This document shows, one piece after another, positions 1 to 64,000 of a stretch of 64,000 nucleotides of DNA. The DNA is from Streptomyces sp. SCUT-3 (GTDB taxonomy: Bacteria > Actinomycetota > Actinomycetes > Streptomycetales > Streptomycetaceae), in assembly GCF_014083985.1 (NCBI RefSeq), contig NZ_CP046907.1, forward strand, positions 3,696,501 to 3,760,500. The letters run 5' to 3'. The first letter of the stretch is position 1, and each line of letters begins with the position of its first letter. The notes under the pieces were generated by a model. It was given only the letters and a program-made list of their open reading frames with translations, was not told the DNA's origin and ran no database searches. Made by a program: the position numbers and the translations under genes.

Positions 1-3880
<3,880 letters not shown>

Positions 3881-4075
3881 AGGTGCGGCTCCTTGCGTGA
3901 GTTCTCGGCGACTGGCGGGTGCGGACCGCGCTGTCCGACGGCTCAAGAATATGCGGCAGGGGGCCCCGGGAGGGGGCGTGTCCGACTGGCGGTCCGGAGG
4001 CGGAACGGGGCGTTCCACCGCTGGTGGGGGCATACCGGCCGAACGGCGGCGGGCCCGGCGCTTAGGGTGGCTGTC

Positions 4076-5737
4076 ATGACGACGACGGGGGCCGCGGGCG
4101 AGGGCGGGGGCGCGGAAGCGGCGGGGCGCAGGGATGAGGACTCCGGGGCCGGACGGCGGGACGGCCCGCGGAAGGGCACCGGACCGCTGTGGTGGCCGCG
4201 CACGCGCGGCCTCGTCCTGGACGCGGTGCTGGCCGCGGCGTCCGCGGCCGAATGCGTGGCCGAGGGGATCGACTTCGCCGACCGGACCGGGATGCCGGCG
4301 CTCCCGGTGGCGCTGCTGGGGCTGATGGCCGGCGCGACACTGCTGCTGCGGCGGCGTTGGCCCGTCGTGGTGGTCCTGGTCGCCCTGGCGGTGGCGCCCG
4401 CCCAGATGGGCTCCCTGCTGGCCGTGGTCGGCCTCTACACGGTGGCCGCCTCCGACGTGCCGCGGCGGGTCACCGCCGTACTGGCCGGGCTGACCGTCGT
4501 CGGCACCCTGCTGGTGGCGATCTTCGAACTCCAGCGGGACTTCGCCGGCGACGGCTACCGCCCCTCGATGCTGCTGATCCTGTTCATCTCCTCGCTGATG
4601 GCCCTCGGGATGACCGCGCCCCCGGTGCTGCTGGGCCTGTACGTCGGGGCCCGCCGCCGCCTGGTGGAGAGCCTGCGGGAGCGGGCGGACGGCCTGGAAC
4701 GGGAACTGCTGCTGCTGGCCGACAAGGCGACGGAACGGGCCGAACGGGCGCGGATCGAGGAGCGCACGCGCATCGCCCGCGAGATGCACGACGTCGTCGC
4801 GCACCGCGTCAGCCTGATGGTGGTCCACGCCGGGGCCCTGCAGTCGGTGGCGCTGCGCGACCCGGAGAAGGCGGTGCGCAGCGCGCAACTGCTCGGCGAC
4901 ATGGGCCGGCAGGCCCTCGACGAACTGCGGGAGATGCTCGGGGTGCTCCGCACCTACGAGCCGGCCGCCCCCGGAACCCCGGGCGCGGCGCCCGGCGGCG
5001 CGGAGACTCCCGCGCGCCCCGGCCTTTCCGGCGAATCCGGCGTGTCCGGGGCTTCCGTCACATCTGTTGCAGCCGGGGCGCCCGGGGCCGTCGGGACCGC
5101 CGGGAAGGCCGGAAAGGTCGGGCCCCCCGGGGTCCCCGGGGCGGAGGACCTGGTGGCGGTGGGCCGAGCACTACGCGCGTCGCCGCGCCGGGACGCACCG
5201 GCCGCGGAGGGGCGTGCGGCCCGCACGGCGGCCCCCGGCCGCCCCGGCTCCGGCCCTGGCGGCTCCGGCCCTGCTCCCGGCCCCGGCGGTCCCGGTCCTG
5301 CCCCCGGTCCCGGCGCCGCCGGCACCGGAGCGGGCGCGGGCATGGCCGACATCCCCACCCTCGTCGAGGAGTCCCGGGCGGCGGGGATGCGCATCGAGGT
5401 CTCCTGGGAGGGGGAGGAGCGCGTCGTCGGCGGCCCGGTGGGGCGCACGGCCTACCGGGTGGTGCAGGAGGCGCTGACCAACGTGCACAAGCACGCGGCC
5501 GGGGCCGATGCCCTGGTGCGGGTGGCCTACCGGGCCGAGGAGGTCGCGGTGCTGGTGCAGAACGGCCCCTCCGACGGCAGCCCGGACGCGGGCCTGCCCA
5601 GCGGGGGCAACGGCCTGGTGGGCATGCGCGAGCGCGTCGCCGCACTGGGCGGCGGCTTCGTCGCCGGCCCGACGCAGGACGGCGGCTTCCGCGTCTCCGC
5701 CGTCATCCCCGACCGCACCCCGCACCCCGGCCCCTGA
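4076..5737 (+). CDS. Two-component sensor histidine kinase, NarL/DesK-type (HisKA_3), orphan
   Basis: Membrane sensor kinase of 553 residues. After a charged N-terminus come about five hydrophobic segments (about residues 45-200), a short coiled stretch, then the HisKA_3 box [17 protein letters not shown] with the phospho-accepting His near residue 238. A Pro/Gly/Ala-rich linker of about 125 residues separates it from the ATPase domain, which shows [14 protein letters not shown] (N box) and [16 protein letters not shown] (G box). In this family the partner is normally an adjacent LuxR-type response regulator, but none is present: the next gene is an XRE/ImmA regulator and upstream is divergent ppc. 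Signal and partner are unknown. Confidence 0.9.
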
Positions 5738-5824
5738 CCCGGCCCGCGTCGCCCCGACGGAGCGCCGCACACCCCGTGGCCCGACGGCTCCGGCTGGGTG
5801 TTCCACACGGCGCGGAACTCCGAG

Positions 5825-5843
5825 GTGTGCGAAACTCGCACAC
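5825..5843. promoter_or_regulatory. Perfect palindrome abutting the XRE/ImmA start codon (candidate operator)
   Basis: GTGTGCGA-AAC-TCGCACAC is a perfect 8-bp inverted repeat with a 3-bp spacer, ending on the base before ATG at 5844. Its position fits an autoregulatory site for the HTH domain encoded immediately downstream (inference). No Shine-Dalgarno sequence can fit between it and the ATG, so the mRNA may be leaderless. Confidence 0.6.
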
Positions 5844-6950
5844 ATGGAGACCGTGCAGAGCTGGGCCGAGATCGGTGAGCGGATCGCCGAGGTTCGGGAG
5901 GCCGCAGGACTGAGTCAGGGAGGGCTGGCCGCGCGCATGGGCCTCGACCGCACCGCGCTGGTGCGCATGGAGGCGGGCGACCGGCGCGTCACGGCTCTGG
6001 AGCTCTTCCGCCTTGCGGAAATACTGGGAGTCCCCCCTGCTCATTTCATGTCACGGCCTCCCGCCGCCCTCGTCTCGCGGCGCAGCGCGCTCGAGACGGA
6101 CGCGGATGTGCCGTCGCGTGACCGGTACAGACTGGACGCCAGGCTGGAAGAGCACGCGCGCAACGCCCAGTGGCTGGTCGGAAACGGCTTTCTCCTACCG
6201 CCGCCACCGGATTCCCGGGCCGGTCGCGGGGCCGGGACGGAGGACCCCGTCTCCATGGCGCAGGCTGCCCGATCCGCAGCCGAGGTTTCCGCCGGGCCGC
6301 TCGGGGCGCTCGGGGGCGTGCTCGAGCGGCTGGGCCTGTATCTGACGGTGGTCGACGAGCCCGCGGAAGGTGCTTCCCTCCTGCTGGACGGGTACGGCGT
6401 CGCCGTCATCAGCGGCCGGGTTCCGCCGGGGCGCCGCCGCTGGACCGCGGTGCACGAGCTGGGCCACCACCTCCTGCAGGACGAGTACCACAGCGATGCC
6501 GGGGTCGCGGCGAGCCGGGACGAACGAGAGCAGCGCATCGACCGGTTCGTCGAGGAATTCCTGCTGCCGGAGGCGGCCTTCCGCCGATCGTGGGACGAGG
6601 CCGTCCGAAGCGCCGGGGCACCGCGTGCGGCACTCGTCGGTATTGCCGCCTCCTACCGGGTCTCGTGGTCCGCGACCGTGGCACGCGCCCGTCGGCTGGG
6701 CCTCGTCGGCGACACGGACGCCCGGCGTCTCAAGGCGGACACCCCCACCAGGGGCGACTTCCTGGCGTTGTGCGGCAGCGAACCGGAACCCGACCTCGCT
6801 CCGGGGACGACGGGCCCGCAGTGGCGCCGCGCCGCGCTCTCCGCGTGGAGCACGGGAGCAATCACGGCGCCCCGTGTCGTTGAACTGCTCTACGGGGCCA
6901 TCACGGAGGACGACCTTCCCGGTCAGGACCTGGCGGAGTGCCTGCCGTGA
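5844..6950 (+). CDS. XRE-family regulator fused to ImmA/IrrE-type zinc metallopeptidase
   Basis: The 368-residue protein begins with an XRE helix-turn-helix (about residues 8-62: IGERIAEVREAAGLSQGGLA, DRTALVRMEAGDRRV) and continues into an ImmA/IrrE (COG2856) peptidase domain with the zinc-binding HELGHH at residues 204-209 and a downstream glutamate-rich helix (FVEEFLLPEAAF). Relatives cleave repressors or antitoxins under stress, or act as regulators of toxin-like partners. Here the start sits directly on a perfect palindrome, suggesting autoregulation. The stop overlaps the next gene by 4 bp (GTGA), so the two are translationally coupled. The substrate is unknown; the coupled PIN-like protein or the N-terminal HTH are candidates. 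Confidence 0.88.
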   Translation: METVQSWAEIGERIAEVREAAGLSQGGLAARMGLDRTALVRMEAGDRRVTALELFRLAEILGVPPAHFMSRPPAALVSRRSALETDADVPSRDRYRLDARLEEHARNAQWLVGNGFLLPPPPDSRAGRGAGTEDPVSMAQAARSAAEVSAGPLGALGGVLERLGLYLTVVDEPAEGASLLLDGYGVAVISGRVPPGRRRWTAVHELGHHLLQDEYHSDAGVAASRDEREQRIDRFVEEFLLPEAAFRRSWDEAVRSAGAPRAALVGIAASYRVSWSATVARARRLGLVGDTDARRLKADTPTRGDFLALCGSEPEPDLAPGTTGPQWRRAALSAWSTGAITAPRVVELLYGAITEDDLPGQDLAECLP

Positions 6951-7504
6951 CCACGGACACCGAAGCGACGGTCCCGCAGGGGCAGACCCTGGTCTGGGAC
7001 ACTTCACCGCTCCTCCATGCCGCCAGGGCGGACAAGGTCGACATTCTGGCCGACATCGCGGCCCAGTGGCGCGGAGTGCCGCGGCGGCACGTCACGACGG
7101 CCGCCGTCCTGGACGAGATCGAGCACCACCGACTGCCCGTGGCCGGACTGGACTGGCTGGAAGTGGTGCACGTCGACGGTCTGGACGAACTCACCGCACT
7201 CGTCGAGTGGATGGCCCGGGTCTCCGGACAGAAGTCGAACCAGGGTGAGGCGACCGTCCTGGCGTGGGCCGAGGTCCACGGTGCGGTGGCCGTCGTCGAC
7301 GACCTCGACGCGCGACGCGCGGCACGCAAGGCGGGCCTGGAGGTGTGGGGTGCGTTACGGGTCGTCGCCGAGTCGGTCAAGGACGGGCGGACGACCGAGT
7401 ACGCCGCAACGGTTTTCGTGGACGCCCTCATCGACACCGGCGCGCGTTACCCGTGTCCGCGCGGCGGCTTCGTGGCGTGGGCCAAGCAGAACTCCCTTCT
7501 CTGA
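6947..7504 (+). CDS. PIN-like domain protein, putative toxin partner of the XRE/ImmA gene; contains a TTA codon
   Basis: Product of 185 residues with PIN-like ribonuclease features: LVWDTSPLLHAAR near the N-terminus (Asp about residue 18), a mid-protein acidic QGEATVLAWA, and VVDDLDARRAARKAG near residue 120, matching the usual spread of PIN acidic residues. I took the GTG at 6947 (GTGA overlap, GGCGGAG 8-9 nt upstream) over the GTG at 6938. Leu137 is encoded by TTA (7355-7357), which makes translation dependent on bldA tRNA in Streptomyces. It forms a tight pair with the XRE/ImmA gene, suggesting a toxin-regulator module. RNase activity is inferred, not shown. Confidence 0.75.
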   Translation: MTTDTEATVPQGQTLVWDTSPLLHAARADKVDILADIAAQWRGVPRRHVTTAAVLDEIEHHRLPVAGLDWLEVVHVDGLDELTALVEWMARVSGQKSNQGEATVLAWAEVHGAVAVVDDLDARRAARKAGLEVWGALRVVAESVKDGRTTEYAATVFVDALIDTGARYPCPRGGFVAWAKQNSLL

Positions 7505-7606
7505 CCTGCGCGGCCGCACAGCGACCGCGCCCGACGCACGGCCCGGGCGCCGCCCGGGCCGTGCCGGGTCGGCCGGGGCGTGCCGGGTCGGCCGGGCCGT
7601 GCAGGG

Positions 7607-8113
7607 TCAGCCGGGGGTGAGGCGGGTGGGGCGGAGGCCGGTGAGGAGGGTGCACAGGGCGCGGTCGAGGGTGGGGCCCAGGTACCAGTCGCCGGCGTGG
7701 TCGAGGACGTGGACCCGGCCGTGGGCGTCGACCGCCAGCAGTCCGCGGCCGCCCTCCTCCTCACCGAGCGGGGCCACCTGGGTGCCCAGGGCCCGGCCGA
7801 GGTCGGACAGGGTGCGGGCCGAGTGCAGCCCGCGCATCGGGTCGACGGTGAAAGGGGTGCGCGCCACCTCCTTGCCCGGCCCCTCGGAGCCGATGTCCAG
7901 GCCGCCGAACTCCGCCCACGCCTCGACCGCGGCGGGGAAGACGGCGTGCCGGTGGCCGCCGGGGGAGACGTGGGCGCGCAGCGTGTCCGCCCACACCTCG
8001 GCCTGCCGGATGTCCCACCGGCCCGGCAGCCAGCCCGCCTCGCGCAGCGCGACGTCGACGGAGACGGGGAAGCGCGTGGTGTCCGTCCGTGCGGACGGCG
8101 GCGCGGCGTTCAC
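7607..8113 (-). CDS. SUKH-3 family immunity protein
   Basis: A 168-residue protein resembling SUKH-3 immunity proteins: FPVSVDVALREAGWLPGR near the N-terminus, AVFPAAVEAWAEFGGL in the middle, and a C-terminal LGEEEGGRGLLAVDAHGRVHVLDH-type strand region followed by a helix. SUKH proteins bind and neutralise nucleic-acid-targeting toxins. Its GTG (8111-8113) overlaps the TCA-complement stop of the upstream deaminase by 4 bp, so toxin and immunity are translationally coupled. It is cytosolic, with no signal peptide. The family call rests on recognised sequence pattern; the partner follows from the overlap. Confidence 0.75.
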   Translation of the reverse strand: MNAAPPSARTDTTRFPVSVDVALREAGWLPGRWDIRQAEVWADTLRAHVSPGGHRHAVFPAAVEAWAEFGGLDIGSEGPGKEVARTPFTVDPMRGLHSARTLSDLGRALGTQVAPLGEEEGGRGLLAVDAHGRVHVLDHAGDWYLGPTLDRALCTLLTGLRPTRLTPG

Positions 8114-8655
8114 CGGGCCTCCCGGTCCGGGTCGACGGCGCGCACGCCGAAGTGCGCCAGCAGCGGGGTGCAGGAGCGGCACGGCGGCGCGTACGCGCCG
8201 TGCTCGGGGTCGCCGTCCTCGCGGATCCGCCGGGCAGTCAGCTTGGCGTGCTTGAGGGCTTTCCTGGCCTCGCCGTGGCTCATCGGCCTGCGTGACGCCC
8301 GCTTGCTGCGCCTGCCGTCGACGACCAGGAGGAACTGCGACAGCAGCACGGCCTCCGGGCAGCGCCCGGTCCACCGCTCGCGCTGCCCGGGCGGGAGAGC
8401 GGCGAGGAAGTCGTCGACCAGCGGGTGCAGGCGCGGGGGCGTCTCGGCCTTGGTGCCGGCGCAGGTCGTCGTCTCGCCGCGCACCGACAGGGCGGCGGCC
8501 ACTGCGGGCAGGATGCCGTCGCGCCGGTGCAGCAGCACCGGCGCGGTGCCCGGCCCCTCGCCGGGGCCGGGCGGCCCGGGCCGGGGGCCGGGGCCCGCGC
8601 CCTGTGCCGGTACCGCGGCCGCCACCCGGGGCGTCGTCCTGTCTGTGCTGTGCAC
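8110..8655 (-). CDS. YwqJ-like deaminase-fold putative toxin
   Basis: Product of 181 residues. A Pro/Gly-rich N-terminus (residues 17-40) precedes a deaminase fold with zinc-site motifs C-P-E (99-101) and P-P-C-R-S-C (157-162), the pattern of YwqJ-related nucleic-acid or nucleotide deaminases found as toxin tips of polymorphic toxins. I chose GTG at 8655 because GGAAGGA lies 6-7 nt upstream; an ATG at 8700 has poorer support. No secretion signal or trafficking domain is visible. It is coupled by a 4-bp overlap to a SUKH-3 immunity gene, the classical toxin-first, immunity-second order. Substrate unknown. Confidence 0.72.
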   Translation of the reverse strand: MHSTDRTTPRVAAAVPAQGAGPGPRPGPPGPGEGPGTAPVLLHRRDGILPAVAAALSVRGETTTCAGTKAETPPRLHPLVDDFLAALPPGQRERWTGRCPEAVLLSQFLLVVDGRRSKRASRRPMSHGEARKALKHAKLTARRIREDGDPEHGAYAPPCRSCTPLLAHFGVRAVDPDREAR

Positions 8656-8968
8656 GTGCCGTCCTTCCGCGCTTCCCCCGTTGCCCGTCAAGCCTGCCAA
8701 ACGATCACGACGGCACGGAAGGCGGGTGAGCGCAACTGCACCTCAAGTGCGACAGAGTCGACCATTCGGCCGAATCAGTGTCGATTGTCGGACCGGTGTT
8801 TCCCGGCCCCCCGGGGGACCCTCCGCGTACTCCCGGCGGGTGACGGGGCACATGACGGGGCGCGGGCGGGACCGCCCCCGCCCGCACCCCATAGGCTGTT
8901 CGGCGCTCACTCCTCGCCCACCGACGGGCAGGAGGTGCCCAACCAACAGCCAGCAGGGGGCAACCGCA
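8656..8968. other. Divergent intergenic region between the deaminase/SUKH-3 pair and the WHH-SUKH operon
   Basis: This 313-bp region holds no convincing gene. It must carry promoters in both directions. TAGGCT at about 8891 is a possible -10 for the rightward operon (no confident -35 seen), and AGGGGG at 8955-8960 is the likely ribosome binding site for the ATG at 8969. Confidence 0.4.
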
Positions 8969-9955
8969 ATGACGACAGGTCGGCCCGGCGCGCCGGTCGA
9001 TGTCGGCGAACCGCCGAACGCGGCGTACGCCGGACAGGTCGTGTACTTCCCGGACCCGGTCCGCTCCGCGCGCCACCCCGACGGTGTGCAGGTCGACGAG
9101 GACGGATACCCGGACTTCACCCCGTACGCGCGGGCCGCCGCGGAGGTGGCCGCACCGCCGGACGGTTTCGGCATCGACGAACTGCGGCTGACCGACTACG
9201 TGTCGGCGAACGCCGCGTGCGCGCGGGACGGGAACCGGCTGTGGGCCGGCCTGCCCGCCGTCGCCACCCCGCACGGGTGGACCTGGCACCACGTCGCCGG
9301 CACGCGCCGCATGGAACTGATCCCCTGCGAGGTGAAGAGCCTGCTGCGCCACCACGCGGGGCTCGCCACCTCCGCCGCCGACCACGGCAAGCGCGGCACC
9401 CGGCCGCTGCAGGAGACCCGGCCCGTCCACTTCCGGCTGTCCGGGGAACCGGTCGCGGTCACCGAGGAGCAGGTGTGCGCGGTCGAGGAGAGCCTCGGCC
9501 ACCGCCTGCCCGGCGCGTACCGCACCTTCCTGAAGGCGGCGGGCGGCCGGGCGCCGGCCGGGGTCGCCCTCGACCCCGGGCTGGGCCTGCTGCTGGACCA
9601 GCCGTTCTTCACCGTGCGCCGCGAACCGGCCGTCGACGACCTCGTCTACGCCAACAAGTGCCTGCGCGACCACCTCACCAAGGACTACCTCGGCGTCTGC
9701 CACGTCCAGGGCGGGCTGCTGGCCCTCAAGGTCAAGGGCCGGGACACCGGCACCGTCTGGTTCTGCCCCCACGACGACGCCCGCGACCGGGACGGCATGC
9801 CGCTGCAGGAGCGGATGGAAGCCCTGCTGCTGCCGTGCGGCGCCGACTTCGACGAGTTCCTGCTGCGGCTCACGGGCAACCCGCCCGAGCTGGACACGGT
9901 GGCGAACCTGATGGTGGACGGCGGTTTCGCCCGCTCCGTCCCGACGGGAGTGTGA
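8969..9955 (+). CDS. WHH-type (HNH) nuclease-like domain fused to SMI1/KNR4 (SUKH) domain
   Basis: The 328-residue product begins like the WHH/HNH toxin tips of polymorphic toxins: NAAYAGQVVYFP, HPDGVQVDEDGYPDFTPYA, then GWTWHH at about residues 103-108, RRMELIP and LLRHHAG. The canonical TWHHH is here TWHHV (Val109), so a metal ligand seems lost. The second half (about residues 155-315) is a SUKH/SMI1-KNR4 domain (TEEQVCAVEESLGHRLPGAYRTFLKAAGG). Nuclease and immunity folds are usually separate proteins; here they are fused, suggesting a repurposed or inactivated nuclease module. No signal peptide. It is followed 5 bp later by the deaminase-SUKH-4 gene, so the two probably form an operon. Confidence 0.75.
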   Translation: MTTGRPGAPVDVGEPPNAAYAGQVVYFPDPVRSARHPDGVQVDEDGYPDFTPYARAAAEVAAPPDGFGIDELRLTDYVSANAACARDGNRLWAGLPAVATPHGWTWHHVAGTRRMELIPCEVKSLLRHHAGLATSAADHGKRGTRPLQETRPVHFRLSGEPVAVTEEQVCAVEESLGHRLPGAYRTFLKAAGGRAPAGVALDPGLGLLLDQPFFTVRREPAVDDLVYANKCLRDHLTKDYLGVCHVQGGLLALKVKGRDTGTVWFCPHDDARDRDGMPLQERMEALLLPCGADFDEFLLRLTGNPPELDTVANLMVDGGFARSVPTGV

Positions 9956-9960
9956 AGCCC

Positions 9961-12669
9961 ATGGTCACCTTCGAGCAGGCGCGGGAACGCGCCGAGCAGT
10001 GGGTCAACGGCGGTGTGCCCGAGCACCTGCGCCGCGAGGTCCGGGTGCAGGAGTTCGAACTCGGCTTCGTGGCCTGGGCCGTGGACCGCGAGGACGGCCA
10101 CACCACCGGCGACGGCCGGACGCGCATGGTCGTCGCCCGCGAGGACGGGCAGGCCACGCTGTGGCCCGGACTCGAGGTCGACGAGGTGGTCCGGCGGTTC
10201 GAGGAGCAGTACCGGACCGGCACCGCGCCCGCCCCGGCCCCCGAGCCCCCCCGCACGACGAACCTCGAGGCGACGTCGTTCCTGCTCAGCCCGCCGCAGT
10301 GGCTCCAGGACGCGGCGGACGCCATGGGCATCCCCGACCGGCGCGGCGACTCCGCCGCCGGCGGCCCCGCCCCTGCGGGCGACCCCGCGGCGCCGTCCGC
10401 ACCGGTGGCCCCGCCCGCGCCGGTGACGCCCTCCGCGCCGGTGACGCCCTCCGCGCCGGTGACGCCCTCCGCCCCCGTGACGCCCTCCGCGCCGGTTGCG
10501 CCGCCCGCTCCCGTGGCACCGGAACCGGTGAGCCCCACGCCGTGGGCGGGCACCGACACCAACACCCCCGGCGACGACACCGGATCGGTCACCCCGCCGG
10601 CCACGGTCCTCGCCCCGCAGCTCCCGGAATCCGGCGACGCCGGCGGCCGGCCGCCGCAGGGAGCGGACTCCGAGGCCAGGACCCAGCTGATGCAGGGCGG
10701 TTCCACGCCGCCCCCGCCGTCCCCCGACGCCCGCGTCTCCGGCCCGGCCGCCCCTCCGCCGCCCCCCGGCTACACCCCGCCGGGCGGTGTCGCGTACCCC
10801 GGCCCGCAGGGCTTCGACGTTCCGCAGCAGGGAACCCCGGCCGCCGGCGTGCCGACGCCCCCCGGGCCCCCCGGGAACCCCGGCCCGCAGACCTCTCCGG
10901 AAGCAGGTGCGACCGGCCCCGGCACCGGTCCCGGCCCCGGCGCACCCGGTGGCGGGTACATCCCGACCCAGCTCGTCTCCCAGCTCTCCCACGAGGACCT
11001 GCAGTCCGGCGGCTCCTCCGGCGGCCCCGGCCCCGGTCGTCCCCCGTCGCCTCCGCAGGGTCCTCCGCCTCCTCCGTCGCAGGGGACGCCGCCCGGGGGT
11101 ACGCCGGGGGCCCAGGCGGGTGCGCCGACGATGCTGGCGCGTCCGCCCGCGGGTCCGTCCGGGCCGGGGGTGCCGCCTCCGCCGCCCCCGCCGCCGGGCG
11201 TGCCCGGCCAGGGAACGCCCCCTGCGGGCGTGCCGGCCCCGCCCCCGCCTCCGCAGGGTCCTCCGCCTCCTCCGTCGCAGGGGACGCCGCCCGGGGGTAC
11301 GCCGGGGGCCCAGGCGGGTGCGCCGACGATGCTGGCGCGTCCGCCCGCGGGTCCGTCCGGGCCGGGGGTGCCGCCTCCGCCGCCCCCGCCGCCGGGCGTG
11401 CCCGGCCAGGGAACGCCCCCTGCCGGCGTGCCAACGCCGCCCCCGCCGCACCCGGGCATGCCCGCAGGCCCGGGCGCCGGTCCCGGCATGCCGCCGTCCG
11501 GTACGGGCGGCGGCGGGTACGCCTTCCCGCAGGGCGGCCCCGGGCCTGCCCCCGGCATGCCGTTCCCGCACGCCCCGCACGCCGGTGGGCCGGTGCCTCA
11601 GCCGCCTCCGCCCCCGCCCCCGCACCAGCAGCCGGGCCACGGCTTCCAGCCGGGTCCGCACGTGCCACCCGGGCAGCAGGGCCTGCCCACGGTGGGCCCG
11701 GGGTACATGGCGGTGCTGAGCTACCGCGGCCCCGACGGGTCGGAGCAGCAGCTCATCCGCCGCTCCGCGCCGGGCACCCCGCACCCGGAGTGGCAGATGA
11801 TGCACGAGCTGCGCGCGATGAACGTGCCGCCGCACGCCGTGCTGGAGCTGTACACGGAACTGGAGTCGTGCGACCTGCCGGGTGGCTACTGCACGCGCAT
11901 GGTCAAGGAGACCTGGCCGTCCGTCAGGATCAACTACTCCTCGCCCTACGGCCGCGACCACGCCTCCCGGCGCCAGGGCATGGAGAACCTCCTGGAGCAC
12001 CTGGGCGAGCTGCACCAGATCGCGGGCGGCCCGCTGCACCCGAGGCCGCAGCGGGTGCCGCTGCCCGAACCGCACCAGGTGCAGCGCGCGCAGCCCGTCC
12101 CGCCGGAGGGCATCGCGCACGAGCTGGCCCAGGCGTTCGGCCCGCAGGGGGTGTTCCGCTTCGACCAGCAGGCGGTGTCCCGCCAGGGTGTGCCGGAGAT
12201 CGTCGCCCGGACCCTGGTGTGGGCGGGACTTCCGGTGGACGTCGCGCCGTTCTTCTGGGCGCAGGCGCGCCCCGGCCACCCGGTGCCCACGCTCGCCGAG
12301 CTGGCGCAGGAGCGCGGGGTGCGCCCCGGGCCCGACGCGGGCTCGTACCTGGTGATGGGCAACGACTACGGCCGCCAGCTATGCGTGCAGTACGGAACGG
12401 CGGCGATCCTGGCCGTGCCCCTGGAGGGCGAGCCGGACGGCCGGCCGGGCAGCCCGCAGTTCGTCAACAGCAGCCTGCCCGAGTTCGCCCGCTGCCTGGC
12501 CCTGCTGGGCCGCATGTGGCGGCTGCGGCTGGGCCTGACGCCGGAACAGGCGGGGCGCTGGACGGTGGACTTCCAGGCCCAGCTCGCCGCGCTCGACCCG
12601 GCGGCGCTCTCCTCGCCGGAGAACTGGTGGGCGGTGCTGCTCGAGCAGATGTGGGACGGGCTGCTGTAG
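9961..12669 (+). CDS. Imm35/YrhB-like domain + proline-rich tract + deaminase + SUKH-4 fusion protein
   Basis: A 902-residue mosaic. Residues 1-85 resemble YrhB/Imm35 immunity domains (FEQARERAEQWVNGG). Residues about 90-580 are Pro/Gly/Ala-rich low complexity with many polyproline runs and a 66-residue exact duplication. Residues about 585-680 are a deaminase-like domain with H608-P609-E610 and C637/C644 as candidate zinc ligands (similar to XOO_2897-type deaminases). Residues about 715-900 resemble SUKH-4 (GVFRFDQQAVSRQGVPEIVARTL). Toxin and immunity modules are thus in one chain, without a signal peptide. It lies 5 bp behind the WHH-SUKH gene. Biochemical activity is unknown; architecture and operon suggest an intracellular conflict system. 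Confidence 0.75.
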   Translation: MVTFEQARERAEQWVNGGVPEHLRREVRVQEFELGFVAWAVDREDGHTTGDGRTRMVVAREDGQATLWPGLEVDEVVRRFEEQYRTGTAPAPAPEPPRTTNLEATSFLLSPPQWLQDAADAMGIPDRRGDSAAGGPAPAGDPAAPSAPVAPPAPVTPSAPVTPSAPVTPSAPVTPSAPVAPPAPVAPEPVSPTPWAGTDTNTPGDDTGSVTPPATVLAPQLPESGDAGGRPPQGADSEARTQLMQGGSTPPPPSPDARVSGPAAPPPPPGYTPPGGVAYPGPQGFDVPQQGTPAAGVPTPPGPPGNPGPQTSPEAGATGPGTGPGPGAPGGGYIPTQLVSQLSHEDLQSGGSSGGPGPGRPPSPPQGPPPPPSQGTPPGGTPGAQAGAPTMLARPPAGPSGPGVPPPPPPPPGVPGQGTPPAGVPAPPPPPQGPPPPPSQGTPPGGTPGAQAGAPTMLARPPAGPSGPGVPPPPPPPPGVPGQGTPPAGVPTPPPPHPGMPAGPGAGPGMPPSGTGGGGYAFPQGGPGPAPGMPFPHAPHAGGPVPQPPPPPPPHQQPGHGFQPGPHVPPGQQGLPTVGPGYMAVLSYRGPDGSEQQLIRRSAPGTPHPEWQMMHELRAMNVPPHAVLELYTELESCDLPGGYCTRMVKETWPSVRINYSSPYGRDHASRRQGMENLLEHLGELHQIAGGPLHPRPQRVPLPEPHQVQRAQPVPPEGIAHELAQAFGPQGVFRFDQQAVSRQGVPEIVARTLVWAGLPVDVAPFFWAQARPGHPVPTLAELAQERGVRPGPDAGSYLVMGNDYGRQLCVQYGTAAILAVPLEGEPDGRPGSPQFVNSSLPEFARCLALLGRMWRLRLGLTPEQAGRWTVDFQAQLAALDPAALSSPENWWAVLLEQMWDGLL
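11049..11423 (+). repeat. Direct repeat, 198-bp period, about 177 bp identical, within the proline-rich tract
   Basis: Segments 11049-11225 and 11247-11423 look identical at the nucleotide level, including codon choice, and encode the same proline-rich residues (PPQGPPPPPSQGTPPGG onward). Near-perfect DNA identity implies recent duplication, so the tract length is probably polymorphic. Such a repeat can also collapse in short-read assembly. Confidence 0.88.
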
Positions 12670-12686
12670 CCGGACGGACCGTCCGG
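12670..12686 (+). terminator. Hairpin immediately after the deaminase-SUKH-4 stop codon
   Basis: CCGGACGG-a-CCGTCCGG is a perfect 8-bp inverted repeat beginning on the base after the TAG stop. It is the likely terminator of the WHH-SUKH/deaminase operon; there is no T tract. Confidence 0.55.
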
Positions 12687-13049
12687 CCGGGCCGTCGGGC
12701 ACCCGTCCGGCGGCCCGGTCCGGCCCGGCGCGGACCCGGTCCGGCCCGGCGCGGACCCGGTCCGGGGGAGTCGGCCCCGCGGCCGAATTCGATGGTCGGC
12801 CCCGTGTGCGGCACGATGGTCCCTGCGGGCCGCTGTTCCCCAACTGTCGCCCCGCAAACGGAATGTGGGATTCCCCACAGTGTCGCGGCGCCATGACCGG
12901 GTATGGGAGGGCGTGACCTGTCGCCCTCCGGGCCGCAGCGTGGTGCCGGACATGCGGAAGCCCCGTCCCGGAGCAGGTCCCGGATGCAACCGGGGGCCCG
13001 GGTGCGAGGGCGCGACAGGTGTGCAGGGCGCAACGACAAGGGGCACGGC
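12687..13049 (+). other. Intergenic region with 21-bp tandem repeats and the promoter side of the coiled-coil gene
   Basis: This region holds no gene. A GC-only 21-bp unit occurs twice (12721-12741 and 12742-12762) with partial copies on both sides. Further on, TGTGGGATTCCCCACA (12864-12879) is an imperfect inverted repeat in a less GC-rich stretch and could be an operator for the gene at 13050. AAGGGG just before the ATG is the ribosome binding site. Confidence 0.45.
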
Positions 13050-13937
13050 ATGAGTGGTACGACCGTCTCGTCCCACGGTTTCGACATCGGGCGAGGCCGC
13101 GGGTACAGCATGGAGCAGGTGGACCGGTATCTCGCCGAGCTGTCCGCGGAACGCGACGCCTCGTGGGCGCGGGCCGGCGAGCTGACCGTGGTGCTCGGCG
13201 AGATGGAGGGCGACCTCGGCCGTCTGAGGGCGCGGGTCGAGGCCGTCGGCCCGCAGACCTACGAGAGCCTGAGCAGCCGGGCCGGGAGCCTGCTGGCCGT
13301 GGTCGAGGAGGAGGCCGGAGCCGTGCGCGAGCAGGCGCGGGCCGACGGCGACGAGGAGGTCCGGGCGGCACAGCGCGCCGGCGAGGAACTCCAGGAGCAG
13401 GCGCGCGAGGAGGGCCGGCAGCGGCGCGAGGCGGCCGAGGAGGAGGCCGCCGGCATCATCGGCCGGGCGCAGGAGCAGGCCGACGGGCTGCTCGACGAGG
13501 CGCGCCGGGAGGCCGACCGGGTCCGGGGCGAGGCCGAGAGCACGATGGAGGAGACCCGCCGGAACGCGGCGCGCACGGTGCGCGAGCAGGAGGAGAACCA
13601 CCGCCGCCGCAAGGAGGAGGCCGACCGCGGGATCGCGGCCCGCGAGGCCAAGGTCACCGCCGCGGTGGAGGAGACCGACTCCCGGGCCGACCGGACGCTC
13701 GCCGAGACCAGGGCGTACCTGGCGGACACGGAGGAGCAGGCCCGCCACCGGCAGGAGGACGCGGAGGCGCAGGCCGACGAACTCCTCGCCCAGGCGCGGC
13801 TGAAGGCGGACCGGACCACCCGCGAGAGCGAGCGCGAGCAGCGCGAGCACGACGAGCGGTGCGAGGAGATCAACATGCACCTGGCCCACGTGCGCACCAG
13901 CCTCGCCGCGCTGACGGGCAGGGTCGTGGAGGTCTGA
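13050..13937 (+). CDS. Coiled-coil, DivIVA/FilP-like cytoskeletal protein
   Basis: The 295-residue protein has a short DivIVA-like head (GFDIGRGRGYSMEQVDRYLAEL, about residues 10-31) followed by an almost continuous Glu/Arg/Ala-rich coiled coil to the C-terminus, with no signal peptide or membrane segment. Streptomyces proteins of this type are often annotated as cellulose-binding protein and resemble the filament-forming FilP/Scy group that organises polar growth with DivIVA. ATG at 13050 follows AAGGGG. It appears monocistronic with a hairpin after the stop. A cytoskeletal role is inferred from family and composition; the exact paralogue is not identified. Confidence 0.75.
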   Translation: MSGTTVSSHGFDIGRGRGYSMEQVDRYLAELSAERDASWARAGELTVVLGEMEGDLGRLRARVEAVGPQTYESLSSRAGSLLAVVEEEAGAVREQARADGDEEVRAAQRAGEELQEQAREEGRQRREAAEEEAAGIIGRAQEQADGLLDEARREADRVRGEAESTMEETRRNAARTVREQEENHRRRKEEADRGIAAREAKVTAAVEETDSRADRTLAETRAYLADTEEQARHRQEDAEAQADELLAQARLKADRTTRESEREQREHDERCEEINMHLAHVRTSLAALTGRVVEV

Positions 13938-13960
13938 CCCGCAGCCCCGAGGTCCGCCGC

Positions 13961-13981
13961 CCCGGGGCCCGCAGCCCCGGG
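13961..13981 (+). terminator. Short hairpin after the coiled-coil gene
   Basis: CCCGGGGC-ccgca-GCCCCGGG is a perfect 8-bp stem with a 5-nt loop, 24 bp after the stop codon. Probable terminator without a T tract. Confidence 0.5.
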
Positions 13982-14091
13982 CCGTGTCCGTGACGGAACG
14001 CGTCCGCGGCGGGCCGGATCCGGAACCAGGACCGGGCCCGGCTCAGGCTCCGGCTCCGGAGGGGCCGAGGGGCTCGGGGCGCCGGGGCGGT

Positions 14092-15936
14092 TCAGCCCCG
14101 GGGCTCCCGGTGCCCCCGACGCTCCCGGTGCCCCCGACGCTCCCGGTGTTCCGGGCTCCCGGGGGTGCCGGAGCGGCCCGGGGCGCCGCTGCCGTCCCCC
14201 GTGCCGCCGTCGGCGTTCCCGGGGCCCGGTACGTCCGCAGGGCCCGGTACGTCCCCGGCGTCCGGCGTCTCCCCGGCGGCCGGTACCTCACCGGTGTCCG
14301 GCAGCTCCCCGGCGTCCGGTGCCTCCTCGGTGCTCCGGGGGTCCGGGGGGTGCGGGGCGAAGCGGCGGGGGGTGACGAACAGCAGCACCAGCACCGCCGT
14401 GACGCAGGCCGCCATGGTGCCCAGGTAGACGGCGTGGGTGGCGGACGCCAGGGTCCGGTGCAGGTAGTCGGCCGCTTCGCCGGTCAGGCCCGCACCGCCG
14501 CCCAGACCGTCGCCGATGTCGTCGATGCGTTCCGGCAGCACGCCCCGCAGTTCCCGGGGGGCGTCCGCGATGCCGGCGGCCAGCACCGCGTTGGAGATCG
14601 CGCCGAGCACCGCGGCGCCCACGCTCTGCCCCAGGTTGCGGGAGAACACCACGGCGCCGGTCACCGTGCCGCGCTCCCACTTGCCCACCACCGACTGGGC
14701 GCCGACGACCAGCGTCGGCGAGAGGAGCCCCAGCCCCAGGCCGAGCAGGAACGTCGCGCAGACGAGGGGCCACACCGCGGGCCGCGGGGGCAGGACCAGC
14801 ACCCAGGCCGCCGCCGCGCAGGCCGTCAGCGCGCCGATCAGCGCCGTGTCGCGGAAGCCGATCCGCAGGTACAGCCGGTTGCACAGGGCGGCGGCCAGCG
14901 GCCATCCCATCGTCATGGTCGCGACCACGAAACCCGCCGCGATCGGCCCGAGGTCCAGCACCTCCTGGGCGTAGACCGGCAGGAAGGCCATGGGGCCGAT
15001 CATGATGACGCCGATGCACAGCTGGGTGATGCTCGATCCGGCCAGTGCCCGGCGGGTCCACAGCCACATCGGCATCACCGGGTCCGCGGCCCGCCGCTCG
15101 ACCACGACCACCGCCACCACCCCGACGGCCGCCGCCGCGAACAGCGCCAGGCCCGGCCCGGACAGCCAGGGCCAGACCACCCCGCCCTGGATCAGGGCCA
15201 GGATCAGTGCGAAACCGGTGCACAGCATCAGCAGCGCGCCCGCCCAGTCCACCCGGACCCGCCCCTCCCGGCGGCCCCGTCCTTCCCGCCCGTCCTGCCC
15301 GCCCTGCCCGGCCTGGGGCCGCCGGGGCTCGTGCAGCTCCCGCACGAGCAGCCACAGGGCGACCGCGCCGACCGGCAGGTTCGCCAGGAAGATCCACCGC
15401 CAGGAGAGGTAGTCGGCGAAGAAGCCGCCCATCAGCGGCCCGGTCACCGCCGCGGCACCCCAGACCGTGGAGAAGGCGGCCTGGATGCGGCCGCGCTCCT
15501 CCACCGGGTACAGGTCGGCGGAGACGGTCAGCACGGTCGCCTGGATCGCGCCCGCGCCGAGCCCCTGGACGGCCCGGAAGGCGATCAGGCTCGGCATGTC
15601 CCACGCCGCCGCGCACAGCGCCGAGCCGGCGAGGAAGACCGCGACGCCGCCCAGCAGCACCGGTCTGCGCCCCACGGTGTCGGCGAGCTTGCCGTACACG
15701 GGGATGGTCACGGTCTGGGCCAGCAGGTAGGCCGAGAAGACCCAGGCGAACGCGGTGTAGCCGCCGAGGTCGCCGACGATCTGCGGGACGGCGGTCGCCA
15801 CGATCGTGGTGTCCATGGCGGCCAGGGCCATGGTCAGCATGAGCGCCGCGACGATGCGCCCCCTGCGCAGCGGCGGGTGGTCGTGCGCCGCCCGTGCAAG
15901 GGCGCTTTCCGACGAGGACTCCACTGCCCGGCCCAC
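14092..15936 (-). CDS. MFS drug:H+ exporter, DHA2 (EmrB/QacA) 14-TM family
   Basis: The 614-residue product has about 14 hydrophobic segments, a DHA2 first-helix signature (AALMLTMALAAMDTTIVATAVPQIVG), the antiporter-type GKLADTVGRRPVLLGG loop (motif A) and a long central loop rich in Gly/Arg. The C-terminal 90 residues are a repetitive Pro/Gly/Asp tail outside the membrane domain. Such proteins expel drugs or lipophilic compounds with proton exchange. I chose GTG at 15936, which has GGGAGGAG 4-5 nt upstream; an in-frame ATG lies 7 codons earlier at 15957. No adjacent TetR/MarR gene is present. A 10-bp AT-rich palindrome lies just upstream. Confidence 0.88.
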   Translation of the reverse strand: MGRAVESSSESALARAAHDHPPLRRGRIVAALMLTMALAAMDTTIVATAVPQIVGDLGGYTAFAWVFSAYLLAQTVTIPVYGKLADTVGRRPVLLGGVAVFLAGSALCAAAWDMPSLIAFRAVQGLGAGAIQATVLTVSADLYPVEERGRIQAAFSTVWGAAAVTGPLMGGFFADYLSWRWIFLANLPVGAVALWLLVRELHEPRRPQAGQGGQDGREGRGRREGRVRVDWAGALLMLCTGFALILALIQGGVVWPWLSGPGLALFAAAAVGVVAVVVVERRAADPVMPMWLWTRRALAGSSITQLCIGVIMIGPMAFLPVYAQEVLDLGPIAAGFVVATMTMGWPLAAALCNRLYLRIGFRDTALIGALTACAAAAWVLVLPPRPAVWPLVCATFLLGLGLGLLSPTLVVGAQSVVGKWERGTVTGAVVFSRNLGQSVGAAVLGAISNAVLAAGIADAPRELRGVLPERIDDIGDGLGGGAGLTGEAADYLHRTLASATHAVYLGTMAACVTAVLVLLFVTPRRFAPHPPDPRSTEEAPDAGELPDTGEVPAAGETPDAGDVPGPADVPGPGNADGGTGDGSGAPGRSGTPGSPEHRERRGHRERRGHREPRG

Positions 15937-15955
15937 CGGTCTCCTCCCGCCGCGC

Positions 15956-15965
15956 ATACATGTAT
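15956..15965. promoter_or_regulatory. AT-rich palindrome ATACATGTAT upstream of the DHA2 exporter
   Basis: A perfect 10-bp palindrome in an otherwise very GC-rich leader, about 20 bp before the exporter start. It could be an operator half-site pair or overlap the -10 region. The cognate regulator would have to be encoded elsewhere. Confidence 0.35.
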
Positions 15966-16253
15966 CCCCCACCTTGTCACCCGCGCCTCTCGCGGGCGAC
16001 CCCCCGTGGGCGACCCCCTCACGTGCGGCCCCGTGGGCGGCTCCTCGCCCCGCCGTGTCCGGGGCCGGAGCCGCGCCCTGCCCGGCTTCGCGCCCCGTGC
16101 CGGGTGGCCGCCCGGGATGCGGCGTAGGCTGGGAGCACCCCGCCCCGCCTCGCGCTGCGGGTGTTTTGTGTTGTGCCGTGTTCGCGTCTCGCGTTCCGCG
16201 TCCGTGGCGTTCCGCGTCCGTCGCGTTCGCTCTCACCCAGGGGACTTGGCTGA

Positions 16254-19820
<3,567 letters not shown>

Positions 19821-19904
19821 CGGCCCCGCGCCCCGGCCGCCGACGCCCCCGCCGGCGGCCGGTGCGGGGCGAGGTGGGGCGGTGCGGGGCGGTGCGGGTG
19901 AACC

Positions 19905-19966
19905 GTGGCGCCAAACCGCAGGAGAAAACGGACATAGCGTTCGGATTCTCTGCGGTATGGCGCCAC
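19905..19966. terminator. Long hairpin between mfd and the convergent DUF397 gene
   Basis: Arms 19905-19921 and 19950-19966 pair over 16 of 17 positions (GTGGCGCCAAACCGCAG against CTGCGGTATGGCGCCAC). Pairing continues inward (GAGAA with TTCTC, AACG with CGTT), giving a structure of about 60 nt with an AT-rich tip. It lies between two convergent genes, so a bidirectional terminator is the simplest reading. The AT-rich apex is unusual here. Confidence 0.6.
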
Positions 19967-20025
19967 GCTTCGCCCGGGGTGGCCGTGGGGCCGGGGCGTG
20001 GGCGGGGTGGTTGCCCGGTGCTCGC

Positions 20026-20244
20026 TCAGGCGGTGAGCGGCTGGGTGGCGGCGAAGCCGACGAAGGCGGCCCACGCCTCGGGCGTGAAGGCGAGCGAGCC
20101 GCCTTCGCGGTCCTTGGAGTCGCGCACGTGCACCGTGCCGGGGGCGGCGGCGACCTCGACGCAGTTGCCGCCTTGATCGCCGCTGTGGCTGCTCTTGAAC
20201 CAGATGAGATCGCCGGAAGCAGTCGTGCTGTGCTGGATGTTCAT
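20026..20244 (-). CDS. DUF397 small protein (Scr1/WhiJ-locus type)
   Basis: The 72-residue protein matches DUF397: DLIWFKSSHSGDQGGNCVEVA, then VHVRDSKDREGGSLAFTPEAWAAFV. In Streptomyces these small proteins are encoded next to XRE-Scr1/DUF5753 regulators (as at the whiJ locus) and are thought to act as their partners, in a toxin-antitoxin-like arrangement. ATG at 20242-20244 overlaps the stop of the upstream DUF5753 gene (ATGA). That upstream gene has lost its DNA-binding half, so this copy may be an orphan partner. Confidence 0.88.
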   Translation of the reverse strand: MNIQHSTTASGDLIWFKSSHSGDQGGNCVEVAAAPGTVHVRDSKDREGGSLAFTPEAWAAFVGFAATQPLTA

Positions 20245-20642
20245 GAATCTCCTAGCACCTCGTCGATGAAGGACACCGACTCCTCGGGATTGAGAGCCTG
20301 CGCGCGGAGTGTGCCATAACGCTGCATCAGCGCGCTCACCTCTTCCCGGTCCGTGACGAGGAAACTGCCGCTCTGCCCCTCCACATAGGCCACATGGTGG
20401 CGGTCCGCCGTTTCCAGGAGAACGAGAGGGCCGTTGAGGCCGCCGTGCCTCTCCCGCCACAGCGGCATGACCTGGACGGAGACGTGGCGCATCTCCCGGA
20501 ACGTTCTCAGTCGCAGCAGCTGCTCCCTCCACACTGTCGTTCCGCCGATGGGGCGGCGCAGAGCCGCCTCGTCGATCACAAAGCTCAGCGTTGGCGCGGG
20601 CCTGCGGTTCAGTAGTTCCTGGCGGCCGAGCCGAGCGGCCAC
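20241..20642 (-). pseudogene. 5'-truncated DUF5753 (Scr1-family) regulator lacking its HTH domain
   Basis: Only the C-terminal domain of the usual regulator of about 280 residues remains: RQELLNRRPAPTLSFVIDE, LRRPIGGTTVWREQL, VQVMPLWRERHGGLNGP, SFIDEVLGDS. Going upstream, family-like residues continue (GREERVAARLGRQELL) to about 20680, where an in-frame TGA occurs; the N-terminal XRE helix-turn-helix is absent and the upstream DNA is unrelated. The GTG at 20640-20642 could still start a 133-residue protein. The intact ATGA overlap with DUF397 shows it descends from a normal pair. Loss of the HTH should abolish operator binding. Confidence 0.8.
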
Positions 20643-20709
20643 CCGTTCCTCGCGTCCGCCGTGCCAACCGTGCCTCCGCCCGCCCGGTCACGGCCCGCGC
20701 CGCGTACAG

Positions 20710-20777
20710 AGGCGTCCGCCGCGCGTACAACCGTCCTGCCGTGCCGGTGCGGTTTGAAGCGTGCCGGGTGACGTGCG
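20710..20777 (+). repeat. Dispersed motif copy A (core CCGCGCGTACAACC)
   Basis: About 68 bp here are about 75% identical by eye to 24557-24623, with an invariant core CCGCGCGTACAACC, then [GT]TCCTGCC, and GTGCCGGGTG about 30 bp later. Both copies are intergenic, in the same orientation, upstream of plus-strand genes. The layout suggests a shared promoter type (possibly an ECF-like -35, ACAACC), but that is inference. Confidence 0.5.
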
Positions 20778-20860
20778 GGCGCGGCTGCGGCGAGGACGGA
20801 CCCGGTGGTGAGGGATGGGCCCGGCCACGTACGGCCACGGGCACGTCCCCGCCGATCATC

Positions 20861-20947
20861 CGGCACCACGTGACACCGGATGGCGCCGAGTGGTGCCGCT
20901 CGGTGCCACTTGGTGTCGTGTGGTGCCATTCGGTGCCACTTCGTGGC
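20861..20947. repeat. 10-bp-periodic direct-repeat array, consensus [TC]GG[TC]G[TC]CNNN
   Basis: Six consecutive decamers at 20881, 20891, 20901, 20911, 20921 and 20931 each begin with TGGCGCC, TGGTGCC, CGGTGCC, TGGTGTC, TGGTGCC and CGGTGCC. Weaker related units lie at 20861, 20871 and 20941. The period is exactly 10 bp, so the motif falls on one face of the helix. Related TGGTGTCA/TGGCGTCA words overlap the start of the RHH regulator gene at 21096. Most likely an operator array for that ribbon-helix-helix protein (inference). Confidence 0.7.
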
Positions 20948-21046
20948 TCCACGGGTGCGCGGAGAGGCGTGGCGCTGTGGTGAGACGAGTCTTCTTCTTC
21001 GCGTTTTCGCAGGTGAATGGAGGTTTACTGGACTCGCTCCAAGTGA

Positions 21047-21098
21047 GGTGCCATTTGGGCTTGATGGTGTGCCAACTTGGTGTCATCATGGCGTCATG
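21047..21098 (+). promoter_or_regulatory. Operator-like TGGTGTCA words overlapping the HicB-like start codon
   Basis: GGTGCCA (21047-21053), TGGTGTGCCA (21065-21074), TGGTGTCA (21078-21085) and TGGCGTCA (21089-21096) share the array consensus. The last shares a base with the ATG at 21096. No Shine-Dalgarno is visible, so the transcript may be leaderless and repressed from this site. Confidence 0.55.
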
Positions 21099-21614
21099 GA
21101 TCTCACCCCGTATGTCGACGCCCTCCGCCGCGAACTTGCGGTGGCCGCCGAGGCCGGCGGCGACGAAGCCCGCGAGCTGGCCGAGAGACTCACCGCCCCC
21201 CTGGAGTCGGCGACCCGGCTGACCATGCTCAACGTGCTCTCCGCCGCGATGGACGAGATCACCCGTGAACTCGCCCCCGGCTCGGTCGACGTACGGCTGC
21301 GCGGGCTCGACCCCGACTTCGTGGTGACGCCGCCGCCCGCCGACGGCGGCGCCTCCGCGGAGCCGGCCGCGCCCGCCGAACCGTTCAGGGCCCCGGCCCC
21401 GGCCGACGGCGACGAGGGCGGCACCGCCCGCGTCAACCTGCGTCTGCCGGCCCATCTCAAGGCACGCGCCGAGGAGGCCGCGGCCCGCGAGGGCCTGTCG
21501 GTCAACGCGTGGCTGGTGCGCGCCGTGTCGGCCGCGGTCGACGGCGGCGCCCGGCCGCGTACGGCGGAGAGGGCCCGGACCGTCGGGCAGAGCTTCACGG
21601 GCTGGGTGCGCTGA
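21096..21614 (+). CDS. HicB-like protein with C-terminal ribbon-helix-helix domain
   Basis: The 172-residue protein has a helical N-terminal half (DLTPYVDALRRELAVAAEAGG), a Pro/Ala-rich linker, and a C-terminal RHH domain (ARVNLRLPAHLKARAEEAA then EGLSVNAWLVRAVSAAV) of the HicB/Arc type. No HicA toxin gene is adjacent; instead it heads a run with DUF4097 and ABC exporter genes, a gene order I recall as common in Streptomyces. It probably represses this operon by binding the TGGTGTCA-type repeats over its own start and the decamer array upstream. ATG at 21096 is embedded in such a repeat. Confidence 0.82.
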   Translation: MDLTPYVDALRRELAVAAEAGGDEARELAERLTAPLESATRLTMLNVLSAAMDEITRELAPGSVDVRLRGLDPDFVVTPPPADGGASAEPAAPAEPFRAPAPADGDEGGTARVNLRLPAHLKARAEEAAAREGLSVNAWLVRAVSAAVDGGARPRTAERARTVGQSFTGWVR

Positions 21615-21723
21615 CCGCGCCCCCGCTCGCACCACTTCACCCGCACCACACACCCGCACCACTTCACCCACGCCGCGTTTCACCGGCGGGGACGTTCCCA
21701 AGACCCAGGAGGACGGGACAGCC

Positions 21724-22566
21724 ATGCCTTCTTTCGACACTCCCGAACCGATCTCGGCCACGGTGCACGTGGAGGCCGGGTCCGTCCGGTTCGCCGCGGG
21801 CGACCGCCCCGACACCGTCGTCGAGGTGCAGCCCCGCGACCCGAAGCGGGACCAGGACGTACGGGCGGCCGAGCAGACCGAGGTCACGTACGCGGGCGGC
21901 GTACTGACCGTCAGGACGCCCAAGCCTAATCTGTTCGGCCGCACCGGCACCGTCGACGTGGAGGTCGAGCTGCCCGCGGGCTCGCGCGTCGACATGACCG
22001 GCGCCTGGACCCAGGTGCTCGGCGAGGGCCGGCTGGGGGAGGTCCGTGTGAAGACCTCGTCCGGCGACGTCCGCCTCGACACGACCGGCCCGCTGAGGCT
22101 GACCGCGTCGCACGGCTCGATCACCGTGGACCGGGTCGAGGGCGCGGCCGAGATCGCCACCAGCTCCGGCAGCCTGCGCGTCGGCCTCCTCGACGGCCCC
22201 GCCGTCCTGAAGAACTCGCACGGCACCACGGTCGTCGGCGCCGCGACCGGCGAGCTGCGGGTGAGCGGCTCCAACGGCGACATCGAGATCCGGCGCGCCG
22301 AGGACTCGGTCACCGCCACCACCGCCCACGGCACCCTGCGAGTTGGCGAGGTCGCCTGCGGCACGGTCCGGCTGGAGACCTCCTACGGAGCCATCGAGGT
22401 CGGTGTCCGCGAGGGCACGGCCGCCTGGCTCGACGTCAGCTCGGGCGCCGGCCAGGTGCGCAACACCCTCGCCGCGTCCGAGGCCCCGGAGAAGGCCGAG
22501 GACACCGTCGAGGTCCGCGCCCGCACCCGTTACGGCAACATCGACATCCGCCGCGCCCAGGCCTGA
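21724..22566 (+). CDS. DUF4097 beta-strand repeat protein
   Basis: The 280-residue product is built of repeated short beta-strands of the type KTSSGDVRLDTTGPLRLTAS, HGSITVDRVEG, SNGDIEIRRAED and YGAIEVGV, typical of DUF4097/adhesin-like right-handed beta-helix domains. It has no signal peptide and no membrane segment, so it is probably cytosolic. AGGAGG lies 13-8 nt before the ATG. Located between the RHH regulator and the ABC exporter, it probably belongs to that operon. Its biochemical role is not established in the family. Confidence 0.85.
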   Translation: MPSFDTPEPISATVHVEAGSVRFAAGDRPDTVVEVQPRDPKRDQDVRAAEQTEVTYAGGVLTVRTPKPNLFGRTGTVDVEVELPAGSRVDMTGAWTQVLGEGRLGEVRVKTSSGDVRLDTTGPLRLTASHGSITVDRVEGAAEIATSSGSLRVGLLDGPAVLKNSHGTTVVGAATGELRVSGSNGDIEIRRAEDSVTATTAHGTLRVGEVACGTVRLETSYGAIEVGVREGTAAWLDVSSGAGQVRNTLAASEAPEKAEDTVEVRARTRYGNIDIRRAQA

Positions 22567-22625
22567 GTGCCGCGTCCCCGACCGGTCCGTTCTCCATCCA
22601 CTTCAGCTTTTGAGCGGAGGGCCCC

Positions 22626-23641
<1,016 letters not shown>

Positions 23642-23645
<4 letters not shown>

Positions 23646-24433
23646 GTTTCTTCTCCCTCGCCGTGCGCGACTCGTCGACGATGCTGCGCCGCAACCTGCT
23701 GCACGCGCGGCGCTACCCGTCCCTGACGCTGAACCTACTGCTCACGCCGGTCATGCTGCTGCTGCTCTTCGTCTACGTCTTCGGCGACGTGATGAGCGCC
23801 GGCATCGGGGACGGCGACGCCGACCGGTCCGAGTACCTCGCGTACCTCGTCCCGGGCATCCTGATGCTGACCATCGGCGGCACCACGATCGGCAGCGCGG
23901 TGTCCGTCGCCACGGACACGACCGAGGGCGTCATCGCCCGCTTCCGCACGATGGCGATCCACCGCGGGGCGGTGCTCACCGGGCACGTCGTCGGCAGCGT
24001 GCTGCAGTGCGTGACGAGCGTGGTGCTCGTCGGGGCCGTCGCCGTGGCGATCGGGTTCCGGACCGTGAACGCCACCGTCCTGGAGTGGGTCCTGGCGGTC
24101 GGGCTGCTGACGCTCGTCTCCCTGGCGCTCACCTGGATCGCGGTCGGCATGGGCCTGGCCGGCCCGAACGCCGAGGCGGCCAGTAACAACGCCATGCCGC
24201 TGATGGTCCTGCCGCTCGTCTCCAGCGCCTTCGTGCCGGTCGACGCGATGCCGGGCTGGTTCCGGCCGTTCGCCGAGTACCAGCCGTTCACTCCGGCCGT
24301 CGAGACGCTGCGCGGACTGCTGCTCGGCAGCGGCATCGGCCACAACGGGTGGCTGGCCGTGGCCTGGTGCGTGGGGCTGGCCGTGCTCGGCCACGCCTGG
24401 TCCAAGTCGCTGTTCAACCGCGACCCGAAGTAG
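23642..24433 (+). CDS. ABC-2 type permease, DrrB-type
   Basis: The 263-residue protein has an N-terminal cytosolic stretch with a DSSTMLRRNLLHARRYPS signature, then six predicted membrane segments, and conserved ABC-2 residues near the end (FVPVDAMPGWFRPFAEYQPFTP). GTG at 23642 has GGAGG 6-10 nt upstream and overlaps the ATPase stop by 4 bp. It is the membrane half of the DrrAB-like exporter controlled, by position, by the RHH regulator. Confidence 0.92.
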
Positions 24434-24556
24434 CGGCCGGCGGCCCACGGGCCGCGCCAGGGCCGGGCCGAGGCCGGGCCGGGGCCGTGTCGCCGACATC
24501 GTGGGCCGGTACCTGCTCCGCACTCCCGTTCGTTCGTTCTGCGCATCGAGTACCAC

Positions 24557-24623
24557 CGCGCGCAGAAGCGGGCGCCGCGCGTACAACCTTCCTGCCCTGA
24601 CGGTGGTCCGACGTGTGCCGGGT
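24557..24623 (+). repeat. Dispersed motif copy B (core CCGCGCGTACAACC), upstream of secreted protein gene
   Basis: Counterpart of 20710-20777, including CCGCGCGTACAACC, TTCCTGCC and GTGCCGGGTG in the same order. It lies about 225 bp upstream of the TTG start at 24849 and could be its promoter. The intergenic stretch 24434-24848 otherwise holds only the hairpin at 24689-24730 and no gene. Confidence 0.5.
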
Positions 24624-24688
24624 GGAGTGTGTTCAGGCCCTGCCCGGCCCCGGGGAGCGTTCGCCGACTGGTCCCGTCGCATCCGCCC

Positions 24689-24730
24689 GCCTCCCGGGGC
24701 ACCGGAGACGTCCCCGGTGCCCCGGGAGGC
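24689..24730 (+). terminator. Strong hairpin downstream of the ABC operon and upstream of the secreted-protein gene
   Basis: Perfect 17-bp stem (24689-24705 with 24714-24730) and an 8-nt loop, AGACGTCC. It may terminate the ABC operon or, if the secreted-protein promoter is at copy B (24557-24623), form a leader attenuator. No T tract follows. Confidence 0.6.
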
Positions 24731-24848
24731 GCGGCACCGTCCGGGAAGGCGTGACACCGTTCGTGCCCGCCTCGCCGCCCGGGACGATCCGCAGTTCCCG
24801 CGGCGGGCAGTCGGCCCGCCGCGCAGACGCTCGACCCAGGGGTGGGAA

Positions 24849-25700
24849 TTGATCACTTCGACATCGGCTGCTGCTCCGCAGCGGCACAGGTCCTCGGCCG
24901 CGCGGCGCGCTGCCACCGCGGCGGTGGCCGGGGGCATGGCGCTGGTGGGCGTGGGGCTCGCGGCGCCGGCCGCGCACGCGGCCGACAGCGATATCTCGTT
25001 CTCGAACGTCGTGTTCAACAACGGCAAACCCGTCGTCGTCGGCATCAGCGCCGAGGTCGAGGCTCCGCTGACGTACACGGTGAAGAGCAGCGTGGCGCTC
25101 GACAGCTGGTGGGTCGACGCGTACCGGGGCACCTACGGGACCAACGAGTACAAGCTCGCGGTCTTCACGACCCGGTGGGGCTGCGGCCAGTCCTCCGCGG
25201 GCGGCTACACCTTCCACGACTGCGACGAGACGGTGACCGTCGATCCCGACAACATGCCGGGCGGCAACGGCAACAAGCTCGTCAACAGCGACGCCACCGA
25301 GTGGAAGACCGTCGCCACGGCCATCAAGAAGGGCGGCGGCTACGACACCGACCTGCTCTCCGCTACGGTCCGCCTCCAGCGCGCCTCGCGCATCCAGAAC
25401 ATGAACGCCTCCCCGGAGCCCGTCGCCAAGGGCAAGCCGATCACCGTCACCGGCACCGTGCAGCGCGCCAACTGGAGTCTGCACCGCTACGACAACTACG
25501 GCGACCGCCTGGTGAAGCTGCAGTTCAAGCCCGCCGGCTCCAGCACCTGGACCACGGTCAAGTCGGTGACCGCCAGCAGCACCGGCTACCTGAAGACCAC
25601 GGTGACCGCCGCCGAGGACGGCACATGGCGCTGGCGCTACAGCGGCAACACCACGACCGGCGCCAGCAACTCCTCCGGCGACTACGTGGACGTGAACTGA
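24849..25700 (+). CDS. Secreted protein of unknown function (TTG start)
   Basis: The 283-residue precursor has a twin-Arg-containing basic N-terminus (RRAATAAVAG), a hydrophobic core and a signal peptidase site after AAHA (mature start ADSDIS). The mature part is beta-rich: a first domain with two cysteines (RWGCGQ and HDCDE) that may pair, and a C-terminal Ig-like domain (KGKPITVTGTVQRANW to DGTWRWRYSGN). No frame-consistent ATG or GTG precedes the signal peptide core; TTG at 24849 with GGTGGG just upstream is the best start. It converges on the FG-GAP gene across a 24-bp-stem terminator. Confidence 0.75.
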   Translation: MITSTSAAAPQRHRSSAARRAATAAVAGGMALVGVGLAAPAAHAADSDISFSNVVFNNGKPVVVGISAEVEAPLTYTVKSSVALDSWWVDAYRGTYGTNEYKLAVFTTRWGCGQSSAGGYTFHDCDETVTVDPDNMPGGNGNKLVNSDATEWKTVATAIKKGGGYDTDLLSATVRLQRASRIQNMNASPEPVAKGKPITVTGTVQRANWSLHRYDNYGDRLVKLQFKPAGSSTWTTVKSVTASSTGYLKTTVTAAEDGTWRWRYSGNTTTGASNSSGDYVDVN

Positions 25701-25768
25701 CCCTCCCGGTGAGGACCCGTCGGCCCTCCCCGAGCGCGCCGAAGCCGAAGCCGACGCCCGCCCGCAGA

Positions 25769-25819
25769 CACGACGCCGGCCTCCACGCCCCGTTGCGGGG
25801 CGTGGAGGCCGGCGTCGTG
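25769..25819. terminator. Bidirectional terminator, 24-bp perfect stem
   Basis: 25769-25792 and 25796-25819 are perfectly complementary around a TTG loop, between two convergent genes. Strong bidirectional terminator. Confidence 0.92.
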
Positions 25820-25838
25820 CCCGGCGCAACCGGGGCCG

Positions 25839-28800
25839 CTAGAAGACGCCCTTGTAGGTCCAGCCGGTGGCGATCTTCGTCCGGGCGGTGAAGGTGCCGT
25901 CGCCCTTGCCGTTGTTGCGGTAGAGGTTTCCGCTGCTGTCCCGGACGACCAGGTCCGCCTTGCCGTCGCCGGTGATGTCTCCGGCGCCGACGATCGCGGT
26001 GTAGGTCCCTCCCCAGCCGGAGAAGACCTTCACGCGGTCCTTCAGCTTCCCGGTCCCCAGGCCGTCGTAGCGGTAGAGCGTGCCGTCCTTGTGGCGTGCC
26101 AGGACGTCGCCGTGGCCGTCGCCGTTCAGGTCGCCCGCGCCGACGATCTTCGTGTACGAGGTCCAGCCGGAGCGGATCCTCTGCCCGGCCGCCAGCGTTC
26201 CGTCGCTCTTCGCGGCGAACAGGAAGACGTCCCCGGTCGAGGACTTCCGCGCGAGCAGGTCGGCCCGCCCGTCGCCGGTCATGTCGCCCGGCGAGGTGAG
26301 GACGTTGTACGCGGACCAGCCCGTGCCGAGGAACATGTACCGCGTCGAGGTGGTGGGCGGATGGCCGCACTTCGGCTTGTAACTGCGCAGCGAGCCGTCC
26401 GCCGTCCGCACGAGGACGTCGTTGCAGCGGTCGTTGTTCAGGTCGCCGAACGGCACGGCGACCACGGAGGTGGACCAGCCGCTCGCCGAGGTCTTCCCGG
26501 AGAAGGCGCCCTTACCGTTGCCGTGGTGGAAGGCCAGTTCGCCCGAGGAGTTGAGGGTGAGCAGGTCGCTGGTGCCGTCCGGCTCGAAGTCCGGACTCGT
26601 GTGGTCCCGGCGCACGGGGCTGCCTGCCCGCAGCGCCACGGTGCCCCGCACTTCCAAGGGATCGCCGGTGCCGTCCGCCGGGGTGACGGACAGCGTCCAG
26701 TCGTACGCCCCGTTCGGGAGGAAGCCCTCCCCGGGGGCCGAGTAGTCGCTCCCGTCCCAGCCGACGACCAGCTTGCCGCGTGCGGCGCCGCCCGTCGCGG
26801 TGTCCACCACCTTGCCGGTCGCCTTGTCCCGCACTGTCAGCCGCCACTTCGCCGAGGGCTTCGACAGCCGCAGCGTGGTGAGGGTTTTCGGTACGGAGTC
26901 GAAGGTGACGGGCTCGATGCGCGCCGCCTTGTCGGCCGGCGCCAGCAGGCTCAGGGGCTGCGTGGGCACCCCGGACGGCACGAGGTGCACACGCTCCTGG
27001 TCGTCCACGTAGGCGGCGTTCGCGCCGTACTCGTCCACGGTCCAGCGCACGTCGCGCTGCGAGACCCCGGTGTCGGGCAGCTCCCCGATGACGCGGCCGG
27101 CGGGCGTGCCGTCCGCGACGGTGGTGAGGGTCAGCTTCCCGGCCTGCTTGTCGTGCGTGACCACGTAGCCGTCGCCCAGCTTCGCCTCGCCGGAGGGCAC
27201 GGGCACCGACTTCCGCGTCGTGCGGTCGTAGACCCCGGCCCCGCCGCCGGATCCGCAGTTCCAGTACAGCCAGCGGCCGAGGGCCTGCAGTTCCTCGGGC
27301 ACGCAGCCCGCGCCTGTGGCGAGGGTCTCCGTCTGCTCCTTCGTCGTCAGGTCGAGGCCCGTGACGCTGCCGGGGGTGCTGTCGGCGGTCCACAGCACGC
27401 TGCCCCAGACCGCGGCGGCGCCGGGGGCGCGGGTCACGGTGGGTGCGGCGTAGTTGTCGATCCTGGAGACTTGCTGCCGGTCGGCGGTCGTGTGGATCAC
27501 GTACCTGCCGGAGACGTCGGTGATCTGCCCGCCGGCGGGCACCGAGCCGTGGAAGTAGTCGCCGGAGGAAGGTCCGTTGGCGTAGAACCCGTCGGAGCCT
27601 CCCGAGTCGCGGGCCAGCCACGTGATGCGTCCGTCGCCGGTCCCGTGGATCTGGAAGCAGGCGACGTCCTGGGGCAGGCAGGTGCTGGGCAGCGAACCGG
27701 AGGGCGTGAACGGGCTGCGCTCCCCGTACTCGGGGGTGCCGGTCACGGCGACGGTCCTCACGTAGTCGTCGCGCTCCCCGTCGTTGGTGTCGGCGACGAC
27801 GAGCCTGCCCTGGGCCAGGGCGATCCCCTGGATCTTCCGTGGCGGTTTGGGCAGGGGCTTGACCTGTGTGAGGGCGGGACTGCCGTCGTCACTGCGGTGA
27901 ATCCGCCAGATGCCCCGGTTGTCGGTGGTGGTGCTGCCGATGGCGAGTGCGGTGCCGTTGGGAGCGGTGGCCACTTTGGATTCCGACGTGAGCAGGGGGA
28001 CCGATGCGCCGCCCGCGATCGGCTTGGCCTTCACCACCGTGCCGATGCTGGGACGGTGCACCAGCCAGTCGCCGACGACGGTCAGGCCCAGCGTGGGGTT
28101 TCTGCTGCCGTCGCCGTCCAGTACGACCTCGGCCGGGGCCGCCGACAGGTCGGCGCGCGGCAGCACCAGCACCTTGGTGTTGGTGAGGTTGTGCACGACC
28201 ACGTGGTCCGCGGACAGCGCGGCGTAGTGATAGTCCGCCGGAAGTTCACGGGTCCAGCTCAGGACCTGGCCGGTCTCGCGGTCGACGGACACCATGCGGT
28301 AGGTGTCGTCCAGCCTGGCCAGGAAGAACAGGGCCGTTCCCTCCGCCCCGCGGGGCGAGCCCAGGACCATGCCTGCGGGCAGGCCCTCGACCGTCGTGTC
28401 GAGGGTGGTTCCGTCGGGTTCCGGGGTCAGCAGGTGGACGACCCGGGTGGTCGTCCCGTCCTCGGCGGTGACGCTGTGGTAGCTGACGACCGTGGTGCCG
28501 AGGACGCCGAGTGTGCTCTGCCCTTCGGGCAGCCGGACCGTGCGTGTCGTCCCGTCGGTCGCGTCCCACAGGTCGATCCGGCCTTCGCTGTAGTGGTACG
28601 CGAGGACATCGCTGCCCGTTCCACTGGTGTACAGCGTGCCCCGCGTCGTCGGCGCGGGGACGGTCCTGCCGTCCGCGTATCGCGTCCAGACCGGGGTCGT
28701 GTAGCCCTCCAGCCGGTGGAAGACGCCCTGGTCGCCCGCCCCGTCGGTCCCTGTCGACGTGTCGGGGTTGAACAGCGACGCCGAGGTGTAGCTGCTGCGC

Positions 28801-28952
28801 AGGGTGGCCGGTACGACGGTCTCCTGCGGCGCGTCCTCCGCGGAGGCCGTCGGCAGCAGGGGGCTCAGCCCGGCGGCCAGGGCCGCCGACGCGGCGACGG
28901 CGACGGCCGCACGACGTGCGGCACGGTGGCGTACGAAGACATGACGGGCCAA
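25839..28952 (-). CDS. Secreted FG-GAP/VCBS repeat protein (TTG start)
   Basis: The 1037-residue precursor has a basic, Arg-rich N-terminus, a hydrophobic core and a cleavage site near TASA-EDAP. Residues about 60-720 are beta-propeller-like with no catalytic motif recognised. The C-terminal 250 residues hold at least four FG-GAP/VCBS repeats with calcium-binding-type loops (GDLNNDRCNDVLV, GDMTGDGRADLLA, GDLNGDGHGDVLA, GDITGDGKADLVV). Likely an extracellular, calcium-stabilised binding protein. TTG at 28952 is preceded by GGAGGG at good spacing and no ATG or GTG gives a better signal peptide. Ligand unknown. Confidence 0.85.
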   Translation of the reverse strand: MARHVFVRHRAARRAAVAVAASAALAAGLSPLLPTASAEDAPQETVVPATLRSSYTSASLFNPDTSTGTDGAGDQGVFHRLEGYTTPVWTRYADGRTVPAPTTRGTLYTSGTGSDVLAYHYSEGRIDLWDATDGTTRTVRLPEGQSTLGVLGTTVVSYHSVTAEDGTTTRVVHLLTPEPDGTTLDTTVEGLPAGMVLGSPRGAEGTALFFLARLDDTYRMVSVDRETGQVLSWTRELPADYHYAALSADHVVVHNLTNTKVLVLPRADLSAAPAEVVLDGDGSRNPTLGLTVVGDWLVHRPSIGTVVKAKPIAGGASVPLLTSESKVATAPNGTALAIGSTTTDNRGIWRIHRSDDGSPALTQVKPLPKPPRKIQGIALAQGRLVVADTNDGERDDYVRTVAVTGTPEYGERSPFTPSGSLPSTCLPQDVACFQIHGTGDGRITWLARDSGGSDGFYANGPSSGDYFHGSVPAGGQITDVSGRYVIHTTADRQQVSRIDNYAAPTVTRAPGAAAVWGSVLWTADSTPGSVTGLDLTTKEQTETLATGAGCVPEELQALGRWLYWNCGSGGGAGVYDRTTRKSVPVPSGEAKLGDGYVVTHDKQAGKLTLTTVADGTPAGRVIGELPDTGVSQRDVRWTVDEYGANAAYVDDQERVHLVPSGVPTQPLSLLAPADKAARIEPVTFDSVPKTLTTLRLSKPSAKWRLTVRDKATGKVVDTATGGAARGKLVVGWDGSDYSAPGEGFLPNGAYDWTLSVTPADGTGDPLEVRGTVALRAGSPVRRDHTSPDFEPDGTSDLLTLNSSGELAFHHGNGKGAFSGKTSASGWSTSVVAVPFGDLNNDRCNDVLVRTADGSLRSYKPKCGHPPTTSTRYMFLGTGWSAYNVLTSPGDMTGDGRADLLARKSSTGDVFLFAAKSDGTLAAGQRIRSGWTSYTKIVGAGDLNGDGHGDVLARHKDGTLYRYDGLGTGKLKDRVKVFSGWGGTYTAIVGAGDITGDGKADLVVRDSSGNLYRNNGKGDGTFTARTKIATGWTYKGVF

Positions 28953-29189
28953 GTGGGTCCCTCCCCGGGAGCGCGAGGGGGCGCGCACCGGCGCAGACGC
29001 CGACCCGGCCCCCCGGCCGTCGCGTCCCCCTCGGAAGTCGGCCGATCGTACAGCGTTTCCCACCGTGGCGTACCTTCTTCCCCGCCCTGGTGACACGCCG
29101 ACAGGCCGCAGGAATAGGGGAGTTGGCGTGCGCGCCCGGGACGGCCGGGCCCTCGGCGCCGGCCCGGGACCGTCCCCGCGCGTCGTCGG

Positions 29190-30365
29190 TCAGCCGCTGC
29201 GGGGGAGGGCGGCGAGGAGGCGGGCGAGGTCGTCCTCGGTGTTGTAGTAGTGCACGGAGGCGCGTACGGCGGCGGGGCCGGGGTGGGGCTCGAAGTGCGG
29301 GCGGCCCTGGGTGCGGCTGACGTTGACGCCCTGTTCGCGCAGGGTGTGCATGATCTGTGCGGGCTCGTGGCCGTCGACGGTGAAGGTGACGATGCCGCAG
29401 CGGCGCTCCCCGCGGTCCAGGACCGAGACGCCCGGCCGGTCCGCCAGTTCCTCGCGCAGTCGGGCGGCGAGGCCGGTGATCCGCTCCTCGACGGCGTCCG
29501 CGTCCAGGGCGGTGGCGTACCGGACGGCGGCCGCCAGGCCGATCTGGCCGGCGACGTTGCGCTCCCACGTCTCGAAGCGCCGGGCGTCGGGCCGCATCTC
29601 GTAGCGGTCCGGTGCGGTCCAGCGGGCCGAGTGCAGGTCGAGGAAGGGCGGCTTCAGGTCCTCCAGGACCCGGCGCCGGACGTAGAGGAAGCCGGTGCCG
29701 CGCGGGCCGCGCAGGAACTTGCGGCCCGTCGCGGAGAGCATGTCGCAGCCGATGTCCTCGACGTCGACGGCCAGTTGGCCGACCGACTGGCAGGCGTCCA
29801 GCAGGTACAGGACGCCGGCCTGCCGGCACAGCCGTCCGATGCCGGCCGCCGGGTTGACCAGGCCGTTGTGGGTCGGCACGTGGTTGACCGCCACCAGCCG
29901 CACGCCGCCCCGGCCGAGTTCGGCGGCGAGGGCGTCGAGGGAGAGCTGCCCGTGCTCGTCGTCGGGGACGACGTCGACGCGCACGCCGTACCTCTGCGCC
30001 GCCTGCAGGAAGGCGATGGCGTTGCTGGCGTACTCGCTGGTGGTGGTCAGGATGCGGTCGCCGGGCGAGAACGGCACCGAGTGGAAGGCCATGTCCCAGG
30101 CGCGGGTGGCGTTCTCGGTGCAGGCGATCTCGTCGCGGTGCGCGCCGATCAGCTCCGCCACCGCGTCGTAGAACCCCTCGACGGCCTCCCGGGCGGCGTC
30201 GGCCGCCTCGTAGCCGCCGATCCGCGCCTCGAGGTCGAGGTGGCGGGCCACGGCGTCGGTCACCGGCCGGGGCGGGAGCGCGGCGCCGGCGTTGTTCAGA
30301 TGTGCCCTGGTCGCGCAGCCCGGTGTCTCCGCCCGGGCCCTGTCGACGTCGATGCATGTGCTCAT
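29190..30365 (-). CDS. Class V aminotransferase / cysteine-desulfurase-like PLP enzyme
   Basis: The 391-residue PLP enzyme of fold type I has HLNNAGAALPP near the N-terminus, YLLDACQSVGQLAVDV with the cofactor-binding Asp and Gln, and SATGRKFLRGPRGTGFLY with the Schiff-base Lys. Family members include cysteine desulfurases, selenocysteine lyases and isopenicillin-epimerase-like proteins. No Fe-S cluster or sulfur-carrier genes are adjacent, so the reaction cannot be assigned. ATG at 30365 has GGGAGGGG about 8 nt upstream. The region 28953-29189 downstream holds no gene. Confidence 0.9.
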   Translation of the reverse strand: MSTCIDVDRARAETPGCATRAHLNNAGAALPPRPVTDAVARHLDLEARIGGYEAADAAREAVEGFYDAVAELIGAHRDEIACTENATRAWDMAFHSVPFSPGDRILTTTSEYASNAIAFLQAAQRYGVRVDVVPDDEHGQLSLDALAAELGRGGVRLVAVNHVPTHNGLVNPAAGIGRLCRQAGVLYLLDACQSVGQLAVDVEDIGCDMLSATGRKFLRGPRGTGFLYVRRRVLEDLKPPFLDLHSARWTAPDRYEMRPDARRFETWERNVAGQIGLAAAVRYATALDADAVEERITGLAARLREELADRPGVSVLDRGERRCGIVTFTVDGHEPAQIMHTLREQGVNVSRTQGRPHFEPHPGPAAVRASVHYYNTEDDLARLLAALPRSG

Positions 30366-30553
30366 CCGGGGTTCCCCTCCCGTGCCGTGTCGCGGTGTCC
30401 GACGGCCCCACCCTAGGCCGGGCCGCCGCGCGGCGCGGCCGAACGGGCAGCCGGGGCGGGGGAGGGGCGCCTCGCGCGGGGCACCCTGCGCGACTCCCGG
30501 CGGACCCTGACGGGCCTTGACGGGCCCCGGCGGGGTCCGGGCCGGGGCCGGGT

Positions 30554-30588
30554 GCATGCGGGGGTGCCCGCGGGGCTGCCCCGCATGC
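30554..30588 (-). terminator. Hairpin 2 downstream of the DUF4352 gene
   Basis: GCATGCGGGG (30554-30563) pairs perfectly with CCCCGCATGC (30579-30588). Second of two tandem hairpins beyond the DUF4352 gene, probably part of a double terminator. The region 30366-30712 contains no gene. Confidence 0.5.
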
Positions 30589-30594
30589 GGCGGC

Positions 30595-30630
30595 GCTCCG
30601 GAGCCCTCCCCCCACGGGGGGCTCCGGAGC
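30595..30630 (-). terminator. Hairpin 1 downstream of the DUF4352 gene
   Basis: GCTCCGGAGCCC (30595-30606) pairs perfectly with GGGCTCCGGAGC (30619-30630). It lies 83 bp beyond the stop of the minus-strand DUF4352 gene; probable terminator. Confidence 0.6.
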
Positions 30631-30712
30631 GCCTGCTTCGGTGCGGGCCCCTGCCGGGCCCGGGTTCCGGGCCCTGTGCCGCGCGCTGCGCGGTCCGGGG
30701 CCCGGTGGGGCG

Positions 30713-31543
30713 TCAGAGCTTCAGGCCCCAGGAAGAGGAGTCGTAGGTGAGGCCCGGGGAGACCTCGACGTCCAGGTTCTTGGCGTCGGCGGGGGTGTCG
30801 AAGGCGAAGACCACGCTGACCTTCTTGCCGGGGGCGACGGACCCGGTGAAGAGGCCCTCGACGCCGTCGTCGATGATCTGCTCGGCCTCGACCCCGTCCT
30901 TGCCGGCGCGGCCGTCGACGGTGAGCAGGGCGGTGTCGAACTTCTCCTTGCCCTTGTTCTCGACCACCACGGTCACCTTGTAGGCGTTGTTGCCCTTGGT
31001 GTGGCCGGCGGCCCATTCGCTGGGCTTGTAGGCCTCCGGCTCGTTGACGGTGACCCACAGCTCGTCGTCGTAGACCGCGCTGTCGCCGGCCGCGAGGACC
31101 TCCGCCTTCTCGGAGCCGCCCTTGCCGGAGCCCTCCTTGCCGCCGTCCTTGCCGGAGTCGCCGGAGGACTTGTCCTTGCCGGAGGTGGCGGTCGAGCCCT
31201 TGTTCAGGTCGTCCACGACGTCGTTGACGGCGGTGACGGTGGCGATGCCGACGACCACCGACAGGATCACGGAGAGCAGGCCGAGGATCGCGCCGCTGAG
31301 GGTCACGCCCTTGTTGGTGGCCTCGCCGCGCTTGGTGCGGCCGAGGCCGGCCAGGCCCAGGATCAGGGCGATCAGGCCGAGGATGCCGCCCAGCCAGAAC
31401 ATGAACGGGATGATCGCGAAGACGGCGCCGATCAGGCCGAGGATCAGGGCCGCGGTGCCGAGCCCGTTGCGGGCGGGGGCCGCCGGGCCCGGCGCCTGCG
31501 GGAACTGCCCGGGCTGGGGCGGGAGATGCATCTGCTGAGACAT
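30713..31543 (-). CDS. DUF4190-DUF4352 membrane-anchored protein
   Basis: The 276-residue protein begins with a Pro/Gln-rich cytosolic tail, has two or three hydrophobic segments of the DUF4190 type (GLGTAALILGLIGAVFAIIP and GLIALILGLAGLG), a further helix, a Ser/Gly/Lys linker (about 120-150), and an extracellular DUF4352 Ig-like domain (AYKVTVVVENKGKEKFDTAL). DUF4352 domains occur in exported lipoproteins and membrane proteins of Gram-positive bacteria with unclear function. ATG at 31543 has GGAAGGGG about 9 nt upstream. Divergent from the methylase gene. Confidence 0.85.
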   Translation of the reverse strand: MSQQMHLPPQPGQFPQAPGPAAPARNGLGTAALILGLIGAVFAIIPFMFWLGGILGLIALILGLAGLGRTKRGEATNKGVTLSGAILGLLSVILSVVVGIATVTAVNDVVDDLNKGSTATSGKDKSSGDSGKDGGKEGSGKGGSEKAEVLAAGDSAVYDDELWVTVNEPEAYKPSEWAAGHTKGNNAYKVTVVVENKGKEKFDTALLTVDGRAGKDGVEAEQIIDDGVEGLFTGSVAPGKKVSVVFAFDTPADAKNLDVEVSPGLTYDSSSWGLKL

Positions 31544-31726
31544 GAGGGTGCCCCTTCCGGGCGTCGTGGGAACTCCGTGGATCGCTGGGTCAATAACAGC
31601 ATCTCTTGTGAACCGAGTCAACGTGAATGAGGATGTCTATTCTGTTCACGAGGCGAATCGAGGTGTCCGGAGCTCATGGGTATATTCAGGACCACAGGGG
31701 TGGCTGCACAGGACGGAGCCGGACGC

Positions 31727-33985
31727 ATGCCGGAGAACGCAGCAGAAGTGACCGCCGCCGGGATCGCCCGGCTCGCCGGCGTCGGACGGGCCGCCGTCAG
31801 CAACTGGCGCCGTCGGCACCCGGACTTCCCGCAGCCGGTCGGAGGCACCGACGCCAGCCCCTCCTTCTCCCTCCCCGAGGTCGAGAAATGGCTGCGCGAC
31901 CAGGGGAAACTCGCCGAGGTGCCGCTGCGCGAGCGGGTCTGGCAGCAGCTCGCCTCCCACCCCGGGGGCACGGCCGACGCACTCCGCCTGGCCGGCGCCG
32001 TCCTGCTGCTGGCGGCCGAACGCCCCGAGGAGTGGCGGGCCCTGTCCCGCGAGCCCGACCGAACGCTCCCCACCCGGCTGGCCGAGGCCGCCGCCGAGGT
32101 GTTCACACAGCGCTTCGGCGGCCCGCCCCCCGCCGCCCCCGCCACGGCCGTCACCGCCCCGGCCGCTCCCGGAGCGGCGGCGCACGCCCCGGCCGCTCCC
32201 GCAGCGGCGGCCCTCGCCCCGGAGGCCCCCGACCCGGCAGCACTTGCGGCAGCCGTCCCCCTGGTCCGCGCCGCGGGCCGGCTGGCCGCCGAACTCGGCC
32301 CGCGCCAGGCCTACGAGTTCCTCCTCGGCCGCCACCTCGACACCAACCCGCGCCAGTACACGCTCACCCCGCCCGGCCTCGCCGAACTCATGGCCGCGCT
32401 CGCCCTGCCCGGCACCGCGCGCCCCGGCGCCCCGCCCGTGCAGGCGTTCACCGTCCTCGACCCGGCCTGCGGCACCGGCGCGCTGCTGCGCGCGGCCGGC
32501 GACTGCGGCACGCTCCTGGGGCAGGAGGCCGATCCGGCCCTGGCGGCGCTCACCGCCGTGCGGCTCGCCCTCCGTACCCGTGCCGAGGTGCGGGTGCGTG
32601 CCGGGGACAGCCTGCGCGCCGACGCCTTCCCCGGCCTCGCCGCGGACGCCGTGCTCTGCCACCCGCCGTTCAACGAGCGCAACTGGGGCCACGACGAACT
32701 GACCTACGACCCCCGCTGGGAGTACGGGCTGCCGGCCCGCACCGAGTCCGAACTGGCCTGGGTGCAGCACGCCCTCGCCCACGCTCGCCCCGGCGGCACC
32801 GTCGTGGTGCTGATGCCGCCCGCCGCCGCGTCCCGCCGCTCCGGCCGCCGCGTCCGCGCCGACCTGCTGCGCCGCGGAGCCCTGCGCGCCGTCGTCGCCC
32901 TGCCCGCCGGGAGCGCGCCGCCGTACGGCATCCCCCTGCACCTGTGGGTGCTGCGCCGCCCGGACCCGGCCGGCGCCGCCGGGGCCGTCCCGCCGTCGCC
33001 GCACCTGCTGCTCGTCGACGCGGCGGGACTGCTGCCGGAGGGCCACGGGGGCCACGGCGGACACGGGGGCCGGGAGGCCCTGCCCCGGCAACTCCTGCGC
33101 GATGCCGTCCTGGAGGCGTGGGAGTCCTTCGACCGGCACGGGACGACCGAGGCGCGGCCCGGCGTCGCCCGCGCCGTGCCGGTCATCGAACTCCTCGACG
33201 ACGACGTCGACCTCGCCCCCGCCCGGCACCTACCCCCGCCCGCCACCGACGACGGCCCGGAACTCACCAGCCTGCGCGAACGCCTCGCCGCCACCCTGCG
33301 GCACACCGCGGAGATCACCCCGGCCCCCGGCGTCCCGGTCTCCGGCGCCCCGGCCCCCGGCACTCCGGTCTCCGGCGCCCCGGCCCCCGGCACTCCGGTC
33401 TCCGGCGCCCCCGGCGCCCGGCGCCCGACGACCACCGTCGGCGAACTCGCCCGGGCCGGCGCCCTCCTCATGCGGCCCGGCGGCCCCGGCGCGGTCCCCG
33501 GCGGGGACGGCCCCGCCGTGCTGACCGAGCACGACGTCGTCGCCGGCACCGGCCCCACCGGGACCCTGCCCGCCGGAGCCCCCGAGGACCCGGTGCTCAC
33601 CGAGGAGGGGGACGTGGTGGTGCCCGTCCTGGGACGCGGCGCCGTCGCCCGCGTCGTCGACCGGGAGACTGCCGGGGCCGCCCTCGGCCGCAACCTGTGG
33701 CTCCTGCGCCCCGACCCGGCCGTGCTCGACCCCTGGTTCCTCGCCGGGTTCCTGCGCGGCACCGCCAACACCCGCCGCGCCAGCAGCTACGCCTCCACCA
33801 CCGGCCGGCTCGACGTACGCCGCCTCCAGGTGCCCCGCATGCCCCTGTCCGACCAGCTCCGGTACGGGGCCCGGTTCCGCGAACTCGCCGGTTTCGAGAG
33901 CGCGCTGCGCGAGGCCGTCGCCCTCGGGGAGCAGCTGGTCCGGGGACTCCACGACGGCCTCACCGACGGAAGGCTCAGCCCCTGA
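31727..33985 (+). CDS. N-6 DNA methylase-like protein (M+S fusion layout, non-canonical motif IV)
   Basis: The 752-residue protein has an N-terminal HTH-like segment (VTAAGIARLAGVGRAAVSNWRRR), an N6-adenine methyltransferase domain with SAM motif LDPACGTGALLRAAG (about residue 245) and, where type I M subunits have NPPF/Y, C-H-P-P-F-N-E-R-N-W-G (about residue 310). A Pro/Gly/Val repeat linker follows, then a C-terminal S-subunit-like specificity region (GRNLWLLRPDPAVLDPWFLAGFLRG to LQVPRMPLSDQ). No restriction subunit is adjacent. His in place of Asn/Asp/Ser makes catalysis doubtful. I prefer ATG at 31727 (GGAG 8 nt upstream) over ATG at 31676. Confidence 0.8.
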   Translation: MPENAAEVTAAGIARLAGVGRAAVSNWRRRHPDFPQPVGGTDASPSFSLPEVEKWLRDQGKLAEVPLRERVWQQLASHPGGTADALRLAGAVLLLAAERPEEWRALSREPDRTLPTRLAEAAAEVFTQRFGGPPPAAPATAVTAPAAPGAAAHAPAAPAAAALAPEAPDPAALAAAVPLVRAAGRLAAELGPRQAYEFLLGRHLDTNPRQYTLTPPGLAELMAALALPGTARPGAPPVQAFTVLDPACGTGALLRAAGDCGTLLGQEADPALAALTAVRLALRTRAEVRVRAGDSLRADAFPGLAADAVLCHPPFNERNWGHDELTYDPRWEYGLPARTESELAWVQHALAHARPGGTVVVLMPPAAASRRSGRRVRADLLRRGALRAVVALPAGSAPPYGIPLHLWVLRRPDPAGAAGAVPPSPHLLLVDAAGLLPEGHGGHGGHGGREALPRQLLRDAVLEAWESFDRHGTTEARPGVARAVPVIELLDDDVDLAPARHLPPPATDDGPELTSLRERLAATLRHTAEITPAPGVPVSGAPAPGTPVSGAPAPGTPVSGAPGARRPTTTVGELARAGALLMRPGGPGAVPGGDGPAVLTEHDVVAGTGPTGTLPAGAPEDPVLTEEGDVVVPVLGRGAVARVVDRETAGAALGRNLWLLRPDPAVLDPWFLAGFLRGTANTRRASSYASTTGRLDVRRLQVPRMPLSDQLRYGARFRELAGFESALREAVALGEQLVRGLHDGLTDGRLSP

Positions 33986-34113
33986 GGAGGGCCGGTTCGG
34001 CACACTGCGGCCCCGGCCGTCCGCGGCGGTCGATACGCTCTCGCTGACAGCAGGACCCCGACCGCCTGCCCGACCGCCTCCCGACCGCCCGACAGGTCAT
34101 CACAGGAGTTGCC

Positions 34114-34794
34114 ATGAACGGCCCCGGCGCCGCGCCGAGACCCCTCCCCGACGACAGAGTGGTGATCTCGCTGCGCGTGCTGTTCTGCGCGGCGGCACTG
34201 CTGTCCTGCGGCCTGCTCTCCTGGGTGCCGATGCTGAGGCTGGCCCTGCTGAGGCTGCGGACCGTCGACTGGGTCCTGTGCGGAGCCGTGTTCGCGGCCG
34301 CCTTCGGGCTGCTGGCGACGGTCGGCGAACTGCCGGAGGCCAGCCCCTGGTCGGACGCGGCCGTGGGGGCGCTCCTGCTCCTCTCCGTGCTCGTCACCGT
34401 GTACTACCTGGTGGTCGACATACGCCACCACGGCGAGCGGCGCGCACGGGCCGCGCAGGCGGCGCACGCCGCGCACGCCCCCTACGGGCAGCAGCAGTAC
34501 GGGTACGGCTACCCGCACCCGCAGGCGCCGCACCCGCAGGCGCCCCCGCCGCAGCCGGGGATCCCCCACCAGCAGCCGTCCCCGTACGCCGCACCGCCCC
34601 CGCAGGCCCCGTACAACCCCTACCGCGACACCCCGCCGGGCGGCTCGCCCGCCGGTCCGCCCGCCCCCGCCGCGCCCGCGCACGTGCGGCCGCAGGGCGC
34701 CCCCGGACCCGCCGCGCCCCGGCGCATGGACCAGGTCCGCGCCGAACTCGACGAGCTCAGCGACCTGCTGCGCCAGGAGGAGGGCGAGCGGTGA
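34114..34794 (+). CDS. Membrane protein with Pro/Gln/Tyr-rich tail, coupled to the Ser/Thr kinase
   Basis: The 226-residue protein has three hydrophobic segments (about residues 19-40, 52-70 and 82-103), then a cytosolic tail rich in Pro, Gln, Ala and Tyr, ending in an acidic helix (DQVRAELDELSDLLRQEEGE). CACAGGAG precedes the ATG. Its stop overlaps the kinase GTG (GTGA), so the two are co-translated and may act together at the membrane. No family with a known function is recognised. Confidence 0.75.
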   Translation: MNGPGAAPRPLPDDRVVISLRVLFCAAALLSCGLLSWVPMLRLALLRLRTVDWVLCGAVFAAAFGLLATVGELPEASPWSDAAVGALLLLSVLVTVYYLVVDIRHHGERRARAAQAAHAAHAPYGQQQYGYGYPHPQAPHPQAPPPQPGIPHQQPSPYAAPPPQAPYNPYRDTPPGGSPAGPPAPAAPAHVRPQGAPGPAAPRRMDQVRAELDELSDLLRQEEGER

Positions 34795-36565
34795 CGGGAC
34801 GGATCGTCGCCGGCCGCTACGAACTGTCCACGGTGATCGGACAGGGCGGCATGGGCCAGGTGTGGACCGCCTACGACCGCCGCCTGGACCGCCGGGTCGC
34901 GGTCAAACTGCTGCGCCCCGACCGGGTCGCGGGCACCGCCGAGGCGGGCGACCTGCAGCGCCGCTTCGAGCGCGAGTGCCGGGTCACCGCCCAGGTCGAC
35001 CACCCCGGCCTGGTCACCGTGTACGACGCGGGCAGCGACGCCGACGAGCTGTACCTGGTCATGCGGTACGTCGAGGGCGCCGACCTCGCCGACCACCTCG
35101 CCGAGAACGAGCCGTACCCGTGGACGTGGGCGGTCGCCGTGGCGGCGCAGCTGTGCTCGGTGCTCTCCGCCGTGCACGCCGTGCCCATCGTCCACCGCGA
35201 CCTGAAGCCGCGGAACGTCATGGTGGGCCAGGACGGCGCGGTCACCGTCCTCGACCTGGGCGTGGCCGCGGTGCTCAACACCGACACCACCCGCCTGACC
35301 CGCTCCGGCTCGTTCCCCGGGACCCCCGTCTACATGGCCCCCGAACAGGCCATGGGCGGCGCCGTCGGCCCCCGCACCGACCTGTACGCCCTCGGCATCG
35401 TGCTGCACGAACTCCTCAGCGGCAACGTGCCGTTCCACGGTTCCACGGCCCTCGGCGTCCTCCACCGCCACCTGCACGAGGCGCCCGTCCCGCTGCGGCA
35501 GGTCCGTCCGGAGGTGCCCGAGCCGCTGGAGGCGCTGGTCCTGCGGCTGCTCGCCAAGGACCCGCAGGACCGGCCCGCCGACGCACAGGAGGTCTACCGG
35601 GCGCTCGCCCCGATGCTCCCCGGACCGCAGCCCGCCGTCCCCCCGGCACCCGGCGGCTCCCGGCCGATGGACCCCACCCGTCCGTTCGTCCGGCCGCTCG
35701 CCCCCTGGCCCGACCGCCCCGCCCCGCCCCCGGCAGGCCCCCGGCGAGCCCGCCGGGCGCTCACGGCTCCCCCGGCTCCCACGGCGGCGGCAACCCGGAC
35801 CGCGGCGGCACGTACGGCAACGGCACGTACGGCACGTACGGCGCCCCGGGCACTTCCGGTACCCCCGGCGCTTCCGGCACGTACGGCTCCCACGGCACGT
35901 ACGGTTCCCACGGCGCCTACGGTGCCCCCGGCGGCGCCCACGCGGGCGTGCCGGGCGCCGGGGGCCTGCCCGGCGGGCCGGCCGCCCCGGACAGCAGCGG
36001 CACCGGCTCCGGCCTCGCGGCGGCGGTCGAGGAGGTCAAGCACCTGCTGGACGCGGGCCGCATCACCCAGGCCGTCGACATCCTCGGCAACGCCCTGTCC
36101 GTAGCCGTGGCCCGGCGCGGCGAGGGCTCCCCGGCCGTGCGGATGCTGCGCAGGCACTACGCGGCGACCCTCATGGAGGACGGCCAGTACCGCCGCGCCC
36201 TGCCCGAACTGCGCACCCTCGCCGGCGAGTACGCGGCCGAGCACGGCGCCGCCGACCCGCAGGCGCTGCGCTTCCGCTACGAGGCCGCGCAGTGCCTGGA
36301 ACAACTGGGCGATGCGGCCACCGCGCTGACCGAGTACCGGTACCTGCTGCCCCACTTCGAGGCCCGGGCCTTCGCCGACCCCGTCCTGCCGCTGGAACTG
36401 CGCCGCCGCATAGGCAACCTGCTGCTCTCCGTCGGCGACCGCGGCGCCGCCCGCGAGGTCCTGGTGCGCCTGCTCTACGACGCCGAGCGGCTGCACGGCC
36501 CGCACCACCCCTTCCCCGCGGAGATCCGCAGGTCCCTGGACTGGCTGAACCAGATCCGCGGCTGA
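34791..36565 (+). CDS. Ser/Thr protein kinase with C-terminal TPR-like domain, split by an apparent -1 frame break
   Basis: Hanks-type kinase domain at residues 1-275: Gly loop VIGQGGMGQVW, VAVKLL, catalytic loop IVHRDLKPRNVM, then LDLGV where DFG is usual, and GTPVYMAPEQA. After PAPPPAG (about 35738) the kinase frame turns into a Thr/Ala/Arg-rich tail ending at 36104. The next frame instead carries a Gly/Tyr/Ser linker and a helical TPR-like domain (VEEVKHLLDAGRITQAVDIL to the stop at 36565). One base missing from the C run at 35738-35742 would restore a single 590-residue protein. This could be a sequencing error or a real frameshift. No membrane segment is visible; the coupled upstream protein may supply it. 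Confidence 0.8.
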
Positions 36566-36609
36566 AGGCCCCCTGTCCGCGCGGGCGGAGGGCCCGCTAC
36601 CGTTCACGG

Positions 36610-37511
36610 ATGGACCGACCCCACCGTCACCGCGGCGCGCCCGCGGGCGTGTTGCTCGCCGCGGCCCTCGCCCTCGCCGGCTGCACCCCCGCCGGCGACG
36701 GCCCCGCGCCCGGAGGCGGAACCGGGGCCGGCGGCGCGGGGACGGCCGCCGCCGCGCTCGGGGAGCTGGCCGTCGCCCCGGCCGGATCCTCGTCCGGCTA
36801 CGAGCGCGACGAGTTCGGCCGCTCCTGGGCCGACACCGACGGCAACGGCTGCGGCACCCGCGACGACATACTGGCCAGGGACCTCACCGGCGTCGACCGC
36901 GAGGACGGCTGCACCGTCGTCTCCGGAACCCTCACCGACCCCTACACCGGCACACGGATACGGTTCGAACGCGGACGCAGCCGGATCGACATCGACCACG
37001 TCGTCGCGCTCTCCGACGCCTGGCCCAAGGGCGCGAGCGAGTGGGACCGCAGCAGGCGGACGCGGTTCGCCAACGACCCCCTCAACCTCCTCGCCGTCGA
37101 GGCCCGCGCCAACCGCACCAAGGGGGACGGGGACGCCACCGAGTGGCTGCCCCCCGACGAGTCCTTCCACTGCGCCTACGTGGCACGCCAGGTGGCGGTG
37201 AAGAAGAAGTACGAGCTCGAGGTGACGAAGGCCGAGAAGGCCGCCATGGAGAAGGTGCTGGCCGACTGCCCCGGTGAACGGCTGCCCACCGGCGGGAAGC
37301 CGCAGGCCCCGACGGCGGGGGAGACGGCGGCGGATCCGGGAGCACCGGGAGCACCGGCGGATCCGGGAGTACCGGCGGATCCGGGGGGACGGTGGAGTAC
37401 GTGAACTGCGACGCCGTGCGCGAGGCGGGCAAGGCCCCGCTGCACCGCGGCGACCCCGGCTACACGGAACGCCTCGACCGCGACGGCGACGGAGTCGCCT
37501 GCAGCGACTGA
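36610..37511 (+). CDS. HNH (GmrSD/DUF1524-type) nuclease lipoprotein with Excalibur domain out of frame at its 3' end
   Basis: The first frame (36610-37404) encodes a lipobox signal peptide (LALAGC), then an HNH nuclease domain: DTDGNGCGTRDDILARDL, IDIDHVVALSDAW and NDPLNLLAVEARANRTKGD. After a Pro/Gly/Ala repeat it stops at 37404. Overlapping in another frame (37392-37511), VEYVNCDAVREAGKAP to DRDGDGVACSD is a perfect Excalibur calcium-binding domain, the expected C-terminus of such proteins. One missing G in the run at 37383-37388 would join them into about 300 residues. Extracellular nuclease role is inferred from family. Confidence 0.78.
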
Positions 37512-37743
37512 CCCGAGCCCGCAGCCGTCACCCCGCTCTCCGGGCCCGCTCCCGGACAGCTGCGGACAGCCGCGGACAGTCGTGGACAGCCACGGACAGC
37601 CCGGGGAAGCGGCGGACCGTCTCCGTTCCCGTAACCGTGCGGATCGTTCTGCGGAGTGCTGGATATCACACCCCCGCACTCCATATCCTCGATCAACGCC
37701 GGACCGGAGCACCGACGCCCGGTCCCCGCTGCCAGGAGGCCCC

Positions 37744-38373
37744 GTGATCCGCAGGTCCGTGTCGCTCCTCGCCGCCGCCGCTGTGCTGGGCGCGGCCCCA
37801 CTGCTCAGCGCGTGCGGGACCCCGCACGCGGGCGCCGCCGCCGTGGTCGGCGGGGAGGCGGTCTCGGTGTCCGCGCTCCAGGCCAAGGTCAAGGAGGTCC
37901 GCGACGCGCAGGCCGACAGCGTGACCGCGGCCGGCGTGCCCGAGCCGAGCAGCGACCTCTCCCGCGCCACCCTGAACGGAATCGTCTTCGACAAGGTGCT
38001 GTACCGGGCCGCGGCCGACGCGGGCGTGAAGGCCACCCGGGCCGAGGTCCAGGAGGACTGCGCCGAGCGCGCACGGCAGGCCGGCGGCACGGAGGCGCTG
38101 CGCACCATGCTGCTGCAGCGTTACGGCATCGCCCCCGGTGAGGTGGAGGAGTTCTGCCGCAACCAGGCCACGGCGCAGAAGCTGGCCCGCAAGCTGGGCG
38201 CGGACCTGCAGACGCCGGAGGGGCAGGCCGTCGTCCTCAAGGAGCTGAGCACCACCTCCCGGTCCCTCGACATCGACATCAGCCCCCGGTACGGGACCTG
38301 GGACGACAAGGAGCTCTCCCTGAACGGCGTGAAGGAGGAGTGGCTGCGCCCGGCCGAGCCGCAGGGCGCGTAG
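37744..38373 (+). CDS. SurA N-terminal-like lipoprotein
   Basis: The 209-residue product has a lipoprotein signal peptide (LLSACG, lipobox Cys about residue 24) followed by a helical SurA/PrsA N-terminal-like domain (VVGGEAVSVSALQAKVKEVR), as in chaperone/isomerase lipoproteins, but it lacks a parvulin catalytic domain. GTG at 37744 is preceded by CAGGAGG. It is located between the HNH lipoprotein and mazG, an order I recall from other streptomycetes. The intergenic region before it (37512-37743) has less GC-rich promoter-like DNA. A folding-helper role outside the membrane is plausible. Confidence 0.85.
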   Translation: MIRRSVSLLAAAAVLGAAPLLSACGTPHAGAAAVVGGEAVSVSALQAKVKEVRDAQADSVTAAGVPEPSSDLSRATLNGIVFDKVLYRAAADAGVKATRAEVQEDCAERARQAGGTEALRTMLLQRYGIAPGEVEEFCRNQATAQKLARKLGADLQTPEGQAVVLKELSTTSRSLDIDISPRYGTWDDKELSLNGVKEEWLRPAEPQGA

Positions 38374-38574
38374 GCCCGCCCGTACCCGGAGGACGTCGCC
38401 GTGCCCCGGCCGGAGCCGGGCCGGGCCGGGGCTGGATCCGGCGCCGCGTCCGTGCCCGGCTCCCGGCCCTGCTCCGGCCCTGCCCCTGCTCCGGCCCTGC
38501 CCCGGGCCCCGTTCCGGGGCGCCCGGCGGGAGGAGGCGCCGCGCGGGCGCAGGGTGCGGGTACGGTCGGGACTC

Positions 38575-39669
38575 GTGGCTGCTTCGAACGACGACACGCG
38601 CGAGGCCGGTACTCCCGGTACCGGCCGACTGGTCCTGCTCACCACCACCCACCGGATCGCCCCCGGCCTGCTGTCCTGGCCCGCCTGGAAGGTCCTGCAC
38701 GAGGCGGACCGGGTGGTCTGCTCCGACCCCGAACACCCCCAACTGCCCTACCTGAGGGAAGCGGGGATCGCGGTCGAGACCGCCGCCCCGACCGCCCGGG
38801 AACTGGTGGACGACGCCGCCTCCGGGGAGGGACGCACCGTCGTCGTGGTCTCCGCCGCCGACGGCGAACCGGCCCTGACCGACGGCCTGGCCCGCATCGC
38901 CGGCTCCGGCCGCGACACCGTGCCGGAGCTGGAACTGCTGCCCGGCTCCTACGACCTGCCCGGCGCCCGCCTGCTCGACCTCGTGCACGTCATGGACCGG
39001 CTGCGCTCGCCCGGCGGCTGCCCGTGGGACGCCCGGCAGACCCACGCCTCGCTCGTGAAGTACCTCCTGGAGGAGGCGTACGAGCTCGTCGAGACCATCG
39101 AGGAGGACGACCGCGAGGCCCTGCGCGAGGAACTGGGCGACGTCCTCCTGCAGGTCCTCTTCCACTCCCGCATCGCCGAGGAGCACCCGGACGACCCGTT
39201 CTCGATCGACGACGTGGCCGGCGGCATCGTCGACAAGCTCATCCACCGCCACCCGCACGTCTTCGGGTCCTCCGGCGCCCCCACCACCCCCGCCGAGATC
39301 GAGCAGAGCTGGGACCGGCTGAAGGCCCAGGAGAAGCAGCGAGAGTCGGTCACCGAGGGCGTGCCGCTCGGCCAGCCCGCCCTGGCCCTGGCCGCGAAAC
39401 TGGTGCAGCGGGTCCGCCGGGGCGGCCTCGACGTCCCCCTGCCCTCCCCCGGGACGGAGCCCCTGGGGGCGGAGGCCCCCGTCGCGGAGGTCACCGCCGC
39501 GGAGGCGGAAGGCCTCGACGAGGAGCGGGCGGGCGACCTGCTGATGGTGCTGGCGGCGCGGGCGGCCGAGCACGGTATCGACCCCGAGTCCGCCCTCCGG
39601 GCCGCCGCCCGCCGCTACCGCGACGCCGTCCTGGCCGCCGAGCGCGGCGCGGGCACGGCCGCCGGCTGA
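38575..39669 (+). CDS. mazG: Nucleoside triphosphate pyrophosphohydrolase MazG
   Basis: The 364-residue protein starts with a degenerate methylase-like region (residues 1-125) and then a MazG fold: GGCPWDARQTHASL, EEAYELVETIEEDDREALREELGDVLLQVLFHS with the metal-binding ExxE...ExxD pattern, and IDDVAGGIVDKLIHRHPHVF. MazG hydrolyses (d)NTPs to NMP and pyrophosphate, clearing non-canonical nucleotides. Start GTG at 38575 is preceded by GGTCGGGA. C-terminal residues 255-330 carry a variable acidic insertion. Confidence 0.92.
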   Translation: MAASNDDTREAGTPGTGRLVLLTTTHRIAPGLLSWPAWKVLHEADRVVCSDPEHPQLPYLREAGIAVETAAPTARELVDDAASGEGRTVVVVSAADGEPALTDGLARIAGSGRDTVPELELLPGSYDLPGARLLDLVHVMDRLRSPGGCPWDARQTHASLVKYLLEEAYELVETIEEDDREALREELGDVLLQVLFHSRIAEEHPDDPFSIDDVAGGIVDKLIHRHPHVFGSSGAPTTPAEIEQSWDRLKAQEKQRESVTEGVPLGQPALALAAKLVQRVRRGGLDVPLPSPGTEPLGAEAPVAEVTAAEAEGLDEERAGDLLMVLAARAAEHGIDPESALRAAARRYRDAVLAAERGAGTAAG

Positions 39670-39885
39670 AGCACCGCGCCCCCGGCCGCCGGGCCACCGG
39701 GTCCCGGCGGCCGGCTGGTACCGCGGGCGGGCACTGCGGGCGGGCACCGTACCCCGGTGCCCGCCCGGCCCGGCTCGGCCTGCCCGGCCCGCCCGGCTCG
39801 CCCGGCCCGCCTCGGCGTCTGCCCGTCCCGTGCCGCGCGCCCGTCTCGTGCCGCCCGCCCGTCCGGTCCGAGCCGGTCAGCACGC

Positions 39886-39936
39886 CCCCGCCGCCGTACC
39901 GCAAAAGGGGGGCCGTGTTCCGGTACGGCGGCGGGG
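39886..39936 (+). terminator. 16-bp perfect hairpin directly upstream of the DUF6479 gene
   Basis: CCCCGCCGCCGTACCG (39886-39901) pairs perfectly with 39921-39936 around a 19-nt loop, ending 13 nt before the ATG at 39950. It may end mazG transcription, or fold in the leader and limit access to the GGGG Shine-Dalgarno at 39933-39936. The rest of 39670-39885 is CCCG-rich simple sequence with no gene. Confidence 0.6.
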
Positions 39937-39949
39937 TAGGCGCGTGGGC

Positions 39950-40387
39950 ATGACCAACGATCTGCTGAACCTCGCCGCACGCGACCACCTCGTCGGCATC
40001 TGGCCGATGGTGGTCGGCGTCGCCGTGGTCGCGCTGCTCCTGACGGCCTTCTGGTACGGGCGGCAGCGGCGGCTGCGCGAACCCCCGCCGCCCGTCGAGC
40101 CGCAGCCCCGGGCGGGTGCCTGGCAGACCCGCGAGGAGTACGGCCGCAACACCCCGCCGGACCACGGGCCCGGCCACCAGGACGGCGACGCCGACCGGGT
40201 CGGCTACGAATCCACCACCGAGCCGCACCCGGAGATGCCGAAGGACGGCCACCGCTACCTCCCCCAGGAGATCGCGGGGATGCCCAGCACCGGCGACGGC
40301 CGGGAGACGTCCCGCCGAACCGGCCCGTCCTCCGGCAACCCGGCGGCCGGAACCCCGCGCGACCACCGGAACCCCGGCCGTCCCTGA
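39950..40387 (+). CDS. DUF6479-family small membrane protein
   Basis: The 145-residue protein has one N-terminal transmembrane helix (IWPMVVGVAVVALLLTAFWYG) followed by basic residues (RQRRLR) and a hydrophilic, Pro/His-rich tail with GYESTTEPHPEMPKDGHRYLP, the pattern of Streptomyces DUF6479 proteins. Function unknown. ATG at 39950 lies just after a strong hairpin. Confidence 0.75.
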   Translation: MTNDLLNLAARDHLVGIWPMVVGVAVVALLLTAFWYGRQRRLREPPPPVEPQPRAGAWQTREEYGRNTPPDHGPGHQDGDADRVGYESTTEPHPEMPKDGHRYLPQEIAGMPSTGDGRETSRRTGPSSGNPAAGTPRDHRNPGRP

Positions 40388-40561
40388 CCCCGGGCCCCTC
40401 CCGGTCTCCGGCCCCTCCTGACCCGGGCCGCCCCTGACCCCGCCCGCCGCCCGCACCCCGTGCCGGCGGCGGGCGGGGTCTCCCCGTCACCGCATTCGTC
40501 CCGCCCCGCTAACCTCGTGTCCGTCGGAGACCGGCCACCGGCCCGTCGACCAGGGGGACTG

Positions 40562-41320
40562 ATGCATATCGAGCTGCCGCACGACTGGCCGGCCACCGAG
40601 GCGGAGGCGATCGCCCTCCAGCTCTCGCTGGCGCCCCTGGTGGACCGCACGGGCCCCGGGCCGCAGGAGCCCCGCCTCATCGCCGGTCTCGACGTCGCCT
40701 ACGCCGGCGACGGCCGGGACGGCACCCCGGCCACTGCGGGCTCCCCGCCCCTGCCGCCGTCCCCGGCTGCGCCGCCGTCCTCGGGCGGGGTGCGGGTGGC
40801 GGCGGGGATCGCAGTCCTGGACGCCCGCAGCCTGGAGGTCGTGGAGACCGCCACGGCCGTGGGCGTCACCGCCTTCCCCTACGTCCCCGGGCTGTTCGCC
40901 TTCCGGGAGCTGCCCGTGCTCCTCGACGCGCTGCGGGCCCTGCGCACCGTCCCCGACCTGCTGCTGTGCGACGGGCAGGGCGTCGCCCACCCCCGCCGCT
41001 TCGGTCTCGCCTGCCACCTGGGGGTGATCACCGGGCTGCCCGCCGCCGGGGTCGCCAAGACGCCGTTCACCGGTTCCTCCGCCCCACCCGCCGACGAGCG
41101 CGGGGCCTGGACGCCGATGCTCGACGGGGACGAGGTCGTCGGCCGCACGCTGCGCACACGCGCCGGCGTCAAACCGGTGCACGTCTCCGTCGGCCACCGC
41201 ATCGACCTCGACACCGCCTGCCGCCACGTCCTGGCGGCTGCTCCGCGCTACCGCCTTCCCGAGACCACCCGCATCGCCGACCGTCTCAGCCGCGACGCCC
41301 TGGCCTCCGCCCTCCCCTGA
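40562..41320 (+). CDS. nfi: Endonuclease V (deoxyinosine 3'-endonuclease)
   Basis: Repair enzyme that nicks DNA one base 3' of deoxyinosine and other deaminated bases. The 252-residue protein has IAGLDVAYAG (catalytic Asp), FPYVPGLFAFRELP, LLCDGQGVAHPRRFGLACHLG (second catalytic Asp), AKTPF and KPVHVSVGHRIDLDTA, all family motifs. A Pro/Ser/Ala-rich insert of about 20 residues after the first motif is atypical but lies in a surface loop. AGGGGG precedes the ATG. Confidence 0.93.
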   Translation: MHIELPHDWPATEAEAIALQLSLAPLVDRTGPGPQEPRLIAGLDVAYAGDGRDGTPATAGSPPLPPSPAAPPSSGGVRVAAGIAVLDARSLEVVETATAVGVTAFPYVPGLFAFRELPVLLDALRALRTVPDLLLCDGQGVAHPRRFGLACHLGVITGLPAAGVAKTPFTGSSAPPADERGAWTPMLDGDEVVGRTLRTRAGVKPVHVSVGHRIDLDTACRHVLAAAPRYRLPETTRIADRLSRDALASALP

Positions 41321-41352
41321 CCGGCGCCCCGCCGCCCCCGCCGCGTCGCCGT

Positions 41353-41428
41353 GATCCGAAGCGGGGTGGCAAAGCGCAGAAAAGCTGTCCGTTTCGCACC
41401 TTTCGCATTGCGGTTTGCCGCCTCGGTT
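41353..41428. repeat. 76-bp direct repeat, copy 1 (left of the DUF559 gene)
   Basis: Matches 42489-42564 at 73 of 76 positions. Less GC-rich than its surroundings. It contains a near-palindromic pair of ends, GGCAAAGCGCA and TTGCGGTTTGCC, so it could fold back. It lies in the 218-bp gap between nfi and the DUF559 gene. Confidence 0.88.
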
Positions 41429-41538
41429 CGCCTGTTCCACCGTTCGGGTGGGTGATGCGGTTGTTCACCGGGCGCCGGGTGTCCACAGGGAGCGCGAGGG
41501 GTTGCCCGTTCGTCCGCCGCAGAGGGTGTGCTCGGGGA

Positions 41539-42999
41539 GTGAACGCGAACCCGCCCTCCCTGGAATCCCTGGCCGCCCGCTCGGGCGGCATCCTGCTCAC
41601 GGAGCGGGCCGTTGCGGCCGGGTGGCCCGAGTCCCGGCTGCGGTACCGGCTGCGGCGGGGCGGGTGGCACCCGGCCCAGCACGGCGTCTGGCTGCACCCG
41701 CAGCTCCGCCCGGACCTGCGGGTCCGGCTGCGGGCGGCGCAGTTGCGGCATCCGCAGCTGGTCGCCAGCCACAGGTCCGCGGCCGCGCTCTGGGGGTTCG
41801 ACCTGTTGAACGAGGGGCGCGAAGAGCACGCGGAGGTCGAGCTGACCTGCCGCGCCGGACGCCGCCTCGTGCTGCGTGAGGCGCGGGTGCACCGGCTGCG
41901 CCTCGGGGAGGACGAGGTCGCCGTGCGGGAGGGCCTGCGGCTCACCGCCCCTGTCAGGACGGTCGCCGACCTGCTGCGGAGCCTGCCGCTGCACGAGGCG
42001 GTGATCGCCGCCGACTCGGCCTTCCGGCAGGGAGCGGCCTGCGTCCCCCAGGTCTTTGCGGCCCTGCGCGCGGACTCGCGGCGCAGTCGCACCGCTGACG
42101 CCCGGCGCGCGCTGGAGCAGTGCGATCCGGCGAGCGGCTCGGCGGCGGATAGCAAGGCCCGGCTGGAGATGCGCGGGGCGGGACTGTTCCCCGAGTCCCA
42201 GGTCGAGGTGGTCACCCCCTCGGGGCGTCTCTACCGGCTCGACTTCCTGTTCCGCAGGGAGGGGCTGGCGGTGGAGATCGAGGGCCACCGGTGGCACGGA
42301 ACCAGGCTCGCCCACCGCCGGGACGCCGCCCGGTTCAACGACCTGGCCCGGTGCCCCGCCGTCCGCCGGGTCCTCCGCTTCACCGCCGACGACGTCTTCC
42401 ACCGCCCCCGGCAGATGATCCGCACCGTCCGCAGAACCCTGTCCGCTCTCCCCCGACCCACTGAGACCCCGCCCCGTCGCCCCGCCGCGATCCGAAGTGA
42501 GGTGGCAAAGCGCAGAAAAGCTGTCCGTTTCGCTCCTTTCGCATTGCGGTTTGCCGCCTCGGTTTCGGTGGGGGCCGGGTACGGGCGGCGGGGCGGGGCG
42601 CGGACGGTACGGGCGGCGGGGGCGGAGTCCCGTGCGGGCATGCCACGCCGTACGGTCGAGGCATGCACGACCCCATCCCCGCGGCCTGCCCCGCCGGACC
42701 CGCCGGTCCGGCCGGTCAGGTCGGGCCCGCTCCCGAGCCGCCCGCCCTCTTCACCTGGGAGTTCGCCGCCGACCCGTACCCGGCCTACGCATGGCTGCGC
42801 GAGCACGCCCCCGTGCACCGCACCACCCTGCCCAGCGGGGTCGACGCGTGGCTGGTCACCCGGTACGCCGACGCCCGCCGGGCCCTGGCCGACGGGCGGC
42901 TGTCGAAGAACCCCGACACCCACAGCGGGCGCGCGCACGCCAAGGGCAAGGTCGGCATTCCGGGCGAGCGCAACGCCGAGCTGGTCTCGCACCTGCTGA
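41539..42999 (+). CDS. AbiEi-like N-terminal + DUF559 (VSR-like) endonuclease-domain protein, 3' end reading into the P450 gene
   Basis: From GTG 41539: residues 1-110 resemble the winged-helix head of AbiEi/DUF559 proteins (SLESLAARSGGILLTERAVAAGW, HRSAAALWGFDLL). Residues 205-295 form the DUF559 nuclease-like fold (YRLDFLFRREGLAVEIEGHRWHG, RRDAARFNDLA, VRRVLRFTADDVFHRP). Homologues end about here (near 42460), but no stop follows; the frame runs through direct-repeat copy 2 and on inside the P450 gene to 42999. The last 180 codons are therefore unlikely to be native. The gene is bracketed by 76-bp direct repeats and looks like an insertion that lost its terminator. Function may be antitoxin-like or nuclease. 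Confidence 0.7.
   Translation: MNANPPSLESLAARSGGILLTERAVAAGWPESRLRYRLRRGGWHPAQHGVWLHPQLRPDLRVRLRAAQLRHPQLVASHRSAAALWGFDLLNEGREEHAEVELTCRAGRRLVLREARVHRLRLGEDEVAVREGLRLTAPVRTVADLLRSLPLHEAVIAADSAFRQGAACVPQVFAALRADSRRSRTADARRALEQCDPASGSAADSKARLEMRGAGLFPESQVEVVTPSGRLYRLDFLFRREGLAVEIEGHRWHGTRLAHRRDAARFNDLARCPAVRRVLRFTADDVFHRPRQMIRTVRRTLSALPRPTETPPRRPAAIRSEVAKRRKAVRFAPFALRFAASVSVGAGYGRRGGARTVRAAGAESRAGMPRRTVEACTTPSPRPAPPDPPVRPVRSGPLPSRPPSSPGSSPPTRTRPTHGCASTPPCTAPPCPAGSTRGWSPGTPTPAGPWPTGGCRRTPTPTAGARTPRARSAFRASATPSWSRTC
42489..42564. repeat. 76-bp direct repeat, copy 2 (right of the DUF559 core, upstream of P450)
   Basis: Second copy of 41353-41428, offset 1136 bp, 3 mismatches. It lies about 100 bp upstream of the P450 ATG at 42663 and is read through by the 3' extension of the DUF559 frame. 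Possibly the original P450 leader, duplicated when the DUF559 segment arrived. Confidence 0.88.
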
Positions 43000-43982
43000 A
43001 CATCGACCCGCCGGACCACACCCGGCTGCGCCGCCTGGTCTCCAAGGCGTTCACCCCGCGCCGCGCGGCCGCCTTCGCGCCCCGCGTGCAGGAGCTGACC
43101 GACCGGCTGATCGACGGCTTCGCCGCGCGCGGCAGCGCCGACCTGATCCACGAGTTCGCCTTCCCGCTGCCCATTTACGCCATCTGCGACATGCTGGGCG
43201 TCCCCGCCGAGGACCAGGACGACTTCCGGGACTGGGCGGGCATGATGATCCGCCACGGCGGCGGGCCGCGCGGCGGGGTCGCCCGGTCGGTCAAGAAGAT
43301 GCGCGGCTACCTGGCCGACCTCATCCACCGCAAGCGGGCGGAGCTTCCGGCGGAGGCGCGGCCCGGCGAGGACCTGATCTCCGGCCTGATCCGGGCCAGT
43401 GACCACGGCGAGCACCTCACCGAGAACGAGGCCGCCGCGATGGCCTTCATCCTGCTGTTCGCCGGCTTCGAGACCACCGTCAACCTCATCGGCAACGGCA
43501 CCTACGCCCTGCTGCGCAACCCCGCCCAGCGCACCCTCCTCCAGGAGTCCCTCGACCGGGGCGGGTCGGCCCTGCTGGCCACCGCCGTGGAGGAGCTGCT
43601 GCGCTACGACGGCCCCGTGGAGCTGGCCACCTGGCGGTTCGCCACCGAGCCGCTGACCCTGGCGGGGGAGCGGATCGCGGCGGGCGACCCGGTCCTGGTC
43701 GTCCTGGCCGCGGCGGACCGCGACCCGGCCCGCTTCGACGGCCCGGACACCCTGGACCTCGCCCGCCGCGACAACCCCCACCTCGGTTTCGGCCACGGCA
43801 TCCACTACTGCATCGGTGCGCCCCTGGCCCGGCTGGAGGCGCAGACCGCGCTGGCCACCCTGCTGCGCCGCCTGCCGGACCTGCGCCTTGCCGCGGACCC
43901 GGACGACCTGCGCTGGCGCGGCGGCCTGATCATGCGGGGCCTGCGCACCCTGCCGGTGGAGTTCACCCCCGAGCGACGTTGA
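42663..43982 (+). CDS. Cytochrome P450, CYP107-like
   Basis: The 439-residue soluble P450 has the I-helix LLFAGFETTVNLIGNG (about residue 265), K-helix EELLRYDGPVELATWR (ExxR) and heme loop LGFGHGIHYCIGAPLARLE (Cys about residue 381). Overall it resembles the CYP107 family. By position it may be the equivalent of S. coelicolor SCO3099 (recalled). No ferredoxin or biosynthetic partner gene is adjacent, so the substrate is unknown. Its last 20 bp overlap the 3' end of the convergent serine hydrolase gene. Confidence 0.93.
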   Translation: MHDPIPAACPAGPAGPAGQVGPAPEPPALFTWEFAADPYPAYAWLREHAPVHRTTLPSGVDAWLVTRYADARRALADGRLSKNPDTHSGRAHAKGKVGIPGERNAELVSHLLNIDPPDHTRLRRLVSKAFTPRRAAAFAPRVQELTDRLIDGFAARGSADLIHEFAFPLPIYAICDMLGVPAEDQDDFRDWAGMMIRHGGGPRGGVARSVKKMRGYLADLIHRKRAELPAEARPGEDLISGLIRASDHGEHLTENEAAAMAFILLFAGFETTVNLIGNGTYALLRNPAQRTLLQESLDRGGSALLATAVEELLRYDGPVELATWRFATEPLTLAGERIAAGDPVLVVLAAADRDPARFDGPDTLDLARRDNPHLGFGHGIHYCIGAPLARLEAQTALATLLRRLPDLRLAADPDDLRWRGGLIMRGLRTLPVEFTPERR

Positions 43983-45246
43983 CGCCGCGGCAGGCGTCCG
44001 GGTCGGGGGCGGAGCCGGAGGGGACGAGGGCGGCGGCGATGATGCGTTCCGCGGTCCGCGGCTGGGCACCGCCCATGTGCAGGGTGTTGACGGAGTAGAC
44101 GAGCCTGCGGCTCAGGTCCTCGGTGGCGCCGACACCGTTGTTGTAGCCGGGCCGGTCGCCGCTCTTGCCCCACACGGTCAGGCCGCCGATGTCGTACCGG
44201 GTCAGGCCGACGCTGTAGGAGGCCTTCTCCTTCCCCTCCGCCCCGTGCTTCCACACGTCGGGGACGGTGAACATCTCCGCCAGCTGCTCCTTCGGGACGA
44301 CCTCGCCGCGGAAGAGCGCGGTGACGAACCGGTCGAGGTCGGCCGCGGTGGAGACCATCCCGCCGGCGGTCCACGTGAGGGAGGGGCTCGCCTCGGTGAT
44401 GTCGACGTACCGGGTGCCGTCGGCGGTCTCCACGGCCTCGTAGCCGCGGGCGTGCGGGCCGCGCAGTTCCGGGCCGGAGGGCAGGGAGGTGTGGCGCAGG
44501 CCGGCGGGGCGCAGCACTTCCTCCTCCAGGACCTCGGCGTAGGGGCGGCCGGTGACGGCCTCGACGACCAGCCCGGCGACCAGGTAGCCGGTGTTGCCGT
44601 ACTGCTGGGCGCTGCCGGGGGCGAAGACCTCCCTGCCGCCCGCTCCGCGCAGGCCGCCGATGACGACCTCGCGGGGGTCGAAGACGTCGTAGCGGTGCTC
44701 GAAGAACCAGTCGGGGTCCTTGTGGGGGATGGTGTTCCCGGGGATGCCGTGGGTGTGGTTCAGCAGCTGCCGCACCGTCACGTCCGGGAAACCGTCGGGC
44801 AGCAGGCCGGGCAGGTACTGCTGGACGGTCCCGTCGAGGTCGACCTCCCCCCGGTCGGCGAGCCGGAGCACGACGGCGGCGGTGAAGGTCTTGCTGATGC
44901 TGCCGATGCGGAACCGGGCCCGGTGGGGGACGGGCCTGCCGGTGCGCAGGTCCGCGATGCCCGAGGTGGCGCGGAACTCCCCGGCGGAGCCGCTGATCCG
45001 CACCAGCGCGCCGCTGACCTCCTCGTTCGGGACGTCCGCCAGGACCCGGCACAGCGCGGTGCGGTCCAGGGGCGGGAGGGAGGCGGTGGATGCGCTCGCG
45101 GGGGCGGAGGCGCTCGCGGGTGTGGGGGCGGCTGCGGCGCCGGGGGCGGCCGCACCGGCGAGCGCGGTGCCGGCGAGCAGCAGGGCGGCCGTCGCTGCGC
45201 GTAACGGCCGACGGCGGTTCGTCGTGGTGCTCGGGCCAGTGCGCAC
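43963..45246 (-). CDS. Secreted serine hydrolase / D-Ala-D-Ala carboxypeptidase (class C beta-lactamase fold); TTA codon in signal peptide
   Basis: The 427-residue precursor has a signal peptide with a hydrophobic core (ATAALLLAGTALAGAAAPG) and a beta-lactamase/DD-peptidase fold: SISKTF (SxxK nucleophile), QQYGNTGY (YxN) and WGKSGDRPGY (KSG). It probably acts on peptidoglycan peptides outside the cell. GTG at 45246 has GGAGGA 4-9 nt upstream. Codon 15 is TTA (45202-45204), predicting bldA-dependent translation and so a role in development. It converges on the P450 with a 20-bp overlap of the coding ends. Confidence 0.9.
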   Translation of the reverse strand: MRTGPSTTTNRRRPLRAATAALLLAGTALAGAAAPGAAAAPTPASASAPASASTASLPPLDRTALCRVLADVPNEEVSGALVRISGSAGEFRATSGIADLRTGRPVPHRARFRIGSISKTFTAAVVLRLADRGEVDLDGTVQQYLPGLLPDGFPDVTVRQLLNHTHGIPGNTIPHKDPDWFFEHRYDVFDPREVVIGGLRGAGGREVFAPGSAQQYGNTGYLVAGLVVEAVTGRPYAEVLEEEVLRPAGLRHTSLPSGPELRGPHARGYEAVETADGTRYVDITEASPSLTWTAGGMVSTAADLDRFVTALFRGEVVPKEQLAEMFTVPDVWKHGAEGKEKASYSVGLTRYDIGGLTVWGKSGDRPGYNNGVGATEDLSRRLVYSVNTLHMGGAQPRTAERIIAAALVPSGSAPDPDACRGVNVARG

Positions 45247-45311
45247 GGTGTCCTCCGGGACGTCGGTGAATGTGCGGACAAGCCTTGCGGCCCGGGCACG
45301 GCCGGGGCGTC

Positions 45312-45378
45312 GGGGAAGCCCCCGAACCGTCCCCGAACCGTGCCCGGAGCTTCCCCGGACCGCCTCGGGGGCTTCCCC
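45312..45378. repeat. 14-bp inverted repeat upstream of the serine hydrolase gene
   Basis: GGGGAAGCCCCCGA (45312-45325) and TCGGGGGCTTCCCC (45365-45378) are perfect complements 39 bp apart, with internal CCCCGAACCGT direct repeats. Lies 66-132 bp before the serine hydrolase start in the divergent region with rpf; possible regulatory structure. Confidence 0.5.
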
Positions 45379-45546
45379 GGAACCTCGTTGACCTGCCGCC
45401 AGGAGGGACCGTGACCCGAACGTGATCCCGGATACACGGACTTGTGATCGATGTGCGCTGCCGCTACGTTTCGCTGCAGTCCGCACGCGCGGGCCCCGCA
45501 GCCGGTTCGCCGAATCCCGTCACCGGAGTGCGGGCCGAGGTGCATG

Positions 45547-45690
45547 TCCGAGCGAACCGTCGACGGGAGCGGGGGAACCAAGGCAGGTCGCCGCGCCGCC
45601 CGTCCGGGGCGCGGCTCGGGGTGAAGCCGCACGCGCGGCCGGGCTACCTCACGGCCCGAACCCGACAGCTCACCTCGTAGGCGTCGGAGA
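45547..45690 (+). ncRNA. ydaO-type cyclic di-AMP riboswitch upstream of the first Rpf gene
   Basis: Conserved ydaO/yuaA elements occur in order: GCGGGGGAACC, CGGGGTGAAGCC, then CCCGAACCCGACAGCTCACC and TCGTAGGCG. Outer stem TCCGA (45547-45551) pairs with TCGGA (45684-45688). It ends 12 nt before the ATG at 45703. In Streptomyces this aptamer class controls rpfA; binding of c-di-AMP promotes transcription termination in known cases (recalled). Confidence 0.88.
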
Positions 45691-45702
45691 GGGACGTATT
45701 AC

Positions 45703-46716
45703 ATGCTGCTGTCCGGCAACGGGCGCCACCGGCGCCCCCGGCAGGCCCCCGGATTCGTCGTCGCTGCCGGTGCAACCGGCGCGGGGGTGGCACTGCCGCT
45801 CCTCGGGGCCGGCGCCGCGAACGCCGCCCCGACCGAGATATGGGACCAGGTGGCCCAGTGCGAGACCGGGGGCGACTGGGGGACCAACACCGGCAACGGC
45901 TTCTACGGCGGGCTGCAGCTCAGCCAGGCCACCTGGGAGGCCTACGGCGGCACGGACTTCGCCGAGCGCGCCGACCTGGCCGACCGCGCCCAGCAGATCG
46001 CCGTCGCCGAGAAGGTCCTGGGCGACCGGGGGCCGACCGCCTGGGAGAGCTGCGCCGTGATGGCGGGGCTCGAGGCCGGCGGGGAGCCGGCGGACGTGCA
46101 GCAGGAGGCCTACGAGGGCCACATCGTCCTGACGCCCGGGGAGGGCGCGGAATCCGGGAGCGGCGGCGAGGACGCGAACGAGGACCTGAAGAAGGACCCG
46201 AAGAAGGACGGGGAGAAGGAGAAGGACGCGGGCGGGGCCGGGGACGGCGCCTCCGACGGGGCGCCGGAGGCGGGAGCCCCCGGCACCGGAGCGCCGGACT
46301 CCGCCGACGGGACGCCGGTGGACGGGCGGTACACGGACGGGGCGGACGTGGCGGACGGGGCCGCCGACGGCGGCCGGGGGGCCGCGGAGGGCGGTGCGGC
46401 AGGGGCGCAGGGCGGGCCGTCCCGCGACGCTGCCGGAGCGTCGGAGCAGGAGCAGGAGCGGGCCGGTGGCTCCGCGGCGGACGGCGCTGCCGCCGGGGGC
46501 GCGGAGGCCGGTGCGGCCGGCAGATCCGCCGATGCGGCCCCGTCCGGCGGTTCGGACGGGAGTTACGTCGTCCGACCCGGTGACACCCTCACCCGGATCG
46601 CCGACTCGCAGGGGGTCGACGGGGGTTGGCACGGCCTGTACTCGGCCAACCGGGAAGCCCTCGGCGAGGACCCCGATCTCATCATCCCCGGCCAGGAGCT
46701 GCGCTTCGGCAACTGA
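45703..46716 (+). CDS. rpfC: Resuscitation-promoting factor (Rpf) with LysM domain, rpfC-like by position
   Basis: A 337-residue secreted muralytic enzyme. Signal peptide ends near ANAA; the Rpf catalytic domain follows at once (IWDQVAQCETGGDWGTNTGNGFYGGLQLSQATW, with catalytic Glu in CETGG and the CAVM disulphide partner). Then comes a long Gly/Ala/Asp/Glu linker (about 140-285) and a C-terminal LysM (YVVRPGDTLTRIAD to IIPGQELRFG). It cleaves peptidoglycan glycan strands during germination and growth. Start MLLSGN matches the paralogue at 47320. It is controlled by the riboswitch just upstream. The symbol is assigned by recalled synteny with S. coelicolor. Confidence 0.88.
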   Translation: MLLSGNGRHRRPRQAPGFVVAAGATGAGVALPLLGAGAANAAPTEIWDQVAQCETGGDWGTNTGNGFYGGLQLSQATWEAYGGTDFAERADLADRAQQIAVAEKVLGDRGPTAWESCAVMAGLEAGGEPADVQQEAYEGHIVLTPGEGAESGSGGEDANEDLKKDPKKDGEKEKDAGGAGDGASDGAPEAGAPGTGAPDSADGTPVDGRYTDGADVADGAADGGRGAAEGGAAGAQGGPSRDAAGASEQEQERAGGSAADGAAAGGAEAGAAGRSADAAPSGGSDGSYVVRPGDTLTRIADSQGVDGGWHGLYSANREALGEDPDLIIPGQELRFGN

Positions 46717-46721
46717 CCGCC

Positions 46722-46768
46722 GCACGAAGGGCGGTACGGTCCCCGGCGGACCGTGCCGCCCTTCGTGC
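46722..46768 (+). terminator. Terminator after the first Rpf gene
   Basis: 21-bp stem (46722-46742 with 46748-46768) with one G-U pair and a 5-nt loop, 6 nt after the stop codon. The rest of 46769-47170 is a promoter-bearing region with AT-rich DNA from 46950 to 47130 and no gene. Confidence 0.88.
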
Positions 46769-47170
46769 CGTTCCGGCGCACGGGGGACGACGGCCGGTCA
46801 CCTGACGGGGCCGGGGGCCGGCGCGGCCCCGCGGTGCCTGCCGCACCGTGCCGTCCGCGCGGTCCCTACGGGGTGTGCTGTGTGGGCCGTTCGTGTCGTG
46901 TGGGCCGTACGGGGGTGGCGGGTGGTCCGGTGGGCACCTGCCGGACCAACGTGCTCACAGCACGCGAATTCTCCGACGCCGATGCTTCTGACCTGCACGA
47001 ACATCGGCAAGAAGGTCGGCAAGCGGCTGATATGACGATCCGAATGGTTCACTGCGGCGCTTTGCTGATGACGGAATCGTGTGCTTAACGTCATTTCTGT
47101 CCGCATTGCGGATCCCGTCGGACGGTACGCCGAATCCTGCCGCCTGCCGCCGGGAACAGTTGTCGCGCAA

Positions 47171-48225
<1,055 letters not shown>

Positions 48226-48239
48226 GCAGGCGGAACGTC

Positions 48240-48277
48240 CGCGGTGCGGCCGCCCGGGCCGGGGCGGCCGCACCGCG
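48240..48277 (+). terminator. Terminator after rpfA
   Basis: 16-bp perfect stem (48240-48255 with 48262-48277), loop GGGCCG, 15 nt after the rpfA stop codon. Confidence 0.85.
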
Positions 48278-48368
48278 GGCAGGCGGGGGTGCGGGCGGGC
48301 GGGTACCCGCCGGCCGGGGGGATTCCCCGAACGGCCGGTCGACTGGACCCGCCCCCGGGTACGGCTAG

Positions 48369-49691
<1,323 letters not shown>

Positions 49692-49697
49692 CCCGGC

Positions 49698-49747
49698 CGG
49701 CGCGGGGCCCGAGGCGGACCCGCCGGTCCGGCCCGGGCCCCGCGCCG
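49698..49747 (+). terminator. Terminator after eno
   Basis: 14-bp perfect stem (49698-49711 with 49734-49747) enclosing 22 nt, 6 nt after the eno stop. The gap to 49957 holds no other gene. Confidence 0.75.
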
Positions 49748-49957
49748 TCTCCTTCCGCGCGTCCCCGCCGGTCGGGCGGGGACACGTGACGCGGCACCCG
49801 GACCCGTGGTCCCATGGGTGCCGGCGGCGGACGCACTGCCGCCCGCAGCCCGCCGCCCGCCGGCGTGTGCGGGCCGGCCCGCACACGGAGCGTCCGCACA
49901 CGACGAAGTTCCGGCGCACGACGAAGTGCCCGCACAGGACGAGGAGGGGTTGAGGAC

Positions 49958-50452
49958 GTGGCCGCGGAACGGGACCGGTTCTCCACCGCGACCAGGCTGC
50001 GCGCCCTCGGCAGCCAGGCCCGGGCCAAGGTCTACCGGGCCTCCGGGATCCGCCCGGCCCGGCAGCCCCGCCGCAGCCGGCTGACCGGCCGCGCCGCGGT
50101 CCTCGCGCTCGTCCTCTGCGCCCTGGTGGTCGCCCTCGCCTACCCGATGCGCCAGTACATCGCCCAGCGCTCGCAGATCGCCGAGCAGCAGGAGCAGGCG
50201 CGCCTGGCCCGGGAGAGGGTCGAGCGGCTGCGCGAGGAGAAGGCGCGCTGGAAGGACCCGGCGTTCGTGAGGTCCAAGGCCCGGGAGCACCTGCACTACG
50301 TGATGCCCGGCGAGACCGGCTACGTCATGGCGGACCCGTCGGGGAAGGACGGCGACGACGGGCGGGAGCCGTCCGGCGCCGCCGCGGAGCGCCCCTGGTA
50401 CGAGTCCCTGTGGGACGGGGTGGACTCCGCCGACGCCGAGGGCGGCCGCTGA
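49958..50452 (+). CDS. divIC: Septum formation initiator, DivIC/FtsB family
   Basis: The 164-residue bitopic membrane protein has a cytosolic basic N-terminus, one transmembrane helix (AAVLALVLCALVVALAYP, about residues 47-64), an extracellular coiled coil (RSQIAEQQEQARLARERVERLREEKARW) and the family FVRSKAREHLHYVMPGE motif. It works with FtsL and DivIB/FtsQ at the divisome; in Streptomyces it supports sporulation septation. GTG at 49958 is chosen with GAGG close upstream. Located between eno and DUF501, as elsewhere in the genus. Confidence 0.88.
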   Translation: MAAERDRFSTATRLRALGSQARAKVYRASGIRPARQPRRSRLTGRAAVLALVLCALVVALAYPMRQYIAQRSQIAEQQEQARLARERVERLREEKARWKDPAFVRSKAREHLHYVMPGETGYVMADPSGKDGDDGREPSGAAAERPWYESLWDGVDSADAEGGR

Positions 50453-50560
50453 CCCGGCCCGCCCCCGGCCCGGGGCCTTCCGGTCCGGCCGTGGGGCCTT
50501 CCCGTCCGGCCGACTGACCACCCGCGACGGGCGGCCCGCGCAGCCTGCGAAAATCGTGGG

Positions 50561-51160
50561 ATGGAAACGCCACCGCCCCAGACCGACCCGACCCCGCCCA
50601 CCGAGGCCGACCGCGCCGCCGTCGGCGAACAGCTCGGCCGCGTCCCCCGCGGCCTGCGCGCGATCGCGCACCGCTGCCCCTGCGGGCTGCCCGACGTGGT
50701 GGAGACCGCCCCCCGCCTGGAGGACGGCACGCCGTTCCCCACGCTGTACTACCTGACCTGCCCGCGGGCCGCCTCCGCCATCGGCACCCTCGAGGCGGAG
50801 GGCGTCATGAAGGAGATGACGGAGCGGCTGGCGGCCGACCCGGAGCTGGCCGCCGCCTACCGCGCCGCCCACGAGGACTACATCGCCCGCCGGGACGCGG
50901 TCGAGGTGCTCGAGGGCTTCCCGAGCGCGGGCGGCATGCCCGACCGGGTCAAGTGCCTGCACGTCCTGGTCGGCCACTCGCTGGCCGCCGGCCCGGGGGT
51001 GAACCCGCTGGGCGACGAGGCGATCGCGATGCTGCCCGAGTGGTGGCGCAAGGGGCCGTGCGCGGGCGGCTGCGCCGCGGCGGGAGACGCCGAGGGCGCC
51101 GGGGGCGTTGGGGACGCCGGGGGTGCCGGGGACGCCGGGACCGCGGGGGAGGACGCATGA
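50561..51160 (+). CDS. DUF501 protein
   Basis: The 199-residue protein contains the DUF501 core: LGRVPRGLRAIAHRCPCGLPDVVET, TPFPTLYYLTCP, SAIGTLEAEGVM, and GGMPDRVKCLHVLVGHSLAAGPGVNP with conserved Cys/His that could bind a metal. The C-terminal 30 residues are a Gly/Ala-rich tail. Function is unknown, but it is almost always found between divIC/eno and ppx in actinobacteria. Its stop overlaps the ppx ATG (ATGA). Confidence 0.9.
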   Translation: METPPPQTDPTPPTEADRAAVGEQLGRVPRGLRAIAHRCPCGLPDVVETAPRLEDGTPFPTLYYLTCPRAASAIGTLEAEGVMKEMTERLAADPELAAAYRAAHEDYIARRDAVEVLEGFPSAGGMPDRVKCLHVLVGHSLAAGPGVNPLGDEAIAMLPEWWRKGPCAGGCAAAGDAEGAGGVGDAGGAGDAGTAGEDA

Positions 51161-52113
51161 CCAGGGTGGCGGCAGTCGACTGCGGCACCAACTCGATACG
51201 GCTCCTCGTCGCCGACGCGGACCCCGCCACCGGCGCCTTCGCCGAGCTGGACCGCCGGATGACGATCGTGCGGCTCGGCCAGGGCGTGGACCGCACCGGG
51301 CGCCTGGCCCCCGAGGCGCTGGAGCGGACCTTCGCCGCCTGCCGCGAGTACGCGGAGGTGATCCGCGAGCACGAGGTCCCGGTGGAGCGGGTGCGGTTCG
51401 TGGCCACCAGCGCCTCCCGGGACGCGGAGAACCGGGACGACTTCGTGCGCGGGGTCGTGGAGATCCTCGGGGTCGAACCGGAGGTGATCACCGGTGACCG
51501 GGAGGCGGAGTTCTCCTTCACCGGCGCCACCCGGGAGCTGGCCGGCCGGGACGACCTGGAGCGGCCCTACCTGGTGGTGGACATCGGCGGCGGCTCCACG
51601 GAGTTCGTGGTCGGCGACGAGCACGTCGAGGCCGCCTGCTCGGTGGACGTCGGGTGCGTGCGGATGACGGAGCGCCACCTCGTCGTGGACGGCGCGGTGA
51701 CCGACCCGCCGACCGCCGAGCAGGTCGCCGCGATACGGCGGGACGTCGAGGCCGCGATCGACCTGGCGTCCTCCACCGTGCCGATCGGGCGGGCCCGCAC
51801 CCTGGTGGGCCTGGCCGGTTCGGTCACCACGGTCGCCGCGATCGCGCTGGGCCTGACGGAGTACGACTCCTCCCGCATCCACCATGCCCGCGTCTCCCTG
51901 GAGCAGGTCCGCGCCGTCACCGAACGCCTGCTCGCGGCCGACCACGACGAGCGCGCGGCGATCCCCGTCGTGCACCCGGGGCGGGTGGACGTCATCGGGG
52001 CCGGGGCGCTGGTGCTGCTGGCGGTGATGGAGCGGACCGGGGCCGCCGAGGTCGTGGTGAGCGAGCACGACATCCTCGACGGCATCGCCTGGTCGGCGAG
52101 CGAGGCACATTGA
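51157..52113 (+). CDS. ppx: Exopolyphosphatase / guanosine pentaphosphatase (Ppx/GppA family)
   Basis: Single-domain Ppx/GppA protein of 318 residues in the ASKHA ATPase fold: VAAVDCGTNSIRLLVAD (phosphate 1), FVATSASRDAENRDDF, ITGDREAEFSFTGA (catalytic Glu region), LVVDIGGGSTEFVVG (phosphate 2) and GAGALVLLAVM. It hydrolyses polyphosphate or pppGpp, linking to the stringent response. It is shorter than the E. coli enzyme, as usual in actinobacteria. ATGA overlap with DUF501 indicates translational coupling. Confidence 0.92.
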   Translation: MTRVAAVDCGTNSIRLLVADADPATGAFAELDRRMTIVRLGQGVDRTGRLAPEALERTFAACREYAEVIREHEVPVERVRFVATSASRDAENRDDFVRGVVEILGVEPEVITGDREAEFSFTGATRELAGRDDLERPYLVVDIGGGSTEFVVGDEHVEAACSVDVGCVRMTERHLVVDGAVTDPPTAEQVAAIRRDVEAAIDLASSTVPIGRARTLVGLAGSVTTVAAIALGLTEYDSSRIHHARVSLEQVRAVTERLLAADHDERAAIPVVHPGRVDVIGAGALVLLAVMERTGAAEVVVSEHDILDGIAWSASEAH

Positions 52114-52159
52114 GGGTCGGCGCCTGCCGGTGACGGTGGCGGTGGGGTCGGGCGGGGCG

Positions 52160-52429
52160 TCACAGGGTGCGGTAGACGTCCCGCCGATCGCCCACCTTGA
52201 CGACCAGGACGACGAGTTCACCGTCGTTGACCTGGTAGGCGACCCGATAGCTCCCGACCCGGAGCCGGTAGAGCCCCGACGGGCCGGTGAGCTTCTTGAC
52301 GTCGGCGTCCTGGCGGTACGGGTCATCACCGAGCGCGGTCAGCGCGGTCAGGATGCGCATGGCGTCGGGGCGGCTGATGGCCTGGAGCTGCCGCTGCGCC
52401 GCCGTGGTGAACCGGAAGGCGTACTTCAC
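52160..52429 (-). CDS. RelE/ParE-family toxin
   Basis: The 89-residue protein has the RelE fold signature: YAFRFTTAAQRQLQAI, KKLTGPSGLYRLRVGSYRVAYQV and LVVLVVKVGDRRDVYRTL. The basic Arg and C-terminal Tyr are typical of ribosome-dependent mRNA interferases. Its GTG overlaps the antitoxin stop by 4 bp (GTGA), in antitoxin-first order. Cytosolic; likely a functional type II toxin. Confidence 0.92.
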   Translation of the reverse strand: MKYAFRFTTAAQRQLQAISRPDAMRILTALTALGDDPYRQDADVKKLTGPSGLYRLRVGSYRVAYQVNDGELVVLVVKVGDRRDVYRTL

Positions 52430-52698
52430 GCCGCCTCGCCGCTCTGCTCGGTGAACAGGTCCGCCAGCAGTTCCGCCATCGTCACGGTGGTGCCGCCCTC
52501 GGCCAGTACCGCTTCCGCTTCGCGCGCCAACATCACGTCGGCCGCTTCCTCAAGCGCCTCGAAGTCCGAGATCGGAACCACGGCCGCCACTGGGGCGCCG
52601 TTGCGCGTGATGACGGTCGGAACGCCTTCCTCGGCCCGGTTGATGTGGTCCGCGAGGTGTGCGCGGGCTTCCCGTACGGTCACGGTGTTCTCAGCCAT
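52426..52698 (-). CDS. YefM/Phd-family antitoxin
   Basis: The 90-residue protein has an N-terminal Phd/YefM DNA-binding fold (TVTVREARAHLADHINRAEEGVPTVITRNGAPVAAVVPI) and a C-terminal helix that should wrap the toxin (MAELLADLFTEQ). ATG at 52698 lies about 7 nt from a TACACT -10-like hexamer, so the transcript may be leaderless; the frame upstream of this ATG lacks homology. It forms an operon with RelE and presumably autorepresses through the GTGTAC repeats upstream. Confidence 0.92.
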   Translation of the reverse strand: MAENTVTVREARAHLADHINRAEEGVPTVITRNGAPVAAVVPISDFEALEEAADVMLAREAEAVLAEGGTTVTMAELLADLFTEQSGEAA

Positions 52699-52727
52699 GA
52701 GTTCAGTGTACGCGTTTGCGTGTACAC
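52699..52727 (-). promoter_or_regulatory. YefM/RelE promoter-operator region
   Basis: GTGTAC at 52706-52711 and the palindrome GTGTACAC at 52720-52727 form two similar sites just upstream of the antitoxin ATG. On the minus strand, TACACT (52711-52706) could be the -10. Position and symmetry fit YefM autorepression (inference). Confidence 0.55.
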
Positions 52728-52877
52728 GTGGGTGGGAGTCGCCCTCGTGGGCGGATCTTCGGCGGCGCCGCCCTCTTCTGCCGAAACCTGCTCCCTGGTG
52801 GGTGTTGTCAGGGAGGATCGACACCGGAGTCCGTTCCGGGTGGGACACGTCCATGGCGCCGGGCGAGAGGGGGCGTG

Positions 52878-53114
52878 GTGACTGAGGGAATGTTCGGCAT
52901 CGACCCCTGGGCCATCGGCTGCCTCCTTGTTCTCCTGGGCCTCGGCATGCTGGGTTTCAGGCGGTTCCGGCGCCGGGCGGCGGTCGGCAGACTGGCTGCC
53001 CCTCAGCCGGGGCGACCGCAGTCGCAACCGGGACGGCCACGGCTGACCGTTGCTGCCGAACTCGCCGGCATTGCGGGCTTGGTCATTGCCGTGGTCGCCC
53101 TCATCAAGTCGTGA
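52878..53114 (+). CDS. Small membrane protein of unknown function
   Basis: The 78-residue protein has two hydrophobic segments, AIGCLLVLLGLGMLGF and ELAGIAGLVIAVVALI, with an Arg-rich then Pro/Gln-rich loop between. GTG at 52878 has AGAGGGGG upstream; tandem GTG at 52875 is an alternative. Typical of streptomycete small membrane proteins next to toxin-antitoxin loci; no family recognised. Confidence 0.6.
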   Translation: MTEGMFGIDPWAIGCLLVLLGLGMLGFRRFRRRAAVGRLAAPQPGRPQSQPGRPRLTVAAELAGIAGLVIAVVALIKS

Positions 53115-53226
53115 ACGATCGGCCTTCCGCCGCCGGACTCCGATGCGGTGCAGAGGGCCGCGGCGCGCAGGGGTCGCGCTCGCGGGCGATCCTCGGTGAC
53201 ATCGCCCGGTCGGCAACTTCGTGAAT

Positions 53227-53242
53227 TTCTTCACATGAAGAA
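53227..53242. promoter_or_regulatory. AT-rich palindrome in the region upstream of ndh
   Basis: TTCTTCA-CA-TGAAGAA is a near-perfect palindrome (7-bp arms) in an AT-rich island within the 418-bp region 53115-53532, which holds no gene. A further partial repeat, TTCGTGAA, lies a few bases upstream. Possible operator or promoter element. Confidence 0.4.
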
Positions 53243-53480
53243 GTGCCGGAACGTCGCCCCCGGCCGTCCGGCGGACCCCCGCCGGCGGCTCCGGGGGTCC
53301 GTCGAAACCGTCGGCGGGTTCCGGCCGGAGGGGACGAAACGGGGATTCGCGTCTCTCCCGGACCGTCATCGGCCCAGGTGGGAACGGGCGTTCAACGCCG
53401 GGCGCAGGGCTTCGGTTCCCGTTGCGCACTGTGTCCTGGGTCACGAAAGCGGGGCAGTGTAGCAGAGGCCTCCGCAAACC

Positions 53481-53498
53481 TTGTGAAGGGGCTCACGA
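53481..53498 (+). promoter_or_regulatory. Rex operator (ROP)-like site upstream of ndh
   Basis: TTGTGAAGGGGCTCACGA matches the Rex consensus TTGTGAANNNNTTCACAA in 12 of the 14 specified positions and lies 35 bp before the ndh ATG, overlapping the -35 of a TACT-type -10 at about 53518-53523. Rex senses NADH/NAD+; ndh is a Rex-regulated gene in S. coelicolor (recalled). Confidence 0.7.
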
Positions 53499-53532
53499 GG
53501 TACCCCCGAAGGCGTGCTGGATACTCGATGCC

Positions 53533-54921
53533 ATGAGCACCACGGAGCGTCCTCGCATCCTCGTCGTCGGAGGCGGGTACGTCGGACTGTATGCAGCGCG
53601 CCGCATTCTGAAGAAGATGCGGTTCGGTGAGGCGACCGTGACGGTCGTCGACCCCCGCTCGTACATGACGTACCAGCCCTTCCTGCCCGAAGCTGCCGCC
53701 GGCAGCATCTCCCCGCGCCACGTGGTGGTCCCGCTGCGGCGCGTGCTCCCCAAGGCCGAGGTCCTGACCGGCCACGTCACCTCCGTCGACCAGGACCGCA
53801 AGGTCGCGTCGATCACGCCGCTGGTCGGGGACCCCTACGAGCTGCCGTTCGACTACCTGGTCGTCGCCCTCGGCGCCGTCTCCCGCACCTTCCCGATCCC
53901 CGGCCTGGCCGAGAACGGCATCGGCATGAAGGGCGTGGAGGAGGCCATCGGCCTGCGCAACCACGTCCTGGAGCAGCTGGACAAGGCCGACTCCACCACG
54001 GACGAGGAGGTCCGCCGCAAGGCGCTGACCTTCGTCTTCGTCGGCGGCGGCTTCGCCGGCGCCGAGACGATCGCCGAGGTCGAGGACATGGCCCGCGACG
54101 CGGCGAAGTACTACAAGAACGTCAAGCGCGAGGACATGCGCTTCATCCTCGTCGAGGCTGCCGACCGCATCCTCCCCGAGGTCGGTCCCGAGCTCGGCAA
54201 GTGGGGCCTCAAGCACCTGCGCGAGCGCGGCATCGAGGTGCACCTCGAGACCTCCATGAAGTCCTGCGTGGACAAGCACGTCGTGCTGGCCAACGGCCTC
54301 GAGGTCGACGCCTCCACCATCGTGTGGACCGCCGGCGTCAAGCCCAACCCGGCGCTCGCCCGGTTCGGCCTCCCGCTCGGCCCCCGCGGCCACGTCGACA
54401 CCGCCCCCACCCTCCAGGTCAAGGGGACGGACTACGTCTGGGCCGCCGGCGACAACGCCCAGGTCCCCGACCTCGCCTCCGGCGAGGGCGCCTGGTGCCC
54501 GCCCAACGCCCAGCACGCGCTGCGCCAGGCCAAGGTCCTCGGCGACAACGTGATCGCCGGGATGCGCGGCTTCCCGCAGGCCGAGTACAAGCACAAGAAC
54601 ATGGGCGCCGTGGCCGGCCTCGGCCTGCACAAGGGCGTGGCGCTGCTGTTCGGCAAGGTCAAGATCAAGGGCCGTCTGGCGTGGTACTTCCACCGCGGCT
54701 ACCACGGCATGGCGGTACCGACCTGGAACCGCAAGCTGCGGGTGTTCGCGGACTGGACCCTCGCGATGTTCCTCAAGCGCGACGTCGTCTCGCTGGGCGC
54801 CGTGGAGAACCCGCGCGGCGGCTTCTACGAGGCGGCCGCCCCGGTGACCGCCGCGGCCGCGGCCAAGGCCGCGCAGTCGGCCGAGAGCCGGCCCGAGGCG
54901 CAGAAGGCCAACGCCTCCTGA
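53533..54921 (+). CDS. ndh: Type II NADH dehydrogenase (NDH-2)
   Basis: The 462-residue membrane-associated flavoprotein passes electrons from NADH to menaquinone without proton pumping. It shows the FAD-binding Rossmann motif LVVGGGYVGLYAARRI (about residue 10), the AQxxFLPEAAAGSI-like quinone-site region, the NADH Rossmann motif FVFVGGGFAGAETIAEVE (about residue 168), and AAGDNAQVPDL before the C-terminal amphipathic helices that bind the membrane. ATG at 53533 aligns with the family start; a Rex-like operator just upstream implies redox control. Confidence 0.95.
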   Translation: MSTTERPRILVVGGGYVGLYAARRILKKMRFGEATVTVVDPRSYMTYQPFLPEAAAGSISPRHVVVPLRRVLPKAEVLTGHVTSVDQDRKVASITPLVGDPYELPFDYLVVALGAVSRTFPIPGLAENGIGMKGVEEAIGLRNHVLEQLDKADSTTDEEVRRKALTFVFVGGGFAGAETIAEVEDMARDAAKYYKNVKREDMRFILVEAADRILPEVGPELGKWGLKHLRERGIEVHLETSMKSCVDKHVVLANGLEVDASTIVWTAGVKPNPALARFGLPLGPRGHVDTAPTLQVKGTDYVWAAGDNAQVPDLASGEGAWCPPNAQHALRQAKVLGDNVIAGMRGFPQAEYKHKNMGAVAGLGLHKGVALLFGKVKIKGRLAWYFHRGYHGMAVPTWNRKLRVFADWTLAMFLKRDVVSLGAVENPRGGFYEAAAPVTAAAAAKAAQSAESRPEAQKANAS

Positions 54922-54975
54922 CCCGGAGTCGGGTCCGGCGGTGGAGCACCGCAGGAGCAGTGGAGCAGGAACAGT

Positions 54976-55013
54976 GGAAGGGCGTCCGCCGTCCGTGGGG
55001 CGGGCGCCCTTCC
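54976..55013 (+). terminator. Terminator after ndh
   Basis: 15-bp stem (54976-54990 with 54999-55013, one G-U pair) and an 8-nt loop, 54 nt after the ndh stop. Confidence 0.8.
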
Positions 55014-55180
55014 GCATGCCCGGAAACGGCCGGAAGGCCGCCGGGAGGGGCGACCGGCGCATTCATTGTGCTTCCTCGGGGTGAGGTGGGAGCGTCGCAG
55101 GATCGGCCGACCGGTTGCCTTCTGCTGTCATTCCCGGGACGGGCGCAGCCGGCGTCCGGATCGTCCCGGAGGTGAACACC

Positions 55181-56518
55181 GTGGCACACGCGGCCGGTCG
55201 GTTGTGCAGGATCCTCGAACAGGCGCTGGGGGCCCCGCCGCCGCTGCGCATTCGTGCCTGGGACGGCAGTACCGCCGGACCCCCGGACGGCCCTGCCGTC
55301 GTGCTGCGCGACCGCAGGGCCCTGCGCCGCCTGATGTGGCGGCCCGACCGGCTCGGCCTGGCCCGCGCCTGGGTGGCCGGCGAGATCGACGTCGAGGGAG
55401 ACCTCTACGAGGCTCTGGGGCGCCTCACCGGCATCGTCCTGCACACCGGGAAGGAACCTCCCCGGAGCCCCGCGGCCCGGGTGCTGCGGGCCCTGGAGGC
55501 ACCGGCACGCCTCCGCGACCCGGCGGCGCGCCGCGCGCTCGCCGAGGCCGTCCTGCTCGCCGGACCGGGACTGCCGCCGCGTCCGCCGCGGGAGGAGGCC
55601 CGCGCCCGCCGCGGCCCCCTGCACGCCACGCACCGCGACCGCGCGGCGGTCAGTCACCACTACGACGTGGGCAACGACTTCTACGAACTGGTCCTGGGCC
55701 CGAGCATGGTCTACTCCTGCGCCTACTGGGAGGGCCCGGGAGCGAGTCTGGAGGACGCCCAGCGGGCCAAGCTGGACCTGGTCTGCCGCAAGCTCGGCCT
55801 GCGCCCCGGGCAGCGGCTGCTGGACGTCGGCTGCGGCTGGGGGTCCCTGGTGCTGCACGCGGCCGAGCACCACGGGGCGGAGGCGGTGGGCATCACCCTC
55901 TCCGCGGAGCAGGCGTCGTACGCCCGCGAACGGGTCGCCGCGGCGGGCCTGGCCGACCGGGTCGAGATCCGGCTCCAGGACTACCGGGAGACCGCCGACG
56001 GCCCCTACGACGCGATCTCCAGCATCGGGATGGCCGAACACGTCGGCTCCGCCCGCTACCGGGAGTACGCGGACCGGTTGTACGCCCTGCTCAGGCCCGG
56101 CGGGCGGCTCCTCAACCACCAGATCGCCCGCCGCCCCTGGAAGGACGAGAGCGCCTACCGCACGGACGAGTTCATCGACGCCTACGTCTTCCCCGACGGC
56201 GAACTCGCCCCGCTCGGCACGACCGTCACCCTGCTGGAGGAGGCCGGTTTCGAGGTGCGCGACGTGGAGTCCCTCCGCGAGCACTACGGGCTGACGCTGC
56301 GTCGCTGGGTGGAGAACCTGGAGACCGGCTGGTTGCGGGCGCTGGAGCTGGTCCCGCCGGGCCGGGCCAGGGTCTGGCGGCTGTACATGGCCGCCTCCGC
56401 GCTGGCCTTCGAGCAGAACCGGATCGGCGTCAACCAGGTGCTGGCGATGCGCACCGGCCCGGACGGCGCCTCGGGGATGCCCCCGGTCCGCGAGCGGTGG
56501 CTGCTCAGGCCCGGCTGA
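55181..56518 (+). CDS. Cyclopropane-fatty-acid-phospholipid synthase family methyltransferase
   Basis: The 445-residue SAM-dependent enzyme adds a methylene bridge (or methyl group) to unsaturated acyl chains of membrane phospholipids. Motifs: VSHHYDVGNDFYELVLGPSMVYSCAYW, LLDVGCGWGSLVLHAAEHHGAEAVGITLS (SAM binding), ISSIGMAEHVG and FPDGELAPL. I chose GTG at 55181 because GGAGG lies 8 nt upstream; an upstream ATG at 55115 has no such site. It terminates at a shared hairpin with the convergent FtsX-type permease. Confidence 0.92.
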   Translation: MAHAAGRLCRILEQALGAPPPLRIRAWDGSTAGPPDGPAVVLRDRRALRRLMWRPDRLGLARAWVAGEIDVEGDLYEALGRLTGIVLHTGKEPPRSPAARVLRALEAPARLRDPAARRALAEAVLLAGPGLPPRPPREEARARRGPLHATHRDRAAVSHHYDVGNDFYELVLGPSMVYSCAYWEGPGASLEDAQRAKLDLVCRKLGLRPGQRLLDVGCGWGSLVLHAAEHHGAEAVGITLSAEQASYARERVAAAGLADRVEIRLQDYRETADGPYDAISSIGMAEHVGSARYREYADRLYALLRPGGRLLNHQIARRPWKDESAYRTDEFIDAYVFPDGELAPLGTTVTLLEEAGFEVRDVESLREHYGLTLRRWVENLETGWLRALELVPPGRARVWRLYMAASALAFEQNRIGVNQVLAMRTGPDGASGMPPVRERWLLRPG

Positions 56519-56568
56519 CCGGCGCCGGCACCCGCACCCGCGTCCCCGGCCGCGGCGGGGACGAGGGC

Positions 56569-56617
56569 GGGCGCGTCGCCCGGCCGGACCGTGGTGGCCC
56601 GGCCGGGCGACGCGCCC
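56569..56617. terminator. Bidirectional terminator, 19-bp perfect stem
   Basis: 56569-56587 pairs perfectly with 56599-56617, loop of 11 nt, between convergent genes (cfa-like and ABC permease). Confidence 0.9.
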
Positions 56618-56639
56618 GCGCGGCGGGGCTTTCCGTCCG

Positions 56640-59147
56640 CTACGCGCTCTTGACGGCGTCCAGCATGTTCGTCCGGGCGGCCCGTCGGGCGGGCCAGACG
56701 GCGGCCAGGACGCCGACCAGGGCGGCCAGGACCAGGAACAGGCCGATCCGGTCCCACGGCACCGTCATCGCGTAGCCGTCCAGCTCCTCGCGGATCGCCC
56801 CGCCGGCGGCCCAGGCGAGGAACAGTCCCAGGCCGATGCCCAGTACCGCGCCGAGCAGGGAGATGAGCAGTGACTCCAGGCGCACGGTCGTCCGTACGCC
56901 GCGCCGGTCGAGGCCGACGGCCCGCAGCATGCCGATCTCCTGTGCGCGTTCGAACACCGACATCGCCAGGGTGTTCACGACGCCGATGACCGCGATCACC
57001 ACGGCCATGGCGAGCAGCCCGTAGAGGATGTTCAGCAGCAGGTTGAGCTGCGCGCTGAACTCCTCGACCATGTCCTGCTCGTCCTGGACGAGGATGGCGG
57101 GACTGTCGCCCAGTGCCCGGCGGATGTCCTCGCGGACCTGCTCGTCGGGGCCGTCGGCCGTCCCCACCAGGACCTGCCGGTCGCCGACGCGGTCCATGTG
57201 GGCGTCGGTGAGGGAGGCGGGCACCAGCACGCCCGGGAGCGCCTGGGCCTTCTCGTACACGCCGCCGACGACGACCCGGTCCTTCGCCCCGTCCCGGTGC
57301 ACCACCGGCACGGTGTCGCCGGTGCTCCAGCCCTCCGCCTTCGCCGTGGCGGTGTCCACCACGATCCGGCCCTCGCGCAGGGAGTCGACGGAGCCCTCGG
57401 TGAACTCCAGGCCGAGCAGGTCGCCGATGGTGCGGCCGTCCACCCCGAAGGCGAAGGCGGTGGAGCCGTCCAGTTCCAGGCGGACGTCGCGCACCGGGCT
57501 GACCGCGGTGACCCCCTCGACCTTCCGCACCGTGTCGGCGACCTCGGGGGACAGGGGCGCGAAGGTGGACATGGTGATGGTGTAGTCCGCCTTCAGGTGG
57601 CCGGCGGCCTGCTCGGTGGCGGTCTCCTTGACCGAGAGCGCGATCGTCGTCAGGCCGGTGATCAGGGTCAGGCCGATCATCAGGGCGGAGGCGGTGGCCG
57701 CGGTGCGGCGCGGGTTGCGCACCGCGTTGCGGCGGGCCAGCATGCCGGCGGTGCCCAGCGGGCGCAGCAGCGGGCCGGCGGCGGCGACGAGCGGCCGGGA
57801 CAGCAGCGGGGTGAGCACGAAGACGCCGACCAGCAGCAGGGCCGCTCCCGCGCCCACCGCCGTCTTGCCGTCCGTCCCCTGGGAGTGGCCCAGGGCGGTG
57901 AGGGCGGCGCCGAGCGCGGCCAGTGCGGCGCCGATGGTGTTGCGCACCACCAGGCCGCGCGCGGACGCCGGGGCGTGGACGCTGCTCATCGCCGCCACCG
58001 GCGGGATCTTCGCGGCCCGGCGGGCGGGCAGCCAGGCGGCGAGTACGGTGACCAGCACGCCGACGGCCGCCGCGGTGGCGACCGTGCTGCCGGAGACGAT
58101 CAGGGGGCCGTCCGGCAGCATGTTGCCGGCGGACTCCAGCGCGGCGCGCATGCCCACCGCGATGCCGATGCCGGCCAGCAGGCCGGTCGCCGCGGCGACC
58201 GCGCCGACCACGAGGGCCTCCAGGAGCACCGAGCGGGTCACCTGGCGGCGGGTGGCCCCCACGGCGCGCAGCAGGGCGAGCTCCCGGGTGCGCTGGGCGA
58301 CGAGCATGGTGAAGGTGTTGGCGATGATGAAGACGCCGACGAACAGGGAGATCCCGGCGAAGGTCAGCAGCGCCGTGTTCATGCCGGTCGTCTGGTCCGC
58401 GATCATCCGCGCCTGGTCGCGGGCGGCCTCCCCGCCGGTGGTGGACACGGCGTCCTCGGGGAGGACCCGGTCGATCCGCTTCTCCAGCGCGGTCTGGGAG
58501 GTGCCCGGGGCGGCCTTGACGTCGATCGACTGGTACTGGCCGGGGGCGGTGAACAGTTTCTCGGCGGTGGCCCCGTCGAAGAGGAGCAGGGTGCCGCCGG
58601 CCGCGACGTTGCCGTCGTCGGTGTCGAAGACGCCGACCAGCTTCTTCTCCAGCACCGGGCCGTCGACGGAGAGCCGAAGGGTGTCGCCGACGCGGAACCC
58701 GGCCCGCTGCGCGGTGAGGCGGTCCACGGCGACCTCGCCGGCCGTCCTGGGTCCCCGGCCCTCGGTCATCGGGTGGCGGGGGTCCTCGCCGCCGGGGCCG
58801 GGGGAGTGGTTGGCGCCCGTGGTGGACCAGCCGTTGCCGAGCAGTTCGCCGTCCTTGCCGGACAGGGCGGCGAGCCCGGAGGCGGTGCCGGTCGCGGAGG
58901 CGGCGCCGGGCAGGTCGCGGACCTGCTCGAGCAGGTCCCGGGTCAGGGGCTTCGAGGGGTCGGACGGCTCGATCCGGACCGAGACGTCCGTAAGGCTCTT
59001 GACGGCGCTCTTTCGGAAGGCTTCGCCGGCGGTGTCGGTGAACACGAGCGTGCCGGAGACGAAGGCGACGCCGAGCATGACGGCGAGGACCGTCATCAGC
59101 AGTCTGGCCTTGTGCGCGAGCACGTTGCGCAGGGCGGTGCGGAACAT
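56640..59147 (-). CDS. ABC transporter permease, MacB/FtsX type with two FtsX units
   Basis: The 835-residue protein has an N-terminal helix (ARLLMTVLAVMLGVAFVSG), a large extracytoplasmic domain, then FtsX core helices containing TMLVAQRTRELALLRAVGATRRQV; the whole unit is repeated, ending with VFERAQEIGMLRAVGLDRRGV. Such 8-10 TM permeases couple ATP hydrolysis in the cytosol to extracytoplasmic movements (lipoprotein release, antimicrobial-peptide defence). ATG at 59147 lies 107 bp downstream of the ATPase gene, with which it forms a transporter. Substrate unknown. Confidence 0.93.
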   Translation of the reverse strand: MFRTALRNVLAHKARLLMTVLAVMLGVAFVSGTLVFTDTAGEAFRKSAVKSLTDVSVRIEPSDPSKPLTRDLLEQVRDLPGAASATGTASGLAALSGKDGELLGNGWSTTGANHSPGPGGEDPRHPMTEGRGPRTAGEVAVDRLTAQRAGFRVGDTLRLSVDGPVLEKKLVGVFDTDDGNVAAGGTLLLFDGATAEKLFTAPGQYQSIDVKAAPGTSQTALEKRIDRVLPEDAVSTTGGEAARDQARMIADQTTGMNTALLTFAGISLFVGVFIIANTFTMLVAQRTRELALLRAVGATRRQVTRSVLLEALVVGAVAAATGLLAGIGIAVGMRAALESAGNMLPDGPLIVSGSTVATAAAVGVLVTVLAAWLPARRAAKIPPVAAMSSVHAPASARGLVVRNTIGAALAALGAALTALGHSQGTDGKTAVGAGAALLLVGVFVLTPLLSRPLVAAAGPLLRPLGTAGMLARRNAVRNPRRTAATASALMIGLTLITGLTTIALSVKETATEQAAGHLKADYTITMSTFAPLSPEVADTVRKVEGVTAVSPVRDVRLELDGSTAFAFGVDGRTIGDLLGLEFTEGSVDSLREGRIVVDTATAKAEGWSTGDTVPVVHRDGAKDRVVVGGVYEKAQALPGVLVPASLTDAHMDRVGDRQVLVGTADGPDEQVREDIRRALGDSPAILVQDEQDMVEEFSAQLNLLLNILYGLLAMAVVIAVIGVVNTLAMSVFERAQEIGMLRAVGLDRRGVRTTVRLESLLISLLGAVLGIGLGLFLAWAAGGAIREELDGYAMTVPWDRIGLFLVLAALVGVLAAVWPARRAARTNMLDAVKSA

Positions 59148-59254
59148 GGGTGTCAGTCCTGGTGAAGGTGCGTGCGGGACGGTGGGACGAGGGGGCGTCG
59201 GGGCCGCCGGGGCCGCCGGGGTGTGCCGGGGCTGCTGCGGGTCCGGTCCGCGGG

Positions 59255-60043
59255 TCAGTTGGTGCGGCCCCTGGCCTCGAACTGCTTCATGCGGTCGAGC
59301 ACGCCGTCGGCGGTGGGCCCGTGCAGTTCGTCGACGATCCGGCCGTCGGCGAGGAAGATCACCCGGTCCGCGTAGGAGGCGGCCACGGGGTCGTGGGTGA
59401 CCATGACGACGGTCTGGCCCAGTTCGCGCACGGAGCCGCGCAGGAAGCCGAGGACCTCGGCGCCGGAGCGGGAGTCGAGGTTGCCGGTGGGTTCGTCGGC
59501 GAAGACGATGTCGGGGCGGGAGGCGAGGGCGCGGGCCACTGCCACGCGCTGCTGCTGGCCGCCGGACAGCTGCGAGGGCCGGTGCGACAGCCGTCCGGAC
59601 AGTCCGACGGTGGCGATCACCCGTTCCAGCCACGCGGCGTCGGGCTTCCGCCCGGCGATGTCCATCGGCAGGGTGATGTTCTCGGCCGCGGTGAGCGTCG
59701 GCAGCAGGTTGAACGCCTGGAAGACGAAGCCGATCCGGTCCCGGCGCAGCCGGGTGAGCTGCTTGTCCTTGAGCGAGGCCAGTTCCACGTCGCCGATCCG
59801 CACGGAGCCGGAGGAGAAGGAGTCCAGGCCGGCCATGCAGTGCATGAGGGTGGACTTGCCGGAGCCGGAGGGCCCCATGATCGCGGTGAACCGGCCCGCG
59901 TGGAAGTCGACGCTGACGTTGTCGAGGGCGACCACCCTGGTCTCCCCGCTGCCGTAGACCTTGCTCAGGCCGGTTGCTCGGGCCGCCGCGACTGCGGTCG
60001 TGCCGGGGGCGTGGGAGGGGACGGCGGTGCTGCTGGTGGTCAC
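59255..60043 (-). CDS. ABC transporter ATP-binding protein, MacB/LolD type
   Basis: The 262-residue ATPase has Walker A IMGPSGSGKSTLM, Q-loop FVFQAFNLLP, signature LSGGQQQRVAVARAL, Walker B DIVFADEPTGNLDS and the switch MVTHDPVAASY. GTG at 60043 is preceded by AGGAG at 9 nt; the frame remains open to 60154 but without a better site. It pairs with the FtsX permease downstream. The upstream non-coding region, 60044-60488, contains its promoter. Confidence 0.94.
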   Translation of the reverse strand: MTTSSTAVPSHAPGTTAVAAARATGLSKVYGSGETRVVALDNVSVDFHAGRFTAIMGPSGSGKSTLMHCMAGLDSFSSGSVRIGDVELASLKDKQLTRLRRDRIGFVFQAFNLLPTLTAAENITLPMDIAGRKPDAAWLERVIATVGLSGRLSHRPSQLSGGQQQRVAVARALASRPDIVFADEPTGNLDSRSGAEVLGFLRGSVRELGQTVVMVTHDPVAASYADRVIFLADGRIVDELHGPTADGVLDRMKQFEARGRTN

Positions 60044-60488
60044 GGGGGACTGCTCCTGACGGGGTACCAAAGGGACGTCCCCATGCTTTCGCCGACCCCT
60101 CCCCCGGGGCATCGGCCGCTGCTCCGGTTCCGGGGACGGCCTGCGGGCGGACACGGCGCGCCGGAGTCATACCTGGGGCTGACGCCCCCCTCTTCCGGAA
60201 GTCGGGGGGATGCCGGGGTCGGACCCCGAGGCCGCCCGTGGGGCGGGGAGGGCGATTTCGCGTCATTTGCCGCGGGGGCGGTGCGCGGTGCGGGAGCGGC
60301 GGGGGAGGCGCGGGGGGCCAGTTCCGGGTGTGTGCGGTCTTCCGGCGGCGTGGCCTGAATCAGCGTCAGGTCCTCATGAAATAAGACAACCTGGCGCCGA
60401 ACGTGGGGTGTTGGGGTGGTCCGGCGGGCTAGGCTCGGCGTGCCCCCTGGGGCGGCCGCGGGCTTCGCCGCGTGCCGTTCGGTCCCCT
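60044..60488. other. Intergenic region between the ABC operon and bldA
   Basis: 445 bp with no supported gene. It must carry the leftward ABC promoter and the rightward bldA promoter. AT-rich bases around 60375-60392 and TAGGCT at 60430-60435 (about 55 bp before the tRNA) are candidate promoter elements for bldA; no confident -35 was identified. Confidence 0.4.
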
Positions 60489-60572
60489 GCCCGGATGGTG
60501 GAATGCAGACACGGCGAGCTTAAACCTCGCTGGCCTTCGCGGGCCGTGCGGGTTCGAGTCCCGCTCCGGGCA
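60489..60572 (+). tRNA. bldA: tRNA-Leu(UAA), bldA
   Basis: 84-nt class II tRNA with the long variable arm. Acceptor GCCCGGA pairs with TCCGGGC and the discriminator is A60572; CCA is not encoded. Anticodon stem GCGAG/CTCGC encloses the loop CTTAAAC, anticodon TAA at 60521-60523; the T-arm contains GGTTCGAGTCC. It is the tRNA that reads the rare UUA codon in Streptomyces and so gates morphological differentiation and antibiotic genes. In this window I found TTA codons in the PIN-like gene (7355) and the serine hydrolase gene (45202). Confidence 0.96.
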
Positions 60573-60736
60573 CTGCGGCAGGCAGAGCGCAGGCAGCGCA
60601 GAGGGGGCACTCGCCGGCCGGACCCCGGTTTCGCCCTCTCCGTCCGTGGAAGATCCTCCCCTGGCACGAGCCATTTCTTTTGCCTACGCATTACTCTTGG
60701 CTCAACGCTGCAACGTGCAGCTCTTGGAGGAGTGAG

Positions 60737-61642
60737 ATGAGGAGCAGCAACCCGGTCTTCTCGCGGCGGGGCTTCAGCCGCGACGACAACGCCTACGCGG
60801 GGTTCAACGCCCAGCAGCAGCCGGCCGGCAACCCGTACGCCGCCCAGCAGCCGGGCGGGAACCCCTACGCGCAGGGGCCGGTGGCCGGCAACCCCTACGC
60901 CGCCCAGCAGCCCCTCACCCCCGATCAGATGCAGCAGATGTACCAGGCCCCGTCCGCGGGCCCGGTGCAGACCGGTCGGATGACCATCGACGACGTCGTC
61001 ATGCGCACCGCGACGACGCTCGGTCTGGTGATCGTCGGCGCGGTCGTGGGCTGGTTCGTCCTGCCCGTCAGCGAGCAGAGCTACGGCATCGCCGTCGGCG
61101 CCGCCCTGGCGGCGATGGTGCTGGCCCTGTGGCAGTCCTTCGCCCGCAAGCCGATGCCCGCGGTGATCCTGGCCTACGCGGCCCTCGAGGGCGTCTTCCT
61201 GGGCGTGCTCAGCAAGCTGTTCAACTACCAGTTCCCCGGCGCCCCGGTGCAGGCCGTCCTGGGCACCATGGCGGTCTTCGTGGCCATGCTGATCGCCTAC
61301 AAGACCAGGCTGATCCGGGTGAACCGCCGGTTCGTCGGCGTCGTCATGGCCGCGGCCATGGGCTTCGTCCTGCTGATGGCGGTCAACCTGCTCTTCGCCG
61401 TCTTCGGCGGCGGCGACGGCCTGGGCCTGCGCTCGGGCGCCCTGGGCATCGTCTTCGGCATCATCGGCGTCGTCCTGGGCGCAGCCTTCCTGGCGATGGA
61501 CTTCAAGCAGGTCGAGGACGGCGTGCAGTACGGCGCCCCGCGCAACGAGGCGTGGCTGGCGGCCTTCGGCCTGACCCTCACCCTGGTGTGGATCTACCTG
61601 GAGCTGCTGCGCCTGATCTCGATCCTGCGCGGCGACGACTGA
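60737..61642 (+). CDS. Bax inhibitor-1/YccA family membrane protein
   Basis: The 301-residue protein has a cytosolic N-terminus rich in NPYAAQQP repeats (residues 30-65), followed by seven hydrophobic segments starting at VVMRTATTLGLVIVGAVVGW, with the family signature region VILAYAALEGVFLGVLSKLF and an acidic D near the C-terminus (AMDFKQVEDGV). Bacterial members of this TMBIM family are proposed calcium/proton leak channels or FtsH modulators. TTGGAGGAG precedes the ATG. It ends on a strong terminator. Confidence 0.92.
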   Translation: MRSSNPVFSRRGFSRDDNAYAGFNAQQQPAGNPYAAQQPGGNPYAQGPVAGNPYAAQQPLTPDQMQQMYQAPSAGPVQTGRMTIDDVVMRTATTLGLVIVGAVVGWFVLPVSEQSYGIAVGAALAAMVLALWQSFARKPMPAVILAYAALEGVFLGVLSKLFNYQFPGAPVQAVLGTMAVFVAMLIAYKTRLIRVNRRFVGVVMAAAMGFVLLMAVNLLFAVFGGGDGLGLRSGALGIVFGIIGVVLGAAFLAMDFKQVEDGVQYGAPRNEAWLAAFGLTLTLVWIYLELLRLISILRGDD

Positions 61643-61664
61643 CCCACGCCCGCACGGGCGGCCG

Positions 61665-61703
61665 CCGGGGCCCGCGGAAGCGCACAGCTTCCGCGGGCCC
61701 CGG
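61665..61703 (+). terminator. Classical intrinsic terminator after the YccA-like gene
   Basis: 17-bp perfect stem (61665-61681 with 61687-61703), loop GCACA, followed by CCCTTTTT (a genuine T tract, rare in this window). Confidence 0.93.
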
Positions 61704-61740
61704 CCCTTTTTCCGGCGTGTGCGCGCACTACGCTCGTCGC

Positions 61741-62115
61741 ATGACCGACTGCACGCCCCTGCTGGACGCCGTCGACCGGATCGCCGACCGCTTCCGCTCC
61801 CTCCCGCAGAGCAGGCTGCTCGCCGCGGCGGACGGGGGCGGCGCGAGCAGGGCCGCCCTCGGACTGGAACTCGCCCGCACGCTGGCCGCCTCGGCCCAGC
61901 GGGAGGAGTTCCCGGGGGCCGAGCCCCGGCGGATCCCGGACCTGGGCGTGTTCGCGATCGGCGACCAGATCGCGGTGGCCGGCCACGACCTCGCCGCGGC
62001 GCTCGCGGCCGGCGGCGGCCGCGAGGGTGCGTCGCCGGGAGAGGCGTCCCGGGAGGACGTGCTCCAGGAGGCGCTGCGGGCCGTCGCGGAGACGACCCGG
62101 CGCTGCGGACTGTGA
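61741..62115 (+). CDS. Conserved hypothetical small protein
   Basis: The 124-residue cytosolic protein is helical and Ala/Arg-rich (CTPLLDAVDRIADRFRSLPQSRLL, ALGLELARTLAASAQR, DLGVFAIGDQIAVAGHDLAAAL). Codon usage fits a real gene. No motif of known function is seen. Its stop codon lies inside the first unit of a 17-bp tandem repeat. Confidence 0.75.
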   Translation: MTDCTPLLDAVDRIADRFRSLPQSRLLAAADGGGASRAALGLELARTLAASAQREEFPGAEPRRIPDLGVFAIGDQIAVAGHDLAAALAAGGGREGASPGEASREDVLQEALRAVAETTRRCGL

Positions 62116-62171
62116 ACCGCTGCGGACTGTGAACCGCCGCGAACGGTGAACCGCCGCGGACGGTGAACGGA
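62105..62171 (+). repeat. 17-bp tandem repeat over the 3' end of the hypothetical gene
   Basis: Units beginning GCGGACTGTGAACCGCT, GCGGACTGTGAACCGCC, GCGAACGGTGAACCGCC and GCGGACGGTGAACGG run in tandem from about 62105; the stop codon of the gene is in unit 1. Recent slippage of the 3' end. Confidence 0.75.
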
Positions 62172-62260
62172 ACGGGCCGCGCCCGGTGGGGGCGCGGCCG
62201 CGTCGGCACCGGGCACGGCCCGGGCGGGTGCGGGAAGGCCTTTCCCGGCCCCGGTGGGCC

Positions 62261-63094
62261 TCAGAAGGAGGCGACCACCCGGTCGGCGAGGACGTAGACG
62301 TTCTCGCCGACCTCGTCGCTTCCGTCGCTCCCGCCGCCGAGGTCGAAGGTGAGCGCGTACGCGCCGCCGACGGCCGAGCCGCCGAGCAGCACGGGCGAGC
62401 CGCCGGCCCGCAGCGACTCGATCAGCCGACCGGTCGCACGGCTGTCGCCGGGGGTCAGGCACAGGGTGGTGCCGTCCTCGAAGGCGTACACGTCCAGGGT
62501 GCCGAGCGGGCCGGGGCGGACGTCGGTCAGCGGGATGCGCTCCTCGGCCAGCAGGGCCATGCGCTCGGTGGTGCCGGCCGGGTCGGCGACGGTGGGGGAG
62601 GGGACGAAGTCCGGGTCGGAGGGGTGGCTGCGTCCCGCCGGGCGGCCGGCCACGGCCTCGCCGGCGGCCGCGCGCAGGGCCTCCCCCAGCCACTCCTCGG
62701 AGTCGCGGGCCGGGTCGGCGCCGTCCGGGCCGTCATCGAGGCCGACCAGGTCGGCCGGGCGGGGCCGGAACGGCGACAGCTCCACGTCCGTGCGGCCGTC
62801 GAGGAGGGGGGCGTCCGCGGCCTCGCGGGCCTCCTGGGCGGCCCAGAAGGCCCGGGCCTCGGCGAGTTCGCGCTCCCGTTCGTCGGCCAGCGCGGCTGCC
62901 ACGGCGGTGCGTATCGCGTCGGAGTCGGCGGCGGAGCGGGCGGCGGGGATGCGTCCGGCGCCGGCCAGGGCCAGCTCGGCGCGGAGCGCGGCGATCTCGC
63001 GCCGGGTCCCGCGGAGGCCGGCCAGCGCGCAGGCGCCCGCGCCGACGGCGGCACCGGTGAGGAGCAGCAGCGGGACGAGGACGGTAGCGGTCAC
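62261..63094 (-). CDS. Membrane-anchored protein of unknown function
   Basis: The 277-residue protein has an N-terminal transmembrane helix (ATVLVPLLLLTGAAVGAGACAL), a coiled coil (REIAALRAELALAG to REAADAP), a linker, and a C-terminal globular beta-rich domain (GTLDVYAFEDGTTLCLTPGD to SAVGGAYALTFDLGG). GTG at 63094 is preceded by AGGAGA 4-9 nt upstream. Probably tethered with its globular domain on one side of the membrane; no function assigned. Confidence 0.75.
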   Translation of the reverse strand: MTATVLVPLLLLTGAAVGAGACALAGLRGTRREIAALRAELALAGAGRIPAARSAADSDAIRTAVAAALADERERELAEARAFWAAQEAREAADAPLLDGRTDVELSPFRPRPADLVGLDDGPDGADPARDSEEWLGEALRAAAGEAVAGRPAGRSHPSDPDFVPSPTVADPAGTTERMALLAEERIPLTDVRPGPLGTLDVYAFEDGTTLCLTPGDSRATGRLIESLRAGGSPVLLGGSAVGGAYALTFDLGGGSDGSDEVGENVYVLADRVVASF

Positions 63095-63252
63095 GGGGTC
63101 TCTCCTGACGATCAGCCTTCGCACGAAGGACAGACGTGTCCCTACAGGCTGCCTCAGAATCCATGGCGCAGTCAGTGTGCTACGTCACGAAAGGGGTGTT
63201 TGTCCTTTTCGTGACTCACTCGTGTCCCTGCCCTGACCTGGGAAAAGACGAA

Positions 63253-63283
63253 ACCCCCGGGACGTAAATCACATCCCGGGGGT
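63253..63283 (-). terminator. Terminator downstream of the thiolase gene
   Basis: ACCCCCGGGA (63253-63262) pairs perfectly with TCCCGGGGGT (63274-63283); on the minus strand it is followed by TTTCGTCTTTT. It ends the thiolase transcript. Confidence 0.9.
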
Positions 63284-63317
63284 GTTTACCGTCCGTGAGG
63301 GACGGGTACTGCGAGCG

Positions 63318-64000
63318 TCAGCTCAGGCGCTCGACGACCATCGCCATGCCCTGGCCGCCGCCCACGCACATCGTCTCCAGGCCGAACTGCTTGTCGTGCC
63401 ACTGGAGGGAGTTGATCAGGGTGGTGGTGATCCGGGCGCCGGTCATGCCGAACGGGTGGCCGACCGCGATGGCGCCGCCGTTGACGTTCAGCCGGTCGAT
63501 GTCGATGCCCAGGTCGCGGTAGGACGGGATGACCTGGGCGGCGAACGCCTCGTTGATCTCGACCAGGTCGATGTCGCCGATGCTCAGCCCGGCGCGCTTC
63601 AGCGCCTGCTTGGAGGCCTCGACCGGGCCGTAGCCCATGATCTCGGGGGACAGGCCGGACACGCCGGTGGAGACGATCCGGGCGAGCGGGGTGAGGCCGA
63701 GCTCGCGGGCCTTGGTGTCGGACATGATCACCAGGGCGGCGGCGCCGTCGTTGAGGGGGCAGCAGTTGCCCGCGGTGACGGTGCCGTCGGGGCGGAAGAC
63801 CGGCTTCAGGCCGGAGACGCCGTCCAGCGTCACGCCCGCGCGCGGGCCGTCGTCCTTGCTGACCACGGTGCCGTCCGGGGTGGTGACCGGGGTGATCTCC
63901 CGCTCCCAGAAGCCGTCGGCGATGGCCTTCTCGGCCAGGTTCTGCGAGCGGACGGCGAACTCGTCCTGCTCGGCGCGGGTGACGCCCTTGAGCGCGGCCA
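63318..64000 (-). CDS. Partial: acetyl-CoA acetyltransferase (thiolase), C-terminal part
   Basis: The frame runs to the right edge, so the N-terminal half with the first catalytic Cys is outside the window. Seen here are the thiolase C-terminal motifs: EINEAFAAQ (about 63560), [19 protein letters not shown] with the catalytic His, and [19 protein letters not shown] with the second Cys. It condenses or cleaves acyl-CoAs (beta-oxidation, ketogenic or polyhydroxybutyrate routes). By recalled synteny it corresponds to SCO3079. A terminator follows. Confidence 0.95.

Follow-up and report, generated by a model that had tools for sequence, protein, structure and literature searches.

A 10-bp array of operator-like words upstream of an RHH-Toastrack-ABC transporter operon in Streptomyces

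An RHH gene at the head of a transporter operon

The window analysed here, a stretch of 64,000 nucleotides from Streptomyces sp. SCUT-3, carries on its plus strand a gene for a 172-aa ribbon-helix-helix (RHH) protein (21096..21614, with its ATG at 21096), assigned from Pfam, a profile match and a structure model. It is followed on the same strand by genes for its operon partner, a DUF4097/Toastrack protein (21724..22566), for a DrrA-type ABC transporter ATPase (22626..23645), and for an ABC transporter permease whose start is approximate (23645..24433). This order of RHH, DUF4097/Toastrack, DrrA-type ABC ATPase and permease recurs in 84 loci. Most of the remaining loci have the first operon members; many such loci are partial, and some of the longer ones possess Toastrack without the ABC genes. 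While the downstream operon is conserved (over 100 loci), the upstream neighbour is not common to the loci. Operon copies also occur on Streptomyces plasmids, some of them large, most copies being chromosomal. Actinobacterial operons with Toastrack, an ABC ATPase, a permease and an RHH transcription factor have already been noted in the PSP survey (PMC11237479).

On the minus strand at 20241-20642, a 5'-truncated DUF5753 gene stands beside a DUF397 gene; its 133-aa open reading frame covers profile positions 52-178 alone, lacks a helix-turn-helix, and probably represents a broken regulator. The window has other tandem repeats too (460-832 and 11048-11447): about 21 copies of an 18-bp unit, and two copies of a 198-bp unit that are 98% identical. 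Rfam identified no RNA family in 20000-22000.

The RHH protein consists of an N-terminal helical region (residues 4-58), a beta hairpin (63-78), a low-confidence linker and a C-terminal Arc-like RHH part. In the predicted structure, which is of moderate quality (mean pLDDT 71, pTM 0.38), the N-terminal part forms two helices and the beta hairpin, and the RHH helices occupy residues 119-131 and 136-149; the strand itself is not called in the monomer model. Arc is the best solved RHH relative, matching by profile over 45 positions with an E value of 0.0087. Foldseek matches to RHH proteins (Arc, AtaR, VapB and CopG) were weak, with E values of 0.4 or worse, and TAL-effector and ETV6 matches from PDB sequence searches were discarded as scattered low-scoring pieces. 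The C-terminal domain of ~45 residues has the predicted strand-helix-helix make-up of an RHH (Arc/CopG-like) protein. Its predicted DNA-reading strand is R112-V-N114-L-R116, in which R112, N114 and R116 align by profile position with Gln9, Asn11 and Arg13 of Arc, and residues 9, 11 and 13 of Arc contact operator bases (PMC12645479).

The first-pass annotation had called the gene HicB-like, and NCBI labels relatives 'toxin-antitoxin system HicB family antitoxin'. We did not find this identity sustained. The Pfam HicB match narrowly exceeds its cut-off (23 bits vs 21) and is confined to 31 residues of the RHH part, over which RHH_5 matches as well; beyond residues 110-146 Pfam has no match in the protein, and neither Pfam nor the predicted structure reveals the N-terminal HicB domain with its degenerate RNase H-like fold. 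No HicA gene adjoins the RHH gene in more than 100 loci and the annotated records, the conserved partners being Toastrack and ABC-transporter genes. That the repeats upstream are the operator of a HicB-type toxin-antitoxin system whose toxin is missing or distant is thus very unlikely.

The repeats could in principle form a centromere-like site at which the RHH protein acts in DNA partition, like ParR/parC or omega/parS. An RHH protein bound to iterated sites is a typical feature of plasmid partition systems (PMC9499535), and some copies of the locus reside on large plasmids. However, neither locus comparison nor the annotated records disclose a ParA- or ParM-type NTPase in the conserved neighbourhood, the loci are mostly chromosomal, the partner genes encode a transporter, and units lie within the promoter. 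We regard partition as extremely improbable.

The array and the promoter units

Upstream of the RHH gene, pattern and comparative counts define a predicted operator array of eight TGRYRYCA-type units with no strand assigned (20861..20938). The first reading of this DNA had reported six YGGYGYC decamers within 20881-20940, and a pattern scan bears this out, with starts in exact register at 20881, 20891, 20901, 20911, 20921 and 20931; among the plus-strand runs listed this is the sole six-unit run, the other listed runs having a length of 1. The flanking units had been described as weaker. While this is true of the right flank, where TCGTGGC at 20941 is degenerate, the left pair are full units (GGCACC at 20862 and GACACC at 20872), lying in the same register as the six decamers and in the opposite strand orientation. 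There are, then, eight and not six GRYRYC units in exact 10-bp register, spanning 20862-20937, and the palindromic class TGRYRYCA (GRYRYC with its flanks) fits them better than YGGYGYC. In order, the units are CGGCACCA, TGACACCG, TGGCGCCG, TGGTGCCG, CGGTGCCA, TGGTGTCG, TGGTGCCA and again CGGTGCCA. From the array end to the ATG there are 155-160 bp, in agreement with the ~150 bp first proposed. Over eight units, every motif can lie on one DNA face only roughly: DNA turns once in 10.5 bp, so that with a step of 10 bp the array rotates slowly, by ~17 degrees per unit.

Counted throughout the source genome, the triple-unit 10-bp pattern gave 16 forward matches versus 2 with a reversed control. Six of the 16 belong to this array, and most of the others are near-perfect simple tandem repeats. 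We found no further regulon in the source genome, its other 10-bp arrays being simple repeats or isolated triples.

The same words were said to lie over the start of the gene, and so they do, three of them at 11-bp steps. An operator-like unit at -50, AGGTGCCA (21046..21053), precedes a predicted plus-strand -35 hexamer, TTGATG (21061..21066), at which orthologs conserve TTGC from -36 to -33. Unit O1, GTGTGCCA (21067..21074), is degenerate in the window, with two mismatches, and reads TGGCGCCA in most orthologs. Unit O2, TGGTGTCA (21078..21085), sits in the spacer between -35 and -10 and overlaps the -10 box, a hexamer predicted on the plus strand from the ortholog profile as CATCAT (21084..21089; CATGAT in orthologs, -12 to -7). 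Unit O3, TGGCGTCA (21089..21096), overlaps the ATG and the predicted transcription start; none of the four words is assigned a strand. Because the position of the -10 hexamer in the ortholog profile puts the start at the ATG, we infer a leaderless promoter, with transcription beginning at or next to that codon. The arrangement of three units within a promoter is that of a repressor-operator, as judged from the predicted elements, and the triple promoter operator has no second match in the source genome.

Across species, the pattern of units stands well beyond chance. In 81 orthologous loci the units are present at -28 in 65, at -17 in 77 and at -6 in 69, and the -50 unit in 37. The 11-bp triple persists far outside Streptomyces, in distant Actinobacteria. 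In one locus (L244, G108:C5) the unit-bearing promoter is duplicated in tandem, ~130 bp apart, before a single RHH gene. Between array and promoter, Streptomyces orthologs share an element, TTTCCGCAGGTCAG, at about -93 to -80, possibly the site of another factor; its copy in the window occupies 20999..21018 on the plus strand, with the core TTTTCGCAGGTGA at 21004-21016.

Conservation and covariation with a DNA-reading residue

For comparison we fetched 80 orthologous loci and analysed 81 upstream regions, with shuffles as control. There were 254 pairs of units 10 bp apart where shuffles gave 2.2, and further peaks stood at 20, 30 and 40. At least three units in 10-bp register were present in 65 of the 81 loci and in none of 1620 shuffles; kinship of the loci inflates both counts, although the spacers between the cores have nonetheless diverged. 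Of the spacings from 7 to 16, only 10 bp behaved in this way in these regions. The array is thus found upstream of orthologous operons across Streptomycetaceae, and the absence from orthologs that would have spoken against an operator was not what we observed.

The distribution of runs of at least three units marks the array as mainly an elaboration specific to Streptomycetaceae. Such runs occur in 79 of 140 members of this family, so that an array is hardly as unusual for a gene of this kind as the first-pass annotation had supposed, compared with 2 of 12 loci in the sister family, 1 of 12 Asn-type loci outside the order, and none of 52 loci of the T/S type (with Thr or Ser at residue 114). 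Runs of this length are missing from ~44% of Streptomycetaceae members, so the array is not essential to the family.

Might the array be a functionless by-product of tandem duplication by slippage? At other places in these genomes, similar words do form 10-bp arrays that are near-perfect simple repeats, as at G000:C1:406978. The gene-linked arrays, however, keep their cores (adjacent-unit identity 0.69-1.0, a value partly forced by the search pattern) while their spacers vary (0.37-0.39 in mid-spacer). A survey of 150 genomes of the family, 106 of which have the RHH gene, listed 41 five-unit arrays; the 13 of these that sit just 5' of the RHH gene differ from most of the others in that their R..Y spacers vary. 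Furthermore, the array holds a fixed position: its last unit and the -17 unit lie 148-150 bp apart in 33 of 78 loci. The T/S-type relatives are free of such runs. A functionless slippage product is therefore improbable.

Three more of the 41 listed arrays (L171, L173 and L174) belong to operon copies in which array, promoter and transporter are kept and the RHH gene is gone; each of these genomes carries another RHH copy. Five remaining arrays inspected in sequence (L172, L175 and L178-L180) are repeats away from RHH genes, the rest of the 41 being judged by their spacers alone. An orphan promoter located by the promoter pattern (L243) is a relic fused to the end of a permease. We rejected orphan arrays as new targets, the three being operon copies minus the RHH gene and L243 a deletion relic. 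These four loci, all with the promoter and three with the array, are possible targets for regulation in trans by another RHH copy.

In a class-wide survey, the RHH family was found in 119 of 346 genomes, and the operator word proved to change along with residue 114 of the predicted DNA-reading strand. The word is TGGYRCCA with Asn114 and TGACGTCA in relatives with Thr or Ser there. Asn114 loci scored 152 times for GG half-sites and never for GA (12 tied or unscored), Thr114 loci 32 times for GA and never for GG (6 ties), and Ser114 loci nine times for GA and once for GG (4 ties). Despite these large counts statistical independence is weak: the tree implies no more than about two changes of the residue, of which one falls on a supported branch, and an independent-pairs test of residue against word met too few switches for significance. 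Such covariation is what an operator read by the RHH strand should show. Two loci (L169 and L170) contain pairs of divergent RHH paralogs in which the DNA-reading strand of one partner has decayed (RADVR, LVAVR) and the promoters differ.

It is conceivable, though unlikely, that only the promoter units are the true RHH operator, and that the array either serves another regulator or activates transcription rather than repressing it. The conserved element at -93 to -80 suggests that another factor may act between array and promoter, the spacing differs (10 bp in the array, 11 bp in the promoter), and distant family members have promoter units without an array. On the other hand, array and promoter use the same 8-bp word, TGGYRCCA, and have a common half-site bias, with GA half-sites at 13% in arrays and 19% in N-type promoters. 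Moreover, arrays are found at the operon even where the upstream neighbour is different or the RHH gene has been lost.

A candidate autoregulated export operon

Our preferred interpretation, to which we assign a probability of roughly three in four, is that the array is an auxiliary operator lying upstream of an RHH-Toastrack-ABC ATPase-permease operon that is autoregulated and probably repressed, and that it acts through cooperative binding or looping. The first-pass annotation had at its core an operator-like array that goes with the RHH gene and has its words repeated in that gene's promoter; this has held up at the level of sequence at orthologous operons across Streptomycetaceae. For the operator of an autoregulated RHH-Toastrack-ABC operon one expects the gene's own promoter and the array to share a word that varies along with the predicted DNA-reading residues, and this is what the loci show, through about two independent switches. 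The units, their register and conservation, the promoter layout, the operon, the covariation of word and residue, and the retention of the array in orphan copies are all shown from sequence and point to this interpretation; binding, repression rather than activation, looping and an inducing signal are what we infer from them.

A dimer of the 21096-21614 product would bind each 8-bp palindromic TGRYRYCA unit by inserting a two-stranded sheet into the major groove; adjacent dimers would stack one helical turn apart. The three promoter units at 11-bp steps, which occupy the -35/-10 spacer, the -10 box and the start, could then block RNA polymerase, while the eight-unit array ~150 bp upstream might raise the local protein concentration, loop to the promoter units, or both. 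The outcome would be cooperative, switch-like repression of the RHH, Toastrack, ABC ATPase and permease genes. Induction may come from the membrane side; possibly Toastrack captures the repressor, or lets it go, in the presence of the exporter's substrate.

Arc of phage P22 has a 21-bp operator, bound by two dimers in neighbouring major grooves (PMC12645479). Besides being the best RHH relative by profile, with aligned strand residues, Arc thus resembles the present protein in an operator close to the 11-bp promoter spacing seen here. Unlike Arc, the present protein carries an N-terminal helical region joined to its RHH part, and there are at least three units per promoter plus a distant array, all with palindromic words (TGGYRCCA or TGACGTCA) instead of the TAGA box. 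ParR of the ParR/parC system is likewise an RHH protein acting on repeats in tandem, with a period of about one helical turn, but serves plasmid segregation with ParM, a partner not seen here. The omega protein (ParB of pSM19035) places one RHH dimer on each short repeat, with low affinity for a single repeat, on arrays of 7-10 repeats that occur in both orientations and overlap promoters (PMC9499535). Short repeats in both orientations, some of them overlapping a promoter, are common to omega and to our locus, where one dimer per repeat is likewise predicted. Yet omega uses contiguous 7-bp repeats, a ParA partner and a role in partition, whereas here 8-bp words at 10- and 11-bp steps accompany a transporter operon.

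The operon itself is already in print. As treated in the PSP survey (PMC11237479), the same kind of gene set is described by gene content, without an operator, an array or a switch of word and residue. In the lunaemycin cluster, Lun1 (177 aa, 'unknown') adjoins a DUF4097 protein and is given no regulatory role in the table (PMC9866976); as a guess, this is the same pair as RHH-Toastrack here. Lun1-Lun2 and TmcL of the S. chromofuscus epoxyketone cluster are probable relatives, judged by size and neighbour only. The array, the operator and the word switch had no description in the literature searched, and they would extend what is known of RHH operators on iterated sites.

In conclusion, the misleading label of HicB antitoxin gives way to a role open to experiment: control, at the level of transcription, of a membrane and export operon that is widespread in actinobacteria and of which parts seem to be present in antibiotic gene clusters. 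Natural variants of the array, with 3-12 units, suit the measurement of cooperativity on tandem sites, and the joint change of one predicted contact residue and the operator word offers a natural experiment in DNA reading by a beta sheet. More broadly, and at slightly less than even odds, a large family of Arc-like repressors may control Toastrack/ABC export operons throughout Actinobacteria by a one-residue code (Asn for TGGYRCCA, Thr or Ser for TGACGTCA), to which the Streptomyces family would have added a long upstream array at fixed distance as a cooperative, possibly looping switch for export partly linked to antibiotic gene clusters.
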